DNA of 64,000 bases from Sphingomonas sp. Leaf20 (GTDB taxonomy: Bacteria > Pseudomonadota > Alphaproteobacteria > Sphingomonadales > Sphingomonadaceae), in the NCBI RefSeq assembly GCF_001421535.1, contig NZ_LMKN01000009.1:1695-65694 (forward strand), written 5' to 3'. The notes under the pieces are model-generated. The model did no database searches. It was not told where the DNA came from and worked only from the letters and a program-made list of their open reading frames with translations. Made by a program: the position numbers and the translations under genes. Below, piece by piece: positions 1-64,000 of the stretch. How positions within the stretch are numbered: position 1 is the first letter of the stretch; every line of letters begins with the position of its first letter.

Positions 1-127
1 CTGTGTAGCAGCCGACCTCGGTCCATTTTCGCTGTGCGAGTTCGCGACGGCACATCGTCAACTGCGTGTCGATCGATAGCGGATCTTGGAGATCCGTCGA
101 ATAGCGTGCATACAGCAGTACGCGCAT
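1..127 (-). CDS. Serine recombinase, N-terminal fragment (cut by window edge)
   Basis: The frame starts at an ATG (complement 125-127) and runs off the left edge, leaving 42 residues. They carry the resolvase/invertase N-terminal signature: YARYSTDLQ, with the nucleophilic Ser at residue 10 and the active-site Arg at residue 8, then PLSIDTQL leading into the first long helix. Such enzymes cut and rejoin DNA at specific sites through a phosphoserine intermediate. GAGGAAAG lies just upstream, and the stop of the preceding small ORF overlaps the start (TGATG), so translation is probably coupled. Whether this is a short resolvase or a large serine integrase cannot be told from the fragment. It suggests a mobile or invertible element to the left. 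Confidence 0.85.
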   Translation of the reverse strand, partial: MRVLLYARYSTDLQDPLSIDTQLTMCRRELAQRKWTEVGCYT

Positions 128-300
128 CAGCTTTCCTCAACCTTGTTTCGCTGAACGTTACCGTCTCCATCATGGCCTTCGGCTGTCCTATCTAAAGCAG
201 CTCGTCTTCGGAACTCGGCCCGTGCAAGATCGCGCGCCAGCAGCTTTGATAGCTCGATGGCCAAGCTGCTGGAGCAGCGGAGTGGGGGCGTCGGTTGCAC
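127..300 (-). CDS. Small basic ORF coupled to the recombinase
   Basis: A 57-codon frame opening with GTG ends in a TGA that shares one base with the ATG of the recombinase. The product is charged, with an Arg/Ala-rich middle (LARDLARAEFRRRAA), and has no family I recognise. Coding-like sequence continues upstream in the same frame to an ATG at 414, but an amber TAG at 340-342 interrupts it. The real gene may therefore be longer and broken, or may start at the GTG. Small unnamed proteins are often found directly ahead of serine recombinases, which is the main support for calling this a gene. Confidence 0.35.
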   Translation of the reverse strand: MQPTPPLRCSSSLAIELSKLLARDLARAEFRRRAALDRTAEGHDGDGNVQRNKVEES

Positions 301-652
301 ATCACCTAAATAGCCGCCAGCAAGATAGGCCTTCCCGTCCTAGAGAACTAATCGGGAAGTAACCTGTTGCGGAGATTGGTGGAAACTGGAGGAAAGCGGT
401 CGGTTCAGTTTCATGCCGCGACCGGCATAACCGGACGTTCGTTCAGGAGATGCGGTAGAGGGCAGGTGGATCGGTTCGAAGCGGTTAGTGGCTGAGCCGC
501 GATCGGTCCCCGCACCGTAGGCTCGGCGATCTGTCCAGCCGTATCGCGAAGGCCGTCACGCTTTCCAACATATGTTTTTAGCACGACTTTCGTTGATGGT
601 TAGAGCCGTGATTCTGCCGATCGAATAGCTCGCGCTGCTGTGGATGTCGCTG
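301..652. other. Intergenic, no convincing gene
   Basis: Between the small ORF and the TetR stop there is no frame with a plausible start, ribosome site and coding character beyond the interrupted piece at 301-414 on the minus strand. No tRNA, direct repeat or clear attachment site was seen, although the neighbouring recombinase makes an attachment site possible here. Confidence 0.4.
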
Positions 653-1294
653 CTAGACAACGCTGTTGCTGTCACTTTTCACGAGCATGCGACAAAGCGG
701 CTTCGCGATGCGCACGACCTCCACGATCGGCTCTTTGCAGCCCCGTGCCACCCAGTCGCGCGCCACCGCCAAAAGGCCGTGCATCGCGCCCGCCTGACAA
801 AGCGGCTCGGTCGCATCGCTGGCCTGCCCTGGCGCCAGCGTATCAGCGATCAGGTCGGCAAAGGCGGCCATCGATCCGGCGAACAGGGCGTCGACCCGCG
901 GATCAATACCGGACAGCTCCAGCAGAAACACGCGGGCGCTTGCCGGATCGTCACGCAGCAGGTCGTAATAGGCGGTGAGAAGTGCTGCCAGCCGGTCCTC
1001 TGGCGTGCCCCCTGCCGCGTCGGCGGCCGCGGCGACGCGCTGGGTCACGAAGTGCGTCACCTCGCCGAACGTCGCCAACAGCAGCGCCTCGCTGTTGTCG
1101 AACGCCTCGTAGAAATAGCGCGGCGTCAGCCCGGCTGCGCGGCAGACCGCGTTCACCGTCGTGCGGCGGTAGCCCTGTTCGCCATAGAGCATGATCGCTG
1201 CGCGGATCAAACGCTCGCGCCGATCGGCGTGGCGCTCGACCGCCGATGCGCCGCCATATCGCCGACCGTCGCGGCTTGCTGTCTCCAACTTCAA
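653..1294 (-). CDS. TetR/AcrR family regulator
   Basis: A 213-residue one-domain-plus-ligand-domain repressor. Residues about 25-70 form the TetR helix-turn-helix (RLIRAAIMLYGEQGYRRTT, then AAGLTPRYFYEAF); the remainder is the helical ligand-binding and dimerisation part. The frame has no ATG near its beginning, and a TGA lies 24 nt upstream of the TTG used here. That TTG has GGAAG 8 nt before it, which decides the start. The gene is divergent from the monooxygenase-hydrolase fusion at 1359, with 64 bp between them holding an inverted repeat, so it probably controls itself and that operon. The ligand is unknown. Confidence 0.85.
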   Translation of the reverse strand: MKLETASRDGRRYGGASAVERHADRRERLIRAAIMLYGEQGYRRTTVNAVCRAAGLTPRYFYEAFDNSEALLLATFGEVTHFVTQRVAAAADAAGGTPEDRLAALLTAYYDLLRDDPASARVFLLELSGIDPRVDALFAGSMAAFADLIADTLAPGQASDATEPLCQAGAMHGLLAVARDWVARGCKEPIVEVVRIAKPLCRMLVKSDSNSVV

Positions 1295-1319
1295 GTGATA
1301 ACTTCCGTTTCCAGATCAC
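1295..1319. promoter_or_regulatory. Inverted repeat in divergent promoter, possible TetR operator
   Basis: GTGAT (1295-1299) and ATCAC (1315-1319) are perfect inverted half-sites 15 nt apart, lying between the TetR start codon and the start of the fusion gene. The position fits an autoregulatory operator. The arms are short, so chance cannot be excluded. Confidence 0.35.
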
Positions 1320-1358
1320 CGCGATCATCGTCGCGTCATTCTATCGGAGCATCCCCGC

Positions 1359-3845
1359 ATGGCAACTAGTGCAGCGTCAACCCAGAGCGCGGTCGCAGCC
1401 GAGGCGTTCGACGTGCTCATTGTCGGCGCCGGCCTGTCGGGCGTCGACGCCGCCTACCGGATCCAGACCGACTGTCCGGGCAAGAGCTACGCGGTGCTTG
1501 AGGCACGCGACGCGATCGGTGGCACCTGGGACCTGTTCCGTTATCCCGGGATCCGCTCCGATTCCGACATGTACACGCTCGGCTTCCCCTTCCGCCCCTG
1601 GCCGGGCGACCAGGCGATCGCGGGGGGCGAGGCGATCCGCGACTATATCGTCGATACCGCAGCCGAGTTCGGCATCGACCGCCATATCCGCTTCCAGACC
1701 CGCGTCGTCCGCGCCGCCTGGTCCTCCGCTGAAGCACGCTGGACGGTTGAGGTCGAGCGTGCCGGCCGGGCCGAGCGCATGACCTGCCGCTTCCTGTACA
1801 TGGGCAGCGGCTATTACGACTATGCAGCCGGTTTCACGCCCGCCTTTGCAGGGCTGGCGGACTTCACCGGCCGGGTCGTGCACCCGCAGCACTGGCCTGA
1901 CGACCTCGACTGGACGGGCAAGCGCGTGGTGGTGATCGGCAGCGGCGCGACCGCGGTGACGCTCGTCCCGTCGCTGGCGGAGAAGGCGGCCCATGTGACG
2001 ATGCTGCAGCGATCACCCACATACATCGTGTCGCGCCCGTCGCAGGACGGCTTCGCGCGGGCCGCGCATCGTGTGCTGCCCAAATCGCTCGCCGACGCCG
2101 CTACAAAGTGGAAGAGCGTCGGCCTGGGCATCGCCACCTACGCCTATGCCCGCAAGAAACCCGATCGGATGAAGGCGCTCATCCTGAAGGGCGTGCGGGC
2201 GCAGCTGCCCGACAATTACGAGATTGAACGCGACTTCGAACCCCGCTACGCGCCGTGGGACCAGCGCATCTGCCTCGTCCCCGACGCCGACCTGTTCGAG
2301 GCGATGCGCGGCGGCAAGGCGGCGATCGTCACCGACCATATCGCGCGCTTCACCGAAGGCGGCATCGCGCTGGAATCGGGGCGGGAGCTGCCTGCGGACA
2401 TCGTCGTCACTGCGACCGGCCTCGTCATGCGCCTGTTGGGCGGGGTCGAGCTGGTCGTCGACGGCAAGGTCGTCGATCCCGCCGACCGGCTGATCTACAA
2501 GGGCATGAGCCTCAGCGGCGTGCCCAATCTGGCGCTCGCCTTTGGCTATACCAACGCGTCGTGGACGCTGAAATGCGACCTGTCGGCGCGCTATTTCTGC
2601 CGGCTGATCCGCCACATGGACACGCACGGCTACACGGCCTGCACGCCGACGCTCGATGATCCGTCGGTCACGGCGGAGCCGATGCTCGGCTTCACCTCCG
2701 GCTACGTCCAGCGCGCCAACGCCATCCTGCCGAACCAGGGATCGAAGGCGCCGTGGAAGGTGCACCAGAATTACGCGCTGGACCTCGCCGCGCTAAAATT
2801 CGGCAAGCTCGAGGACGGCACGATGCAGTTCGGCAGAGCGGGGCAGGGCGCGAGCGTGGACACCGTGGCCCTGGCGCCGCCAGCCTCCCCGGCGCCGCGT
2901 TCCGCCGTACGGGTCGGAACGGTGGCCGCGGCGGCGGCGGTTGCCACCGTCGGCGGCCTGGCGCTTTTCGCTAAGCTGACCGAACGGCGGATCGAGCGGA
3001 TGGTGCCGGCCGACGGTCGCTTCGTCGAAGTGGACGGGCGCCGGATGCACTATCTGGACCAGGGACAGGGGCCGACGCTGCTGATGATTCATGGGCTGGC
3101 CGGACAGATGCGCAACTTCAGCTACGCGCTGCTCGAGCGGCTTGCGACCGATCACCGCGTGATCCTGCTCGACCGACCGGGCTCCGGCTATTCAGCCCCG
3201 GGCGGTACAGCAAACGTCCGCGCGCAGGCGGCGCAGGTCGCACGCTTCATCGAGGCGTTGGGGCTGGAGCGGCCACTGGTGGTCGGCCACTCGCTCGGTG
3301 GCGCCGTCGCGCTGGCGCTGGCGCTCGACCATCCGGAAGCCGTGAGCGGCCTGGCCTTGATCGCGCCGCTGACCCAGCCGATGGACACTGTGCCGTCCGC
3401 GTTCGAGCCGCTCGCCATTATGTCCCCCGTCGCGCGCAAGGCCGTCGCCTGGACGCTCGCGACACCCGCTGCGCTCCTCGCTGGCGAGAAGGGCGCCAAG
3501 GCCGCCTTATCGCCCGAGCCCGTCCCCTCCGACTTCGCGGTTCGCGGCGGTGGCGCGCTGGTCGCGCGGCCGGGCAACTTCGAGGCTGCCTCTGCCGACC
3601 TCGTCGCTGCCAATGACGACCTGCCCGCCATGGTTGCGCGCTATCCAAACCTGACCGTGCCGGTCGGCATCCTCTACGGCCGGGACGACCGGATCCTCGA
3701 CCCGCAGGTCCATGGCCGGCGCTTGGCCGACGCGGTGCCGGCAGCGACGCTGACGCTGATCGATGGCGGCCATATGATCCCGGTGACGAGGCCCGACGAG
3801 ACCGCCGCCTGGATCAGGACACAGGGCGCGACCGTCCGGCGCTGA
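1359..3845 (+). CDS. Baeyer-Villiger-type flavin monooxygenase fused to alpha/beta hydrolase
   Basis: One 828-residue frame holds two enzymes. Residues 18-510 are a class B flavoprotein monooxygenase: FAD motif GAGLSG (23-28), the GGTWDLFRYPG segment (54-64), the Baeyer-Villiger fingerprint FTGRVVHPQHWP (169-180) and the NADPH motif GSGATA (194-199). A hydrophobic Ala/Val stretch (about 516-536) follows. From about 550 comes an alpha/beta hydrolase with the HGLAG oxyanion loop (about 577), GHSLGG nucleophile elbow (Ser about 645), an Asp in GRDDRI and His in DGGHM near the end. Known chemistry of the families is ketone to ester or lactone, then ester hydrolysis, so the fusion may do both steps on one substrate. 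Start: ATG with GGAG 8 nt upstream. A GMC oxidoreductase follows after 22 nt. Substrate unknown. Confidence 0.88.
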   Translation: MATSAASTQSAVAAEAFDVLIVGAGLSGVDAAYRIQTDCPGKSYAVLEARDAIGGTWDLFRYPGIRSDSDMYTLGFPFRPWPGDQAIAGGEAIRDYIVDTAAEFGIDRHIRFQTRVVRAAWSSAEARWTVEVERAGRAERMTCRFLYMGSGYYDYAAGFTPAFAGLADFTGRVVHPQHWPDDLDWTGKRVVVIGSGATAVTLVPSLAEKAAHVTMLQRSPTYIVSRPSQDGFARAAHRVLPKSLADAATKWKSVGLGIATYAYARKKPDRMKALILKGVRAQLPDNYEIERDFEPRYAPWDQRICLVPDADLFEAMRGGKAAIVTDHIARFTEGGIALESGRELPADIVVTATGLVMRLLGGVELVVDGKVVDPADRLIYKGMSLSGVPNLALAFGYTNASWTLKCDLSARYFCRLIRHMDTHGYTACTPTLDDPSVTAEPMLGFTSGYVQRANAILPNQGSKAPWKVHQNYALDLAALKFGKLEDGTMQFGRAGQGASVDTVALAPPASPAPRSAVRVGTVAAAAAVATVGGLALFAKLTERRIERMVPADGRFVEVDGRRMHYLDQGQGPTLLMIHGLAGQMRNFSYALLERLATDHRVILLDRPGSGYSAPGGTANVRAQAAQVARFIEALGLERPLVVGHSLGGAVALALALDHPEAVSGLALIAPLTQPMDTVPSAFEPLAIMSPVARKAVAWTLATPAALLAGEKGAKAALSPEPVPSDFAVRGGGALVARPGNFEAASADLVAANDDLPAMVARYPNLTVPVGILYGRDDRILDPQVHGRRLADAVPAATLTLIDGGHMIPVTRPDETAAWIRTQGATVRR

Positions 3846-3867
3846 CCGGCTCACTGGAGAAAAGCGC

Positions 3868-5454
3868 ATGGACGAGTTCGACGTGATCGTGGTCGGTGGC
3901 GGATCGGGGGGCAGCGCGGTCGCCGGCCGGTTAAGCGAGGACCCGGGTCTGACGGTCTGCCTGATCGAGGCGGGCGGCACCAATGCCGACTGGCGGATCA
4001 CCACGCCCGGCATGATGGCGGCGGCGCCGAAAGCCTCGAACTGGGCGTTCGAGACCGTCGCGCAAGCCGGGCTCGGCGGGCGCCGCGGGTTCCAGCCGCG
4101 CGGCCGGGGCCTTGGCGGGTCGAGCGCGATCAACGCGATGCTCTACGTCCGCGGCAACCGCTGGGATTATGACAATTGGGCGGCGCTGGGCTGTACGGAC
4201 TGGTCCTATGCGGACGTGCTGCCGTTCTTCCGCGCAACGGAGGACAATGAGGAGGGCACCGACGAGTATCACGGCGTGGGCGGGCCGCTGTCGGTATCGA
4301 ACCAGCGCCACGTCAATCCGGCGAGCCGCGCATTCGTCGCCGCGGCGGAAAGCCTGCAGATCGCCGCCAATGCCGACTTCAATGGCCCGCGGCAGGACGG
4401 CGTCGGCCTGTATCAGGTCACCCAGCGCGGCGGCGAACGGTGGAGCGCGGCGCGCGCCTTTCTCGATCCCGCCCGCAGCCGGCCGAACCTCGACATCCGC
4501 ACCGGGGCAATGGTCGAGCGCGTCGTCGTCGAGCACGGCCGCGCCACCGGCGTCGTCGTGCGCGACCGTCGTGGTTCCCGCACCTTGCGCGCGCGGGGCG
4601 CGGTGGTGATGGCGGGCGGCGCGTTCGGTACGCCGCAGACACTGATGCTGTCGGGCATCGGTCCCGGCGCCCACCTGCGCGACCATGGTATCGACGTGGC
4701 GATCGATCGGCCCGCGGTCGGCAGCGACCTGCAGGACCATCCCGACTATGTCTCGACCTTCGCGTCCCCGCGCGGCGACCTCTTCGGCCGTTCGCTCGGC
4801 GGCTATTGGCGGACGCTGAAGGCGATTGTCGAGCATCGGCGCCGCCGGACCGGCGCCATGACGACGCCCTATGCCGAGGCCGGCGGCTTCTGGCGGATCG
4901 ACCCGGACGCGCCGGCCGCTGACATCCAGTGGCATTTCGTCCCCGCCATCCTGGAGGATCACGGTCGCGTCGCGGTAAAGGGTCACGGCTTTTCGGCGCA
5001 TGTCTGCGTGCTGCGGCCGGAGAGCCGCGGTACGGTGCGGCTGGCGAGCGCAAATGCCGCGGTCGCCCCGTTGATCGACCCCGCCTTCCTGCAGGATCCG
5101 CGCGACATCGCGACCCTGCGTGAAGGCGTACGCCTGACCCACCGCATCTGCACGGCGGCCGCGTTGTCGCCGTGGACGCCGGTGGATCGCACCCCCGTCG
5201 ACCTGCGCGACGACGCGGCGCTCGACGCACTGATCCGATCGCGGGCCGACACCGTCTATCATCCTGTCGGCACCTGCCGGATGGGTTCGGACACGGCCGC
5301 GGTGTGCGATCCCCGGCTTCGCGTGAACGGTGTCGCCGGCCTCTACGTCGCCGACGCCTCGGTGATGCCGCGGCTGGTATCGGGCAATACCAACGCGCCC
5401 ACCATCATGATCGCCGAGCGCTGCGCCCGCTTCATCGCCGAGGATCTGCGCTGA
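3868..5454 (+). CDS. GMC family FAD alcohol oxidoreductase
   Basis: At 528 residues this has the usual length of choline-dehydrogenase-like GMC flavoenzymes, which oxidise alcohols to aldehydes or ketones. Visible are the FAD-binding motif VVGGGSGGSAVAGRL and acidic strand end LIEAGG near the N-terminus, the GMC signature 1 region (RGLGGSSAINAMLYVRG), signature 2 (GAFGTPQTLMLSGIG), and the C-terminal HPVGTCRMG with the active-site His and NTNAPTIMIAER. A GGAG lies about 9 nt before the ATG. The gene sits 22 nt after the monooxygenase-hydrolase fusion and is probably co-transcribed, so it could oxidise the alcohol released by ester hydrolysis. The natural acceptor may be the respiratory chain, as in AlkJ-type enzymes, but this is inference. 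Confidence 0.9.
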   Translation: MDEFDVIVVGGGSGGSAVAGRLSEDPGLTVCLIEAGGTNADWRITTPGMMAAAPKASNWAFETVAQAGLGGRRGFQPRGRGLGGSSAINAMLYVRGNRWDYDNWAALGCTDWSYADVLPFFRATEDNEEGTDEYHGVGGPLSVSNQRHVNPASRAFVAAAESLQIAANADFNGPRQDGVGLYQVTQRGGERWSAARAFLDPARSRPNLDIRTGAMVERVVVEHGRATGVVVRDRRGSRTLRARGAVVMAGGAFGTPQTLMLSGIGPGAHLRDHGIDVAIDRPAVGSDLQDHPDYVSTFASPRGDLFGRSLGGYWRTLKAIVEHRRRRTGAMTTPYAEAGGFWRIDPDAPAADIQWHFVPAILEDHGRVAVKGHGFSAHVCVLRPESRGTVRLASANAAVAPLIDPAFLQDPRDIATLREGVRLTHRICTAAALSPWTPVDRTPVDLRDDAALDALIRSRADTVYHPVGTCRMGSDTAAVCDPRLRVNGVAGLYVADASVMPRLVSGNTNAPTIMIAERCARFIAEDLR

Positions 5455-5461
5455 GGGCTGA

Positions 5462-5495
5462 CATCGCCGCGGCATCGCGATAGTCTGCGGCGATG
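5462..5495. promoter_or_regulatory. Inverted repeat covering a start codon
   Basis: CATCGCCGC (5462-5470) pairs perfectly with GCGGCGATG (5487-5495) across 16 nt. The right arm includes the ATG of the downstream TetR gene. It could be a DNA operator or an mRNA hairpin that hides the start codon. Confidence 0.35.
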
Positions 5496-6128
5496 GATAG
5501 GAGCGAGCTGGTCCGACGCGGTAGTCATGCCGAACGCCGCGAGGCGACCCGCGCGCGCGTTTTCGCGGCCGCGACCGACGTCATCTACCGCCACGGCTAC
5601 GCTGCGCTGACGACGACGCGCGCCGCCGAAGAGGCGGGGGTCAGCCGTGGCGCGCTGCAGCAGCAGTTTCCGACCAAGGAGGCCCTCGTCGTCGGCCTCA
5701 TCGAACATCTCGCCGACGTCATCGACGCGCCGCGCACGGCGCGGCTGCTCGACATTCCCGCCGGCGTCGAGCGCTGGCTGGCGCTGCCCGACGTGGTGTG
5801 GGGCGACTCGCAGAGCCCTGCCGCCATCACCTTCCTGGAGATCCAGCTGGCGACGCGCAGCCATCCGTCGTTGGCCGAGCGCATCCAGCCGGTGGCGATG
5901 GCGTTGAAGCGCCGCCGCCACGACCTGATCTTCGCGATCGCGCAGGAAGCCGGGATCGACGATCGCGCGGCGGTGGAGGAGATCGTCGAGCACGATACTG
6001 CGGCGTTGAACGGTTTCGTCATCGAGTTGATGTTCACCGGCGATCGGCACAGCGTCCTGCGCGGTTTCGAACGCATGAAGCGGCTCTGCTCGGCTTCGGC
6101 GGCATCGCTGATCGCGCAGGACCGATGA
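5493..6128 (+). CDS. TetR family regulator (second in cluster)
   Basis: A 211-residue TetR-type protein with the N-terminal DNA-binding domain at about 15-65 (ARVFAAATDVIYRHGYAAL, then AGVSRGALQQQFPTKEALV) and a helical effector domain of ordinary length. It lies 38 nt downstream of the GMC oxidoreductase and 124 nt upstream of the TonB-dependent receptor gene, on the same strand. A 12-bp interrupted palindrome between it and the receptor gene is the most likely operator. No strong ribosome site precedes the ATG; instead an inverted repeat covers it. It is distinct in sequence from the divergent TetR at 653, so the cluster may answer to two signals. Ligand unknown. Confidence 0.85.
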   Translation: MDRSELVRRGSHAERREATRARVFAAATDVIYRHGYAALTTTRAAEEAGVSRGALQQQFPTKEALVVGLIEHLADVIDAPRTARLLDIPAGVERWLALPDVVWGDSQSPAAITFLEIQLATRSHPSLAERIQPVAMALKRRRHDLIFAIAQEAGIDDRAAVEEIVEHDTAALNGFVIELMFTGDRHSVLRGFERMKRLCSASAASLIAQDR

Positions 6129-6141
6129 TCGGCAATCATGC

Positions 6142-6170
6142 TTGACCGCCGATTGTAAACAATGTCTGAT
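6142..6170 (+). promoter_or_regulatory. Candidate promoter with palindromic operator for the TonB receptor gene
   Basis: TTGACC at 6142-6147 and TCTGAT at 6165-6170 are 17 nt apart, a standard spacing for -35 and -10 boxes. The spacer contains ATTGT-AA-ACAAT (6152-6163), a perfect inverted repeat around a 2-nt centre, where a bound TetR dimer would block polymerase. The -10 match is weak. Confidence 0.4.
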
Positions 6171-6252
6171 CCCTCCCTCGGACAAGGAACCGCCCCACGG
6201 AGGCGATCCGCCGAGCGACCGGCCATGAAGGCCGCGACAGGAGAGGATCGAC

Positions 6253-9060
6253 ATGACACGCCAGAGCCACGCTTTCGTCAGCACCGCCAGCATCGTGGCG
6301 CTCGCCGCGGCTATGGCCTCACCGGCGGCGGCCCAGACCACCGGCGCGGCGCAGGACGGAGCCCCGACCACCGCGCCTGCGTCGCCTGCGACAGCGCCTG
6401 ACTCCACCGCGCCGGCACCCGCCGGCGTGCCCTCTGCCGATCCGACCGGTTATCCGGCGAGCAACGACATCATCGTCACCGCGCAGCGCCGCTCGGAGTC
6501 GCTCCAGCGTGTCCCGATCGCCGTCTCCGCCTTTTCAAACGAGGCACTGGAGCAGCAGCGCATCGACGGCGGCTACGACCTGCAGCGCGTGGTTCCCAAC
6601 CTCTCGGTGTCTCGCGCAGGCTTCGGCGCCAACAATTTCCAGATCCGCGGCATCGGCTACCAGATCGTCTCGACCACGGGCGAGGCGGGGGTCAGCTTCC
6701 ACGTCAACAATGCGCCAATCGCGGTGAACCGCCTGTCCGACGCCGAATTCTACGACATTGAGCGCGTCGAGGTGCTGCGCGGGCCACAGGGTACGCTGTA
6801 CGGGCGCAACGCGACCGGCGGCGTCATCAACGTGCTGACGGCGCAACCCAAGTTCGACAAAGTCGCCGGCTCGCTCAATGCCGAATATGGCAGCTACGAT
6901 ACCCGCAAGCTGAAGGGCTTCATCAACGTGCCGCTCGGTGACGTGGTCGCTGTGCGCGTCGCGGGCAGCTACCTGAAGCGCGACGGATTCCAGCGCAACA
7001 CGGTGTCCGGCGAGCGGACCGACGGTCGCGATCTCTATTCCCTGCGCGGCACGGTCGCGATCCGCCCCTCCGACGACTTCCGCATGACGCTGATGTACGA
7101 GCGGTTCCACGAAGACAGCGACCGCACCGGCGGGCTGAAGCAATTGTGCATCAAGGACCGGGGGCCGACGTCGGTCGGCGGGGTGCCGACCACCGCGCTC
7201 CAGCAGCAGCTGCTGTCACGTGGCTGCGGGCTCGGTTCGGTCTTCGACGCCAATGCCAACGGCGCGGTCAACAGCAGTGCGACCTTGCCAGGTACGTTGC
7301 TCCTGCTCTCCGGCGTGCTGCCCGGCGACGTCTATCCGCAGGGGACGACGGGTGGCCTGCGCGACGTCCAGTTTCGCCGCCGGCCACAGTACGCGGCGAC
7401 CAACGACCTCGTGCAGTTGAACGTCGAGGGCGATCTGACGCCGACGCTCCAGCTGTCGTCGCTGTTTAGTTATGCGAACGACCGCGTGTTCAGCCGCATC
7501 GGCGATAGCGTCGCTTCGGTCGTGCCGTTCAACACCACGCCCTTCACCCCCGGCGGGGTCTTCACCGATCCGCAGCTGGGCGCGTCGCGCTTTTTCCAGG
7601 GCGAGCGGATCGATGACCTGTCGACCAAGCAGCTGAGTGAGGAGATTCGCCTCCAGTCGAGCTTCGCCGGCCCGGTCAACTTCAGCCTTGGTGGGATCTA
7701 TCTCAACTCGAAACGCCTCAACGACATCTACTTCCCCAGCAACGGCAACACGCTGTACGCGGTGATCCAGAACACGATCAACGCCGCCAATCCGGCCGCG
7801 CAGATCGGCATCGACCCCAATGCGGTGCCGACCGGCATCGGGCACAATTACTTCCTCAGCCGCAACCCCTACGTGCTCGACTCGCTCGCCGCATTCGGTG
7901 AGGTGTACGTCCAGATCACGCCCGACATTCGACTGACCGGCGGCGCGCGCTACACCAGCGACAATAAGAAGTTCGACGTGCTCTCGACGCAGCTGCTCTC
8001 GCCGGGTTCGGGCTTCCCCGCCCGCCTGCGCCAGCAGGCCACGTTCAACAAGCTGACGTGGCGCGCCACGGCCGACTGGCAGGTGACACAGAGCTCATTA
8101 CTCTACGCGTCCTATTCACGCGGCTACAAGAGCGGCGGGTTCAATCCGCCCGACATCATCGCCACCACACCCACCTACGCGCCCGAAGTCGTGGACGCGT
8201 TCGCGATCGGCACCAAGAACCGGTTCTTCGGCAACGCATTGACGCTGAACGCCTCGGCCTTCCACTACGACTATAAGGGATATCAGATCAGCCAGATCAA
8301 TGCGCTGACCTCGTCCACGACCAATACCGACGCCAAGATCTGGGGCGCCGAGCTGGAGACGGTGGTCGAGCCCGTCCGCAACCTGCGCTTCAACGGCACG
8401 GTCGGCTATCTCCACACCAAGATCACCGGTGGCAGCACGGTCGATCCGTTCGACCGGACGCAGGGCAATGCCGCCCTGACGCTGCTGAAGACGCCGCAGA
8501 CCGCATGCGTTGGGGCCACCGCCGGCGTCGCCGCGCTGGTCCGGGCGACCCAGCTCGGCATCCCAGGCTTGGGGCCGCAGGCGTTGATCGGCGCCTGTCC
8601 GACGGCGACGGATGGCGACGGGCTGTTCGCGGGTGCAGGCAATCCGCTGGCGGCGCTTGGCATATCTGTGCCGACTTCGGCGGGCGTACCCGTCGATCTC
8701 GACGGCAAGGAACTGCCCAACTCGCCACACTGGACGTTCGGCGGCGGTGCAGAATACGGGATCGAGTTCTCGGCCGGTAATCGGTTGACGCTGCGAGGCG
8801 ACTATTATCGCACCACGCGGTCGTTCGCGCGCTTTTTCAATTCGCCCTCCGACCGGCTGCGCGGATATGAGAACGTCAATGTCACGCTCACCTTCGACAG
8901 CGAGCCGCTTGGTCTCCAGGTGCAGGGATTCGCCAAGAACCTGACCAATCGCGACGTCATCACCGGCTTCTCCGTCCAGTCGGACGCGGTCGGCCTGACG
9001 CGAGAAGCGTTCATCAACGATCCGCGCGTCTATGGCGTATCCGTCACCAAGCGGTTCTGA
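6253..9060 (+). CDS. TonB-dependent outer membrane receptor
   Basis: A 935-residue outer-membrane transporter. The N-terminus has a signal peptide ending at about ASPAAAQ (residues 22-28), then an Ala/Pro-rich linker, a TonB-box-like NDIIVTAQRR near 74-83, and the plug domain (VPIAVSAFS to the RVEVLRGPQGTLYGRNATGG hallmark around residues 172-192). The rest is the 22-strand barrel ending in the aromatic C-terminus VTKRF. Sphingomonads use many such receptors for hydrophobic or aromatic substrates and glycans, so it need not carry iron. Its place between a regulator and oxidative enzymes suggests import of the compound they degrade. The aldehyde dehydrogenase ATG follows the stop by a single base. 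Confidence 0.92.
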   Translation: MTRQSHAFVSTASIVALAAAMASPAAAQTTGAAQDGAPTTAPASPATAPDSTAPAPAGVPSADPTGYPASNDIIVTAQRRSESLQRVPIAVSAFSNEALEQQRIDGGYDLQRVVPNLSVSRAGFGANNFQIRGIGYQIVSTTGEAGVSFHVNNAPIAVNRLSDAEFYDIERVEVLRGPQGTLYGRNATGGVINVLTAQPKFDKVAGSLNAEYGSYDTRKLKGFINVPLGDVVAVRVAGSYLKRDGFQRNTVSGERTDGRDLYSLRGTVAIRPSDDFRMTLMYERFHEDSDRTGGLKQLCIKDRGPTSVGGVPTTALQQQLLSRGCGLGSVFDANANGAVNSSATLPGTLLLLSGVLPGDVYPQGTTGGLRDVQFRRRPQYAATNDLVQLNVEGDLTPTLQLSSLFSYANDRVFSRIGDSVASVVPFNTTPFTPGGVFTDPQLGASRFFQGERIDDLSTKQLSEEIRLQSSFAGPVNFSLGGIYLNSKRLNDIYFPSNGNTLYAVIQNTINAANPAAQIGIDPNAVPTGIGHNYFLSRNPYVLDSLAAFGEVYVQITPDIRLTGGARYTSDNKKFDVLSTQLLSPGSGFPARLRQQATFNKLTWRATADWQVTQSSLLYASYSRGYKSGGFNPPDIIATTPTYAPEVVDAFAIGTKNRFFGNALTLNASAFHYDYKGYQISQINALTSSTTNTDAKIWGAELETVVEPVRNLRFNGTVGYLHTKITGGSTVDPFDRTQGNAALTLLKTPQTACVGATAGVAALVRATQLGIPGLGPQALIGACPTATDGDGLFAGAGNPLAALGISVPTSAGVPVDLDGKELPNSPHWTFGGGAEYGIEFSAGNRLTLRGDYYRTTRSFARFFNSPSDRLRGYENVNVTLTFDSEPLGLQVQGFAKNLTNRDVITGFSVQSDAVGLTREAFINDPRVYGVSVTKRF

Positions 9061-9061
9061 G

Positions 9062-10465
9062 ATGGAGGGCAAGGATCACGCCGCGCGCCTGCTCGATGTC
9101 CAGCGCGCGAGCTTCCGCCGGGACGGCGCGCCCGATCTTGCCAAGCGGCTGGATCGGCTGGCGCGGCTGGACAGCCTCGTCCTCGCGCACCACCGCGCGT
9201 TCGCCGCGGCGATCGACGAGGATTTCGGCGGCCGCTCGCGCATCGAGACGGGGCTGATGGAGGCAGCGCCCGTGCGCGGCGCGATCCGCCACGCGCGGCG
9301 CCACCTGAAGGGCTGGATGAAACCCGAAAAACGCCGGATCGCGCTGACCTTCCAGCCCGGCAGCGCCTGGGTCCGCTACCAGCCAATCGGCGTCGTCGGC
9401 ATCGTCAGTCCCTGGAACTACCCGCTTCAGCTCGCGCTCTCGCCGCTCGTCGACATTCTCGCTGCGGGCAATCGCGCGATCCTGAAGCCGTCGGAGCTGA
9501 CGCCGCGCTTCTCCGAACTCCTGGCACGTGCGATCGCCGACGCATTCGCCGAAGAGGAGGTGGCGGTCGTCACCGGTGGCCCTGACGTTGCGGCCGCGTT
9601 CACACGGCTACGCTTCGACCATCTGCTGTTCACCGGCTCGACGCGCGTCGGCCGCGAGGTCGCGAAGGCGGCGGCGGCGTCGATGACGCCGGTAACGCTG
9701 GAGCTCGGCGGCAAGTCGCCGGCAATCCTGTGCCCCATCGTTGACGTCGCGCGCGCTGCGCGCAGCATCGCCTACGGCAAGTTCGTCAACGCCGGCCAGA
9801 CCTGCATCGCGCCCGACTACGTCCTCGCGCCCGAGCATCTCGCCCGTCCGCTTGCCGAGGCGGTGCTGGCGGAGGCGGTGCGCGCCTATCCGCGCATTGG
9901 CGACAATCCGGACTATACCGCGCTTCTGCCGCTCTCCGCCCGCAGCCGGCTGGACGACGCGGTGAAGCAGGCAGAGGAGGCCGGCGCGATCGTGCTCCGC
10001 CACCCCGACAGCGGTGCCGGAGGGCGCTACCCGCCGACGATCGTGCTGGCGCCGCCCACCGCGGGCCTGCTCGCTGCCGACGAGATCTTCGGGCCCGTTT
10101 TGCCGATAATTCCTTATCGCACGCTTGATCAGGCGATCGCGCTGGTCGGCGACGGAGAGCACCCGCTGGCCCTGTACTGCTTCGGCGACGTCCGCGCGGA
10201 GATCGACGCGGTTCTGTCGCGGACCCAGTCGGGAGGCGTCACGATCAACGGCACGCTTCTCCATATCGCCCAGGAACAGCTGCCCTTCGGCGGCGTCGGG
10301 GAAAGCGGCGTCGGCGCCTATCACGGTCACGCCGGCTTCCAGCGGTTCAGTCACGCACGCGCCTTCTTCCGCGCCGGTCGCTTCAACCTGCTGGAACGGC
10401 TCGGCCCGCCATATGGCCGCGGCGTCGCGCGCGTGCTGGCATCGCTGCTGCCACGGGGAAAATGA
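9062..10465 (+). CDS. Aldehyde dehydrogenase, coniferyl-aldehyde-dehydrogenase type
   Basis: NAD(P)-dependent aldehyde oxidation. The 467-residue product follows the short class-3-like ALDH architecture, with the GTR-type SPWNYPLQLALSPL loop, glutamate motif ELGGKSP, and catalytic Cys in NAGQTCIAPDY; the C-terminal FGGVGESGVGAYHGHAGF is typical of coniferyl/fatty aldehyde dehydrogenases. The frame is open earlier, to an ATG at 9032 inside the receptor gene, but the ATG one base after the receptor stop is the natural start. It is the last intact enzyme of the plus-strand operon, and its stop overlaps a decayed SDR. By context it would oxidise an aldehyde formed by the GMC enzyme or by the carotenoid/stilbene oxygenase on the other strand. 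Exact substrate unknown. Confidence 0.9.
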   Translation: MEGKDHAARLLDVQRASFRRDGAPDLAKRLDRLARLDSLVLAHHRAFAAAIDEDFGGRSRIETGLMEAAPVRGAIRHARRHLKGWMKPEKRRIALTFQPGSAWVRYQPIGVVGIVSPWNYPLQLALSPLVDILAAGNRAILKPSELTPRFSELLARAIADAFAEEEVAVVTGGPDVAAAFTRLRFDHLLFTGSTRVGREVAKAAAASMTPVTLELGGKSPAILCPIVDVARAARSIAYGKFVNAGQTCIAPDYVLAPEHLARPLAEAVLAEAVRAYPRIGDNPDYTALLPLSARSRLDDAVKQAEEAGAIVLRHPDSGAGGRYPPTIVLAPPTAGLLAADEIFGPVLPIIPYRTLDQAIALVGDGEHPLALYCFGDVRAEIDAVLSRTQSGGVTINGTLLHIAQEQLPFGGVGESGVGAYHGHAGFQRFSHARAFFRAGRFNLLERLGPPYGRGVARVLASLLPRGK

Positions 10466-10752
10466 CGTTGGCGTCCACGATCCGGGGTTGCACCGCGCTA
10501 ATCACCGGCCCCGCGAGTGGCATCGGTCCCGCGCTGACGATCGGGCTGTCAGAACGCGAGCTCGGCGAGACGGCGGCGTTCTGCCGCGCTGGCCCGACGA
10601 TCAGCGGACACCCGCTCGACGTACCCAATGCCCCGGGCGAGCAACAGCGCACGGATCGCTAACGTCTCTAGCCTATTCGGCTTTGTAGCCCCACCCGGAC
10701 AGCGGGCTATGGGTCGAGTGTCAGGCGGGAAGAATGTGCGGCTGCTGCGTGA
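10462..10752 (+). pseudogene. Short-chain dehydrogenase remnant
   Basis: The first frame starts with an ATG overlapping the ALDH stop (ATGA) and reads like an SDR N-terminus: RGCTALITGPASGIG, the TGxxxGIG cofactor motif. After about 55 codons it ends, and a second frame carries NVSSLFGFVAPPGQ, the strand with the catalytic Ser. One more shift gives a Tyr exactly 12 residues after that Ser, but the following Lys of YxxxK is Val. The central 80 or so residues and the C-terminus are missing. So this is an SDR gene destroyed by internal deletion and frameshifts, once the last gene of the operon. Confidence 0.7.
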
Positions 10753-10758
10753 ATCACG

Positions 10759-12225
10759 TTACCTCAGCCATGCGCCATGGATGCCGGGCGGCACGCGGTG
10801 TGGGATGCGGACAGATGCCACGGGCGGTGCCTCAAAGTTCCGGGCATCCAGTATCTCCAGCGCGGTGGTGTGCCCCCCGGCGTCGATCACGAGCCCAATG
10901 AGCCAGCCATCACCCTCGCCAGCATCCGGCGAGCGCGGCACGAACACGAACTCGCCCGCGATGCGTCCCGGTCCGAAATCGTGTAGCCGTCGCGTGTCAT
11001 CCTCTAAATCGTGCCTGATAAGCGGCGCCTCTCCAACCAGCGTTTCCGTCATCTGTTCGGGCAGGCCGAGCGCATAGATATAGCGGTAGGGGCGGCCGGT
11101 TCGCCGCTCGTCTATCGTCGGCAGTTCCTGTGGCGAGGGGTCGATCGCGCGCTGATCCACCGATCCGGTCAAAGGGTCGATCGTCCATCGCTCGAGGCCG
11201 CGCGGCTGCTCGTCCGGTGCCAGGTTGTCGCCGGCGAACATGCGATCGTACGCGACCACGTCGAGCGCCACGCTTCCGTCCGGCAGATCATGAGCGTTGG
11301 CGGTGTGGAACACGAAGCAGGGATCGAGCGGGAACCACAGGATATCCTCCGCCTCGCCGTCGCGCGGCAGCAGCCCGATCCGGGCCGGATGCTTCTCGTT
11401 CCACCGATAGGGAAAGCCGTGCCCCGCCAGCACCGTGCGCATCGACAGGGTAAGGGGCAGGTCCATGACGACGACGTAGCGCTGCGTGATCGCGCAGTCG
11501 TGGATCAGCGGCCCGTGCGACACCGGGATCGTCACCGATCGTCGTACCCGGCCGGCGACATCGACGACGTTGTAGCGAATGCGCTTGGGGTCGGTCGCCT
11601 CGTAACACAGTGCGTGCAACTCGCCGGTCGCCGGGTCGCGGCGCGGATGGGCGGTGAACGAGCCGGGCAGGGTGCCGCCGAAATCATCGTAGCGCTGCGT
11701 CTCCAGATGCTCGTCGAAGCGGACCGGCGTGCTGCCGGCTTCGACCAGCGCCCAGCCACTGCCGGCATGGTCCAGCACGCTTGTGTTGACGGTATCGAAG
11801 ATGTGCCGTGGCCCCGGTGCCGCCGGCACATGCCTGGCTGCCGCGACATCGGTCGATCGGATCCAGCGATTTCGATACCACCGGGCTCGCCCGTCCTGGA
11901 GGCGGATGCCGTGCAGCATCCCGTCGCCGGTGAAGAAGTGGTAGGAGCGTGGGTCGGCGTCGGCGGGGTTTGGTCCGATGCGAACGTAGCGGCCGTCGAG
12001 CTCGGGCGGGATGATACCCTCGACATCGAGGTCTGTGAGGGTCAGCTCCTCAGTCATCGGCTCGTGAATGCCGGTAAGCAGCGGATGCGGCGCATCGCGG
12101 GGCGGCAGGCGGCTCTTGTTGAACGCGGCGATGCCGGTGACGATCGGCGAGGCGATTGCGCCGATGACGTTGTCGATCGACTGCTCGACCCGGCTGGCGA
12201 ACGTCGGACGCCGAGTGACCGTCAC
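10759..12225 (-). CDS. Carotenoid cleavage / lignostilbene-type oxygenase
   Basis: A 488-residue Fe(II) dioxygenase of the RPE65/carotenoid oxygenase family, which splits a C=C bond of carotenoids, apocarotenoids or stilbenes into two carbonyls. All four iron-binding His contexts are present in order: TAHPRRDP, LIHDCAIT, VFHTANAHD and the C-terminal PPGIHGAW. PELDGRYVRIGPNP and FTGDGMLHGI are family hallmarks of the first blades. The frame is open to 12369, but the start is set at GTG 12225, which overlaps the stop of the upstream ABM gene (GTGA), and the protein then begins at the normal family length. Co-transcribed with that monooxygenase. Aldehyde products would suit the ALDH on the opposite strand, an inference from proximity. 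Confidence 0.88.
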   Translation of the reverse strand: MTVTRRPTFASRVEQSIDNVIGAIASPIVTGIAAFNKSRLPPRDAPHPLLTGIHEPMTEELTLTDLDVEGIIPPELDGRYVRIGPNPADADPRSYHFFTGDGMLHGIRLQDGRARWYRNRWIRSTDVAAARHVPAAPGPRHIFDTVNTSVLDHAGSGWALVEAGSTPVRFDEHLETQRYDDFGGTLPGSFTAHPRRDPATGELHALCYEATDPKRIRYNVVDVAGRVRRSVTIPVSHGPLIHDCAITQRYVVVMDLPLTLSMRTVLAGHGFPYRWNEKHPARIGLLPRDGEAEDILWFPLDPCFVFHTANAHDLPDGSVALDVVAYDRMFAGDNLAPDEQPRGLERWTIDPLTGSVDQRAIDPSPQELPTIDERRTGRPYRYIYALGLPEQMTETLVGEAPLIRHDLEDDTRRLHDFGPGRIAGEFVFVPRSPDAGEGDGWLIGLVIDAGGHTTALEILDARNFEAPPVASVRIPHRVPPGIHGAWLR

Positions 12226-12539
12226 GATGGCGTTACGGTCTGGATGACGTCGAAGCCTTCGAAGCGAGGCGGCGCCAGGTATAGCGGCTTGTGGTCGCCC
12301 GCGCTTCGATGAGCCGCGCGAAACGCCTCGGACCTGGTCCAATTCTCGAAGTCCCCGCGCGACAGCCACACGGTATGCGACGAATAGAGGACGTGATCGT
12401 CGGCCGCCGGCCCGCGCAGCATGTGGAACTCGACGAACCCCGGGACGCCGGCAAGGAAAGAGTCGCGCGACAGCCAGACCTGCTCGAACGCATCCTCGTT
12501 ACCGGGAATTACCTGAAATCGGTTCATGGCGATGAACAT
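12222..12539 (-). CDS. ABM-domain monooxygenase (IsdG/HmuQ-like)
   Basis: A 105-residue dimeric-barrel protein beginning MFIAMNRFQV, followed by PGFVEFHMLRG and the YSSHTVWLSRGDF segment, a pattern shared by antibiotic-biosynthesis-monooxygenase domains and heme-degrading IsdG/HmuQ-type enzymes. An upstream ATG in frame (12560) is less likely because AGGAG lies 9 nt before the ATG at 12539. The stop overlaps the GTG of the carotenoid oxygenase, so the two are one operon. Heme degradation is known for close relatives by sequence style, but no iron-uptake genes sit nearby; a role in the oxygenase pathway is equally possible. Confidence 0.75.
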   Translation of the reverse strand: MFIAMNRFQVIPGNEDAFEQVWLSRDSFLAGVPGFVEFHMLRGPAADDHVLYSSHTVWLSRGDFENWTRSEAFRAAHRSAGDHKPLYLAPPRFEGFDVIQTVTPS

Positions 12540-12638
12540 GGGGGCAAGCTCCTGCGTCAACTGGGCAGGCCTAAGGTGGGGTAGAGTGGGAAGGGATGCG
12601 AGCGCGATGCCTCCCTATAAAAAATGAACGCGTCATCT

Positions 12639-12650
12639 GAACGAATGTTC
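12639..12650. promoter_or_regulatory. Short palindrome upstream of the ABM/oxygenase operon
   Basis: GAAC-GAAT-GTTC is a perfect 4+4 inverted repeat about 100 bp ahead of the ABM start, next to an AT-rich TATA-like stretch at 12615-12625. It resembles the Gram-positive SOS box by shape only; function is unknown. Confidence 0.2.
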
Positions 12651-12716
12651 GAAAGCGGAAGGCGATCAAGGTGAGCTGAGCTTAAGGTTCTGGGTCCAGT
12701 TCGCGGAAGTGGTAAT

Positions 12717-14324
12717 TCAGCGGGCGACGAGGAGGGGCGCGCCGCCGTCAAGCGAGACATGGGCGTCGATGTCGGTGTGCACCAGCACCAGCCCGGGCAC
12801 CGCAAAGCTGATATGCACGCCATCGATCCGCTCGAACGTTGGCATCTTCTGAAAGTTGATCGGGCGACCGGCGATTATTGCGTAAAGGCCGTCTCCGCCC
12901 GCTCGCCATAAACCATTGGCAGTCGCTGCCAGAGTGTAGAAGGGCACCGTCTCAAAAGGCAGCGTCAGTGGATCGGCAGGCCAGCTCGTCTGCATAGCGT
13001 GCGGTTTGTAGTAGAGTCGTGGGACCTTGTCGCCGCATGCCTCAACCACCTGTCCGCTGGGGAAGAAGTGAACTAGACCTACGGTGGCTACGACGCAGCG
13101 GGACGGCCAGGGACGGGGCCCACGCCGTTGATTGGCCCGCCGAGCCCGGGCACTTCGTTTACTGTGCCCGTGATGGTATCGATGCGCTTGGGGCCGGCGC
13201 CCCACTCGCCCTTTGCGAGCCCCACGAATAGCGTCGTGCCGGTATCGAAGGGTGCCATTCGCACGATGGGACCGGTGAGCGGCGTCGAGAGAGTGATGAC
13301 GCGCTCTCGCCCGCCCGCGCTGACCATGAGGCGGTTCCGGCTGACCGCGATCATCCGCTGTTCGGTGCAGCTCAGAGCCTGAACCGCTTCCCCGTGAGAT
13401 CCAGGCGTTCCATCGCGTACCAAAACCGTTGCTTGAGGTGGGACAGTTGGCCATCCGCGTCGAGAATAATTAGTGCGGTGCCCGCGACACAGATGTCGGC
13501 CACCGGTCCGGACGTTGCCTCGGTACGGCGGTTAATCTCCCCCGGTGCGACGCTCGAAAGCGTGCCGCTCTCCGTGAGCAGCCATAAGCGATCGGCGGCC
13601 CAGGCCGCGCGCTTAATGAAGCGGTCCTGTCCGAGCTGCCCTCCCTCTGAAGTTGGAGCTACAGAACTCGTCGCCGCACGCACTGCCGTCTGATCCTCGC
13701 GCAAGGGCGCCGGAGCCTCAAGCTCGGCTGGAACACGGAAGCGCGTCGATGGGATGGCGGTGCTGCTGATCGAGACCAGCTGTGAGCAAAAAGGTCGGTT
13801 GGAGCGCCTTGCACGATCACTTCGCGGAAACTCACCCGTTTCGGACTGTCTGCGCCGGGAAAGCTGCTCTCTTGCATGGCCGCGAGGCGCTGGTGGCCGA
13901 TGGCGAGCCTTGTCAGTGACGGATCGCGGCTGATGACCAGCGGCATGGCACTGGAATGGTGGCGAGCATCGCCGATGAAGTAGCGAATGCCCTTCCGGCC
14001 GTTGATCGAGACGGTGTCGACCGGGAACCAAGGTTGCATGATCTCCGACGCGGGACGCATGCCGGCGCAATTGGCAGCGGTGTCCGCCGTCCGGGCGACC
14101 GTCGGGCCACCCGGCCCGGGTCTGACCTTATAACCCTAGCCGTTTGTCCAAAGATAGTAGCCGCGATCGTCGCTTTCAGCTCGAACGTCGCCGTTAGACG
14201 CAAGGCCTATTGTAAGCGCGCCCGCCGCGCCAGGCCTCTGGTAGATCGCCGTTGCGTCCGCGCCCGCTTGGGTGGGCGCGAGCGCGAGCAGCGCGACGCC
14301 TAAATTCGATGAATATCGTACCAT
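12717..14324 (-). pseudogene. Broken gene for a secreted protein of unknown family
   Basis: Reading from 14324 the sequence encodes MVRYSSNLGVALLALAPTQ, a plausible signal peptide, then a domain ending GYYLWTNG at an amber TAG (14136-14138). Coding sequence continues in the same frame (KVRPGPGGPTVAR, later GRKGIRYFIGDARH) and then shifts frame three times: near 13780 at a run of T, near 13375-13420, and near 13090-13110. The last part (VGLVHFFPSGQVVEACGD onward) ends at 12717. Each shift leaves good protein-like sequence on both sides, so one nonsense and three indel changes in one former gene of about 530 codons is the simplest reading. The middle has repeated short strand-like segments as in beta-propellers. 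Separate overlapping genes are less likely because no internal starts have ribosome sites. Confidence 0.65.
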
Positions 14325-14743
14325 CTGACGGCCGCCTCTGTGTGAACCATCATAGTACGCGCTTGCCTCGCAGAAGGAGAGGGCAACAACGATCCCGGTC
14401 AAGGCCGAACGAACGTCTGCGGGTGGGGAGGGCGCTGCCGACCCCGAGCGTCTGGAACTGAGACTTATATACCCAGCCGTCGGATCCGGTGCACAGGTAG
14501 CAAATTTCGACCGGGATCGCCCTAGAATGCCATGCTGTGCAAGGGGCGAGGCATTAGAGGGGCAGTTACGCCTGGAACAACGCTATGACCGCATCAATAG
14601 CGGCCGCATACGCCGTTGAAGGCGATGGCCACCAGTAATGGACGGATCAGGGTCTGTCTCACAGCCAGGGTCAGTGGCAGATAAGCCGCGCGACGCCGGA
14701 AACTTGTCCAGATCATCACGGCCTATCTGCCCACCAACCTAGC
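14325..14743. other. Intergenic, nothing recognised
   Basis: About 420 bp between the broken gene and the end of katG. One minus-strand stretch near 14590-14700 could be read as a hydrophobic peptide, but it has stops and no start, so it is at most a remnant. No hairpin terminator with a U tract was found for katG. Confidence 0.4.
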
Positions 14744-16969
<2,226 letters not shown>

Positions 16970-17117
16970 CTTGGCGTCCTCTCTCAATGAGTTTTACCAT
17001 CGTGCTGGCAAGATGCCGGATCCACCGTATATTTGTCCAATCGATTATTCGGGAGAGAGCCATCATCTGAGTCGATCACAGGCCAGAGACTTCACCCTGT
17101 CAGTGAGTCACACCGAA

Positions 17118-17135
17118 CGTTGCGTTCGCGCAACG
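17118..17135. repeat. Small hairpin with TTCG loop
   Basis: CGTTGCG-TTCG-CGCAACG is a perfect 7-bp stem with a 4-nt loop, in the gap between divergent katG and the beta-lactamase-like gene. It is too far from either start to be a leader of known type; it may be an operator or a relic. Confidence 0.4.
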
Positions 17136-17241
17136 CGTTGCATCCCAATCGACCGTTCAAGTTCACCAGCGCTATGCTTCAATTCCCGGCAGCGTGAGAC
17201 CAAAGGAGCATGGGGGTTGTAAGGTCAGCCTGACGTGCAAC

Positions 17242-18303
17242 ATGATGCCGATGCGCCTCATTCTTCCTCTGCTCATCGTCCTTGCCGCCTGCGACGGACC
17301 AGCATCGTCTGCGGGTTCAACTAGCCCGAACCCAGTTGCGAGGTCGCGCACGGAAGGGCTCGATGCCGCGTTGATGCGCGACATGCAGGTCAGGGCATCC
17401 GTGCTACCGCGGCTTCGTTCGCTCCTTGTCCTTCGCGACGGACAGACGCTGACGGCGCGTGTATTCAACGACGGTCCTCCGCTCGACCGGCCGGTCAACA
17501 TAAAGTCGGCGTCGAAGTCTGTGATGTCCGCACTGGTCGGCATCGCCGTGCAACGCGGCGTTTTCGACGGCGTCGACCAGCCGGTGCTGCCGTTACTCAA
17601 ACGTGACGCGCCGGCGGATCCCGACCCACGACTGGCCAGGGTGACCATCGGCAACCTCCTGTCGATGCAAGCCGGGCTCGAGCGAACTTCGGGCGAGAAT
17701 TACGGCCGCTGGGTATCCAGCCCCAATTGGGTACGCTTCGCACTCGCCCGTCCGTTCGTCGCCGATCCGGGTACGGCAATGCTCTACTCCACCGGATCTA
17801 CCCACCTGCTTTCGGCGATGCTGACGCGGGCGACCGGGAAGAGCACGCTTGCCAACGCGCGCGCTTGGCTTGGTGAGCCGCTTGGGATCGCGATCCCGGC
17901 TTGGCCCGGTGACCCGCAGGGCATCTACTTTGGTGGCAACGAAATGAAACTTTCACCGCGCGCGCTTGCCCGGTTCGGCGAGCTCTATCGGCTAGGTGGG
18001 ATTGTCGATGGTCGGCGCATCCTCCCGGCTCAATGGATCGAGCAAAGCTGGACACCGCGCGCCGTCTCACCGTGGAGCGGGAAGGAGTATGGCTATGGCT
18101 GGTTCCTCACCGAGATGAGGGGGCATCCCGTGCGGTTCGCCTGGGGCTATGGTGGCCAGATGGTCTATGTCATCCCCGATCTGAGACTGACGGTCGTCAT
18201 GACGTCGGACCCGAATGGCGCGAGAGACACAGGCCATATCGATACGCTGCATAGCATCGTCGAGAACGCGGTCGTGCCCGCTGCCGAGCGGGGCGCATCG
18301 TGA
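17242..18303 (+). CDS. Beta-lactamase-fold serine hydrolase, lipoprotein
   Basis: About 353 residues starting MMPMRLILPLL. A lipoprotein signal ends in LAAC (Cys 17), so the mature protein is membrane anchored facing the periplasm. The catalytic SxxK is SASK (Ser 89, Lys 92) and the second motif is a YST-type triad in LYSTGSTHLL, with GYGWFL and the terminal strand region as in class C beta-lactamase / 6-aminohexanoate-dimer-hydrolase relatives. Members act as esterases, amidases or peptidases; resistance to beta-lactams is not implied. The frame is open from 17194, and no start has a good ribosome site: ATGs at 17242, 17245 and 17251 are all possible, and the signal peptide favours one of these. 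It is monocistronic and divergent from katG. Confidence 0.8.
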   Translation: MMPMRLILPLLIVLAACDGPASSAGSTSPNPVARSRTEGLDAALMRDMQVRASVLPRLRSLLVLRDGQTLTARVFNDGPPLDRPVNIKSASKSVMSALVGIAVQRGVFDGVDQPVLPLLKRDAPADPDPRLARVTIGNLLSMQAGLERTSGENYGRWVSSPNWVRFALARPFVADPGTAMLYSTGSTHLLSAMLTRATGKSTLANARAWLGEPLGIAIPAWPGDPQGIYFGGNEMKLSPRALARFGELYRLGGIVDGRRILPAQWIEQSWTPRAVSPWSGKEYGYGWFLTEMRGHPVRFAWGYGGQMVYVIPDLRLTVVMTSDPNGARDTGHIDTLHSIVENAVVPAAERGAS

Positions 18304-18683
18304 GATAAATGCCGGATGGACTACGGTAGCATTCCACAGCCAGTCGAAGTTTGATGAGGTCGTGAGATGCAAAATGACGGGACAGCCCCTCCAGCGCGAC
18401 CGCGTCTACGCCCGCCAGATCTAGAGGCCAGCGCCTCGGGCAGGGGCTACTGAGCACGGGTCATACGCTCGCTGGGAAGCCGCGGGTGATCGCCGGTCGA
18501 CGTTCGAATCCAGCCGCAATCACGCTATTTGCTGCCGAGGCACGGGAGTGCTCGGTGGCATCGACCTGTGGTTCGACCGCGAAGGCGCTGGCGGGCTCGG
18601 ACCGCAACTGAAAAAGCCTTCATCACAGTCGCGGCGCTTTATGCCGCTTGTGCGTTGGTCACCGACGACACTGAGAGGTTGCC
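18304..18683. other. Intergenic, no gene seen
   Basis: About 380 bp with stops in all frames at short intervals. A TTCGAATCC string at about 18515 recalls a tRNA T-loop, but the flanking bases do not pair and no acceptor or anticodon stem is present. Confidence 0.4.
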
Positions 18684-19025
18684 ATGACTGACGACAGCAC
18701 GCCGAAGCCTAACGAGAACGTCCGGGTGAAATCCAGGGATGCAAACCCCGTCGACGACGGTTTTGGTAAAGGGGACGGGTATTCGGGCGACGAGTACGAT
18801 AGCGTGAACCATGCCGCCGAGCGGCATCTGCAGAACAGGGACCGTGCGCCTGGTGCTGACCCGGCCGATACGGCTGACGGCAGGGACATTCCGCCCGAAG
18901 CCGGCAAGCGCGCATATATCGACAACAAGACCGGTGAAGTCCACGGCAGTGGAGCGGGCGCGGGTGGTGGCAATCCGGGGGAGGATATCGACCTCGACAC
19001 GTCGCGGAGCGGACCTGAAGAATAG
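18684..19025 (+). CDS. Small hydrophilic, probably disordered protein
   Basis: A 113-residue acidic protein rich in Asp, Gly, Pro and Glu with no hydrophobic segment and no family I recognise. GAGAGG lies 6-7 nt before the ATG, which supports a real gene. A short ordered patch (KRAYIDNKTGEVHG) sits in the C-terminal half. The composition resembles small stress-associated or hydrophilin-like proteins of sphingomonads, but that is only an impression. It stands alone, with about 380 bp of non-coding DNA before it and 174 bp after it. Confidence 0.65.
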   Translation: MTDDSTPKPNENVRVKSRDANPVDDGFGKGDGYSGDEYDSVNHAAERHLQNRDRAPGADPADTADGRDIPPEAGKRAYIDNKTGEVHGSGAGAGGGNPGEDIDLDTSRSGPEE

Positions 19026-19199
19026 GTCTCAGGCGCAGATTATCGCGAGCACGCAGTGCCAAGATCTCGACTCGCAGAAACGGGTCGAGATCTTGGGTTA
19101 AGTGGCGGCTCTCGGCGTGATCGTCCTGGCGACTTACCCGCCAAGGTTCCCAATCGGGGAGTTGTTGGAACCGATGCACAGGGCCGGATCATCGTCAGG

Positions 19200-19769
19200 C
19201 TAGCCCCGCCTTGCCAGCAAGCCCTCCGCCATCAGCCGGAACGCGGCGATCGCCCGCGGTAGGGCAATTTGCGGCGTCTCGCTGGAGGAAACCCAAAGCG
19301 CGGCATTGAACGCCGCACCGCTCAGGAGGCGTGACGCGGCTTGGACATTGACCGTGTGCATGACGCCCTCGGCGATCAGTTTGGCGACCGCCTGCTCGGT
19401 GACGGCAAGGCAGGCATTCTGGCTCGGCCATGTCGCGGGGTCGCCCAGGAAGGCCGGGCCGTCCAGCAGCACAATCCGTCGGACCTCCGGATCGAGCGCC
19501 ATTTCGATATAGGCCTCGCCTTCGGCGATCAGCCGCTCCCAACCGGTCGCCGCGTCGGACCCCGCGCGTTGCGCGCGTGCCGCCATCTCGCCGTCGACTT
19601 GCGCAACGACGGCAGCCAGCAGACCCTTCTTGTCGCCGAAGCCGTGATAGAGCGCACCCCGGGTCAACCCAACCTCTGCAGTCAGGTCGTCCATCGACGC
19701 ACTTGCGAAACCCGAGGCGGCAAACGCCCTGCGCGCTGCCCCAATGAGCTTGGCGCGGTTTTCTTCCAT
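19200..19769 (-). CDS. TetR family regulator (19.2 kb)
   Basis: A 189-residue TetR-type repressor. The DNA-binding domain is at residues 5-50 (AKLIGAARRAFAASGFASA, then GLTRGALYHGFGDKKGL) and the rest is an all-helical ligand domain. The frame is open to a TTG at 19796, but the ATG at 19769 gives a standard N-terminus and leaves a perfect palindrome (19776-19786) just outside the gene. It is divergent from a RidA-family pseudogene, and the shared 180-bp region carries four copies of ACGC-N-GCGT, almost certainly its operators. The regulated partner is now broken, so the regulator may be autoregulated only or may act elsewhere. Confidence 0.85.
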   Translation of the reverse strand: MEENRAKLIGAARRAFAASGFASASMDDLTAEVGLTRGALYHGFGDKKGLLAAVVAQVDGEMAARAQRAGSDAATGWERLIAEGEAYIEMALDPEVRRIVLLDGPAFLGDPATWPSQNACLAVTEQAVAKLIAEGVMHTVNVQAASRLLSGAAFNAALWVSSSETPQIALPRAIAAFRLMAEGLLARRG

Positions 19770-19775
19770 CGTTTC

Positions 19776-19872
19776 AACGCGGCGTTTCGCTGCCAAACAA
19801 GTATCCTCTCACATACGCTGCGTATATGAATTGACGCAGCGTCTGATTGCTGCTTTCATATACGCGGCGTAT
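19776..19872. promoter_or_regulatory. Array of four ACGC-N-GCGT palindromes (TetR operators)
   Basis: Perfect inverted repeats around a single central base: AACGCGGCGTT (19776-19786), ATACGCTGCGTAT (19813-19825), GACGCAGCGTC (19833-19843) and ATACGCGGCGTAT (19860-19872). Centres are 38, 19 and 28 bp apart. All lie between the divergent TetR gene and the RidA-like pseudogene, so they very probably bind that TetR protein. Confidence 0.7.
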
Positions 19873-19951
19873 CCGGATTATCCAGCTACGTTGTAAGGTC
19901 GAGCAGCCAGTGACTGCGTCTTTTGCCCCCAATACCCGAAGCAACGATAGC

Positions 19952-20350
19952 ATGGTTCAGCGCGAAGCAGTGTTTCCTGCCAGCCGGCATGCGCTCTACG
20001 ACGCCCACGGCTATTCGGCCGCGATACGGTCGGACGCTCTTCTGTTCGTCTCGGGGCAGGTCGGCAGCCGCGAGGATGGTTCGCCCGAACCCGACTTCGA
20101 GGCGCAGGTTCGCCTTGCGTTTGCCAATCTGGAAGCCACCCTGCTGGCCGCGGGATGCGGGTTTGACGACATTGTGGACGTCACGACGTTCCACACCGAT
20201 CCCGAGCGGCAGTTCAACACGATCATGGCCGTCAAGGGCGAGTTCTTCGAACGCAAACCTTATCCGGCCTAGACGGCACTCGGGGTCAATTGGCTTGCGG
20301 GGTTCGATTTCGAAATCAAGGTGATCGCTCGCATTCCGACGCACGAGTGA
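19952..20350 (+). pseudogene. RidA/YjgF-family gene with one nonsense codon
   Basis: The frame from ATG 19952 encodes a RidA-like protein of 132 codons: LLFVSGQVGSR, FANLEATLLAAGCGFDDIVD and, at the end, LGVNWLAGFDFEIKVIARIP, all in place. Codon 107 is TAG (20270-20272) between PYPA and TALGVNW. RidA proteins usually have Trp at that point (PYP-x-W-T), so a single TGG-to-TAG change explains it. Everything else is intact, so the lesion is recent or is a sequencing error. RidA enzymes deaminate reactive enamine/imine intermediates. The gene is divergent from the TetR regulator and preceded by the operator array. Confidence 0.75.
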
Positions 20351-20478
20351 TCGACGGGGATAAGGGACCCCAGGGAAATGGCCGTTAGACAATTGCCTGA
20401 GCGGGAAGCCGGGCTGAGGTCTGTAGATGCCGGAGCGCGGGGGTTACGGTCGCACGGCTGGATCGTTATAGGTCCGTA

Positions 20479-21213
20479 ATGAAGATCGCTGTGATTTCGG
20501 ACATCCACGGGAATGTCGCTGCGCTTGATGCAGTTCTCGCCGACATCACCTCTCGGCAAGTCGACCAGATCGTGAACCTCGGGGACATCTGCTCGGGGGG
20601 CCTATTCCCGCGTGAAACAGCCGACCGACTGATGCCTCTGGGATTACCGACGATACGCGGGAATCACGAACGTCAGCTTTCGGAACAGCCTCGTGAGCGT
20701 ATGGGATTGTCCGATCGCCACGCCTACGACCAGCTGGGCGCTGAACAGCTGGCGTGGCTAGCAGCGTTGCCCACGACCATGCGCCTGTCCAGGGATGTGC
20801 TGCTTGTTCATGGCACGCCGGACAGCGACCTGACCTACTTTCTCGAGACGGTGACAGAGGAGGGGCTTCGTGAGGCCACGCGCGAGGAAGTCCAACACCG
20901 TGCGGGACTTACAGATGCGGCTGTGATCCTCTGCGGCCATACGCATATCCAACGGGTGATGACGCTCGACGACGGGCGCATGATCATGAATCCAGGAAGC
21001 GTCGGTCTTCCGGCATATGCCGATGATCGACCCCACGCTCACCGCGCAGAAAGCGGATCGCCGCACGCCCGCTACGCCGTCTTGTCCAACGAGAGTGATG
21101 GCTGGATGGTCGAGCTGCTATCCGTCGATTATGACTGGGAACAGGCTGCCCGTGACGCCGAGGCGAATGCTCGTACCGACTGTTCCAGAGCATTGCGGAC
21201 CGGTCGGGTCTAG
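20479..21213 (+). CDS. Calcineurin-like metallophosphoesterase
   Basis: A 244-residue cytosolic phosphoesterase of the YfcE/MJ0936-like branch. Metal ligands are seen in order: SDIHGN (Asp and His, residues 8-13), LGDICSGG (Asp, about 35), RGNHE (Asn and His, about 60), VHGTP (His, about 114), and CGHTHIQ (two His, about 155), followed by NPGSVGLP. The C-terminal tail of about 40 residues is polar and variable. It stands alone, with 128 bp before it and about 270 bp after it that hold no gene. The substrate could be a phosphodiester or nucleotide; nothing in the context narrows it. Confidence 0.88.
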   Translation: MKIAVISDIHGNVAALDAVLADITSRQVDQIVNLGDICSGGLFPRETADRLMPLGLPTIRGNHERQLSEQPRERMGLSDRHAYDQLGAEQLAWLAALPTTMRLSRDVLLVHGTPDSDLTYFLETVTEEGLREATREEVQHRAGLTDAAVILCGHTHIQRVMTLDDGRMIMNPGSVGLPAYADDRPHAHRAESGSPHARYAVLSNESDGWMVELLSVDYDWEQAARDAEANARTDCSRALRTGRV

Positions 21214-21485
21214 CCCGGAATATCCTATTTCTCGATGCGAAACGGGTTTCGGGTAGCCGTGTGGATCCTAGGAATTCGCTCGTTCTCGGCAAAGGCGGTG
21301 CCGCGCGATGTCTTCTGTAGCAATCGGCGTCTCGCGCAGCCGTGCTGTCGTCGGCGCATTCAGCATCAGGCGGGCGGTAGCGGGGCGCTACTGTCAGCCT
21401 TGGCAGGAGAGCGAGCCGCTGTGTCGCGCAGGTTGCTCTTTGAGCAACGTCTGGGGCAGGTCGGGACGACAACGGGCAGGCCGTG

Positions 21486-24400
21486 TCAGGAGGTAACGGC
21501 GACGACATTGTCGTCGCCGTTACGGTCCACATACATGTTGTACGGATCGATCCCGGCAAAGGCCGGCTTTTTCCGTGTCACGATACGGATGGTCTGTACG
21601 CCCGAGACGATCGGTCGACGGACCTTCGCGATCACGTCCGTCGCTGCGAAGCTACCGAAGCCGGGGCGCTGGTCGAAAACGCCGACGTCGATCGTGTCGG
21701 AAAGCGGCGATGCCTTTTCGACGCCGGTGCCGTTGGCGTAGAACTTTGCGGCGTCGATCGTCAGTACGGTTTCGAAACGCCCGTCGGGCAGCTTGCGCGT
21801 GACCGCACTGGTCGTTTTCAGATCGTACACCGTGATGCGATCCAGCAGGTCGAGCACGAGCTGACGTTCGCCGGGCGTGCGGGCCAGCGACAGGAAGCCC
21901 GCTACCAGATCGAGCGAACGCGGATAGGGCTTTCCCTTGAAGCGATAGCGGGCGAGCAGACCGCGCAGCATGGCGTTGACGCGCGCTTCTCCCAGACGGT
22001 CCTGCAACAGGTACATGACCAGCGAACCCTTGCTGTAATGGATATACCCCTGGTTCTCGACCCGATCGAGCGGTACTTCCTCCACCACGTCGCCGCCGCG
22101 CGACCGCAGGTAGCTGTCGAGTTCGTATTTCAGGAAACGACGGATCTTGTCCTCGCCATATTGGTGCTTCATCACCATCAGCGCGGAATATTGCGCCATG
22201 GTCTCGACCAGCATCGACCCGCCCTGCATGTCGGCGCCGACCAGCTGATGGCCCCAATATTGATGCCCCAGTTCGTGCGCGGTGACGTAGCTGACATAGT
22301 CGATCTTGTCGGGATCGCGCGCGTCGGCGACGAAGCCGATGCGTTCTGAATAGGGGATCGTGCCTGCGAACGCCTGCGCGTAGCTTGCATAGCCCGGAGA
22401 TTCGAGAATGCGCGCATAGTCGAATTGATAAGGTCCGAAATTCGCGCGGTAATAGGCGAGCGAGCGCTGCATCGCGTCGAGCATGCGGTCGACGTTGAAC
22501 GCATGGTGCGGGTCGTAGAACACCGTCAGATGCGTGCCGTCGACGGTCCGCGATCGTTCGGCATAGGCGGCGGACTGGACGGAGAAGAAGGCGAGGATCG
22601 GCGCGGTCGATACGAACCTCGCGGTTCTGCGTCCCCCCGCGGTCGTGTCGGCAACCTTGCGGCCCGGCGCCACCGGGACCTGGCCGGCGATCGTCGAGAC
22701 GGTGATGTCGGAGCGGACCCACGGCGCATTGTTGATCAGGTTGCGCGCCTGCGCCGAACGGTCCTCCAGTTTGGCAGGGCGCAGCTCCGGCGTGAGGCCG
22801 TATTTACGCCGCTTCGCGCGGTCCTGCAGAAGGCCGCTCTGGCGCATGCCGATCTGCGGCGCGAATTCGTCGTTCTGCAGGAACGTCCCGTTGCCCACGA
22901 CGCGCGTGTCGTCGTTGTTGGCGACCAGCCCACGCTGCCACCGCGTCGCCTGGAACGCCATGGTGCCGCGTGCGCCGGGTGCGAGCGGCGTCGCGAACCG
23001 GTAGATGCGGTAGTGAAGATCGCGGTCGTCCATCACCAGTCGCGCGCCGGGAATGACGATTTTGCCCAGCTGCGTCTGGTCGTCCATCAGCCGGACGTGC
23101 AGGTCGGACAGGGGGGCGCCGGTATCGTTGACGAAGGCATAGGTGCCGCTCGACTCCATCCGACGCTGATCGGGATAGAGCGCGACGTCGAGGCGCATGT
23201 CGGTGACCGACGGCTGTTTCAGCGTGGCGTATCGGAGATATTTCTTCTCATATTGAGCCAGCCGGGCCTCGCCATCCTGCGTGGTGCGATAACGGTTGAT
23301 GACGTTCATGTCGTGATACAGATACGCACCGCTCGCCGCCGTCGCGAACAGCGCTCCGGCCAGTACGACACCGGGCGTTCCGAGTAACCGGCGAGGTAGC
23401 TGGGCCAGACGCACGCGGAGCCGGGTCTCCGTGCCGCGCCGCCAGAGCAGGTGCGCGACGACGCACAATGCCAGCGCGACCGAGCCCCAGTACATCCTGA
23501 GCCACCATGCGCGCGGTCCGCCGATTTGCGCCCCGTTCATGTCCGACAGCTGCACCGTGCCGGTGCTGCCATATTGATAGAGCGGGTGTTCGAAGCCCAT
23601 GTTGGTCAGCGTGATCGTGCCGACGAGATAGACGACCATGATCGCCCATCCGACATATTTGTTGGGGCTGAGCGCCTGTACCACGACCGCCAGGATCGCG
23701 AGGATGACCGCGTCCGCCGTCATCGGCAGCACCCACCAGGCGAGATACTGACCAAGCGCGAGGTCGGTCTGGCCGCGTGCGAGCTGGACGACGCACGCGG
23801 TCAGCGCCGCCATCACCGCGGTCGCGAACAGGACGCCGGTGATCGCGAGCACCTTCGGCACCAGATAGGCCCAGTTGGGCAGCGAGGTTGCATCGACGAT
23901 CTCGTGCATGCCGCGTTCGCGGTCGCGCCAGACCAGCTCGCCCGAATAATAGATCGCGATGATCAGCGGGATGATGCTGAACGTCCCCTCCAGCGTGGCG
24001 ATCACGGCGAACGTCAGCTGGCGGATCGGCGCACCGAACATCTCGTTGGCGAACAGCATCCCTCCCAGCGTGTTGAACAACCCGATCAGCATCAACACGA
24101 CGAACGCCGGGCTGCGGAACACCAACGCCATCTCGAACCGGCAGCGCGCGGACATCCGCGTCCAGTTCGCTTCGGACGGTCTGGCAGCGGGCAAGCGATC
24201 GACCGTGAGCGGTGGGGTCGCGGCAAGCTTCGTCGTCGCGCGCTGCTGCTTGCGCAATCTGCGCTTGGACACGCCGCGTTCGGCAAACGAGAATCGTGCA
24301 TAGGCGACGGCCATCGCCACCAGCCCGACGCCGATCGTGATCACGCGGTTCCACAGCAGCACGCCGGCAAAGGCAGGCAGCCCGTTATTGGCCTCGCTCG

Positions 24401-25073
24401 CGGTCCAATAGCGCGTCGTGGTGGTGAGCGCGCCGATCCCGAACAGCTCGAAATAGCTTCCCGTCGCACGCCATTCCGGCTTGAAGCGCAGGATCGAGTT
24501 CAGCGCCAGATACAGCATCAGGAACACGACGACGCCGAGATAGGAATACATCATCGACCGCGTCATCGTCGCCACCGCGAAGAAGATCGCCGCCGTCAGG
24601 AAGACGTTGGGGAGTGCCAGCAGGAAATACGCATAGGCGAAGTCCTGCAGCCGGTTCGGCCCAAGCGTCTCCTGATCGACCCACGGCATCAGCGAGCCAA
24701 GCCAGATTGCCAGCGGGATCGCGGCGAACGCCAGCGCCGCCGCGGCGAATGCGCCGAGGAAGCGCGCCATCAGATAGTCGAACTTGGCGACGCGGGTCGA
24801 TCGCACCATCGGTCCGAACCCGCTCTCGTCGTCGCGAACGATCACGTTCGCGACGAACGCGGTCGTCACGAACATGAAGAAGATCGACATGATCTGGTGG
24901 ACCTGCGCCACCGCCATCGGTGCATTCTTGTGGATGTTGGCGCCGCTGCCGATCTTGATCTGGTCGATCGTCATCGACCCGAAGGTCAGCAGGAAGAACA
25001 GGATCGCGACCGTCCAGAAGACCGGGTTGCGCAGTTGATAGCGAAGCTCGAAGCGGGCGATCTGGCCGAACAT
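21486..25073 (-). CDS. ABC-2-type permease fused to M1 (gluzincin) metallopeptidase
   Basis: One 1195-residue protein. The first 270 residues and residues about 310-590 are two membrane modules with the helix pattern of ABC-2 permeases (for example FWTVAILFFLLTFG and, in the second, FSIIPLIIAIYYSGELVWRD with a charged RDRERGMHEI loop). The last 570 residues form a soluble M1-like region with the zinc site HELGH (about 931-935) and the distant Glu in VETMA 18 residues on. Such permease-peptidase fusions are a known bacterial family, but their substrates are unclear. The ATP-binding partner lies 5 nt upstream in the same operon, so peptide or protein handling coupled to ATP use is the likely role. 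Its last codons form a long palindrome. Confidence 0.88.
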   Translation of the reverse strand: MFGQIARFELRYQLRNPVFWTVAILFFLLTFGSMTIDQIKIGSGANIHKNAPMAVAQVHQIMSIFFMFVTTAFVANVIVRDDESGFGPMVRSTRVAKFDYLMARFLGAFAAAALAFAAIPLAIWLGSLMPWVDQETLGPNRLQDFAYAYFLLALPNVFLTAAIFFAVATMTRSMMYSYLGVVVFLMLYLALNSILRFKPEWRATGSYFELFGIGALTTTTRYWTASEANNGLPAFAGVLLWNRVITIGVGLVAMAVAYARFSFAERGVSKRRLRKQQRATTKLAATPPLTVDRLPAARPSEANWTRMSARCRFEMALVFRSPAFVVLMLIGLFNTLGGMLFANEMFGAPIRQLTFAVIATLEGTFSIIPLIIAIYYSGELVWRDRERGMHEIVDATSLPNWAYLVPKVLAITGVLFATAVMAALTACVVQLARGQTDLALGQYLAWWVLPMTADAVILAILAVVVQALSPNKYVGWAIMVVYLVGTITLTNMGFEHPLYQYGSTGTVQLSDMNGAQIGGPRAWWLRMYWGSVALALCVVAHLLWRRGTETRLRVRLAQLPRRLLGTPGVVLAGALFATAASGAYLYHDMNVINRYRTTQDGEARLAQYEKKYLRYATLKQPSVTDMRLDVALYPDQRRMESSGTYAFVNDTGAPLSDLHVRLMDDQTQLGKIVIPGARLVMDDRDLHYRIYRFATPLAPGARGTMAFQATRWQRGLVANNDDTRVVGNGTFLQNDEFAPQIGMRQSGLLQDRAKRRKYGLTPELRPAKLEDRSAQARNLINNAPWVRSDITVSTIAGQVPVAPGRKVADTTAGGRRTARFVSTAPILAFFSVQSAAYAERSRTVDGTHLTVFYDPHHAFNVDRMLDAMQRSLAYYRANFGPYQFDYARILESPGYASYAQAFAGTIPYSERIGFVADARDPDKIDYVSYVTAHELGHQYWGHQLVGADMQGGSMLVETMAQYSALMVMKHQYGEDKIRRFLKYELDSYLRSRGGDVVEEVPLDRVENQGYIHYSKGSLVMYLLQDRLGEARVNAMLRGLLARYRFKGKPYPRSLDLVAGFLSLARTPGERQLVLDLLDRITVYDLKTTSAVTRKLPDGRFETVLTIDAAKFYANGTGVEKASPLSDTIDVGVFDQRPGFGSFAATDVIAKVRRPIVSGVQTIRIVTRKKPAFAGIDPYNMYVDRNGDDNVVAVTS
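21493..21523. repeat. 31-bp palindrome at the 3' end of the permease-peptidase gene
   Basis: GTAACGGCGACGACA (21493-21507) is repeated inverted at 21509-21523 around a single T. The 15-bp perfect arms lie in the last codons (GDDNVVAV). On the mRNA this folds into a stem of about 14 bp, probably a transcription end or 3' stability signal; no U tract follows. Confidence 0.6.
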
Positions 25074-25078
25074 GGCGC

Positions 25079-25990
25079 TCAGGCCGCGATGGCAGGGGAG
25101 GGGGTCTTTGCCGCTGGTACGCGCCGCGACCGCGCGAGGGTCGAGAAATATACGTCTTCCAGACCACCCCGCGCGGCGGTGAAGCCGGCGCCCGGATCCT
25201 CGGGGGACAGGATGTGGATGATCGTCCGACCGGCAAACAGCCGCGTCGAGATCACCTCGTACCGCAGGCGGCTTTCGTCGAGTTCGTCGCGTCCGATCGT
25301 CTTTGCCCAGACGTTGCCGCGGGTGCGTTCGATCAGCTCGAGCGGTGCGCCCTCAAGCTGGATCCGCCCCCCCGCCAGGACCGCCATGCGCGGGCACAGG
25401 TCGGCGACGTCCTCGACGATATGCGTCGACAGGATCACGACGACGTTCTCGCCGATCTCGGCCAGCAAATTGAGGAAACGGTTGCGCTCCTCCGGGTCAA
25501 GGCCTGCGGTCGGTTCGTCGACGATGATCAGCGCGGGGTTGCCGATCAGCGCCTGCGCGATACCGAAGCGTTGCCGCATGCCGCCCGAAAACCCCGCGAT
25601 CGCCTTCTTGCGGACGCTCCAGAGGTTGGTCTGGTTGAGCAGCGTCTCGACCGTTTCCTTGCGCTCGCGAGCCGAGGCGATGCCTTTCAGCACAGCCATG
25701 TGATCGAGCATGTCATAGGCGGATACCCGCGGGTACACGCCGAAATCCTGCGGCAGGTAACCCAGCGTTTCGCGCAAAGCCTCGGGATTGGCGATCACGT
25801 CGATCGTCCCGAACCGGATCGTGCCGGCGGTCGGCGTCTGCAACGTGGCGATCGTCCGCATCAGCGTCGACTTGCCCGCGCCGTTGGGCCCGAGCAGCCC
25901 GAACATCCCGTTGGGCACGCTAAGCGTCACATCGTCGAGCGCCCGCGTGCCATTGGCATACACATGCGTGACATTGGTAAGTTCGAGCAT
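25079..25990 (-). CDS. ABC transporter ATP-binding protein
   Basis: A 303-residue ATPase with all motifs: Walker A LGPNGAGKST (residues about 34-43), Q-loop LGYLPQDFGVYP, signature FSGGMRQR (about 135), Walker B IIVDEP (about 158) followed by TAGLDP, and the switch His in STHIVED. The C-terminal extension of about 80 residues after GGRIQLEG is typical of ABC-2 exporters. The gene lies 5 nt upstream of the permease-peptidase fusion, with which it must pair since that protein lacks an ATPase. The start ATG has GGGGGA ahead of it. The operon runs left from a gene-poor gap. Confidence 0.93.
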   Translation of the reverse strand: MLELTNVTHVYANGTRALDDVTLSVPNGMFGLLGPNGAGKSTLMRTIATLQTPTAGTIRFGTIDVIANPEALRETLGYLPQDFGVYPRVSAYDMLDHMAVLKGIASARERKETVETLLNQTNLWSVRKKAIAGFSGGMRQRFGIAQALIGNPALIIVDEPTAGLDPEERNRFLNLLAEIGENVVVILSTHIVEDVADLCPRMAVLAGGRIQLEGAPLELIERTRGNVWAKTIGRDELDESRLRYEVISTRLFAGRTIIHILSPEDPGAGFTAARGGLEDVYFSTLARSRRVPAAKTPSPAIAA

Positions 25991-26631
25991 TGTTGATCCC
26001 CCGTCAGGGACAAGCTATCAGGTGTGTTGCCGATGTAAAGCAGGCTGATCTTGTTTAATGATGCACAGACTTCAACGCCGACGTGACAGCCGGGTGAGGC
26101 ATCATCGGAACGGTCGGTGTAAGGCCGGTCTGGATGAAGTGCAGGCTGGTTTGCGAGACGGCTGTTCGCCGCCTGGTCTGATCACGTTGAAGGAGCCCTA
26201 ACACTATGGATACTGGGGCTTCTTATTGGCATACGCCCTCGCGTACTGAACGCCAGAACTGGCAGCGCCGGGCAGAGCGGGCGTAAACTGGTAGTCCCGC
26301 ATCTCGGCGCCATTCCTGATGCGAAATTCACGAACTCTGCGTCAGCCAGCGAACGGCAAGTAGCCCGGGCATCCGCTTGCACATAAAGCAAAGGCTGTTT
26401 GCTGGCGCATTCCGTCGCAGCTTTCCTGCGCTGCCGCTTTGAAAGAGGCCAGCCCGCATTCCTTTCCAAAGCCGCCCTTTCGCTTTCGCCCAAAGCCGGA
26501 CGCTCCAGTTGCAACTCGCAGTCTCGAAAGCAGGCATCCGTTCATCACGATGATGCCAACACGGCCAAGCGTTGAGGCAAGAAATCAAAAGTTTTGCATC
26601 AACGACAAGATCGTACAAGGCGTACGCTCAG
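25991..26631. other. Gene-poor gap with a structured leader and 26-codon ORF
   Basis: No sizeable gene is supported. At 26142-26175 CAGGC and GCCTG enclose a second small stem, CGGC-TGTTC-GCCG (26159-26171). AAGGAG follows at about 26189, and ATG at 26206 opens a 26-codon frame (MDTGASYWHTPSRTERQ) ending at 26286. The arrangement looks like a structured leader plus the start of a gene whose body is missing. The rest, 26287-26631, contains short frames on both strands without ribosome sites and resembles decayed intergenic repeat sequence. Confidence 0.4.
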
Positions 26632-27060
26632 CTATCCGCGACCATCTGACAGTGCGCTATCCGTCGCTGGGCGAGGTAATAAGGGCGGCGTGCTATCAGG
26701 ATAAGTCAGCCAGTTACGCCAGATCATATAAGTCCGTAAGCGCGTTAAGCGTATGCGGCACCCAATCTCCACGCTCGTTCTGATTGTGCCATCCCGATAC
26801 TTCTCGAAAAGCGCACCGCATTCGGAATTTCTGTACGACAGCCATGATCGTTGAGCTTGGAGGAAACCTTTGGCTACAGGCTCCCCACCTTCTTTGCGGA
26901 CTCGCTGAACCGCCACGTCGTAATAGCGGTTTAGGTCAGTATCTGCCTCACCAAAGCGAGCTGCGAGACAGGCGTCCACCTCTATCGTTGTTGCGCCAGG
27001 GCAAGGAGCAGGGTCAGGGCTGGCAGTGACAATCATCACTAGCGCTAGAAGGGGCAGCAC
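26632..27060 (-). CDS. LprI/DUF1311-family periplasmic protein
   Basis: A 142-residue secreted protein. GTG start with AGGAG 7 nt upstream; signal peptide LLALVMIVTAS, mature N-terminus containing CPG. The DUF1311/LprI core is clear: EVDACLAARFGEADTDLNRYY, then LQAQRSWLSYRNSECG with paired Cys. Some members of the family inhibit lysozyme; for most the role is unknown. It stands alone, flanked by gene-poor DNA on both sides. Cys spacing suggests two disulfides in the periplasm. Confidence 0.8.
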   Translation of the reverse strand: MLPLLALVMIVTASPDPAPCPGATTIEVDACLAARFGEADTDLNRYYDVAVQRVRKEGGEPVAKGFLQAQRSWLSYRNSECGALFEKYRDGTIRTSVEIGCRIRLTRLRTYMIWRNWLTYPDSTPPLLPRPATDSALSDGRG

Positions 27061-27572
27061 AGGCTCTCTCCTGAATCAGTCGATCTTGGTGATAGATTGT
27101 CAAACCAAGAACGGAAGATCGCTTTCTCAATGATGCAAAATTCACGGGCACAAATCTGATCCATTTGACGAACGCATTCGATGGCAGGTTTTTCCGAGTG
27201 CAGCCCGAAAGCGGCCCGTCCGGTTTCAATCACCTATCGCCATTCAGGCGCGTCGCCGGCGTCCATCGTGCCCGAAAGCCGACCGGCAGCTTTCGGGCGG
27301 CAAAGCTGCCGGTCTGGAAGCGCTCACTTCCGGACAAACGAAGTGCCCGGGATATGGGCCACCCCAGAGAACCACGTGCCTGGACTGCGGACCCTCCGAC
27401 GAGATCACCGGGTGCGCGCCGAAGCGGACGGACATCTGGTTGGTCGATGTAGCCGGATCTGCCGGCAAGCCCGTGCAGGCGGGATGCAAGGGGCCGCTGA
27501 ACGCCGCGACGGCGATCCACGTCATCCAGGAATAAAACCCCGTCGTTACGGCGCCGGCTGCGGGCGTGACAT
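27061..27572. other. Gene-poor gap with possible coding remnant
   Basis: Nothing intact. A plus-strand frame ending at a TAA at 27535 reads protein-like for about 55 codons (CLDCGPSDEITGCAPKRTD, later IWLVDVAG) but has no start codon with a ribosome site and runs into the hairpin element upstream. It may be the tail of a lost gene. Confidence 0.35.
27281..27314. repeat. 13-bp perfect hairpin, likely interspersed repeat
   Basis: GACCGGCAGCTTT (27281-27293) and its exact complement (27302-27314) enclose an 8-nt GC-rich loop. The flanking 100 bp has the look of a dispersed intergenic element rather than of a terminator, since no gene ends nearby and no U tract follows. Confidence 0.5.
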
Positions 27573-27722
27573 TCAAATGGCGTTTTCAGGCGCGTCCGGC
27601 CGCTGGTGATCCCTGTGTTCGACCATTGTCCAAGTCACACCGTAGCGGATCGTGCGCTGGTCGTTCAGCAGCATCACGCCATCGCAACGATCATGGTCGC
27701 CGCACACCGGTGAGGCGTTCAC
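27573..27722 (-). CDS. Possible 49-residue protein
   Basis: A GTG-started frame of 50 codons reads NASPVCGDHDRCDG, then LLNDQRTIRYGVTW, and looks protein-like, but no ribosome site is visible and no family is recognised. It lies about 95 nt downstream of the DksA-type gene on the same strand. Chance is possible. Confidence 0.3.
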   Translation of the reverse strand: MNASPVCGDHDRCDGVMLLNDQRTIRYGVTWTMVEHRDHQRPDAPENAI

Positions 27723-27816
27723 CCTTGGCAAATGGCTGAAGCTAGGAGGTGGCAATCGACGGGGAATGTCCAGGTCTCGGTCTGGTCAGCACACGTCCAC
27801 ACCCATGCGGCGGTGA

Positions 27817-28077
27817 TCACCGCAGCTGGCTGTCCTTGCTGCCGCGTCGATTGAACGCTGTGGCCAATGGGCGGTCGCGGCCGCTCTGGCACGTGACGCA
27901 CGTCCGCACGCCAGGCAGCGCCTCGCGCCGACCTTCGGGGATTTCATCGCCGCAGATTGCACAGAAGGGTTCACTTGTTCCGCTCGGCATGCTTGCCCGG
28001 GCGGCCAGCACTGCGTCTGCAACTGAGTCATCGATCTGATCCTGAACCGCGCCATCGCGCGTCCAACCGCCGGCCAT
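27817..28077 (-). CDS. DksA/TraR-type C4 zinc-finger protein
   Basis: An 86-residue protein with the C4 zinc finger of the DksA/TraR family: CAIC (Cys 39 and 42) and CVTC (Cys 60 and 63), linked by GDEIPEGRREALPGVRT. The N-terminal part is too short for the full coiled coil of DksA, so this resembles the small YbiI/TraR-like members, which bind RNA polymerase in the secondary channel or have unknown roles. AAGGAG lies 6 nt before the ATG. It stands downstream of the TolC gene on the same strand, 86 nt away, and could be read from the exporter operon or alone. Confidence 0.85.
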   Translation of the reverse strand: MAGGWTRDGAVQDQIDDSVADAVLAARASMPSGTSEPFCAICGDEIPEGRREALPGVRTCVTCQSGRDRPLATAFNRRGSKDSQLR

Positions 28078-28163
28078 ATGCCTCTCCTTACCTTAGGTAT
28101 ATGGGGACCAGGGAGCGTCAGCGCCAATGCCAGCGCGACCTTTCCTAGCCGGTGCAATTGCCG

Positions 28164-29567
28164 TCATCGGACAAGTCGCAAGGCGTCCCGATCTGCGGTA
28201 GCGGCGGCCAGTTCGGCACGCGCGGATGCGATCCGCGCCTGCGCGTCGACGAGGCGGACGCGTGCGTCGGTGGCGGTTTCCTCGCGTTGATTGACCAGAA
28301 AGAAATCGGCGGATCCGAGTTCGAAGCGCCGGCGCTCGGCGGCCGCGAGACGGTCGGCGAGTTGACGCTCTTCGTCGGCAATGGCGGCAAGCCGTTCGGC
28401 TGCGCCGACTGCGATGACGATGCCCTGGACCTCGACGCTGATCTGGTCACGCAGAAAGCGGCTGCGCTGGCCGAGCGCGTCGATCTCGGCGCGCGCCTCG
28501 GCGACGCGGCCCTTGGCGGCGCGGTTCTGCAGCGGCACGCTGAACCGGAAACCGACCGCCGCCTCGAGCGGCGTCCGGTTGGGGCCGCCCAGGCCGACCG
28601 GCCCGACATCCTTGCCGACCTCGCCGCGAAGATCGAGCCGCGGCGACAGGTCGTTCTCCGCCAGGATCAGCCGCGACGTCGCCTGATCGATCCGCGCGAG
28701 CACCGCACGATAGTCGGGACGCTCGACCGGCCCCGCCCGGATCGCAGCGACGGGAAGCGCGGCGAGCGCGCCGGCATCCGCCGGCATGCGATCGTCCGAC
28801 ACCGTCACCGGCGCACCCGCCTCGTCGCGCAGATAGAGCGACAGCGCATTGGCGGCACCGGCGACATCCTGCTCGGCGCGCACCGCCAGCGCACGACGCC
28901 GGACGAGGTTCTGGTCGTTCTCGACGAGCAGGATCTCGGGCCGTGCGCCGAGCGTCACCAGCCGGCCGATCGCGCTGCGACGCCGCTCCGCAAGGTTCAG
29001 CAGGTCGCGATAGGCGCGCAGCCGCAGACCCGCCGCGACCCAGGACTGATAGGCATCGACCGCGCGCCGCTGCACGCCGACCGCGACCATCGCCGCCTCG
29101 AACCGCGCGACGTCGATCTCGGTAGCGGCGATGGTCCGTCGCGTGCGGCGCTCGTCGATCACCCGGTCGCGCAGCAACGCGAACAGCGCGCCGACCTTCG
29201 CTTCGCCGAGCTTGTTGGTATAGGCCTGGTCCTCATAGACCGGGAACGTCCCGCGCGACGCACGGTAGCCGCCATAGACATAGCCGCCATTGCCGGTGAG
29301 CGGGCGCGTCGCGCGCCCCTCGACCATGGTGCCGTCATAATAGCCCGCGACGCGCGACTTCGAGTCGACGTCGAACACGGTGTCGAATGCGCCCTCAGCG
29401 GACAGCGCGCGGCCATCCGCCTGCCGCACTTTGGCGAGCGCCTCGACGATCTGTGGCGCGGACCGCGCGGACGAACGCAGCACCTCGTCGAGCGTCAGCG
29501 GCGAGCTTTGCGCGGACGCGGCGGCGGGTGCCATCAGGACGAGCAGGAAAGAGATGACCCGCGTCAT
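28164..29567 (-). CDS. TolC-family outer membrane efflux protein
   Basis: A 467-residue outer-membrane channel component. The signal peptide (MTRVISFLLVLMAPAAASAQ) starts at an ATG that overlaps the HlyD stop (ATGA); the frame is open far upstream but that part is a shadow of hlyD. The mature protein shows the two-repeat OEP helical pattern with long Ala/Arg/Glu helices (ADRLAAAERRRFELGSADF, and an NLAERRRSAIGRLVTLG counterpart in the first half). It would form the exit duct for the HlyD and ABC partners encoded immediately upstream. Confidence 0.88.
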   Translation of the reverse strand: MTRVISFLLVLMAPAAASAQSSPLTLDEVLRSSARSAPQIVEALAKVRQADGRALSAEGAFDTVFDVDSKSRVAGYYDGTMVEGRATRPLTGNGGYVYGGYRASRGTFPVYEDQAYTNKLGEAKVGALFALLRDRVIDERRTRRTIAATEIDVARFEAAMVAVGVQRRAVDAYQSWVAAGLRLRAYRDLLNLAERRRSAIGRLVTLGARPEILLVENDQNLVRRRALAVRAEQDVAGAANALSLYLRDEAGAPVTVSDDRMPADAGALAALPVAAIRAGPVERPDYRAVLARIDQATSRLILAENDLSPRLDLRGEVGKDVGPVGLGGPNRTPLEAAVGFRFSVPLQNRAAKGRVAEARAEIDALGQRSRFLRDQISVEVQGIVIAVGAAERLAAIADEERQLADRLAAAERRRFELGSADFFLVNQREETATDARVRLVDAQARIASARAELAAATADRDALRLVR

Positions 29568-30655
29568 TTCTTGGCGTCCCCGTCCTTGCCGGTTTCGTCC
29601 GCGCTTGGCTTCGCCGGCCGCTTGGGCTGCGCCTTGGCGGATGCCGCGCCGCGCTGGCCGAATTCGAGCGGGAAGTCGTTGAGCTGCCGCCACAGTTCGT
29701 AGCCGACAAGGACGGTTTCGCCCTGCACCCAGCCGCGGACCTTGCCGCCCGGGCGGACGAAGGTGGCGGTCGGCCAGCCCGGCTTGCCCGGCCGCGGTTC
29801 GACCAGGATGCGGAACGTGCCGTCGGGGGCGGCATTGGGATCGATCATCCGGACGCGCGCGTCGAACATGCCTTGCGCGACCGACGGCCAGCCGCTGAAC
29901 TGGATCGCGGGCCAGCCCTCGAACTCGAGCCGCACCGGGCGACCGGGACGGATCAGCGGCATGTCGCGGCCATCGACGTAGAGCTCGACCGCGCGCTCGA
30001 CGCGCTCGGGCGCGATCACCGCCAGCACCGTACCGGGCGAGACCAGCGCGCTGCCGCTTGCCGCATTCAGCTGCTGGACTCGGCCGTCGCGCGGCGCACG
30101 CACCAGCTGGGCCGACTGGCGGTTGAGCTGGATGTCGATCCGGTTGAGTTTCGCGCGCGCCTCGGCAAGCTTGGCGCCCGCGTCGGCGACCTTGATCTGC
30201 GTCTGCTCGTAATCGCGACGGGCGGCGAGTCCTTCGGCGAGCAACTGCCCGGTGCGCGCGACGTCGATTCCGGCGACCGCACGGCTTTGCTGGATCGCGG
30301 CGATCTCCGCCTGCACCTGCGCGCGCTCGGCCCCTAGCCGCGAGAGCAGGTCGGGATCGAGATCGACGACGCGCGCGATAGGATCGCCGCGCGCGACGTG
30401 CTGGCCGTCCTGGACGTACCAGCGCTCGACCTTGCCCGGCACCAGCGCGGTCACCTGCTGCTGGCGGTCGCCGGGATCGAGCGCGATAACCTGCCCTGTG
30501 CCGCTGGCAGTCTGCACCCAGGGGACCAGCGCCATGATCGCCGCGGCGATCGCGATGCCCAGCATGAGCATCCACGCCACCGCCGATGCCACCCGTGGTG
30601 CCCGCATCGCGGCGAGCGTCTGGAAATGCGCGAGGCGATCGGGCTTATACGGCAT
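29564..30655 (-). CDS. HlyD-type membrane fusion protein
   Basis: A 363-residue periplasmic adaptor with one membrane segment (residues about 25-46, AWMLMLGIAIAAAIMALV). After it come the lipoyl-like strand PGKVERWYVQDGQHVARGDPI, a coiled-coil hairpin (about 100-175) and the second lipoyl half with RAPRDGRVQQL. The C-terminus is a charged Lys/Ala tail ending GDAKK. The ATG lies inside the end of the ABC gene (11-nt overlap), and the stop overlaps the TolC start, so the three are tightly coupled. It should bridge the inner-membrane ABC protein and TolC. Confidence 0.9.
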   Translation of the reverse strand: MPYKPDRLAHFQTLAAMRAPRVASAVAWMLMLGIAIAAAIMALVPWVQTASGTGQVIALDPGDRQQQVTALVPGKVERWYVQDGQHVARGDPIARVVDLDPDLLSRLGAERAQVQAEIAAIQQSRAVAGIDVARTGQLLAEGLAARRDYEQTQIKVADAGAKLAEARAKLNRIDIQLNRQSAQLVRAPRDGRVQQLNAASGSALVSPGTVLAVIAPERVERAVELYVDGRDMPLIRPGRPVRLEFEGWPAIQFSGWPSVAQGMFDARVRMIDPNAAPDGTFRILVEPRPGKPGWPTATFVRPGGKVRGWVQGETVLVGYELWRQLNDFPLEFGQRGAASAKAQPKRPAKPSADETGKDGDAKK

Positions 30656-32330
30656 CGCCGGCTCCCTGCTGGGTCGCGGCGATCAGCGCCGCGCAACTGT
30701 CGAAGCGGCGTTGCCGATCGGGTTCGAGATGGAACCAGCCGTCGAGCACGATATCCTCGGGGCGACCGGTGCACAGCAGGACCGTCGTACCCGCCGCCTT
30801 GAGCTGGCGCAGCACCTCGGCGAGGCGGCTGGTCGGGATCAGATCGTAGAGCTGCGACAACATCAGCACGTGCGGGCGCACCAGCAGCGCATTGGCGAGC
30901 TTCAGCGCCATGACCTCGCCGATCGACAGCGGATAGCCCGACGCAGCCAGCGGCGTGTCGAGGCCGTGCGGCAACCCGGCGACGCGGTCGCGCAAGCCGA
31001 CCGTCTCGAGCGCGTCGAGCATCACCGTGGAGGTCGATCCGGCCGCGGCAAGCGTCAGATATTCGCGGATCGTGACTTCGACGATGCTCGGACGGTCGAG
31101 CACCATCACCTCGGATCGCAGCAGATACATGTCGAACGTCGCCATGTCGGCGCCGCCGACCAGGACCAGCCCGCGCTCGGGAACGACATGGCGCTTGAGT
31201 ACCATCGCCAGCAGCCGCTCGGCCCCGTCGTCCGCGCGCGTGACGAGCTGTTCGCCCGCCGCGAGCGCGAAATCGAAGCGCGCGCCCTCCGTCACGACAC
31301 GGTCGAGCCGCACCGCCCCATCGCCTGGTGACTGCCCTACCGCGGTGACCGTGCTCTCCTGCGGGATCGCGTAGAGCAGCGACAATTCCTCCGCGCTCGC
31401 CACCAGATCGTAGAGCGTATCGAGATACCAGCCGAGCTGCGACACGCCGTAGAAGACGCCGCTGAGGATCAGCTCGGCCGCGACCAACTGTCCGATCGAC
31501 AATTCACCGCTGAGGATTAGGTTTCCACCGAGTGCGAGCAGCGCCGCGCTGGCGAAGGCGTAGAGGAGCAGGAAGGCGACCGTCTGCGTGAAGCTGTAAC
31601 GGAAATAGCGCTGGTGGCGCTCGACATAAGTGGCGGTGACGGCTTCCGACCGGTCCATCGCGAAATCGAAATGGCGGCTCGATTTGTAGAAGCCGTTCGA
31701 CGCGCCGACGCTTTCAAGCCAGCGCGCGGCCTCGTGCTTGGCGTGGCTCAGCGCGACCGCCGAGCGGATCGAGCCGCGCGACCAGATCAGCCAGATCGCG
31801 AGAATGACGAGCAGGAGAATTGCGTTGAAGGCGAGGAAGAAGGGATGGTAGAAGCTGGTGACGATCAGCCCCACCGCCGATTGCAGGATGATCGTGAACG
31901 CGCCGATGACGAGGCTCGGCACGGCCTTCTGCACGACGACGAGGTCGAAATAGCGATTGAACAGGTCGCCGCGATTCTGGTCGGCGAAGAACGGGTTCTG
32001 CGCATGCACCGCGCGGACGGTGATCTCGGCGACAATGCGCGCGAACAGCCGTCGCTCGAACAGCGCCATCATCCAGAACCGCATGGCGCTCAGCCCCGCC
32101 ACGATCAGCAACAGCCCGAGCAAAAGGCCAGCCAGCGTCCATAACGGCGCGGGCATCGCGGTGTTGGCGACGCTGTTGATCAGCAGCTGGACCGAGATGG
32201 GGGTGGCGAGCGACAACAGGCTGATCGCCACGCCGTACACCATCGCGAGACGGACATAGGGCGTGTCGGGCCCGACGATCTCGGTCAGCCATCCAGCTGC
32301 TGAACGCCATCCGATATGTGCGCCTGCCAT
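30645..32330 (-). CDS. ABC exporter-like protein with degenerate ATPase domain
   Basis: A 561-residue protein with the six-helix exporter membrane domain (residues about 25-300) and a C-terminal domain that aligns by eye with an ABC ATPase but lacks its motifs. At the Walker A position (about 360-372) it reads TRADDGAERLL, without the GKS/T. The signature is LSIGE instead of LSGGQ (about 467), Walker B is LMLSQLYD without Asp-Glu (about 491), and the H-loop is LLCTGRPED without His (about 519). The fold spacing is kept. So ATP hydrolysis by this protein is not expected. GAGGAA precedes the ATG at 32330; a TTG at 32372 is a poorer choice. It heads the HlyD-TolC operon. It may act as a non-hydrolysing scaffold, or need another ATPase. 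Confidence 0.85.
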   Translation of the reverse strand: MAGAHIGWRSAAGWLTEIVGPDTPYVRLAMVYGVAISLLSLATPISVQLLINSVANTAMPAPLWTLAGLLLGLLLIVAGLSAMRFWMMALFERRLFARIVAEITVRAVHAQNPFFADQNRGDLFNRYFDLVVVQKAVPSLVIGAFTIILQSAVGLIVTSFYHPFFLAFNAILLLVILAIWLIWSRGSIRSAVALSHAKHEAARWLESVGASNGFYKSSRHFDFAMDRSEAVTATYVERHQRYFRYSFTQTVAFLLLYAFASAALLALGGNLILSGELSIGQLVAAELILSGVFYGVSQLGWYLDTLYDLVASAEELSLLYAIPQESTVTAVGQSPGDGAVRLDRVVTEGARFDFALAAGEQLVTRADDGAERLLAMVLKRHVVPERGLVLVGGADMATFDMYLLRSEVMVLDRPSIVEVTIREYLTLAAAGSTSTVMLDALETVGLRDRVAGLPHGLDTPLAASGYPLSIGEVMALKLANALLVRPHVLMLSQLYDLIPTSRLAEVLRQLKAAGTTVLLCTGRPEDIVLDGWFHLEPDRQRRFDSCAALIAATQQGAGDAV

Positions 32331-32418
32331 GTGTTCCTCGCGTCTGATCCGAGGCAAGTATTCCCCAATCAAAACATTGGAGCAACGCTGTAAGACTTAT
32401 GATTTCCATAGGAATATC

Positions 32419-33318
32419 CTATGCAGAAACCACGCGTAGCAAGTCTGCGATCACGCCATAGGCCGGCGCGCGACCGGCGCCCTGACGCCATAGCAAGCCG
32501 ATGTCGCGGTAATAGCGGCTGCCTTTGATCTTGCGGACCACCACGTCGTCACCCTCGCGGATTTCCTGCCGAACATAGAGTTCGGGCAGGAGCGCCAACC
32601 CCATGCCCATGCCCGCCATCTGCCGGATCGCGTCGAGGCTGGTCCCCTCATAGTCGCGCAGCACGTTCGCCCCGACATCGACCGCGATCGCCGCCACCTG
32701 TTCGGCAAGCCGATATTCGGGCAGCAGCGTCAGCAGGTTGGTGCCGCGCAGGTCGGAGGGCGCGATGATTGCCTTGGCTTTCAACGGGTGGTCGGATGCC
32801 ATCGCGACATATAGCGGTTCGCGAAACAGCCGCTCGCTGTGAAACGCGCCGCCGGACACGGGCAATTGTGCCAGGATCAGATCATGGACGCCGGTGCCAA
32901 GTCCGGACGCGAGCGCGGTCGGCAGGCCTTCGCGGACATGGACGCGGAGCGTCGGGTGCTCGCGGTGCAACCGGGCAACCAGTGCCGGCAGGAGATAGGC
33001 GCCGAGCGTCGGCGATACCCCGAGCCGGATCGTGCCGATCAAGGGATCGGCCGATGTCGCCCGGAAATCCTCGAGATCGGCGACGTCGAGCAGGATGCGC
33101 CGTGCCCGGTCGAGCAGATCGCGTCCCAGCGGGGTAAGGATCGCGGGGCCTCCGCGCTCGAACAAGGCTGCGCCGATGACGGTTTCGAGCGCACGGATCT
33201 GTTGCGAGAGCGACGGCTGGGACACCCCCATCCGTTCGGCCGCCCGCGTGAAGCTGCCGGCTTCGGCCAGCGCGACGAAATAGCTGAGGTGACGAATCGT
33301 GGTTTTGGGGAAAGGCAT
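32419..33318 (-). CDS. LysR family regulator
   Basis: A 299-residue LysR-type regulator. The winged HTH is at residues 7-65 (FVALAEAGSFTRAAERMGV, then SQPSLSQQIRALE), followed by the substrate-binding domain. In sequence style it is close to the OxyR branch (LLPALVARLHREHP, GMGMGLALLPELYV) but has no Cys pair, so peroxide sensing by disulfide is ruled out. The ATG at 33318 gives a normal N-terminus; the open frame upstream is not coding. It lies 88 nt upstream of the ABC-HlyD-TolC operon in the same direction and is a candidate regulator of it. The stop is TAG. Confidence 0.88.
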   Translation of the reverse strand: MPFPKTTIRHLSYFVALAEAGSFTRAAERMGVSQPSLSQQIRALETVIGAALFERGGPAILTPLGRDLLDRARRILLDVADLEDFRATSADPLIGTIRLGVSPTLGAYLLPALVARLHREHPTLRVHVREGLPTALASGLGTGVHDLILAQLPVSGGAFHSERLFREPLYVAMASDHPLKAKAIIAPSDLRGTNLLTLLPEYRLAEQVAAIAVDVGANVLRDYEGTSLDAIRQMAGMGMGLALLPELYVRQEIREGDDVVVRKIKGSRYYRDIGLLWRQGAGRAPAYGVIADLLRVVSA

Positions 33319-33664
33319 GGCGCACGCTATCCGGTAAGCGTCCTTGTACGCATCAACTGAGTAATGAACGGAGCGAATGCGCCGCCTTGAGCAACATTCC
33401 GTAAAGGGGCACGGCAAAGAAGCCGCTCCGCGTGTCTGGGATGTCGATGCCAGACCGGATGGAGGTCCAAGGCTGACGCGGTAACGCGCCGGAACCCGGG
33501 GTAGGTCGGACGTGTCTGAAGTCGGGAAGCGGGGAAGGGCGTGCGCATGACCGTTTGGGTTTCCTCAGAGGTTCGCGCCACCAATCAGTTTTGCCCACAA
33601 GCGACACTGGAGGCATGATTCGATGCCGTGCTACGATGCAGACGACGGAGGGGGGCTACAGGCG
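33319..33664. other. Intergenic, nothing recognised
   Basis: About 345 bp between LysR and a small plus-strand gene. It must hold promoters for both directions, but no convincing boxes or repeats were found. Short minus-strand frames here lack ribosome sites. Confidence 0.4.
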
Positions 33665-33871
33665 ATGAAAACACAAGATGACTTGATCAAATGGGCGAAC
33701 GAGCAGCGCGAAGAGGCTCTGCGACAGGTCGATCTCTTCAGTAACGGCGGCGTGAAGGCTCAGCTTGTCATGCCGGATGGAAATACGGAGGACATTACTG
33801 CGGGGGTGCTTTCGCATCAAAGAGCGAACGTAGAGGCTTTCACGGATCTTGTGTCCGCTCTGGAGAAATAA
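33665..33871 (+). CDS. Small hypothetical protein, 68 residues
   Basis: An ATG preceded by GGAGGGG (about 13 nt) and ACAGGCG opens a 68-residue amphipathic protein, MKTQDDLIKWANEQREEAL, with DGNTEDITAG in the middle and a helical end. An in-frame ATG at 33623 would add 14 residues without a ribosome site. Protein-like composition and a hairpin right after the stop support a real gene. I know no family for it. Confidence 0.6.
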   Translation: MKTQDDLIKWANEQREEALRQVDLFSNGGVKAQLVMPDGNTEDITAGVLSHQRANVEAFTDLVSALEK

Positions 33872-33876
33872 GGCCT

Positions 33877-33896
33877 GCCTTCATCTCAATGAAGGC
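33877..33896 (+). terminator. Hairpin after the small gene
   Basis: GCCTTCAT-CTCA-ATGAAGGC, a perfect 8-bp stem with a 4-nt loop, begins 6 nt after the stop codon. No U tract follows, so it may be a weak or factor-dependent end. Confidence 0.5.
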
Positions 33897-34063
33897 CTGC
33901 GCGGCAGCCGATCGGGGTCTTGAATGCGGTACCTGATCAGCTGAACGACTGGCCGAAACTGGGGGGCGGGGCAGGGCGCGCGGATGTCTGGTTATGAGGC
34001 TGAGCGCCGAACGCGGGTGTTGCCGGGGGTGGCCTAACTGGCTCTGCGACCTAAAAGAGCCCG

Positions 34064-35398
34064 ATGCCCGGCCTTTTCAATCGTGTGTTACCCTCCAAAC
34101 GCTGGACGCCGTCGCGGTACAGGGCGCTGCTACGTGCGCGCGGGCCGCGATCGACGCAGTTTCGCACGCGGGGTGCGATCCTTGCGGGGGCGATCCTGAT
34201 CGGGATCGTCGCGACGCTGTTTGCCGAGGCGGCCGATTGGGCGGGCGAGGTTTTTAGCGACTTTGCAAGGACCTGGCACTGGATGCCGCTGGTCACGACG
34301 CCGCTGACGTTCATGGGGCTGGTCTGGCTGACGCGTCGCTATGCGCCATACGCGCGCGGATCCGGAATCCCCCAGGTGATCGCGGCGCAAGCCAGTCCGA
34401 ACGACGCCACGGGCACGCTGATTTCGATCCGGACGGTGGTGGCCAAGGCGGTGCTGACGATCGGCGCGGTACTGGGTGGCGCATCGGTCGGGCGGGAAGG
34501 CCCGACGGTCCAGCTGGCAGCGGCCGTCATGGGGTTCACGCACCGTCTCGTCCGCGTGCCGTTGCGAGGCGGGGTCCTTATCGCCGGCGGTGCGGCGGGC
34601 GTCGCGGCGGCGTTCAACACGCCGCTCGCCGGGCTGCTGTTCGCGATCGAGGAGCTCGCATCCGCCTATGAGCAGAGGGTGACGCTGCTCGTCCTCGCGG
34701 CGATCGTGATCGCGGGGATGGTCGCGCAGTCGGTGCAGGGCGACTATATCTATTTCGGTGCGATCGGCGCGCATATGCCGCTGCTGTCCGCGCTGATCGT
34801 CGCGCCGGTTGCCGGCATCGCGGGTGGCATGACCGGTGGGCTGTTCTCGCGCATTCTGCTGGCGATGGCGGTCAGCCGCAACCGCGTGACGGAATGGACG
34901 CGCGCGCATCCCGTCACGTTCGCGGGGATCTGCGGGGGTGTCGTCGCGGTGCTCGGCGTCGTGACCGGGCTGACATGGGGAACCGGCTATGCCCCGGCGC
35001 GCGCGATGATCGTCGGCGTCGATGCGCCGCTCTGGTTCGGGCCGGCCAAGCTGGTCGCCACCGCCGCGACCGCGATCGCGGGCCTGTCGGGCGGGATCTT
35101 CGCGCCGTCGCTCGCCGTCGGCGCGGGCGTCGGCAATCTGCTGCGCGAGATCTTCCCCGGCGAGCCTGCCAGCGCGATCGTGATCCTGGGCATGGTCGCC
35201 TATTTCGCGGGCGTCGTCCGCGCGCCGCTCACCGCGGTGATCATCCTGTCGGAGACGACCGCGAGCCGCGGCCTGATGCTGCCGATGTTTGCGACCGCGT
35301 TCATCGCCGATGCGGCCAGCCAGTGGGTATGCCGCGAGAAGCTGTACCATGGTCTCTCGAAGACCTTCGCCATGACGGAGACGACCCGATCCACCTGA
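34064..35398 (+). CDS. ClC family chloride channel / H+ antiporter
   Basis: A 444-residue inner-membrane protein of the voltage-gated chloride channel family. The three selectivity-filter motifs are present: GSGIPQV (about 99-105), GREGPTVQ (about 145-152, with the gating Glu) and GGIFAPSLAVGAG (about 345). The helical AFNTPLAG segment is also typical. No C-terminal CBS domain is present. Cl-/H+ exchange or chloride conduction is expected. A DUF389 membrane protein follows after only 14 nt, so the two are likely one transcript. No clear ribosome site is visible. Confidence 0.92.
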   Translation: MPGLFNRVLPSKRWTPSRYRALLRARGPRSTQFRTRGAILAGAILIGIVATLFAEAADWAGEVFSDFARTWHWMPLVTTPLTFMGLVWLTRRYAPYARGSGIPQVIAAQASPNDATGTLISIRTVVAKAVLTIGAVLGGASVGREGPTVQLAAAVMGFTHRLVRVPLRGGVLIAGGAAGVAAAFNTPLAGLLFAIEELASAYEQRVTLLVLAAIVIAGMVAQSVQGDYIYFGAIGAHMPLLSALIVAPVAGIAGGMTGGLFSRILLAMAVSRNRVTEWTRAHPVTFAGICGGVVAVLGVVTGLTWGTGYAPARAMIVGVDAPLWFGPAKLVATAATAIAGLSGGIFAPSLAVGAGVGNLLREIFPGEPASAIVILGMVAYFAGVVRAPLTAVIILSETTASRGLMLPMFATAFIADAASQWVCREKLYHGLSKTFAMTETTRST

Positions 35399-35412
35399 AC
35401 CCTGCAAAATTC

Positions 35413-36897
35413 GTGACGCTCCCTCGGGCGTGGATGGCCAAGGCCACCGAAGGCGTCGACCATGACGGCGTCCTGCGCCAGATTGCCGAGGAAGCGGGGT
35501 GGTCGGGCCGCTATGCGTTCTTGATCGTCATCTCGGCCGCGATCTCGTTGCTCGGGCTGCTGATGCCCTCGGTCGCGGTGCTGATCGGCGCGATGCTGCT
35601 GTCGCCGTTGATGATGCCGATCATCGGCCTGGGCTTCGGCATCGCGACGCTCGATTTCCACGAGATCCGCCGCGCGGCGACCGCGTTGATTCTGGGGGCG
35701 GTCATCGCGGTGACGCTGTCGGTCGTGCTGATCCTGCTCTCCCCGGTCCAGACGATCACGAGCGAGATCGCCGGGCGGACGCAACCGACGCTGTTCGACC
35801 TGCTCGTCGCTTTGCTCTCCGCAATCGCGGGCGGCTATGCGCTGATCCGGGGGCGTGGGGGTACGGTGGTCGGCGTGGCGATCGCCATCGCGCTGATGCC
35901 GCCGCTGGTGGTGGTCGGGTTCGGCATCGCGACGTGGAACTGGGTGGTGTTCTCGGGCGCGTTGTTGCTGTTCCTCACCAATGCCATCACCATCGCGCTG
36001 ACCGCCGCGCTCGTCGCGCGCTGTTACGGGTTCGGCAGCCATCTGTCGCCGCACCACACCGGCTGGCAGCTCGTGCTGTTCGCGGTCGCGATCGGGGTCC
36101 TCTCCATTCCGCTTGGTGCCGGTCTACGCCGGATCGCGTTCGAGGCGGTCGCACAGCGGCAGGTGCGCGATGCGCTGGGCGAGGATTTTCCACCCGGCGC
36201 GCGACTGAGCCAGGTCGAGATTGACCATGGCGCGAACCCGGTCCGCGTTCGCGCGGTCATGCTGACGCCGCGGATCGAACCGGGCGCGGATCGCAAGCTC
36301 GCGGCGGACCTTCGCCAGCGATTGTCGCGGCCGGTCGATGTCCATGTCGATCAGGTCCGCATCTCGCCCGAGACCGGCGCGGTCGAGGCGGCGCAGATTG
36401 CGCGGGCGGGCAACGGCGATGCGCTGCGCGCCGCACGCGAGCGCGACCGCGCGATTGCCGACGTGGCGCTGATCGCAGGTGTTCCCGTGTCATCGGTGCA
36501 GCTGGATTCGGCGGGCCGAACGATCCGCGTAACGGCCGCGCCCCTCACGGGTCTTGGCATCGCCGGCTATCGCGATCTTGAACGTCGCGCGGACGCGGCG
36601 GTCGCCGACTGGGATGTCATTCTTGGGCCGCCGAACGATGTCGCCTTGCCGGACATGGCGATCCGGTCCGGCGTCATCGACGATCAGGCGCTTGGCGACG
36701 CAGCCTGGGCCTCGGCTCGACTAAGTCGGACGCTCGACGTGCCGGGCGGAACGCTGCGGCAGCGCACGGCAATCGCACAGGGTATCACCGGGCGAGGGGG
36801 CAGCGCGGCCCCCGGCGGTGCGGGCGGCCGCCTGCGTTTGCGATGGTCGGCGGATACGGATCCACCTGCGCCTGAGTCAGGCGAGCGCCGGCCATAG
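35413..36897 (+). CDS. DUF389 family membrane protein
   Basis: The first 210 residues carry the DUF389 membrane domain: GRYAFLIVISAAISLLGLL, VLIGAMLLSPLMMPIIGLG and GVAIAIALMPPLVVVGF are its hallmarks. The C-terminal half (about 280 residues) is soluble and unlike known domains, with BON-like alternation of strands and helices (LRQRLSRPVDVHVDQVRI). GTG at 35413 or ATG at 35434 may be the start; neither has a strong site. It follows the ClC gene by 14 nt. Its end overlaps the end of the convergent DUF2254 gene by 21 nt. Function of DUF389 proteins is unknown; a transport or membrane-stress role is guessed. Confidence 0.8.
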   Translation: MTLPRAWMAKATEGVDHDGVLRQIAEEAGWSGRYAFLIVISAAISLLGLLMPSVAVLIGAMLLSPLMMPIIGLGFGIATLDFHEIRRAATALILGAVIAVTLSVVLILLSPVQTITSEIAGRTQPTLFDLLVALLSAIAGGYALIRGRGGTVVGVAIAIALMPPLVVVGFGIATWNWVVFSGALLLFLTNAITIALTAALVARCYGFGSHLSPHHTGWQLVLFAVAIGVLSIPLGAGLRRIAFEAVAQRQVRDALGEDFPPGARLSQVEIDHGANPVRVRAVMLTPRIEPGADRKLAADLRQRLSRPVDVHVDQVRISPETGAVEAAQIARAGNGDALRAARERDRAIADVALIAGVPVSSVQLDSAGRTIRVTAAPLTGLGIAGYRDLERRADAAVADWDVILGPPNDVALPDMAIRSGVIDDQALGDAAWASARLSRTLDVPGGTLRQRTAIAQGITGRGGSAAPGGAGGRLRLRWSADTDPPAPESGERRP

Positions 36898-38130
36898 CTG
36901 CCGGTAGGCCTGCTCGAATACGGCCAGGTCGGCAGGATCCTCCATCGTCTCACCCACACGCTGCGCGTGGCGTGTAGCCCAGCCTTCGATCGGCCTGCGC
37001 ATCCCAGGCAGGTTGGCGTGCATCGCCGCCAGCGTGTTGGTGAGCCGAAGGGACACCTCGATCTCCTTGCCGCCTTCGCGAAGCACGGGTCCGAAGGCGT
37101 CGGTCAGCATATCGTCGATCGAGGGTCGGCCAAGGTACACCCCGTGCTGCTCGTTGTCGTCGTCGCCTGCGTTCGTCGGTTGCGAGCCGAGCGACAGGAA
37201 CACCCTCAAGAGCGCGTTCAGCACCTCGATCCCGGTCCCGGGATCATTGGTCGCGGGCGCCAGCGCGCGACTGGCGATCTCGGACAGCGCGATCAGGCCC
37301 AGGCGCGGATCCTGGTCGAAGCTGCGGTGCCGTTCGATCGTGAAGCTCTTGATCAGCGCCGCGCGTGTCATGTCGTCTAGGGCGCCCTCGACCCGAACGA
37401 GATCACGCTTGGGGTGCACCATCGTCCCGGGAAGGACGCCGACGTGAATGCGGAGTCCGTCCCGCTCCGCAATGGCGCTAAGCGCCGCAACGTCGATGTG
37501 CGTGACATAGCCGGTCTGCGAGCCCGCGATCGCCACGGCCTGTGGCGGTACGACGATCGCTGCACGTCCGCCCAAATGCGGGGCGGCCGCGAAGTCCGTC
37601 ATGGCACGCGTCGCGGCCTCCTCGACGCGATCGATCACGTCGGCCATGCGCCCGAACGCGGTGATATGGCCGATCCAGCGCAACAGCGTGCCGACCACCA
37701 GCATGATGATGCCGACGGTGGCAGCGAACAGGATGATGCGGCCGTCATGGCCATAGGCGCTCGTGTTCAGCCCGACGATGCCGACCATCGAGAAGACGAA
37801 TGCGCCGAGGAACGTCGACAAGGCGTTCTGCGACGTCGGATCGCTGACCATCAACTGGGTCGCGCGTGGTGTGGCGAGCTGCGTCGCGGACGAATAGGCG
37901 CTGACCATCGCCGTCAACGAAAACGTCGTCACCGCCAGCATGCTCGATGCCATGATCTGGAGAATGGTGCCGACCGAGCGCTGGCCGATATCCACGTCGA
38001 ACGTGTAGGGGAGGTACGGCGTGACGATGCCGGCGAGGATCGCCAGCGCCACGCTGAGCAGGCTGATGACGCCTGCGCGGAACCAGATTTGCCGGACGAT
38101 GCGATGGAGGATCCACGTCCATCGTTTCAT
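36877..38130 (-). CDS. DUF2254 family membrane protein
   Basis: A 417-residue inner-membrane protein with an N-terminal helix (VISLLSVALAILAGIVTPYL), two more membrane pairs (up to about residue 165) and a long soluble domain. LAVTTFSLTAMVSAYSSA and FLGAFVFSMVGIVGL are typical of DUF2254, as are GYVTHID and APATNDPGTGIEVLNALL in the soluble part. AGGGGA precedes the ATG. Its function is unknown. It converges on the DUF389 gene and overlaps it. Confidence 0.85.
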   Translation of the reverse strand: MKRWTWILHRIVRQIWFRAGVISLLSVALAILAGIVTPYLPYTFDVDIGQRSVGTILQIMASSMLAVTTFSLTAMVSAYSSATQLATPRATQLMVSDPTSQNALSTFLGAFVFSMVGIVGLNTSAYGHDGRIILFAATVGIIMLVVGTLLRWIGHITAFGRMADVIDRVEEAATRAMTDFAAAPHLGGRAAIVVPPQAVAIAGSQTGYVTHIDVAALSAIAERDGLRIHVGVLPGTMVHPKRDLVRVEGALDDMTRAALIKSFTIERHRSFDQDPRLGLIALSEIASRALAPATNDPGTGIEVLNALLRVFLSLGSQPTNAGDDDNEQHGVYLGRPSIDDMLTDAFGPVLREGGKEIEVSLRLTNTLAAMHANLPGMRRPIEGWATRHAQRVGETMEDPADLAVFEQAYRQLWPALA

Positions 38131-38496
38131 ATCATGTTCCCCTGATCAGTGTTTCGCGCGATCGCCACGCTTGAAGCCCACCGACTACGCGAAAACGACG
38201 CGTGCTACCCGCGCGTAATGCGCCTTGCCGGGCGGTTTCATCCGGATGTTGCGCTGGGTATGATCGGTCAACCTTGTTGGAAACGAAAGATAAGGGGGGC
38301 GGGATTGAGCTACAAAACGGATCGTCGCAGTCGAACCCGCGCCATCGATGTCTAGGGGCCGTCCTGTGCGTGGGAGCGGCCCTAGGTTTCTTGTCAGAGC
38401 GGGCGTGATCACCGAGCATCTCCTCTGGTAGGAAGGCCGATGCGTGCCCCAACCCGCGCCCGCTTTCTTCCCATCATTCGAGCCTGCCCGCGACCG
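38131..38496. other. Intergenic, no gene seen
   Basis: About 365 bp upstream of DUF2254 and downstream of the TonB-like gene. Frames on both strands lack ribosome sites and protein-like composition. No strong hairpin was noticed. Confidence 0.4.
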
Positions 38497-39672
38497 CTAG
38501 TATAGCGGCAACGGTCCCTCGTCGGCTGGCGGAGACGTGCCTGGCGCACCCATGACGTACCGCACCCGCTCCATGCACCCGCTTGCACCGGTCTCGGACG
38601 GCTTGCGGCTGAGCCCTGTAAACATGCTCCTGGCGGCGTCGCCGAAATCGCTCGTCGGCTCGGCCATAAGCACCTTCACGTTCCCGAGCGCGCCCCACGG
38701 CGCGACGTCGTAGGAGACGATTGCCCAGCCCTCGATCCCGCGACGGCGATAGTCGTTCGGGTAGGTGAGCCGCGGCGCACGCGTCCACTCGCCGAGCGCG
38801 TTGCACGCCTCGGGTTGCGCCGGCATGGTCTCGCGGGCCGGCGCCTCGGGCGCGGGCATTGGGTCGGCAATTTTCCAATAGGGGTAGAGGCAGCCTCGCC
38901 GCGCGCCCTTCACGAACCGGGACTGTTCCACCGCTCGACGCGAGGCGGCATCCAGTGCAGCCGATCGCGAACCATTCAGCGTACGGACGCGCACCGGCTT
39001 GCCGTCGGCGTCGATGTCATAGCCTATCATGGTCCACAGCGGTCGGCCTGGCTGTCGTGCGATCGCCGTGAAATCGGGAAAAGCGCGGTTGAGCAGTGCC
39101 GGTGTCGGGTCGAAGCACGTCGTGTCGGCGGGACGGATGCGCCGCCACAGCGCCTCCGGAGCGCGGGCCCCAGTCGGGAACACGGTGTAAGCCATCGCCA
39201 TGGCCGCCGGCACCTGATCGAGCGGTAACTGATCGGGCGTGAAGGTGATCGAGCAGTCGGTCCGCGTCGCACCCGCCGCAAAGCGCGCGGCCGCCAGTGC
39301 AGGCAGCAGGTCAGCCGTGGCTTGACCGAAGCGCCGTTGCTCGCGCTCGATGCCCAGCGGCCGGCCGGTCGCATCGATACGGAACATGACGCGCAACGGC
39401 GCCTCCGTCACCCCGCTCCACCCCAGCGCCGGTAACGGGTTGGGCGCCTGTGTCACGCCGACCGGTTGCCCACCGCACGTCGCCGCTCCAGCGCGCCAGA
39501 TCGTCATGGTGGATTGCGGCGCGCCCGGCGCTGCGCTGTTTGGCCCGGCGTGGTCGTGCGTCTGGATTACAGGTGGTGGTAATGGTTGAACCGGCGGCCT
39601 GATCCCTTGCGCCCCGGCGACAACCGATCCGGCGATCGCCAGCGGCATCCACGACCAACGCATGACGCTCAT
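38497..39672 (-). CDS. Periplasmic protein with three TonB-C-like repeats
   Basis: A 391-residue protein with a signal peptide (WSWMPLAIAGSVVAGAQG), a Pro-rich stretch, then three repeats resembling the TonB C-terminal fold at about 92-147, 190-265 and 298-373. Each has the strand-turn pattern seen in FRIDATGRPLGI, YDIDADGKPVRV or YDVAPWGALGNVKV. The only six Cys fall at 66/140, 186/261 and 290/366, one pair per repeat with spacing 74-76, suggesting one disulfide each. AGGAGG lies 6 nt before the ATG. Without an N-terminal anchor or proton-channel partners it is not a classical TonB. Confidence 0.75.
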   Translation of the reverse strand: MSVMRWSWMPLAIAGSVVAGAQGIRPPVQPLPPPVIQTHDHAGPNSAAPGAPQSTMTIWRAGAATCGGQPVGVTQAPNPLPALGWSGVTEAPLRVMFRIDATGRPLGIEREQRRFGQATADLLPALAAARFAAGATRTDCSITFTPDQLPLDQVPAAMAMAYTVFPTGARAPEALWRRIRPADTTCFDPTPALLNRAFPDFTAIARQPGRPLWTMIGYDIDADGKPVRVRTLNGSRSAALDAASRRAVEQSRFVKGARRGCLYPYWKIADPMPAPEAPARETMPAQPEACNALGEWTRAPRLTYPNDYRRRGIEGWAIVSYDVAPWGALGNVKVLMAEPTSDFGDAARSMFTGLSRKPSETGASGCMERVRYVMGAPGTSPPADEGPLPLY

Positions 39673-39845
39673 CCAAACCCTCCTGTGCCAGACGCCTGTC
39701 GCGACAGGTCCTATGCAGCAGCGACACTGCCATAGGGTCGCGCGAGCGGCAACTCGCGGTCGATCGCTGCCCCGGGGATAGGGGTTTCATCGCCACACGC
39801 TGGCCGCGTCCTCATCGAACATCGGCTTCGGCCTCGGCGGCGCCG

Positions 39846-40193
39846 TTACGCGTTACGTCGGCGTGTCGGCGCGCGGAAGTCAGGGGGCTTGCCTGCGATC
39901 CATCGGAGATATTGCCGTATGTCGTCGCGTTCGCGCAGGCGATCCATCGTGGCATAGGACGATGCCAGATCGCGGTTGGCGACAAAGGCGTGGATGGTTC
40001 GGTGGCACATCGGATGCACCGGTACGGTATGCGTGCCGCCCTCGCTCTTGGGAACGACGTGATGTCGCTCCACGCGTTGCCCGAGCAGCCGGCCACATAA
40101 TGCGCAGCCCTCGTCCTTGGGCTCTGTTGCGGCTCTCGCGGCAGCCTCCGCGAGCCCGGCTATCCGTTTAACGCGACCGCCCATGCTCACCAT
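39846..40193 (-). CDS. HNH endonuclease family protein
   Basis: A 115-residue protein with a compact HNH/zinc motif: CALCG (Cys 30 and 33), VERHHVVPKSEGG (His 44 and 45), then HPMCHRTIH (His 60, Cys 63, His 64, His 68). The C-terminal part is helical and basic. The middle Asn of HNH is replaced in this alignment, which is common. Many such stand-alone HNH proteins have no known target. There is no phage, restriction or intron context here. ATG at 40193 or 40184 could be the start; neither has a clear ribosome site. Confidence 0.8.
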   Translation of the reverse strand: MVSMGGRVKRIAGLAEAAARAATEPKDEGCALCGRLLGQRVERHHVVPKSEGGTHTVPVHPMCHRTIHAFVANRDLASSYATMDRLRERDDIRQYLRWIAGKPPDFRAPTRRRNA

Positions 40194-40304
40194 ATGAGGG
40201 TTCGATGGTCATATGCGAGTGCGCGCTGGCTCAGGGGCGACCTGGAGCGGGCGAGGGGCGGGGTTGCACGTCTGGTGCCGTCGCTCAGTTGCTGCCTCTG
40301 ACAT

Positions 40305-40628
40305 CTAGAGGCATGCGGGCAACGTGACGATCGGCAGGCCGGTTATCGCCGTCGCGGCGACGCCGACCAGTGCGAGGCGCCAGCCGGTCCGCTCGACCAG
40401 CGTGCCGCTCCGCGCCGGCCATCGCCACACCGCGACGCCGATCCCTGTTCCGATGCACAGCAGCCACGCGGCGATCAGCGCCGCCTGATGCGCACTCGTC
40501 GCGCCCAGCCCGATCGTCGCCCAGCCGCGCGCGCAGCCCAGGCCGTGGAGCGCGTAGAGCAGGCAGAATGCGACTGCCCAGACGATCAGTCCCGCGCTCA
40601 TCCGGATCAGGGCGATCATGCGATCCAC
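40305..40628 (-). CDS. Small three-helix membrane protein of the oxidase operon
   Basis: A 107-residue hydrophobic protein with helices at about 11-30 (GLIVWAVAFCLLYALHGLG), 47-67 and 83-103. Its ATG lies 13 nt inside the end of the oxidase I-III gene, so it is translationally coupled. Position and size suggest an accessory or assembly protein of the terminal oxidase, though no family was recognised. Confidence 0.7.
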   Translation of the reverse strand: MDRMIALIRMSAGLIVWAVAFCLLYALHGLGCARGWATIGLGATSAHQAALIAAWLLCIGTGIGVAVWRWPARSGTLVERTGWRLALVGVAATAITGLPIVTLPACL

Positions 40629-43084
40629 CCGGGCAAGGCGAGGACCAGCGTGGCGGCGACGCCCGCGCCGGCCGCATGGTCACTCCACAACCGCACGATG
40701 CGCAGTTCGCCGAGCCGCGCGCCGCCGATATGGCCGCTGCCAATGCGCGCGCGCGCAAAGGCAAGCATCGTTGCGGCAAGTGCAGCGTGGAAGATCGCAT
40801 AGGACGCTACCACCGCGCCGGTCGCGGCATAGGCATGGCTGGCGGGCGAGGGCAGCCGCAGCACGACGAGGAGGACGAGCGCGAGGACGAGCGCGATCTG
40901 CCCCCCCGCTGCGACCGCGAGCGCTGTGCGTCCGTCGGGTCCGGCGCGGCGCACCTCGACGATCGCCAGCACCGCCCCGAGCAGCGCGAGCGCCGGTTCC
41001 AGCACGGTGCGCGCGATCAGTTGCGGCGGCGGCCAGTCGGGCGCGACGGTCCACAGAAACGCATAGCCGAACAGCAGCGAGGCAAAGAGCGTCGCGCTGG
41101 CGGCGAGCGCGAACACGCTGCCCCACCAGCCGGTCGTCCCCGTCGCTTCGGTCGACAGCGGCAGGGCCACGCCCGGCCCGGCGGACAACGGCCCGTGGTC
41201 TTCGCGCGTCCCGTTGGTCCACGCCCAGCGCCAGCCCAACACGCCGACGCCGACGAGGAACAGCGGCGCGATCCAGTACAGCCCCGCCAGCATCGTGAGG
41301 AAAAAGCCCGCCAGCACGCCCGCGGTGGCGATCGGCAGCCAGCTGTTGCCCGGCAGGATCACGATATGATCGGGCTCGCCGGTGACCATGTCGACCGCCA
41401 TCGTCTCGCGCCAGCCATGCCGCGCCGCGCCGAGCCACCCCTCGCCGCGCGCCAGCGCCACGCCGAGGTCGGGCTGGTCGTACAGCGGATCGCGCCCCGC
41501 CACCTGCGGCAGGCTTGCGAAGTTATAGGCAGGCGCCGGGATCGGCATCGCCCATTCCAGCGTGCCGGCATTCCACGGATTGCGCCGGTGGTGGCGCCCC
41601 AGCCAGATTTGCAGCCCGACGTCGATCGTGAACAGCGCGAAGCCGAACGCCATCACGAAGCTGCCGACCGACGACAGCAGGTTGAGCCAGGTCCAGCCCA
41701 TCGCATCGGAATAGGTGTCGATCCGGCGTGGCATCCCGAGCAGCCCAGTCAGGTGCATCAGGAAGAAGGTCAGGTTAAAGCCGATGAAGATCAGCCAGAA
41801 CGCGGTCTCGCCCAGCTGCATCACGCGCTCGCGCCCGGTGAAATGCGGCAGCCAGTAATAGGCTGCGGCCAGCATCGGGAAGACGAAACCGCCGACCAGC
41901 ACGTAGTGGAGATGCGCGGTGACGAACGCGGTGTCGTGCGCCTGCTGGTCGAACGGGACCACCGCGAGCATGACGCCGGTGAGGCCGCCGAGCACGAACA
42001 CGACGAAGAAGCCGATCAGATACAGCATCGGCAGCTTCATCTGCGGGCGTCCCGACCACAGGGTGCCGATCCACGCGAACACCTGTACCGCGGTCGGGAT
42101 CGCGACCAAAGTGGAGGCGGCGGAAAAGAACCCCAGCGCCATGTGCGGGATGCCCGTCGTGAACATGTGGTGCACCCATAGCCCGAAGCTGAGGAACGCC
42201 AGCGCCATCACCGCGGCGACGAGCGCGCCATAGGCAAGGATGCGGGTTCGCGCCATCACCGGCAGGATCGTCGACACCGCACCGGCCGCGGGCAGGAAGA
42301 TGATATAGACCTCGGGGTGGCCGAACAGCCAGAACAGGTGCTGCCACAACAGCGGCGATCCGCCGAGCGCGGGCGTATAGAAGGGCCATCCGAACGCGCG
42401 CTCGATCTCGAGCAGGATCGATCCGAGGATCAGTGGCGGGAAACCGAACAGCATCATCGCCGCGGTCGCGAGCAGATACCAGGCGAACAGCGGCATTCGG
42501 TCGAGCCGCATGCCGGGTGCACGCAGCCGCAGGATCGACACCGCGATCTCGATCGCCGCGCACATCGCCGAGATCTCGACGAAGGTGATGCCGAGCAGCC
42601 AGACGTCGGAATTGATCCCCGGCGTCCATTGCTTGCCCGACAGCGGCGGATAGAGGAACCACCCCGCATCGGGCGCGACGCCCGCCAGCATCGCGACGAT
42701 CAGGATGCTGCCGCCGAACAGATAACACCACCAGCCGAGCGCCGAGAGCCGCGGGTACGCCATGTCGCGCGCGCCCAGCATCTTGGGCAGCAGATACAGC
42801 GCGAGCCCCTCGAACATCGGGATCGCGAACAGGAACATCATGATGCTGCCGTGCATCGTGAACAGCTGGTTATAGACCTCGGGCCCGACAAACGCGCTGT
42901 CGGGGGTCGCGAGCTGCGCGCGGATCAGCATCGCCAGCACGCCACCAATCGCGAAGAACGCGAACGCGCCGACGATGAACCGCTTGCCCATGTCCGAATG
43001 GTTGACCGAGCGCAGCACCCCGCGCCAGCCCGGCTCGGTACGCCAGATCGTGGTCAGGTCGTGGTGGAGTTTCAGGGCCTTCAT
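40616..43084 (-). CDS. ctaD: Cytochrome c oxidase subunits I and III, fused
   Basis: An 822-residue protein. Residues 1-560 are heme-copper oxidase subunit I: heme ligands in FTMHGSIMMF, CuB and Tyr site GHPEVYII (about 254-261, keeping the Glu of the D channel), CuB pair WVHHMFTTG, and heme a/a3 His in THLHYVLVGG-like TAHLHYVLV. Residues about 640-822 are a subunit III-like domain (TGWWGSVFALAASATLF onward), shorter than a free subunit III. The enzyme reduces oxygen to water and pumps protons in the inner membrane. The start ATG overlaps the stop of subunit II (ATGA). Confidence 0.93.
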   Translation of the reverse strand: MKALKLHHDLTTIWRTEPGWRGVLRSVNHSDMGKRFIVGAFAFFAIGGVLAMLIRAQLATPDSAFVGPEVYNQLFTMHGSIMMFLFAIPMFEGLALYLLPKMLGARDMAYPRLSALGWWCYLFGGSILIVAMLAGVAPDAGWFLYPPLSGKQWTPGINSDVWLLGITFVEISAMCAAIEIAVSILRLRAPGMRLDRMPLFAWYLLATAAMMLFGFPPLILGSILLEIERAFGWPFYTPALGGSPLLWQHLFWLFGHPEVYIIFLPAAGAVSTILPVMARTRILAYGALVAAVMALAFLSFGLWVHHMFTTGIPHMALGFFSAASTLVAIPTAVQVFAWIGTLWSGRPQMKLPMLYLIGFFVVFVLGGLTGVMLAVVPFDQQAHDTAFVTAHLHYVLVGGFVFPMLAAAYYWLPHFTGRERVMQLGETAFWLIFIGFNLTFFLMHLTGLLGMPRRIDTYSDAMGWTWLNLLSSVGSFVMAFGFALFTIDVGLQIWLGRHHRRNPWNAGTLEWAMPIPAPAYNFASLPQVAGRDPLYDQPDLGVALARGEGWLGAARHGWRETMAVDMVTGEPDHIVILPGNSWLPIATAGVLAGFFLTMLAGLYWIAPLFLVGVGVLGWRWAWTNGTREDHGPLSAGPGVALPLSTEATGTTGWWGSVFALAASATLFASLLFGYAFLWTVAPDWPPPQLIARTVLEPALALLGAVLAIVEVRRAGPDGRTALAVAAGGQIALVLALVLLVVLRLPSPASHAYAATGAVVASYAIFHAALAATMLAFARARIGSGHIGGARLGELRIVRLWSDHAAGAGVAATLVLALPGWIA

Positions 43085-43737
43085 CGCGCCGCTCCGATAA
43101 AGGCGGCCCAGCCGCGCGCGTCGTGCACGACGACCGTGAACCCGTGATCCTTGTGCCCCGGCCCGCAATATTCCGCGCATTCGCCGCGATAGGTGCCGGG
43201 GCGGCTGGCGACGAGACGCAGCGTGTTGGTGTGGCCGGGGATGGCGTCCATCTTGCCCGCCAGTCGCGGTACCCAGACGCTGTGGATCACATCGGTCGAC
43301 GTGATGCGCAGGTCGACCGGGCGGCCCGCGGGCATGTGCAGGACGGTGCGCGTGCCACCGAGGCCCGGATGCCGGAACGCCCAGGCATAGCGCCGCGCCT
43401 CGACGCCGATCGTCACGCTGTCGGACGCGGGCGTCGGCAGGATCCGCCCGCCGAGGATCAGCGCATAGCCGAGCAGCATCGCCAGGACGGTGGAGGGCAT
43501 GATCAGCCCCAGCCAGACAATCCACACGCGCGTGTCCAGCGCGTCGGCGTCGCGCGTCCCGCGGCGTCGCATCGCCACCGCCAGCAGCGCGAATACCAGC
43601 GCCGCAAGCAGCGCCGATCCGCCGAGCATCACCCACCATAGCCGCGCGACGGCGGCGGCGTGCGGACCCGCGGGGTCGATCACCGACAACGGGCCGGTGC
43701 AACCCGCTGTCGGGATCGCCGTTCCCCCTATATGCAA
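43081..43737 (-). CDS. ctaC: Cytochrome c oxidase subunit II (CuA), unusual ligand
   Basis: The CuA-bearing subunit that receives electrons from cytochrome c. Two membrane helices (VMLGGSALLAALVFALLAV and VWIVWLGLIMPSTVLAMLL) are followed by the cupredoxin domain with STDVIHSVWVP (first His) and CAEYCGPGHKDHGF. In that loop Cys 187, Cys 191 and His 195 match the CuA ligands, but the Met normally three residues after the His is His 198. The start is uncertain: TTG at 43737 gives 218 residues with a TAGC lipobox-like site at 12-15, but no good ribosome site exists. No cytochrome c domain is attached. It is the first gene of the operon. Confidence 0.88.
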   Translation of the reverse strand: MHIGGTAIPTAGCTGPLSVIDPAGPHAAAVARLWWVMLGGSALLAALVFALLAVAMRRRGTRDADALDTRVWIVWLGLIMPSTVLAMLLGYALILGGRILPTPASDSVTIGVEARRYAWAFRHPGLGGTRTVLHMPAGRPVDLRITSTDVIHSVWVPRLAGKMDAIPGHTNTLRLVASRPGTYRGECAEYCGPGHKDHGFTVVVHDARGWAAFIGAAR

Positions 43738-43761
43738 GAGTCGCTTCGGGAGTGCGATACG

Positions 43762-44292
43762 ATGACGGATAGGGCTGACGGGGCGACGACGACGCCGATC
43801 GACGAGACGCTGACCGATCCGATCGAAAACGATCCCGCCTTCCACCGGACGGAATCGAAGATCGCGGTCGCCGGGCATCCGATCCACGCGATGCTCGTCG
43901 CCTTTCCGGTCGCACTGGCCGCCAGCACGCTCGGCGCGGACCTGTTCTACTGGTGGACGGGCGATCTGTTCTGGGCGCGCGCTGCGCTGTGGGCTTCGGG
44001 CGCGGGTTTCCTGCTCGGCGTGCTCGCCGGGATCGCCGGCACGGTCGAACTGCTGATGGTGCCCGGCATCCGCGCGCGCGCATCGAGCTGGACGCATTTC
44101 GTGATCGCGGTGATGCTGCTCTCCGTGCTCGGCGCGAACTGGGGCTATCGGCTCGGCGGCTATGAGGCGGCGGTGCTGCCCTATGGCATCCTGCTGTCGG
44201 CGTTCGCGGCCGCGTTTACCGGGTTCACCGGATGGCATGGCGGAAAGCTGGTGTTCGAATATCACGTCGGTGTCGCCCCGAAAGGCAATTGA
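43762..44292 (+). CDS. DUF2231 membrane protein
   Basis: A 176-residue four-helix membrane protein with the DUF2231 hallmark VAGHPIHAMLVAFPVALA (residues about 38-55), then TFYWW-type loop LFYWWTGDLFW and WTHFVIAVMLL. GGGAG lies 9 nt before the ATG. It runs against the oxidase genes: divergent from subunit II with 24 nt between the starts, and its end overlaps the copD-like gene by 31 nt. DUF2231 proteins often sit near oxidases and heme proteins, role unknown. Confidence 0.85.
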   Translation: MTDRADGATTTPIDETLTDPIENDPAFHRTESKIAVAGHPIHAMLVAFPVALAASTLGADLFYWWTGDLFWARAALWASGAGFLLGVLAGIAGTVELLMVPGIRARASSWTHFVIAVMLLSVLGANWGYRLGGYEAAVLPYGILLSAFAAAFTGFTGWHGGKLVFEYHVGVAPKGN

Positions 44293-44753
44293 TGGTGCTG
44301 CGGCGTGTCGAGCCAGCGCGGGGTCAGGTCCGGCATCTGCGGCTTGCCCAGCACCAGCAGCAGCACGGCGATCATGATCGCCATCGTCGCGGCCAGCAAT
44401 GGCGCTGCCGATGGCGGCACATAGTCTCCGCGGCGCTCGCTCATCTGCACGACCGTATGCCCGATCAGCGCGTGCAGCGCGACCAGCAGGCCGACGGCGA
44501 CCAACTTGGCGAACATCCACGGCACGAACACGCCGCGCAGGAAGATCAGCGCGGTACCTGCTGCGATCGCAACCACCGCGGCGGGCGTCACGATCCGTGT
44601 ATAGCCGTAATGCGTGATCCGTCGCAGCCGCGCATAATCGGCCTGCGCTTCGCCCTCGTCATGCTTGGCGAGCACGAGCGGCAGCGCGATCAGCCCCGCG
44701 CACCACAGGATCAGCGCGGCGATATGCAGCGCCTTGACCAATGTGAGGATCAT
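44262..44753 (-). CDS. CopD/HemJ-like membrane protein
   Basis: A 163-residue integral membrane protein with four helices. The first, VKALHIAALILWCAGL, has the His typical of CopD and HemJ-type proteins, and MFAKLVAVGLLVALHALIGH holds another His. Both families bind heme or copper, so a role in oxidase maturation is plausible given the CtaG gene that overlaps its start (ATGA). Assignment within the superfamily is not certain from sequence alone. Confidence 0.75.
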   Translation of the reverse strand: MILTLVKALHIAALILWCAGLIALPLVLAKHDEGEAQADYARLRRITHYGYTRIVTPAAVVAIAAGTALIFLRGVFVPWMFAKLVAVGLLVALHALIGHTVVQMSERRGDYVPPSAAPLLAATMAIMIAVLLLVLGKPQMPDLTPRWLDTPQHHQLPFGATPT

Positions 44754-45442
44754 GCCGCCGCGCCGTCAAGCGACATCGCCCGCCAGCGCCGCGTCGCGAT
44801 CCATGCTGCGGCGGCGGCATAGGGCGCCATCCCCGGCACCCACATCACGAGCCCGGCCAGCTGCTGATCGGCGAGCGGCCCGATGCCGAATGCGACCGTC
44901 GTCGTCAGGTGCGCCGCATAGAGCGGCCGGCCCGCAAAGGTCAGCAGCGCGCCGAGAAACCCCATCTGCACCGCCCCGCCGATGATCCCGGCGGTTGCCT
45001 CCGCCGGCCGCCCGCGCAGAACCGCGGTCCAGAACAGCCACCCGCCCGCCAGCAGCGTCGCCTGCATGATCCAGTAGATCCCGACATGGCCGAGCGCCGC
45101 ATCGTACAGCGCGGGCGCGTGCCACGCCCACAGGATCGCGGTCGACAGCGGCAGGGCGATGGCTGTGGTGATGGCCATGCCGAGCGCGCGCCGCGGCGGC
45201 AGCGCGACCGCAAGCAACGGTGCTGCGACCGTCACGATAAGCAGATGATGCACCGCGCGTGCCGCAAACAACGCCGTCGTCAGCGCACAGAGTGGCGACA
45301 CGAACGCGACGAACAGCACCCCGACACCGGCAAGCCCGGCACTGCGCCGCGCACCCGCCAACCGTGTCATGGCCAGTGCCGATACTGCCAGCGCGACCAG
45401 CAGCACCGGGTCGCCATTCCACCGCGACATCCAGTCGTCCAC
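44750..45442 (-). CDS. ctaG: CtaG (caa3-type) oxidase assembly protein
   Basis: A 230-residue membrane protein with about seven helices matching the caa3_CtaG family, needed for assembly of copper oxidases. ARAVHHLLIVTVAAPLL, WAWHAPALYDAAL and AGLVMWVPGMAPYA are recognisable family segments, with paired His that may handle copper. It lies upstream of and overlaps the CopD-like gene by 4 nt, and runs in the same direction as the structural oxidase genes, separated from them by the antisense DUF2231 gene. Confidence 0.85.
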   Translation of the reverse strand: MDDWMSRWNGDPVLLVALAVSALAMTRLAGARRSAGLAGVGVLFVAFVSPLCALTTALFAARAVHHLLIVTVAAPLLAVALPPRRALGMAITTAIALPLSTAILWAWHAPALYDAALGHVGIYWIMQATLLAGGWLFWTAVLRGRPAEATAGIIGGAVQMGFLGALLTFAGRPLYAAHLTTTVAFGIGPLADQQLAGLVMWVPGMAPYAAAAAWIATRRWRAMSLDGAAA

Positions 45443-45658
45443 GCCCGGAGCGGGTCCGCAATAGCTGCGCCACCAACCGATGATCGTTCCCCTTATTCTT
45501 CTTGCTCGTCAGTACTAAACGTCCACCGCACCACATGGCCGCATCGGCTGGGCATTACCGCAGCTTTGGAACCTTTCGCCAGTCGTAATGGGTTTGCCCT
45601 TATCGCCGTCAGACGTCCCGGCGACGAAAAGGACCGCTAACACGAGGAAAGAGCCCGG

Positions 45659-46453
45659 ATGACCGACACGACGAAAGACCCGGCAGGTGCCGATATCGCC
45701 GAGCAGGCCGCGGAGGCCCTGGCCGCCAAGGCGCACCATTGCTGGGCCCGCATGGCGGCCCTTTCGATCGCCGCGGGTGGCTTCATCGCATTCGGCGCGA
45801 TCGCCTATCTGATCGTGCAGGCGGGCGGCGGCGCGGTCTCGGGCCCGACGCAGTTGCTGTCCGGCGCGGCGTTTTCGGTCGGGCTGATCCTGGTGATGGT
45901 CACCGGCACCGAACTGTTCACCGGCAACACGATGATGGTCCTGCCGGCCGCGACCGGCGACGTGACGGCAGCGCGCGTGGCAGGGGCCTGGTCGCTGGTC
46001 TGGGTCGGCAATCTCGTCGGTAGCGTGGCGGTGGCCGGCCTGTTCGTCGCGGCCGGCGGGCTCGAGGGGCTCGACGGGACGATCGGCGACGCAGCAGCCG
46101 CGACGATGAAGTCGAAGCTGGACAAGTCCGTGCTCGCGACGCTGACGTCGGGTATCCTGGCGAACATGCTGGTCTGCCTCGCCGTGTGGATGGCGATGTT
46201 CGCCAGAACGCTGTCGGGCAAGGTCGCCGTGATCGTCGGCCCCGTCGCCGTCTTCGTCGCGGCGGGCTTCGAACATTCGGTCGCCAACATGTCCCTGCTG
46301 CCGATCGGCTGGGCTGCTGATCCCAATTCCGCCGTTCCGTGGGGTGCCGGTCTTCGCAATCTGGCATTTAGCACCGTCGGCAACGTGATCGGTGGTGCGA
46401 GCATTGCGCTGATCCTCGCGTACGGACACGGCAAATTGATCCGAGAAGAATGA
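45659..46453 (+). CDS. Formate/nitrite transporter family channel
   Basis: A 264-residue pentameric channel protein of the FNT family with six helices. GTELFTGNTMM, ILANMLVCLAVWMA and the pore His in GFEHSVANM are family signatures. GAGGAAAG lies 9 nt before the ATG. No formate or nitrite enzyme sits near, so the transported anion (formate, nitrite, lactate, hydrosulfide) is open. A strong inverted repeat follows the stop. Confidence 0.9.
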   Translation: MTDTTKDPAGADIAEQAAEALAAKAHHCWARMAALSIAAGGFIAFGAIAYLIVQAGGGAVSGPTQLLSGAAFSVGLILVMVTGTELFTGNTMMVLPAATGDVTAARVAGAWSLVWVGNLVGSVAVAGLFVAAGGLEGLDGTIGDAAAATMKSKLDKSVLATLTSGILANMLVCLAVWMAMFARTLSGKVAVIVGPVAVFVAAGFEHSVANMSLLPIGWAADPNSAVPWGAGLRNLAFSTVGNVIGGASIALILAYGHGKLIREE

Positions 46454-46482
46454 TCCACCGATCAGCGCGGGCGCGAGCATCC

Positions 46483-46525
46483 GCACCGACAAACCGGTCG
46501 CCGAGGCGGACCGGCTTGTCGGTGC
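46483..46525. terminator. Bidirectional terminator between convergent genes
   Basis: Two 17-nt arms (46483-46499 and 46509-46525) pair with one mismatch across a 9-nt loop: GCACCGACAAACCGGTC against GACCGGCTTGTCGGTGC. It lies in the 84-bp gap where the FNT and GST genes meet tail to tail. Long U tracts are lacking. Confidence 0.7.
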
Positions 46526-46537
46526 CGGAGCGGCTGG

Positions 46538-47512
46538 TCAGGTAAGGTGCTGATCGCCTCCCGCGGTGAGGTGAGCCCAGGGGAGGGCAGGGCCGACGGG
46601 GACGATACCGCAAGGGTTGAGGTCACGGTGGCTGGCGAAGTAATGCGTCTTGATGTGATCGAGATGGACCGTCGCGGCGATGCGCGGATCGGCCAGCATC
46701 CGCTCGACATAGGCTTCCAGCGCCGGATAGTCCGAGATGCGCCGCACGTTGCACTTGAAATGGAAATGATAGACCGCATCGAACCGGACCAGCGTGGTGA
46801 AGAGGCGGATATCGGCCTCCGTCATCGCGTCGCCGACCAGCCAGTCGCTGCCTGACAGCGTCTCCTCCAGCCAGTCGAGCGATTCGAACAGCGGGTGCAC
46901 CGCCGCCTCGTACGCATCCTGCGTGGTCGCGAACCCGGCCTTGTAGACCCCGTTGTTCACCGTGTCGTAAACGCGGTCGTTGACACGGTCGATCTGCTCG
47001 CGCTGCGCCTGGGGATAGAGGTCGGGACCTAACCCGCCGAACGCGGCGAGCATCCGGATGATCTCCGCCGATTCGTTCGACACGATCGTATCGGTCTCAC
47101 GATCCCACAGGACGGGTACGGTGACCTTGCCGGAATAATCCGGTCTGGCGCGGGCGTACAATTGCCACAGGAACTCGGCGTCGTGCAGCGGATCGCCACT
47201 GCCGCCGCGGCTCGTGCCGAAGGTCCAGCCATTCTCCAGCATGACAGGATCGACCACCGAGACACCGATCGCGTCGTCCAGTCCGTGCAACGCGAGCACG
47301 ATCAGCGTCCGGTGCGCCCAGGGGCAGGCGTAGCTGACATACAGGTGATACCGGCCGGGCGTCGCCGGACGGCCGGGCTCCCCGTCTGGGCCGGCGCTGC
47401 CCACCGGGGTCAGCCAGTCGCGAAAGCCCGTGTCCTGCCGCTCGAACGCGCCGCCCTTGCTGTCTTCCGTCACCTTGCCCGCGTGCCACGCACCGTCGAT
47501 CATTCTACCCAT
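46538..47512 (-). CDS. Glutathionyl-hydroquinone reductase-like GST (Xi class)
   Basis: A 324-residue glutathione transferase of the YqjG/Xi class, which reduces glutathionyl-hydroquinones and conjugates made in the breakdown of chlorinated or aromatic quinones. The catalytic Cys is in YACPWAHRTL, preceded by GRYHLYVS and followed by VPVLWDRETDTIVSNES, the glutathione-binding SNES being diagnostic. The C-terminal all-helical domain includes GDAMTEADIRLFTTLVRFD. The start is the ATG with GGAG 8 nt upstream; longer upstream frames are not coding. It stands alone. Confidence 0.92.
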   Translation of the reverse strand: MGRMIDGAWHAGKVTEDSKGGAFERQDTGFRDWLTPVGSAGPDGEPGRPATPGRYHLYVSYACPWAHRTLIVLALHGLDDAIGVSVVDPVMLENGWTFGTSRGGSGDPLHDAEFLWQLYARARPDYSGKVTVPVLWDRETDTIVSNESAEIIRMLAAFGGLGPDLYPQAQREQIDRVNDRVYDTVNNGVYKAGFATTQDAYEAAVHPLFESLDWLEETLSGSDWLVGDAMTEADIRLFTTLVRFDAVYHFHFKCNVRRISDYPALEAYVERMLADPRIAATVHLDHIKTHYFASHRDLNPCGIVPVGPALPWAHLTAGGDQHLT

Positions 47513-47599
47513 GTTATCGCTCCATCGAAGCCGGACCGCACAGACGGTCCGCCGTAATTTGTCCTTCGGGAACGACCAGCGACCCTTTTCGTCCCATTC

Positions 47600-48046
47600 G
47601 AGCGATTGGCGACCGACCGCCTGTCGACCTTTTCGATGGCGTTGAACTCGTCGAGCGGCCTGCCGCGTCGGGTCGCCGGTGTGCGCCTGCGCTACCCGCA
47701 GATAGGGGTATCCGAACGGACCCTTGATCGCGACCGCGCGAAGCTTACGGCGCAAGGGGCCTCGATTTTTGGCGGGGCGGGCGTCGGATATGTCCTGCGG
47801 AAAGGGAGGTTTCTCCCGCCGTTCCTGTTGAGCAACGCAGAAACCGAGGCGGTGGTGCGCGGCATTAAATATGTGACCCAGTTCGGCGACGATGTGCTGA
47901 AGGCGGCGGCGCGCGACGCAGCAGCCAAGATCGTGTCCGTGCTATCGGTCGCTGCGCGGGAGACGCCGCAAGAGCCCATCTCGCTGCCGGGCCCTCAGGC
48001 TGGATCGAGCCTGGGAGGAGGGACCGCCGTCAATCGCGCGGCTTAA
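47600..48046 (+). pseudogene. WYL-domain (YafY-like) regulator fragment
   Basis: The frame contains VSERTLDRDRAKLTAQGA, GGAGVGYVLRKG and ETEAVVRGIKYVTQFGD, the N-terminal HTH and linker of YafY-type repressors. The first helix of the HTH reads better in another frame (LFDGVELVERPAAS), so two frameshifts flank it. The WYL ligand domain is missing: the frame ends about 40 residues after AKIVSVL in a low-complexity tail. So this is the 5' half of a dead gene. Confidence 0.6.
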
Positions 48047-48148
48047 TAGATGCCGCCCGTCTGGTATCGACCAGCTTTAACTTCCTTCCGAACGTTCACA
48101 ACCGGCGGACCATGCGTGCAGCTCTATGCCCCAGGCAGAGCTGCGGTA

Positions 48149-48964
48149 TCACACCGCGTCGACAACCCGTTGGGGCTGCCAGCCCAATGCCGTCGATATC
48201 CGCTGCGCGGTCTGCCGGAGTTCGGCGCAGGCATCGTCGATCGAGACGAGCTGCGATCCGTCGATCAGTTCGAGGAACGGCACCGTCAGCGCCGCGAGCA
48301 GCTCGCCGTCGAAGCCGAAGATCGGGCAGCTGATGTCCGTTACCCCGCGCGTGACGGGGCTTTCGCGCAGGCCGAACCCCTGGTCGCGGACCTGTTGCAG
48401 ACGCGCGGCCAGGACGGACTGGCCGATCGGTTCCTTGCGCAGCGCAGCGGCGCGACTGAACATCCGCTCGGTCGCCTCTTCGGGCGAGAACGCGAGCAGC
48501 ACATGCCCCGAACAGCTGCGCACGAGGTCGATCGAAGCGCCGACCCGCAGCGCAAAGCCGCGAACGCCCGGATTTTCCTCGCGCGCGATCACCATGCCCT
48601 CGCCGGCCTGAACCACGACGAGATGACACGATTGGCCGATTGCCGCGGCCAGCACCTGCATTTCGGGCTGCGCGGTGATGACGAGCTTGCGCGCGGGTGT
48701 CGCGCGATAGGCGACGTCGAGGAATTTGTACGTCACCGTATAGCGATCGGTGGTCGACGATTTTTGGAGATAGCCCGCGTCTTCCATCACCACGACGATG
48801 CGGAACAATTCCCCGAGCGATCGGCCGAGCGCGCTCGCCATCTCGCTTGCCAGCAAACCTTGCGGATTGTCCGCGAGCAGCTCGATGATGAGGAAGGCCT
48901 TGTCGAGCGCGGGCGCATTATAGGTGCCCTTGCGCTGCGCCGTCGCGCCGTCTTGTTTAGGCAT
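48149..48964 (-). CDS. IclR family regulator
   Basis: A 271-residue IclR-type regulator. The winged HTH is residues about 17-75 (ALDKAFLIIELLADNPQGL, LGRSLGELFRIVVVMEDAGYL), followed by the GAF-like effector domain with SCSGHVLLAFSP and FGLRESPVTRGVTDISCPIF, the family's ligand region. ATG MPKQDG is the start. It lies 101 nt downstream of the Zn-ADH and in the same direction, at the edge of the L-fucose locus. The AT-rich inverted repeat in the divergent promoter at 50161-50187 is its likely binding site. Confidence 0.9.
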   Translation of the reverse strand: MPKQDGATAQRKGTYNAPALDKAFLIIELLADNPQGLLASEMASALGRSLGELFRIVVVMEDAGYLQKSSTTDRYTVTYKFLDVAYRATPARKLVITAQPEMQVLAAAIGQSCHLVVVQAGEGMVIAREENPGVRGFALRVGASIDLVRSCSGHVLLAFSPEEATERMFSRAAALRKEPIGQSVLAARLQQVRDQGFGLRESPVTRGVTDISCPIFGFDGELLAALTVPFLELIDGSQLVSIDDACAELRQTAQRISTALGWQPQRVVDAV

Positions 48965-49065
48965 GGTGTTCCATCGATGTCGTAGGAGCCGAACATATCC
49001 CGGTTTGTCGAGGGGAGAAAGCCATCGTTCCAGCGTCGCGCGGCGCCGTGCGCTGGCGCCACCGC

Positions 49066-50079
49066 TCAGATTGTCACGATGGCTTTCAGCACCTGCTCCT
49101 GCCGTGCGATCAGCGCCGGGATAGCGGTGGACACATCGTCGAGGTCGACGCGATCGGTCAGGAAGCGGTCGGTCGGGACCGCGCCGTTGCGGATCGAGGC
49201 GATGACGTGGTGGAAGTCGACCGACAGCGCGTTGCGGCTCGCCAGCAGCGTCGTTTCGCGCTTGTGAAATTCGGGATCGGCAAACACGAGGTCGTCGCGA
49301 CACAGGCCGACCAGGACATAGGTCCCGGCATGGGCGACATGGCTCAGGCCCGCGTTCATCGCCTGGATGCTGCCGGTCGCGTCGAACACATAGTCGAACA
49401 TCTCGCCATCGGTGTGCTGTGCCAGCTCCGTCGTGGCGTCCGGGCCTGCGACGACACCGGGTTCGAACCCGAACCGCTCCGCCGCCGTCGCTAGCCGGCG
49501 CGCGCTGCGATCGTGCAGCGTGACCGACCCGGCACCCGCAATCCGCGCGAACAGCGCGCAGCCGATCCCGATCGGGCCGGCGCCGGTGACCAGGACGCGC
49601 GACCCCGGCTCGATCGCCGCGCGGCGTACCGCGTGCGCACCGATCGCGAGGAATTCGACCATCGCCGCCTGATCGACCGTCAGCCCCTCGGTGGGGACGA
49701 TCGATCCGGCGGGGACCGCCAGATACTCGGTCATGCCGCCATCGGCATGCACGCCGAGCACGCGGATGTTCGAACAGCAATTAGGCCGGCCACGCCGACA
49801 CGCGACGCACGTCCCGCAGGCGAGGTAGGGGTTGACCGTGACGATCTGTCCCGTCGCCAGTCCGCTGTCACGCGGCGCGTCGACGATCTCCCCGGCGAGT
49901 TCGTGCCCGATCAGCCGCGGATAGGTGAAGAAGGGCTGGCTGCCGTCGAAGATATGATAATCGGTGCCGCAGATCCCGACGCGTCGCATCCGTAGCAGGA
50001 CCTCGCCATCGGCCGGTTGCGGCATCGGCCGATCCTCGATCCGGGCCTTGTTCGGCGCGGTGCATATCAGAGCCTTCAT
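49066..50079 (-). CDS. Zinc-dependent sugar alcohol/aldonate dehydrogenase
   Basis: A 337-residue medium-chain dehydrogenase. Catalytic zinc ligands CGTDYH (Cys about 37) and GHELAGE (His/Glu), structural zinc Cys cluster CGTCVACRRGRPNCC, and Rossmann motif GAGPIGIG are all present. It is closest in style to L-galactonate/L-gulonate 5-dehydrogenase and threonine-dehydrogenase-like enzymes. AAGGA lies 6-7 nt before the ATG. It is divergent from the L-fucose mutarotase and next to IclR. In the fucose pathway it duplicates the two other dehydrogenases, so its step is uncertain: L-fucose, 2-keto-3-deoxy-L-fuconate, or another sugar. Confidence 0.85.
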   Translation of the reverse strand: MKALICTAPNKARIEDRPMPQPADGEVLLRMRRVGICGTDYHIFDGSQPFFTYPRLIGHELAGEIVDAPRDSGLATGQIVTVNPYLACGTCVACRRGRPNCCSNIRVLGVHADGGMTEYLAVPAGSIVPTEGLTVDQAAMVEFLAIGAHAVRRAAIEPGSRVLVTGAGPIGIGCALFARIAGAGSVTLHDRSARRLATAAERFGFEPGVVAGPDATTELAQHTDGEMFDYVFDATGSIQAMNAGLSHVAHAGTYVLVGLCRDDLVFADPEFHKRETTLLASRNALSVDFHHVIASIRNGAVPTDRFLTDRVDLDDVSTAIPALIARQEQVLKAIVTI

Positions 50080-50160
50080 TGCCGTTCCTTTTGCGTGTTC
50101 CAGCCGGATATCGAGCGAGCCGGTCGCGTTCGATGCGTCATACCCCATATCATTCTCTAG

Positions 50161-50187
50161 ATCATTAGATGATAGTGCGTTATCATC
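50161..50187. promoter_or_regulatory. Overlapping inverted repeats in divergent fucose promoter
   Basis: ATCAT-TAG-ATGAT (50161-50173) overlaps GATGATA-GTGCGT-TATCATC (50168-50187), both perfect. They lie in the AT-rich 172-bp gap between the Zn-ADH and mutarotase genes, the right place for the IclR regulator to act on both. Confidence 0.6.
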
Positions 50188-50251
50188 CATGCAACCGTTA
50201 GGCAGGGCCGCTGACATGGCGTTCGACCCGCGGAGCAGCAGGAGAGAACCG

Positions 50252-50590
50252 ATGGCGCGTCGCGTCTGCTTTGCCCTCGACCTTGTCGACGATGCGGATC
50301 TGATCGCCGCGTATGAGCGCGCGCATGCGCCCGGTGCGGTATGGCCGGAGGTGACCGCGGGGATCCGTGCCAAGGGATTCCTCGACATGGAAATCTGGCG
50401 TGCCGCGGATCGTCTGGTCATGATCGCGACCGTCGCCGAGGACTGGCCACGGTCGCTGACCCCGGAACAAGCCGCGGCCGACGATCGGTGGGAGGTCGCG
50501 ATGGACGCTTTCCAGCGGCCTCTCCCGCACGCCGCCGCCACCGAGAAATGGGTGCCCATGGCGCGCATCTTCGCACTCGACGAGCAATAG
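50252..50590 (+). CDS. L-fucose/L-rhamnose mutarotase (DUF718/RhaM family)
   Basis: A 112-residue dimeric ferredoxin-like protein that interconverts sugar anomers. RRVCFALDLVDD, EVTAGIRAKGFLDMEIW and the conserved EKWVPMARIFAL end identify the RhaM family; fucose-specific members exist. AGGAG sits 7 nt before the ATG. Its place ahead of fucP and the oxidative genes favours L-fucose. It would speed delivery of the anomer used by the dehydrogenase. No gene lies in the 222 bp before fucP. Confidence 0.88.
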   Translation: MARRVCFALDLVDDADLIAAYERAHAPGAVWPEVTAGIRAKGFLDMEIWRAADRLVMIATVAEDWPRSLTPEQAAADDRWEVAMDAFQRPLPHAAATEKWVPMARIFALDEQ

Positions 50591-50812
50591 CGGCATCCGG
50601 TCCCGCGTCAGGCTCGTTCCGGCGGAAAAACGAAGCGGCTGACGTTTGCACTATCGCTAGCGAGAGAGAAATCTCATAACGGAGATTGGAATGGCGGGTC
50701 GATATTCTCATTGGGTGATGGCGGACGGGCGAACACCGTGGTCAGCCGTAGCAACTATGACGGCCCCGTCGCCGGAAGGTCCTGACAACGCGATGGCAGG
50801 GAGCGCAGGCTG

Positions 50813-52114
50813 ATGGCCTTATCGCCGATGATCGAGACCGATGGCGCGCCCCGCAAGGCGGATCGCGATGGCGGCGGGCGCTATGTCGCGGCGCTCGTGA
50901 TCACCGTGTCGCTGTTCTTCCTGTGGGGGATGGCGAACAACCTGAACGACATCCTGATCGCGCAGTTTCGCAAGGCGTTCGCGCTGTCGGATTTCGGAAC
51001 CAGCTTCGTCCAGCAGGTCTTCTATTTCGGCTATTTCGTCGTCGCGATTCCCGCGTCGTCGGTGATGCGGCGGTACGGCTACAAGACCGCGATCGTGACC
51101 GGACTGACGCTGTACGGCTGCGGTGCGCTGCTGTTCTATCCCGCCGCGGTCGCGGGGATGTACCAGCTGTTCCTGCTCGCGCTGTTCGTGATCGCGTGCG
51201 GCCTCGCATTTCTCGAAACCTCGGCCAACCCGCTGATGACCGAACTGGGCGATCCGCGTACCGCGACGCGCCGGTTGAACTGGGCGCAGGCGGCCAATCC
51301 GCTCGGCGCGATCACCGGGATCCTGGTCGGGCGCAATTTCATCCTCTCGGGGATCGAGCATGACGAGCGCAGCATGGCCGCGATGAGCGATGCGGCGCGC
51401 GACGCGTTCTACCGCGCCGAAGTGCAGGCGGTGGTGATGCCCTATGTCGCGATCGCGGGCGTCGTGCTGCTGTTCGCGGTCGCCGCGGCGCTGGTACCGT
51501 TCCCGCGCGGCAGCGTCGCGGATGATGACGGTCCGACGGGGCGCTTCACCGACGTGTTCCGTCGCCCGCAGCTGATCGCCGCGGTCGTCGCGCAGTTCTT
51601 CTATGTCGGCGCGCAGGTTGGCCTGTGGAGCTACACGATCCGCTATGCGCAGGCGAATGCGGGCATGGGTGAGCGGGGAGGGGCCGATGCGCTGTTCGTG
51701 TCGCTGGTGCTGTTCGCGGCGGGGCGCTTCGTGGGGACGGCGCTGATGGCGCGGCTCGCGCCGGTCACGCTGCTGGCGATCTTCTCGGCGATCTCGCTGC
51801 TGCTGGCCGCGTTCGCGGGCATGGTCGGCGGGACGATCGGGCTCTACGCGCTGGTCGCGACCAGCCTGTTCATGTCGATCCAGTTCCCGACGATCTTCGC
51901 GCTGGGCGTCGACGGTCTCGGGCCGCTGCGCAAGGCGGGGTCGTCGCTGATCATCATGGCGATCATCGGCGGCGCGGCGCTGACCGCGCTGATCGGCTGG
52001 GTGTCGGATCGCGCCGGGATCACGCACGCGATGCTGGTACCGGCCGCGTGTTTCGCCGCGGTATTCGCCTTTGCGCTTTACGCCCGCGGTGCGACTGCGC
52101 GGGCATCGATCTGA
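50813..52114 (+). CDS. fucP: L-fucose:H+ symporter FucP
   Basis: A 433-residue MFS transporter with 12 helices. The FucP-type N-terminus is clear: FFLWGMANNLNDILIAQFRKAF (helix 1 with the conserved Asn-Asp pair) and FGYFVVAIPASSVMRRYGYK, then GLAFLETSANPLMTELG, all hallmarks of the FucP/GluP branch. It brings L-fucose across the inner membrane with protons. It is followed by the SDR gene after 15 nt. Confidence 0.9.
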   Translation: MALSPMIETDGAPRKADRDGGGRYVAALVITVSLFFLWGMANNLNDILIAQFRKAFALSDFGTSFVQQVFYFGYFVVAIPASSVMRRYGYKTAIVTGLTLYGCGALLFYPAAVAGMYQLFLLALFVIACGLAFLETSANPLMTELGDPRTATRRLNWAQAANPLGAITGILVGRNFILSGIEHDERSMAAMSDAARDAFYRAEVQAVVMPYVAIAGVVLLFAVAAALVPFPRGSVADDDGPTGRFTDVFRRPQLIAAVVAQFFYVGAQVGLWSYTIRYAQANAGMGERGGADALFVSLVLFAAGRFVGTALMARLAPVTLLAIFSAISLLLAAFAGMVGGTIGLYALVATSLFMSIQFPTIFALGVDGLGPLRKAGSSLIIMAIIGGAALTALIGWVSDRAGITHAMLVPAACFAAVFAFALYARGATARASI

Positions 52115-52129
52115 AAAGGAAGACGTGAC

Positions 52130-52876
52130 GTGGATAGACTGACGGGCAAGCGCGCGATCGTGACCGGCGCCGGCCAGGGGATCGGGCGCGCGGCGGCCGA
52201 GCTGTTCGCCGCAGAGGGCGCCGAGGTACTCGCGCTCGATCGCAACGCGGACGCGCTGGCGGATCTTGCCGGATGCACGCCGTACGTCATCGACCTGACC
52301 GATCGCGCCGCGATCCGGGCATTTGCCGAAAGTGCGGGTGCCGAAAGTGCAGGGGGGGTCGACGTGCTGTTCAACTGCGCGGGCTATGTCGATGCGGGCG
52401 TGCTGCTGGAGACGGGCGACGCGGGGTACGACCTGTCGTTCGACCTCAACGTCCATGCGATCACGCACATGCTGACCGCGCTGCTGCCGGCGATGATCGC
52501 ACGCGGCGGCGGGTCGATCGTCAACATGTCGTCGGTGGCGGGCGCGGTGATCGGAGTCGGCAACCGCTACGCCTATTGCGCGTCGAAGGCGGCGGTGGCG
52601 GGGATCACGCGGTCGGTGGCACTCGATTATGTCGCCAAGGGCATTCGCTGCAACGCGATCTGCCCGGGGACGGTCCAGTCGCCGTCGCTCGACGAGCGGC
52701 TCGCGGCGACCGGCGACGAGGCCGCGGCGCGCGCCGCGTTCGTCGCGCGGCAGCCGATGGGGCGGCTCGGCAAGGCCGACGAGGTGGCGGCGCTCGCGCT
52801 GTATCTCGCGTCCGACGAAAGCGCCTATACCACTGGGCAGTTGCACGTGATCGACGGCGGCTGGTGCATGGCCTGA
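52130..52876 (+). CDS. SDR, probable 2-keto-3-deoxy-L-fuconate dehydrogenase
   Basis: A 248-residue short-chain dehydrogenase. TGAGQGIG (cofactor), NCAG, active-site Ser in NMSSVAG and Tyr-Lys in YCASK are complete, and the end [13 protein letters not shown] is typical. Sequence style matches BDH2/2-keto-3-deoxy-L-fuconate dehydrogenases, which oxidise C4 to give 2,4-diketo-3-deoxy-L-fuconate, the substrate of the hydrolase two genes on. The start is GTG with AAGGAAG about 8 nt ahead. Confidence 0.88.
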
Positions 52877-52880
52877 TGCG

Positions 52881-54032
52881 ATGGTGACGATCGCCTCGAC
52901 GCTCGATTTTCAGCGCGCCGCCAAGGCGCGGCTGCCGCGCTTCCTGTTCGATTATGCGGACGGCGGCGCCTATGCCGAGCAGACCTTGCGTCGCAACACC
53001 GCGGATCTCGGCGACATCGCGCTGCGCCAGCGGGTGTTGCAGGACGTGGCGACGATCGATCTGTCGACCACGCTGTTCGGTCGCGAAATGCCGCTGCCGG
53101 TGGCACTCGCGCCGATCGGGATCGGCGGCATGTACCGCCGCCGCGGCGAGACGCAGGCGGCGCGGGCGGCCAATGCGCGCGGCCTGCCGTTCACGCTGTC
53201 GACCGTCGGGTTGTGCGGGATCGACGAGGTCCGCCGCGCCACCGACGGGCCATTGTGGTTCCAGCTCTACGTCCTGCGCGACCGCGGCTTCATGCGCGAC
53301 CTGATCGCGAACGCCAGGGCGGCGGGGGCGGAGGCGCTGGTGTTCACGGTCGACATGCCGGTGCCGGGCGCGCGCTATCGTGACGCGCATTCGGGCATGT
53401 CGGGGCCGCACGCGCCGCTGCGCCGGCTGTTGCAGGCGATGGGACGGCCGGGCTGGGCGTGGGATGTGGGCCTACGCGGGCGGCCGCACCGGCTTGGCAA
53501 TCTGGAGCCGGTGCTCGGCAAGGCGAGCGGGATGAACGATTACATGGGCTGGCTCGGCGCGAATTTCGATCCGTCGATCCAGTGGCGCGATCTCGACTGG
53601 ATCCGCGCCGCATGGGACGGTCCGCTGATCATCAAGGGGATCCTCGACCCCGACGACGCGCGCGCTGCCGCCGATGTCGGGGCCGACGGGATCGTCGTCT
53701 CCAATCATGGCGGGCGGCAGCTCGACGGCGTGTTGTCGACCGCCCGCGCGTTGCCGCCGATCGCCGACGCGGTCGGCGACCGGTTGACCGTGCTGGCGGA
53801 TTCGGGCGTGCGCTCGGGGCTCGACGTGGTGCGGATGCTTGCGCTGGGGGCGCACGGCGTCCTGCTCGGCCGTGCCTGGCTCTATGCGCTGGCCGCGCGC
53901 GGCGAGGCGGGCGTGGCACAATTGCTCGACCTGATCGAAAAGGAAATGCGCGTCGCGATGACGCTCACCGGCGTCAACACGATCGCCAAGATCAATCGCT
54001 CTATTCTGGTTTCTGCAAAGGATAATCTATGA
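52881..54032 (+). CDS. lldD: FMN-dependent L-lactate dehydrogenase LldD-like
   Basis: A 383-residue alpha-hydroxy-acid oxidising flavoprotein. FMN and substrate motifs [30 protein letters not shown], then [11 protein letters not shown], the SNHGGRQLD active-site His/Arg region and [14 protein letters not shown] are all present. Oxidises L-lactate to pyruvate at the membrane. L-lactate is a product of the FAH-type hydrolase encoded by the next gene, which overlaps it by 4 nt, so this enzyme closes the pathway. Confidence 0.88.
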
Positions 54033-54883
54033 AACTCTGTCGCTATGGTGCCCCCGGACAGGAACAGCCGGGCCTGATCGATGCCGACGGCCGCCTGCGC
54101 GCGCTGACCGGTCATGCCGACATCACCCGCGAGACGCTGGCGCCGGACGTGCTGGCAATGCTGGCCGCGATCGACCCCGCGACGCTGCCGCTGGTCGAGG
54201 GAACGCCGCGCTACGGTGTGCCGGTATCGGGCACGCAAAAGTTCGTCGCGATCGGCCTGAACTATGCCGATCACGCCGCCGAATCGAACCTGCCGATCCC
54301 GTCGGAGCCGGTCGTGTTCAACAAATGGGTCAGCTGTCTGCAAGGCGCGAACGATCCGGTCGTCATCCCGCGCGATTCCGAGAAGACCGACTGGGAAGTC
54401 GAACTGGGCATCGTCATCGGCACGCGCGCCGACTATGTCGAAACCGCCGACGCGCTGGCGCATGTCGCGGGCTACTGCGTGGTCAACGACGTGTCCGAGC
54501 GCCACTGGCAGCTCGAGCGCGGCGCGACTTGGGACAAGGGCAAGGGCTTTCCGACCTTCGGCCCGGTCGGCCCGTGGCTCGTCACCGCCGACGAGGTGGG
54601 CGATCCGCAGACCCTGTCGATGTGGCTCGACGTCAACGGCAAGCGGATGCAGGACGGCAGCACGAAGACGATGATCTTCTCGGTCGCCGAGATCGTCGCC
54701 TATTGCTCGCAAATCATGACGCTGGAACCCGGCGACATCATCACGACCGGTACGCCGCCGGGCGTCGGCATGGGCCAGAAGCCCGAGCCCTGGTATCTGA
54801 AGGCGGGCGACGTCGTCACGCTCGGTATCGAGAAACTGGGCGAGCAGCGCCAGGACTTCGTCGCCTGGCAGCCGCGGCGCTGA
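54029..54883 (+). CDS. FAH-family 2,4-diketo-3-deoxy-L-fuconate hydrolase
   Basis: A 284-residue fumarylacetoacetate-hydrolase fold enzyme. [20 protein letters not shown], the metal-binding [11 protein letters not shown] (acidic residues) and [25 protein letters not shown] and [10 protein letters not shown] are the family hallmarks. Close homologues cleave 2,4-diketo-3-deoxy-L-fuconate into pyruvate and L-lactate. Its ATG overlaps the lldD stop. Confidence 0.9.
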
Positions 54884-54884
54884 G

Positions 54885-55763
54885 ATGACCCGGCCGCCGT
54901 TCGTCGATGCGCATCTCCACCTCTGGGACAGGGATGGCTTGCGCTATCCTTGGCTCGACACGGTGGAGACCGCGCCGATCGCGGCGACCTATACGGTTGC
55001 GCACCACCGCGCGGCGGCGGCGACGTGGAACCTCGTCGGCGCGGTGCATATCGACGCCGGCGCACACCGCGACGACGGCGAGCGCGAGACCGACTGGCTC
55101 AACGCCGTCGCCGACGCGCACGGCTTGCCCGATGCGATCATCGCGCGCGTCGAACTCGACGATCCCGACGTCGAGGCGCTGCTCGCCCGGCAGGCCGCGC
55201 GACCCCGCGTCCGCGGCATCCGCCATCTCGTCAACTGGCACCCCGATGCCGTGCGGCAAGCCTATCCGCGCGACCTGACGATCGATCCGGCGTGGCGACG
55301 CGGCTTCGGGTTGCTCGCCGAACACGGGCTCAGCTACGATTTCCACGGGTTCCCCGCGCAGCTGCCCGGGCTGGTCGCGATCGCCGCCGCGCACCCGAGC
55401 GTGCCCGTCATCGTCAACCATCTGGGCCTGCCGATCCCCGGCGACGGGCTCGACCAGTGGCGCGCCGGGGTGACCGCGCTCGCGGCGATGCCGCAGGTGT
55501 CGATCAAGCTGTCGGGCGCCGGTTTCATCCACGCGCCGTTCGACCCCGCCGCCTTTGCCGACATCGTCGCCGAAGTGATCGACCTGTTCGGCACGCGGCG
55601 CGTGATGGTCGCGACCAATTTCCCCACCGACCGCCTGTTCGCGACTCTCGACGAGACGCTGGGGGCCTATGAGACCCTGCTGGCGAATCGCAGCGACGAC
55701 GAGCGTGCCGACCTGTGGGGCCGCAACGCCAACCGTATCTATCGACTGGACCTCGACCTTTGA
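54885..55763 (+). CDS. Amidohydrolase family L-fucono-1,5-lactonase
   Basis: A 292-residue TIM-barrel hydrolase. DAHLHLWD at the N-terminus, RGIRHLVNWHPD, FHGFPAQL, and the end GRNANRIYRLDL fit the COG3618 lactonase group, which opens sugar lactones. In this operon it would hydrolyse L-fuconolactone to L-fuconate. Separated from the preceding stop by one base. Confidence 0.88.
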   Translation: MTRPPFVDAHLHLWDRDGLRYPWLDTVETAPIAATYTVAHHRAAAATWNLVGAVHIDAGAHRDDGERETDWLNAVADAHGLPDAIIARVELDDPDVEALLARQAARPRVRGIRHLVNWHPDAVRQAYPRDLTIDPAWRRGFGLLAEHGLSYDFHGFPAQLPGLVAIAAAHPSVPVIVNHLGLPIPGDGLDQWRAGVTALAAMPQVSIKLSGAGFIHAPFDPAAFADIVAEVIDLFGTRRVMVATNFPTDRLFATLDETLGAYETLLANRSDDERADLWGRNANRIYRLDLDL

Positions 55764-56794
55764 CCCATATTCCCCACCGGCCGATCGGCCGCACCGCGCT
55801 GTCGGTGCCCGAACTCGGCTTCGGTGCCGCCTCGCTCGGGAATCTCTACGCGCCCGTCGCCGACGCCGATGCGCGCGCTGCGATCGATGCCGCGCTCGCC
55901 GCGGGTCTGCGCTATGTCGACACCGCGCCGCATTATGGTCGCGGGCTCTCCGAACGCCGTGTCGGCGACGCGGTGCGGTTGCAGCCGGATACCGTCGTTT
56001 CGACCAAGGTCGGCCGGTTGATGGATCCGGACGCGTCGGTCATCGACCACAGCGAACGCGACGGCTTCCGCTCGCCGATGCCGTTCCGCATGCGCTACGA
56101 CTATACGCATGACGGCATCCTGCGCAGTCACGAGCACAGCCTGCAGCGGATGGGCGTCGCGCAGGTCGACCTGCTCTATGTCCACGATATCGGGCAGTAC
56201 ACGCATGGCGATGCCGCGGACGGCTATTGGCAGCAGTTGACCAGCGGCGGCGGACTGAAGGCGCTCGACCGGTTACGCGAGGAGGGCACGATCGCGGGCT
56301 TCGGCATCGGCGTCAACGAGATCCAGGTCTGTCTCGATGTGATGGCCAAGGCGCGGCTCGACGCGATCCTGCTCGCCGGGCGCTATACGTTGCTCGAACA
56401 GGCGGCGCTCGATGCGCTGTTTCCGGCCTGCGCGGCAGCGGGCACGTCGATCGTCATCGGCGGCCCGTACAACAGCGGCATCCTGGCAACCGGCACGCGG
56501 CGCGGCGGCACGGTCCATTATGACTACGGCCCCGCGCCCGAGCCCGTGCTGACGCGCGTGCGCGGTATCGAGGCGGTCGCCGATCGTCACGGCGTCGCTC
56601 TACCCGCCGCGGCGCTCGCGTTCGTGCTCGCGCATCCGCTCGTCGCCAGCGTCATTCCGGGCATCGGCAGCGCCGCGCGCGTGACGCAGACCGTCGACCT
56701 CTATCACGCCGTCATCCCGGCGGCGTTCTGGGACGAGTTGCGCGGCGAGGGGCTGCTGCGCCCCGATGCGCCGGTGCCGGGGGGCGCGGCATGA
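55760..56794 (+). CDS. Aldo/keto reductase, probable L-fucose dehydrogenase
   Basis: A 344-residue AKR. GFGAASLGN, the catalytic Asp-Tyr in YVDTAPHYGRGLSERRVG, Lys in VVSTKVG and His in LLYVHDIGQ are present. Group resembles bacterial L-fucose/pyridoxal-4-dehydrogenases, which oxidise C1 of L-fucose to the lactone. The start is TTG overlapping the preceding stop (TTGA). Its own stop overlaps the start of the UxaA N-terminal gene. Confidence 0.88.
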   Translation: MTHIPHRPIGRTALSVPELGFGAASLGNLYAPVADADARAAIDAALAAGLRYVDTAPHYGRGLSERRVGDAVRLQPDTVVSTKVGRLMDPDASVIDHSERDGFRSPMPFRMRYDYTHDGILRSHEHSLQRMGVAQVDLLYVHDIGQYTHGDAADGYWQQLTSGGGLKALDRLREEGTIAGFGIGVNEIQVCLDVMAKARLDAILLAGRYTLLEQAALDALFPACAAAGTSIVIGGPYNSGILATGTRRGGTVHYDYGPAPEPVLTRVRGIEAVADRHGVALPAAALAFVLAHPLVASVIPGIGSAARVTQTVDLYHAVIPAAFWDELRGEGLLRPDAPVPGGAA

Positions 56795-57090
56795 CCGCCG
56801 CCGCAATCCGCCTGTCGCCCAGCGACAATGTCGCAGTCGCCTGCCGCAACCTGACCCCCGGCGAGACGATTGCGGTCGAGGGTGTCGCACTGGCCATCAC
56901 CGAAAAGGTCGATCTCGGTCATAAGATCGCGCTCTCGTACTTGAAAATGAGCGACAAGATCATCAAATACGGGATGCCGATTGGCTCGGCCACGGCGGAC
57001 GTGCCGGCGGGCGGCTGGGTGCACATGCACAACATGCAAAGCGACTATATCCCCGCGCATCTGCGTGACGCGGCAGGAGATCACTCATGA
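56791..57090 (+). CDS. UxaA-type dehydratase, small (SAF) subunit
   Basis: A 99-residue SAF-domain protein, the N-terminal part of altronate/galactarate dehydratases as a separate gene. LGHKIALSYLK and VPAGGWVHMHNMQSDY are signature sequences. It pairs with the following gene (4-nt overlap) to make one dehydratase. In this operon it would act on L-fuconate. Confidence 0.9.
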   Translation: MTAAAIRLSPSDNVAVACRNLTPGETIAVEGVALAITEKVDLGHKIALSYLKMSDKIIKYGMPIGSATADVPAGGWVHMHNMQSDYIPAHLRDAAGDHS

Positions 57091-58289
57091 ACGACATGAC
57101 GATGCAAGCATGGCTGCGCGCCGATGGTCGCAAGGGCATCCGCGACGCCATCGTGGTCGTGTATCTGGTCGAATGCGCGCATCACGTCGCGCGGCGGATC
57201 GTCGACAAGATCGACGATCCGTGCGTCCAGCTGATCGGTTTTCCGGGCTGCTATCCCAACGATTATGCGCTGGCGATGATGAAGGCGCTGACGACGCACC
57301 CCAATGTCGGCGGGGTCGTGTTGCTGTCGCTGGGCTGCGAAAGCTTCAACCGCGAATTGCTCGGTGCGAACGCGAGGGAGCAGGGCCGTCCGGTCGAGAC
57401 GGTGGTGATCCAGCAGGTCGGCGGCACCGGCCCGGCGATCGCGGCGGGTATGGCTGCGGTCGAGCGCGTCCGCGCCGAGGCCGATGCGCGCGCGCGCCTC
57501 GTGCCGATGGCGATGTCCGAACTCGTGATCGGCACGATCTGCGGCGGGTCGGACGGGACCAGCGGGATCACCGGCAACCCTGCGGTCGGCCGCGCCTTCG
57601 ACACGTTGATTGATGCGGGTGCTGCGTGCATCTTCGAGGAAACCGGCGAGATGATCGGCTGCGAAGGCCATATGGCAAGCCGCGCCGCGACGCCGGAAGT
57701 CGCGGACGCGCTGATCGCCTCGGTCCACAAGGCCGAGATCTATTACCGCGCGATGGGCTATGGCAGCTTTGCGCCCGGCAATGCCGAGGGCGGGCTCTCG
57801 AGCCAGGAAGAGAAGTCCGCCGGCGCCTATGCCAAATCGGGGAGCCGTCCGATCGACGGCGTGATCGATCCGGCCGAACTGGTGCCGGGGCCCGGCCTCT
57901 ACCTGCTCGACGTGGTGCCGCCGGGCGATCCCAAGTTCGGCTTCCCCAACATCGTCGACAATGCCGAGATCGGTGAACTGATGGCAAGCGGCGCGCATAT
58001 CAACCTGTTCGTCACCGGGCGCGGCTCGGTGGTTGGCTCGGCGATCTCGCCGGTGGTGAAGATCTGCGCCAATCCCGACACCTATCGTCGGATGGCCGAC
58101 GATATGGATGTCGACGCGGGCCGCATCCTCGAAGGGCGTGGCTCGCTCGACGAGGTCGGTGCCGAGATCGTCGATCTCATCACGGCAGTCGCAAACGGCG
58201 CGCAGACCAAGTCTGAAGCGCTCGGGCATTCCGAGTTCATCCTGACGTACAAGGCGTCCGCACCGGCGCGCCCGTCGGAATGTCGATGA
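57087..58289 (+). CDS. UxaA-type dehydratase, large subunit (L-fuconate dehydratase)
   Basis: A 400-residue UxaA-C protein. FPGCYPNDYALAMMKAL, LLSLGCESFN, GGTGPAIAAG, GTICGGSDGTSGITGNPAVG and ICANPDTYRRM are hallmarks of the altronate-dehydratase family, which use iron. As L-fuconate dehydratase it would give 2-keto-3-deoxy-L-fuconate. It is the last gene of the operon. Use of a split UxaA-type enzyme instead of the enolase-type FucD has precedent in Campylobacter jejuni. Confidence 0.88.
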   Translation: MNDMTMQAWLRADGRKGIRDAIVVVYLVECAHHVARRIVDKIDDPCVQLIGFPGCYPNDYALAMMKALTTHPNVGGVVLLSLGCESFNRELLGANAREQGRPVETVVIQQVGGTGPAIAAGMAAVERVRAEADARARLVPMAMSELVIGTICGGSDGTSGITGNPAVGRAFDTLIDAGAACIFEETGEMIGCEGHMASRAATPEVADALIASVHKAEIYYRAMGYGSFAPGNAEGGLSSQEEKSAGAYAKSGSRPIDGVIDPAELVPGPGLYLLDVVPPGDPKFGFPNIVDNAEIGELMASGAHINLFVTGRGSVVGSAISPVVKICANPDTYRRMADDMDVDAGRILEGRGSLDEVGAEIVDLITAVANGAQTKSEALGHSEFILTYKASAPARPSECR

Positions 58290-58432
58290 TGGCGAGCGGC
58301 GGATCGAGGTCGGCATCTGCCGCCCCGATCCGGCGTGATGTCCTTTACAAAAAAGCACCATCAGGCTCTGCGCATCTTCTCGCACGGACTTCTGCGATCG
58401 AGGCGGGCGGACCCCGTCTCCCGGCGACTTTA

Positions 58433-59626
58433 TTACCCGTTCAGCCCGAAGCGGCGGCAATGTTCGAGATAGCCGACCTCATGGGCACCGGCCATCGCGA
58501 CGACGGCCTGCCACAGCCATGACGGCGCATCGATGCCGTCGTCGCGGGCGGTCAGCGTTTCGCGCCATGTCAGTCTGGCGCTGTCGCTGAGCTGTCGCGC
58601 GTGCGCCTGGCCCACGACGAACGACAGATAGGATGCGGCGGCGACGGCTTCCTTCCGGCTGAACTGGGCAACTTCGATCTTGAGGTCCTGCGGCGCCAGT
58701 TCGCGCAGGAACACGGGCTTCCCCATGAGGTCCGCCGCAATCATTCGCTGCCCGAGGTTTGGCGACAATGCCCTCGCCCCTGCGAGTACGCGTTCGCCGG
58801 GGTCAGCCGGCATCGTCATTTTGCCCGCCACCGGTACGACAGAGGCGACCGCCTCCTTGATATCGACCAGCGCCAGTCGTTCCTCCTTTGCCTTCCCACT
58901 CGAAATGCCGATCAGTACCGCGAACCGGAGGTTCCCGAGCGAGCTGCACCCCTTGCGCCAATAGGCGGCGTCGACGACGCGAAGCCTCCCGTCGCCGACC
59001 ACTCCGGCGAGCTCCATGCACCGGGCACGAATGGCTTGATCGGCGAACAGCGCGGCAATTACCGTCTTTTCCGCGCTTGCGAGCTTCCAGAAGCGCTTGT
59101 TGTGCGGGATGACGGGCTTGACGTCTTCGAGGCGATCCTTCGCCAGATGCCGCCACCGTCTGCCGATCGCCTCGCGCTTCACGGACCGGACGACGTCGGG
59201 TTCGCGCGGATCGTCGTCGATTGTCGGGGTCAGCGCGCGGCTATACCCGTCGATCATCGCCTCGATCATCTGCGCGGTCGTGACGCCGGGCAGGTCCGAA
59301 CTCCGCGCCGCGGTCTCCAGCGACAGCCCGAGGCGGATCAGGTCGTAGGCAGGGTTGGAGATGACCGTCTGATCCAGATCGCGGATCTGAATGTCGACGC
59401 GGTGATCGGCATCGGCCACGGGGCCAAGATTGCCGAGATGGCAGTCGCCGCAAATCCATACCGGCGGGCCTTCCGGAATGCGCGCAGCGACGAGGGACTC
59501 TTCAAGCCATTCGTAGAATTGCGCGGTATTGCCGCGGACATACGCGTGGACCGATCGCGCCATCTTGAGCGAGCGGGTGCGCAAAAGCGCAGCCGCGCGT
59601 TCGTCGGGAGCTACGGCCATGGACAT
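58433..59626 (-). CDS. DUF2252 family protein
   Basis: A 397-residue cytosolic protein of the kinase-fold-like DUF2252 family. KMARSVHAYVRGNTAQFYEWL, WICGDCHLGNLG and the QIRDLDQTVISNPAYDLIRLGLS block are hallmarks; the GDxHxxN and following DxD patterns recall aminoglycoside phosphotransferases. No activity is known. ATG at 59626 (or 59620) is the start; the frame is open further but not coding. It lies downstream of a small acidic gene, in the same direction, after a gap of 174 bp. Confidence 0.85.
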   Translation of the reverse strand: MSMAVAPDERAAALLRTRSLKMARSVHAYVRGNTAQFYEWLEESLVAARIPEGPPVWICGDCHLGNLGPVADADHRVDIQIRDLDQTVISNPAYDLIRLGLSLETAARSSDLPGVTTAQMIEAMIDGYSRALTPTIDDDPREPDVVRSVKREAIGRRWRHLAKDRLEDVKPVIPHNKRFWKLASAEKTVIAALFADQAIRARCMELAGVVGDGRLRVVDAAYWRKGCSSLGNLRFAVLIGISSGKAKEERLALVDIKEAVASVVPVAGKMTMPADPGERVLAGARALSPNLGQRMIAADLMGKPVFLRELAPQDLKIEVAQFSRKEAVAAASYLSFVVGQAHARQLSDSARLTWRETLTARDDGIDAPSWLWQAVVAMAGAHEVGYLEHCRRFGLNG

Positions 59627-59800
59627 GCTTTCAAGGGAGGAAGGGGAGGGACGGCGTTCGCCTCGCAATGCGAATTGCGCACCTACGAGGACCGCTGCGC
59701 CCACGCAATCGCCAGGCTGGCCGCGGCGTCTATCCACGCCGTCGCGACGGAGGATCGGCGAAGGCACCGCCATTCACGATGCCGTCAATTGCGACGACCG

Positions 59801-60076
59801 CTAGAGATCGGCCTTGATCTCCGTAATCTGCGTGTCCGAGAGCCCCGGTTTTTCCGCACCCAGATATTGCAGGAGTTCGCCGATCTCGTCCGGCCCGAAC
59901 TCGAGGTCGAGATCGTCCATCCGTATGAACATCGCGCGCTGTCTGTCGGCAGACTGCGCGGCGACGATCGCGACGCACTCCTCGAGCGTTCCCCTTCCGA
60001 TGTCCGCGGGGCTGGGGTCACCGGACGCCGTGACCGGGACAATGCTGGCCGGTTCGCTCAAGGGGTAGGTCGTCAT
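59801..60076 (-). CDS. Small acidic hypothetical protein
   Basis: A 91-residue acidic protein ending in a possible helical module (GPDEIGELLQYLGAEKPGLS) with no family I recognise. Composition looks natural, and a perfect hairpin separates it from the DUF892 gene upstream. The ATG follows GGGATC at a reasonable distance. It may be part of a stress-related group with DUF892 and DUF2252. Confidence 0.55.
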   Translation of the reverse strand: MTTYPLSEPASIVPVTASGDPSPADIGRGTLEECVAIVAAQSADRQRAMFIRMDDLDLEFGPDEIGELLQYLGAEKPGLSDTQITEIKADL

Positions 60077-60107
60077 CGTCGTAGATCCCGTCGTCTGGGT
60101 ACATCGG

Positions 60108-60134
60108 GTGGCGCCCGCTGCCGGCGGGCGCCAC
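60108..60134. terminator. 11-bp hairpin between DUF892 and small acidic gene
   Basis: GTGGCGCCCGC (60108-60118) and its exact complement (60124-60134) enclose a 5-nt loop, 7 nt after the DUF892 stop. It is a probable terminator or processing hairpin. No U tract. Confidence 0.6.
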
Positions 60135-60141
60135 AGGTGGT

Positions 60142-60645
60142 TCAGGCGTCTTCGGCCTCGATGTTGACGCTCGTCTCGGCGAGCTTCGTCATATATTCGT
60201 CGCCGCCATAGATGTCCTTGGTCGCCGCGTTGAGCTTCTTGTGGTCATCCTTCAGGCCCAGCGCCTTGGCATAAGCCGCGGCCGTGCCGAACCCGGCGAT
60301 CCCGTAATGCGTCATCCGCTGATACTGCGCGATGATCATCACATCGAGCAGCGGACCCTTGTCGGGGCCTTCCTCGAGCACATGCTTGGTGGCTTCGGCG
60401 ACGAGGCCCTCCATGCCCTTGCAATGCTCCTTCGAGACCTTTTCGTCATTCGAGGCAATCAGTGCCTTCAGGAGTTCGGTGTGCATCTCGATGTCCGCCT
60501 GCGACTTGGTAAGCATGTCCTTCAGCGACGCGTCGCTCGCCTTGGTCGTGATCTTCTTCAGGACCTTTTTCATCTGGTCGTTCGCCGACCACAGGTCCTT
60601 CAGCTCGTCGGTGTAGATGTCCTTGAGATCTTCGGGTGCAGACAT
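60142..60645 (-). CDS. DUF892 (YciE/YciF-like) ferritin-like protein
   Basis: A 167-residue four-helix-bundle protein. LKDIYTDELKDLWSANDQM, the EMHTELL and QYQRMTHYGIAGFGT metal-binding helices with Glu/His pairs fit the DUF892 family, related to ferritin and induced by stress in enterobacteria. The start is the ATG with GAGGA 8 nt ahead; an upstream in-frame start is not needed. The formaldehyde-dehydrogenase-like gene lies upstream, 76 nt away. Confidence 0.9.
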   Translation of the reverse strand: MSAPEDLKDIYTDELKDLWSANDQMKKVLKKITTKASDASLKDMLTKSQADIEMHTELLKALIASNDEKVSKEHCKGMEGLVAEATKHVLEEGPDKGPLLDVMIIAQYQRMTHYGIAGFGTAAAYAKALGLKDDHKKLNAATKDIYGGDEYMTKLAETSVNIEAEDA

Positions 60646-60721
60646 GGGATCGTCCTCTGGACGCCGCCGGGCGGAATGCCCGGCGGTTGATTTTGACATG
60701 CGCGGATCGGACCGGGCGGGA

Positions 60722-61894
60722 TTACGGGCGCAGCACGACCTTGATCACGCCGTCCTGCTTGTCGCGGAACTTCTGGTACATCTCGGGCGCATCCTCGAGG
60801 CTTGCGGGGTGCGTGACGACGAAGCTCGGGTCGATATCGCCAGCCCCGATCCGCGCGAGCAGCGGCTTGGTATAGGCCTGGACGTGCGTCTGGCCGGTCT
60901 TGATCGTCAGACCCTTGTTCATCATCGCGCCGATCGGGATCTTGTCGCCCATCCCGACATAGACGCCGGGGATCGACACGGTCCCGCCCATCCGGCAGCT
61001 CATGATCGCCTCGCGCAGGACATGGACACGGTCGGTGGCGAGGAATGTCGCGGCCTTGACCTTATCGATGACCGCATCGATCGCACCATGACCCGAAGCC
61101 TCTGCACCGACCGCGTCGATGCAGCTGTCCGGACCGCGACCCTTGGTGCGGAACTGGAGCTCGTCATACACGCTGTCGACCTCGGCAAAGTTGATCGTCT
61201 CGGCACCGCCCGCCTCGGCCATCGCCAGGCGCTCGGGCACTTCGTCGATCGCGATCACGCGGCCTGCGCCGAGCATCAGCGCCGAGCGGATCGCGAACTG
61301 GCCGACCGGGCCGCAGCCCCAGATCGCCACGGTATCGCCTTCTTCGATATTGGCATTCTCGGCGGCCATATAGCCGGTCGGGAAGATGTCGGAGAGGAAC
61401 AGCGCCTGATCGTCCGTGACGTTGTCGGGCACCTTGATCGGGCCGATATCGGCCATTGGCACGCGCAGATATTCCGCTTGGCCGCCGCAATAGCCGCCCA
61501 GCATGTGGCTGAACCCGAACAGACCGGCGGGCGAATGGCCCATCGCCTTGATCGCGAGTTCGGCATTCGGATTGGTCCGCTCGCACGCCGAGAACAATCC
61601 CTTGCGGCAAAAGAAGCAATCGCCGCAGCTGATCGTGAACGGCACGACGACGCGGTCGCCGATCTTCAGGTTGGTAACTTCCGATCCGAGTGCGACGACG
61701 ACGCCCATATTCTCATGCCCGAGAATATCGCCTGCCTGCATTGTCGGCTGGTAGCCGTCGAGCAGATGAAGATCGGACCCGCAGATCGCGCAGGCCGAGA
61801 CCTTGATGATTGCATCGCGTGGATGCTTGATCTCGGGATCTGCAACGGTATCGACTCGAACATCGCCTTTTCCATGCCAAACCAGTGCGCGCAT
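60722..61894 (-). CDS. Zn-dependent alcohol dehydrogenase, formaldehyde-dehydrogenase-like
   Basis: A 390-residue MDR enzyme of the glutathione-independent formaldehyde dehydrogenase group. CAICGSDLH (zinc), GHENMG, the structural zinc [15 protein letters not shown], the long insertion with [13 protein letters not shown], and cofactor motif GCGPVGQF are all present. GGAG lies 8 nt before the ATG. Substrate may be formaldehyde or another small aldehyde/alcohol. Followed by DUF892 after 76 nt. Confidence 0.9.
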
Positions 61895-62451
61895 CAGAAA
61901 GTCTCCGTCTTGAAATCGGGGTAAGTTACTTGCACCCATACAAGTGCCAGCGCGTTCGGTGATCAGTGATCGTCGAATGACAAATCTATCACCTCAGGCG
62001 ACATCGGACGTTACCTGCAAGTACTGCAGGACCTCGATGTGCTGTGTTTACCCCGTCTTGTTGTAGTCGGATAAGATAGCGATCTTACCTGCGGTATCGT
62101 TCCAGCAAAAATCCCGATAACGGGCGATTATATTTTGCATTGATAGATATCAGTATCGATCGCCTGAAGATAAATTGGGCTGCGAGATAAAGGTCCCTAT
62201 TTTGCAAGGACTTGCGGTGACGCCGATCTGGCTTCCGAAGCGCCGGACAGTTTGACGCGACAATTTGCGCTTCTGGAGGGCGACGGCAAAGCCGGCTCCG
62301 CGACATGCGAGATTAGTGAAGACGGGGACCATTCGGCGAACCGGTCGTTAGGACGGTACCGCCCACTGCCGACGCTGTTCGAACGCGACGACCTCCACGG
62401 GCCTCGACGTTCTGGCGTGCGGCGGCAGGCCTTTGGACCCGGGATAATGTC
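61895..62451. other. Intergenic, no gene seen
   Basis: About 555 bp between divergent Zn-ADH and HAD genes. An AT-richer section (62100-62210) may contain promoters. Short frames are present but none has a ribosome site or protein-like composition. Confidence 0.4.
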
Positions 62452-63117
62452 ATGCAGATCAAAGCCATTCTCTTCGATATCGACGGTACGCTGGTCGATA
62501 CCAACGACATGCACGTCCTTGCATGGGAGGAGGCTTTCGCGCGCGTGGGGGCGTCGTTCGATCGCCAGGTGATCCACGACCAGATCGGCAAGGGCACCGA
62601 CATGCTCGTGCCGACGCTCCTGCCCGACGCCGACGACGACCAGCAGGAAGAGCTCGGCGACACGCACGGTGCGATCTTCAAGGCGCAATACCTCGAGACC
62701 GCCAAGCCGTTCGCAAAGGCGCACGACCTGTTGGCGCATACGCATGGTCTGGATCAGCAGGTCGTGCTGGCGTCCTCGGCCTCGCAAGGTGAACTCGACC
62801 ACTATATCGGCCTGCTGAACGCGCGCGACCTGGTCTCCGCGACGACGAGCAGCGACGACGTCGAGAAGACCAAGCCCGCGCCGGATATCTTCGCAACCGC
62901 GCTCGAGAAATTGCCGGGGATAGATCCGTCGGAGGTCATCGTCGTCGGCGACACGCCCTATGATATCGAGGCGGCGGCGAAGTGCGGGATCGCCGCGGTC
63001 GCCGTCCGGTCGGGCAAGTTCGAGGACGCACAACTTCAGGCAGCAGGCGCGGTCGCGATCTATGACGACGTCGCGGCCTTGCTCGCCGGCTATGCAACCT
63101 CACCGCTGGGACGCTGA
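62452..63117 (+). CDS. HAD family hydrolase (beta-phosphoglucomutase-like)
   Basis: A 221-residue HAD phosphatase with motif I DIDGTLVDTND (Asp nucleophile), a helical cap, motif II LASSAS, motif III Lys in EKTKPAPD and motif IV VVGDTPYDIEAA. Probably a sugar-phosphate or phosphoglycolate phosphatase or mutase. A single gene facing nhaA tail to tail. Confidence 0.88.
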   Translation: MQIKAILFDIDGTLVDTNDMHVLAWEEAFARVGASFDRQVIHDQIGKGTDMLVPTLLPDADDDQQEELGDTHGAIFKAQYLETAKPFAKAHDLLAHTHGLDQQVVLASSASQGELDHYIGLLNARDLVSATTSSDDVEKTKPAPDIFATALEKLPGIDPSEVIVVGDTPYDIEAAAKCGIAAVAVRSGKFEDAQLQAAGAVAIYDDVAALLAGYATSPLGR

Positions 63118-63166
63118 TTGACACGGCGTCGTGCCGGCCGGTCGCGGCGCCACCCCGGCGGACCGG

Positions 63167-64000
63167 CTATCGCGTGCGTACGCTGCGCAGCAGGGCGTAA
63201 CCGAGAAGCCCCGAGACAAAGGATCCGGCGAGCACGCCGACCTTTGCCTCTGCCTGCAGGATCGGGCTGGTCGGGAAGGCCAGCAGGGTGATGAAGATGC
63301 TCATCGTAAAGCCGATCCCGCACAGCAATGCGACACCGAGCAGCTGCCGCTTTCCGGCGTGAGCGGGCATGTCCGCGAGGCCCAGCCGAACCGCCAGCAT
63401 CGAAAAGCCGAAGACGCCCGTCACCTTGCCGAGCAGCAGCCCCAGCGAGACGCCAAGCGTGACAGGCGCAACAAGCGCCTCGGCCGGGAGCGTCAGTACA
63501 GGTACACCGGCATTGGCGAGGCCGAAGATCGGCACGACGATAAAGCCGACGGGGAGGTGCAGGGCGTGTTCGAGCGTATGCAGCGGGCTATCCGCGTCCC
63601 CGTCCGGACGACCGGGCGTGCATCGCATCGGGATGGTAAGTGCGACGATCACGCCGGCCAGCGTTGCGTGGATGCCCGAACGGAATACCAGCACCCAGAG
63701 GATCGCCCCCACCAGCAGATATGGCGTGAGGCGTCGCACGCCGAGCCGGTTGAGCCCTATGAGGACGCCGGTCGCGGCAACCGCCCCGGCAAGGTCGGGT
63801 ATCGACAACTTCGCCGTATAGAACAGCGCGATGATCACCACCGCGCCGAGGTCGTCTATGATCGCGAGCGCGGCCAGAAACACCCGCAGCGATGCGGGGA
63901 CGCGTGTCCCGAGCAGCGCGATCACGCCGAGCGCGAACGCTATGTCGGTGGCGGCAGGAATAGCCCAGCCGGCCGCGGTCGGGCCGCGATTGAGCGCGAG
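63167..64000 (-). CDS. nhaA: Na+/H+ antiporter NhaA, 3' part (cut by window edge)
   Basis: The frame enters from the right edge with [16 protein letters not shown], containing the conserved Asp of helix IV, followed by [17 protein letters not shown] with the ion-binding Asp-Asp pair, then [15 protein letters not shown] and [17 protein letters not shown], all hallmarks of NhaA. About 277 residues are in the window; the N-terminal 110 or so are missing. It exports sodium for protons under alkaline or salt stress. Confidence 0.95.

Follow-up and report, generated by a model that had tools for sequence, protein, structure and literature searches.

Can a protein with the fold of an ABC exporter still serve as a pump once all of its catalytic motifs are gone, and what would drive it? 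ABC exporters are generally taken to be ATP-driven. The question is raised by one operon in the window, by which we mean the whole stretch of 64,000 nucleotides of Sphingomonas sp. Leaf20 DNA analyzed here. Its first gene encodes an ABC-like protein with degenerate motifs, and the next two a periplasmic adaptor and an outer-membrane channel.

The operon and its inner-membrane protein

The features discussed below are, in window coordinates:

28164..29567, minus strand, TolC-type outer-membrane channel (Pfam OEP)
29564..30655, minus strand, HlyD-type periplasmic adaptor, 363 aa (closest NCBIfam subfamily RND_mfp, below cut-off)
30645..32330, minus strand, ABC-exporter-like inner-membrane protein, pseudo-ATPase by its motifs, 561 aa (motifs, Pfam, NCBIfam)
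31341..32330, minus strand, membrane domain, residues 1-330 (Pfam PF00664)
31473..31475, minus strand, codon of Glu286 in TM6, placed by alignment (matches Phe335 of human ABCB1)
30648..31340, minus strand, degenerate nucleotide-binding domain (NBD), residues 331-561 (predicted ABC ATPase fold)
31209..31244, minus strand, former Walker A, residues 363-374 (least conserved former motif)
31062..31118, minus strand, former Q-loop region, residues 405-423 (LDRPS)
30900..30938, minus strand, former signature, residues 465-477 (LSIGE)
30834..30875, minus strand, former Walker B and D-loop, residues 486-499 (VLMLSQ...DLIP)
30756..30788, minus strand, former H-loop, residues 515-525 (CTGRPED)
32419..33318, minus strand, LysR-type regulator, 299 aa from the conserved start (best NCBIfam match OxyR)

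The ABC-like ORF begins with ATG and has no internal stop, so its frame is intact, as a first-pass annotation of this DNA had stated. That annotation had also described a close coupling to HlyD and TolC genes, and the overlaps bear this out: the HlyD ORF overlaps the ABC-like gene by 11 bp at the stop of the latter, and the TolC-type and HlyD-type genes overlap by 4 bp (ATGA). All three components of a tripartite system (inner-membrane component, periplasmic adaptor and outer-membrane factor) are present together in the window. The LysR-type gene lies on the same strand, with 88 bp between it and the ABC-like gene downstream; its protein scores 168.5 bits against the NCBIfam OxyR profile, far below the cut-off of 329.

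The two halves of the ABC-like protein fare differently against family profiles. Pfam ABC_membrane (PF00664) passes with 31 bits versus a cut-off of 28, and ABC_tran (PF00005) fails with 18.9 versus 25. None of the type I secretion ABC subfamilies (HlyB, LssB and PrtD) is reached. The best NCBIfam matches, TIGR01846 and TIGR03375, score 89.7 and 86.2 bits where 725.55 and 693.1 would be required, and the remaining subfamily 42.7 against 510.15. These two matches start at profile positions 144 and 136, which correspond to protein residues 29 and 11, too close to the N-terminus to accommodate a peptidase-like domain there. The SbmA_BacA domain has no Pfam match in the protein at E-values up to 1.

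A nucleotide-binding domain with a predicted ABC fold and lost motifs

The Walker A position reads GEQLVTRADDGAERLLA, with Gly-Lys-Ser/Thr absent, and the P-loop region is one residue shorter in the subgroup of the window protein. The other motif positions are non-canonical too: the Q-loop reads LDRPS, the signature LSIGE, Walker B VLMLSQ, the D-loop DLIP and the H-loop CTGRPED. The Walker A, signature, Walker B and H-loop losses reported in the first-pass annotation are therefore real in this protein, and extend to the Q-loop and D-loop.

Structure prediction, which had been proposed as a check on the NBD, gives an ABC ATPase fold. The NBD model has a pLDDT of 73-93 (in blocks of ten, residues 331-550), and matches the NBD of ComA (3vx4) with Z 23.4 and rmsd 2.6 over 221 residues, and that of TAP1 (2ixe) with Z 23.3. 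The relatives used as input are all at least 66% identical to the window protein. The NBD is thus predicted to keep its fold, while the membrane part of the model is poor: through residue 330, pLDDT exceeds 60 in none of the ten-residue blocks.

Motif loss as a family trait

Is this one damaged copy, or a property of a family? Close relatives were collected with six peptide patterns, two of them within the NBD but outside its motifs, a search that reaches near relatives only; wider searches were run with profiles spanning the whole protein, built from degenerate members or from a mixed set (A3). In the genome contig collection the ORF is intact at 45 of the 47 named loci, and none of these 45 has a canonical Walker A, signature or Walker B Asp. 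We call main group a set of 85 aligned rows (83 distinct) that forms one side of a branch in our tree, not a proven clade. Canonical homologues, which the first-pass annotation had named as the observation that would speak against it, are absent from it: Walker A, signature and Walker B Asp each occur 0 times. There are two rows with a Glu at the catalytic position, one with the H-loop His, and all 85 have a Glu in TM6. The same motif loss is found in separately sequenced genomes of several families.

The NBD is also under purifying selection. We found omega values of 0.066-0.479 in 15/15 pairs, chosen by us and sharing sequences among them, and in all 15 of these non-independent pairs omega is lower at the former motif columns. 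The entropy of 39 main-group sequences tells the same regions apart: 1.33 at the signature, 1.43 at Walker B/D-loop, 1.56 at the Q-loop and 1.60 at the H-loop, versus 2.21 for the rest of the NBD; Walker A, at 2.40, is above this background. When the motif mask was shifted circularly, the observed entropy difference was reached in 0/203 shifts. On average the membrane domain varies less across the family than the NBD does (mean entropy 1.37 vs. 2.02).

Interrupted copies do exist, as decay, a sequencing error or a lone aberrant copy would have it. Two are representatives of Xanthomonas axonopodis (L047) and X. phaseoli (L050), one copy (G036) is split in two, and two in a side group described below (L105 and L106) have one in-frame stop each. 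The motif counts of the 94 family rows leave out L047 and L050 as well as the split copy L062. With 45/47 loci intact, purifying selection, and the same loss in genomes of several families, a single-copy error or decay is untenable, and together with the absence of canonical motifs in the main group we consider decay or assembly error refuted. We are nearly certain that this is a conserved pseudo-ATPase, its catalytic motif loss shared as a family trait. The earlier claim of a selected form that does not hydrolyze ATP, as opposed to a decaying one, thus stands as regards selection, and the lack of hydrolysis is what the residues would predict. Searches of the open PMC library, which does not extend to subscription papers and preprints, turned up no paper that describes the family as pseudo-ATPases.

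Could the NBD still bind or slowly hydrolyze nucleotide using non-canonical residues? The retention of the predicted ABC fold, and the constraint on what remains of the signature, D-loop, Q-loop and H-loop regions, would fit. But of all the former motifs the P-loop region varies the most, its entropy exceeding that of the NBD background, and in the window subgroup it is one residue short, and we find such unorthodox nucleotide use very unlikely. Going by the residues, the pump probably does not carry out nucleotide-driven transport at all. Since most former motif regions are constrained and Walker A is not, the NBDs probably no longer use nucleotide and would instead clamp the membrane domains, in a structural or regulatory role.

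A conserved three-gene unit

The protein downstream matches HlyD_3 in 41 of 42 cases examined, and the TolC-type protein matches OEP in 38 of 40. The misses are L126 (both genes) and L115 (OEP), where we found the true genes in other frames (53% and 48% identity for L126, 69% for the L115 TolC); the wrong ORFs remained in sets A4 and A5. By clustering, the HlyD-type gene is present in 54/55 loci and the TolC-type gene in 48/55, on the same strand and at median positions behind the ABC-like gene. The three-gene unit is conserved as such in varied neighborhoods, and seems to pass as a block from one class to another. In 19/55 loci there is a LysR-like gene as well. Besides the ABC-like, HlyD, TolC and LysR families, no gene family, and hence no cargo gene, recurs in at least 4 of the 55 loci; the remaining recurrent ORFs are, judged by position, overlapping or antisense frames of genes of these four families. 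The unit has no match in a phage collection at an E-value of 1e-20.

With every motor motif lost and the membrane domain and adaptor well conserved, the protein could be an unenergized gate or scaffold, that is, a substrate-gated conduit or a docking platform for HlyD and TolC, through which cargo moves downhill or is driven by another transporter. A D-loop change in TAP turned that pump into a nucleotide-gated facilitator, in the portion cited of PMC7756269. Against this, no second transporter gene was found recurring beside the unit across genera, and an operon that is kept, and apparently transferred between classes as a block, suggests that the unit does useful work by itself. We consider a gate or scaffold unlikely.

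Does an ATPase encoded elsewhere supply the energy? A DrrA-like ABC ATPase is found in the window (25082-25990), about 2.2 kb beyond the TolC gene; we left it out of the unit, as the pattern that finds it has no match in the nearest relatives (L007-L012). Among 41 other loci scanned, one (L137) has a real-looking ABC ATPase of 226 aa nearby, and the pattern matches at L125 and L148 look by eye like other P-loop proteins.

The ABC-like protein could also form a heterodimer with a canonical half-exporter that provides ATP hydrolysis. Exporters with a degenerate site are common, according to the sections cited of PMC7756269. A canonical exporter is found just upstream of the LysR gene in 28/29 Xanthomonas loci (MsbA-related in L013), and in the 29th no more than about 1.2 kb of sequence is available upstream. 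One MsbA-related exporter gene occurs in the window genome, on the contig of the operon and about 210 kb from it. On the other hand, 0/17 Sphingomonas/Novosphingobium named loci have a canonical exporter neighbor, and neither does the Pseudoxanthomonas one (18 other loci in all). Co-occurrence with the MsbA-related gene is uninformative because the gene is near-universal, found in 241/249 genomes of the family (E-value 1e-200). Moreover, a composite ATP site pairs Walker A from one subunit with the signature from its partner. The ABC-like protein has neither motif, and thus no dimer containing it could hold a complete ATP site. A heterodimer seems to us distinctly improbable.

A conserved glutamate in TM6

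If not nucleotide, what could energize transport? At the column of Glu286, in TM6, all 94 family rows (92 distinct) have Glu, and 0/7 canonical exporters do. Glu286 aligns with Phe335 of human ABCB1, which we take to be a residue of the drug-binding cavity. Because the membrane model is of low confidence, a cavity-facing Glu286 is proposed from that alignment and the assumed role of Phe335. The Glu is also present in the four side-group members that retain Walker A, so it did not arise together with the loss of the ATPase, and it may instead bind substrate or make a salt bridge.

There is a precedent in LmrA. According to the parts cited of PMC6155054 and PMC2704374, Glu314, in TM6 of LmrA, lies in the interior cavity and is required for proton-coupled transport, and LmrA without its NBD transports in the absence of ATP. 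Transport by MsbA is also described as proton-coupled in the cited part of PMC4979069. By analogy with LmrA Glu314, ion-motive force would drive transport, with Glu286 in the translocation pathway as the coupling residue, a step we hold with less certainty than the clamp. Taken on its own, coupling to ion-motive force falls a little short of even odds. Our best explanation is that the locus encodes a nucleotide-free tripartite exporter, made of an ABC-fold inner-membrane dimer, a HlyD-type adaptor and a TolC-type channel, for which ion-motive force, acting by way of the TM6 glutamate, is the probable drive. To this explanation as a whole we give a probability of about 0.5.

The order of the losses

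The first-pass annotation had all motifs failing at once. All of them are degenerate in the window protein, but a side group that reaches into Bacteroidota keeps Walker A in 4/9 members and the signature in 0/9, so that across the family we read the losses as stepwise, not simultaneous. The outgroup-rooted tree fits this reading badly at face value, since it roots the family within the main group and nests the side group there. The tree left out L022, L036, L113 and L003-L006. Very long branches lead to its outgroup, and it is rooted within family f40, where forks are open, for which reason we make no claim about the order of the deepest splits. On this long-branched tree with its uncertain root, Walker A would have been lost at least four times, if never regained.

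Comparison with known systems

The gene set, an inner-membrane ABC fold with a HlyD adaptor and a TolC channel, is that of type I secretion exporters (HlyB/PrtD/LssB), whose ABC proteins differ from this one, with its scores far under the subfamily cut-offs and its zero catalytic motifs. The half-exporter fold is shared with LmrA and MsbA, and with LmrA also a TM6 carboxylate, in a protein whose membrane domain alone transports with ion gradients (PMC6155054, PMC2704374, in part). Unlike the ABC-like protein, both own working NBDs, use nucleotide in the cell and are not natural pseudo-ATPases. Neither of them is known to have a dedicated adaptor and channel operon. As in heterodimeric degenerate-site exporters (TM287/288, TmrAB, TAP), a degenerate NBD is maintained by selection. 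In those, the degenerate site retains ATP binding and hydrolysis takes place at the other (PMC7756269, sections cited), whereas here the chain itself has lost Walker A and signature, which leaves no complete site.

SbmA/BacA is a proton-driven importer of peptides with an ABC-exporter-like membrane fold and no NBD. The ABC-like protein would resemble it in having such a fold without a working ATPase, and differs in that its family retains the NBD and has an adaptor and a channel. An operon of Blastomonas fulva, HlyBD2-OMP2 (hlyB 1659 bp, hlyD2 1053 bp, omp2 1503 bp), is presented as an ABC-type tripartite pump in the cited part of PMC9505733, which mentions no lost motifs; the word "degenerate" is absent from the main text. 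Judged by its similar gene sizes and sphingomonad operon, it is probably a member of the family.

What a nucleotide-free exporter family would mean

A natural exporter family without a complete ATP site, and with adaptor and channel kept, would test the ABC membrane fold as a secondary transporter. That case has previously been argued from ATP-competent proteins or engineered truncation, as for LmrA and MsbA in the cited parts of PMC6155054, PMC2704374 and PMC4979069. Members annotated as "ABC transporter ATP-binding protein" are probably mis-described, and the partly degenerate relatives offer a natural series for asking which motif can go first. We tentatively propose, at somewhat less than even odds, a widespread family of ABC-fold tripartite exporters that has turned secondary-active, in which the NBD would be a permanently nucleotide-free clamp, the TM6 glutamate would mediate an ion-motive drive for export through both membranes, and the side group would represent intermediate steps.

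Gene order of the locus

The genome is 4.31 Mb long, and the closest named loci are from Sphingomonas (S. aurantiaca, 96%). Four neighboring genes lie on the minus strand:

32419-33318, minus strand: LysR-type regulator, upstream of the ABC-like gene
30645-32330, minus strand: ABC-exporter-like gene, 561 aa (Pfam ABC_membrane 31 bits, cut-off 28)
29564-30655, minus strand: HlyD-type adaptor (clear Pfam HlyD_3 match)
28164-29567, minus strand: TolC-type channel (clear Pfam OEP match)

The regulator and the ABC-like gene are separated by 88 bp, the ABC-like and HlyD genes overlap by 11 bp, and the HlyD and TolC genes by an ATGA. The 561-aa protein stays below the Pfam cut-off for ABC_tran (18.9 vs. 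25 bits); among NCBIfam models it is nearest to type I secretion ATPases, far below their cut-offs, and the adaptor is nearest to RND_mfp (84.6 vs. a cut-off of 94.9 bits). By eye, the ORF at 34064-35398 (plus strand), divergent from the unit, looks like a ClC-type chloride channel, and 21486-25073 (minus strand) encodes a 1195-aa protein with many N-terminal membrane segments and, further on, a HELGHQYW metallopeptidase motif. Adjoining the latter is a DrrA-like ABC ATPase (25079-25990, minus strand) with canonical Walker A and SGG signature.

A predicted ABC fold without ATPase motifs

Aligned with canonical exporters, the window protein has neither the Walker A Gly-Lys-Ser/Thr nor the Q-loop Gln; its signature reads LSIGE instead of LSGGQ, the Walker B Asp and catalytic Glu are gone (LSQ), the D-loop is non-canonical, and the H-loop His is gone (TGRP). 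This alignment and the overlapping genes bear out the first-pass annotation, which had proposed a joint loss of motifs in an intact frame tightly linked to HlyD and TolC.

That annotation also called for a structure prediction of the nucleotide-binding domain (NBD, residues 331-561). A ColabFold model from 29 sequences (the window protein and 28 relatives, all at least 66% identical) has pLDDT, in blocks of ten, of 73-93 over residues 331-550 and of at most 60 in every block of the membrane part. The NBD model superposes on the NBDs of ComA (3vx4; Z 23.4, rmsd 2.6, 221 residues) and TAP1 (2ixe; Z 23.3, rmsd 2.8, 229 residues) even though the motifs are gone; thus the NBD is predicted to keep the ABC fold without its chemistry.

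Extent of the family and order of the losses

A close-relative scan of species genomes gave 47 loci (29 Xanthomonas, 1 Pseudoxanthomonas, 17 Sphingomonas/Novosphingobium), with the ABC-like gene intact in 45 and interrupted in L047 and L050, the X. axonopodis and X. phaseoli representatives. The unit occurs sporadically. At E 1e-30 it is found in 27 of 249 Sphingomonadaceae genomes, including one sphingomonad with a split copy of the ABC-like gene (G036:C1:531440-533100); at E 1e-35, in 11 of 398 Pseudomonadota genomes; and it is present in 12 of 147 genomes from f40, a family in another class of Pseudomonadota. In the class of genome G594, the threshold of E 1e-45 was passed by 17 of 274 genomes; by inspection, 11 of these have a family member and the rest canonical exporters.

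Motifs were counted on one alignment comprising a main group (85 rows, 83 distinct, on one side of a tree branch), a side group of 9 rows, and 7 canonical rows. Walker A, signature and Walker B Asp are each present in 0 of the 85 main-group rows, so the degeneracy is shared across the main group; Glu occupies the catalytic position in 2, and the H-loop His is found in 1. The side group keeps Walker A in 4 rows, Walker B Asp in 4, the Glu in 2 and the signature in 0; its H-loop His occurs in 1 of 9, a row with an in-frame stop, and in L083 a His lies one column off. All five motifs are present in 7/7 canonical rows. Neither group yielded a family member with the full set of motifs, or one with the signature.

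Were the motifs lost all at once, as first proposed? The window protein lacks them all; for the family as a whole the answer is no, since the side group keeps Walker A in 4/9. A tree built from membrane-domain columns only separates 46 family rows from 6 canonical ones (support 98/98), and a 100/100 branch joins the four Walker A keepers (L083 and L102 of Pseudomonadota, Persicobacter L084, Riemerella L087) with losers L088, L104, L105, L106 and L107. If Walker A was never regained, our parsimony reading gives at least four losses: L088; L104/L105; L106/L107; and the rest. Against this reading, the branches are long (flagged by the program), and with a distant outgroup the root falls among the f40 rows, with open forks. 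This rooting nests the side group within the main group, which taken literally would mean more losses or regains; we take the root position to be unreliable. The most canonical member is L102, with Walker A and Walker B Asp-Glu, signature LSSSQ, and no H-loop His.

Selection on the NBD

Nei-Gojobori omega was calculated for 15 non-independent pairs of our choice, with sequences in common; it ranges over 0.066-0.479 for the NBD and 0.018-0.242 for the membrane domain, and at the former motif columns it falls below the whole-NBD value in 15/15 pairs. Purifying omega on the NBD in all 15 chosen pairs favors a selected form over decay, as the first-pass annotation had argued. Across 39 sequences of the main group (effective number 20.7), the membrane domain averages 1.37 bits of entropy and the NBD 2.02. 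Within the NBD, values are low at the signature (1.33), Walker B/D-loop (1.43), Q-loop (1.56) and H-loop (1.60), and Walker A stands at 2.40 vs. 2.21 for other columns; in 203 circular shifts of the motif mask, no entropy difference was as low. This pattern indicates that the nucleotide-gripping Walker A loop drifts, whereas the parts which contact the partner NBD or the membrane domain in canonical transporters are conserved in an altered form. We infer that nucleotide use was lost and the dimer and coupling interfaces kept.

Candidate partner ATPases

Of the 29 Xanthomonas loci (among L013-L053), 28 carry a canonical exporter directly preceding the LysR gene. The one in L013 is an MsbA relative (TIGR02204) whose gene ends about 1.1 kb short of the ABC-like gene. 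The other 18 named loci (Sphingomonas, Novosphingobium, Pseudoxanthomonas) have no neighboring canonical exporter, and in 41 further loci an ABC ATPase ORF is nearby in L137 only. A pattern match in L046 was rejected as an ABC partner, its sequence not being that of an ABC protein. The window's DrrA-like ATPase lies about 2.2 kb beyond TolC, and the nearest relatives are without it. Co-occurrence with the TIGR02204 exporter is uninformative because that exporter is near-universal in Sphingomonadaceae (241/249 genomes at E 1e-200; 181 over cut-off). Judging from the motifs, pairing this protein with a canonical half-exporter would leave one site without Walker A and the other without the signature.

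Conservation and possible transfer of the unit

Of 55 loci, 54 have the HlyD cluster and 48 the TolC cluster, on the same strand as the ABC-like gene. LysR genes accompany the unit in 19 loci; apart from overlapping or antisense frames, no further gene reaches 4 of the 55. The downstream proteins match HlyD_3 in 41/42 and OEP in 38/40 cases; the misses, in L126 and L115, reflect a wrong choice of ORF, both genes being present there. The adaptor alignment (42 rows, one of them, L126, a wrong ORF) has a C-terminal consensus FEGWPAIQFSGWP ... GYELWRQLNxFP with several near-invariant positions.

The unit is carried on a plasmid of S. hankookensis and on pNL2 of N. aromaticivorans, and occurs also in Riemerella and Aureibacter. 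The window and five Xanthomonas loci (L013, L017, L022, L036, L041) share 74-86% identity in all four products, which is consistent with transfer of the four-gene block between classes. The regulator beside the unit on the S. hankookensis plasmid is a distinct LysR protein (L085:6920-7828; 45% identical), transcribed divergently.

Energy source

Residue 286, in TM6, is Glu in 94/94 family rows; all 7 canonical rows have Asn, Gln or Ser there. Two more polar residues lie within hydrophobic stretches: His162 (39/39 main-group and 8/9 side-group rows) and Gln150 (39/39 and 9/9). Glu286 aligns with Phe335 of human ABCB1, a drug-cavity residue. Glu286 could equally bind substrate, and its presence also in relatives that keep Walker A speaks against ion-motive coupling. 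For coupling, excerpts of two reports (PMC6155054, PMC2704374) place LmrA Glu314, also in TM6, in an interior cavity, describe it as required for proton-coupled transport, and describe LmrA without NBDs as still transporting; part of a third (PMC4979069) describes a proton gradient as required for MsbA transport. From this ion coupling and the family-wide Glu286, we consider an ion-motive force to be the most likely driver of transport, with a probability of roughly 0.45.

Relation to known exporters

Degenerate sites are well known in heterodimeric ABC exporters, where, as parts of two reports describe (PMC7756269, PMC6529423), ATP still binds at the degenerate site and is hydrolysed at the second. 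The hlyB-hlyD2-omp2 operon of the sphingomonad Blastomonas fulva (PMC9505733; 1659, 1053 and 1503 bp), described as an ABC-type tripartite pump, is a probable member of the present family. The present family shares fold and gene set with ABC exporters proper and fails the ATPase-motif test. In the open PMC literature we found no account of it as a pseudo-ATPase, and we regard the family as a variant of the tripartite exporter with an ABC fold.
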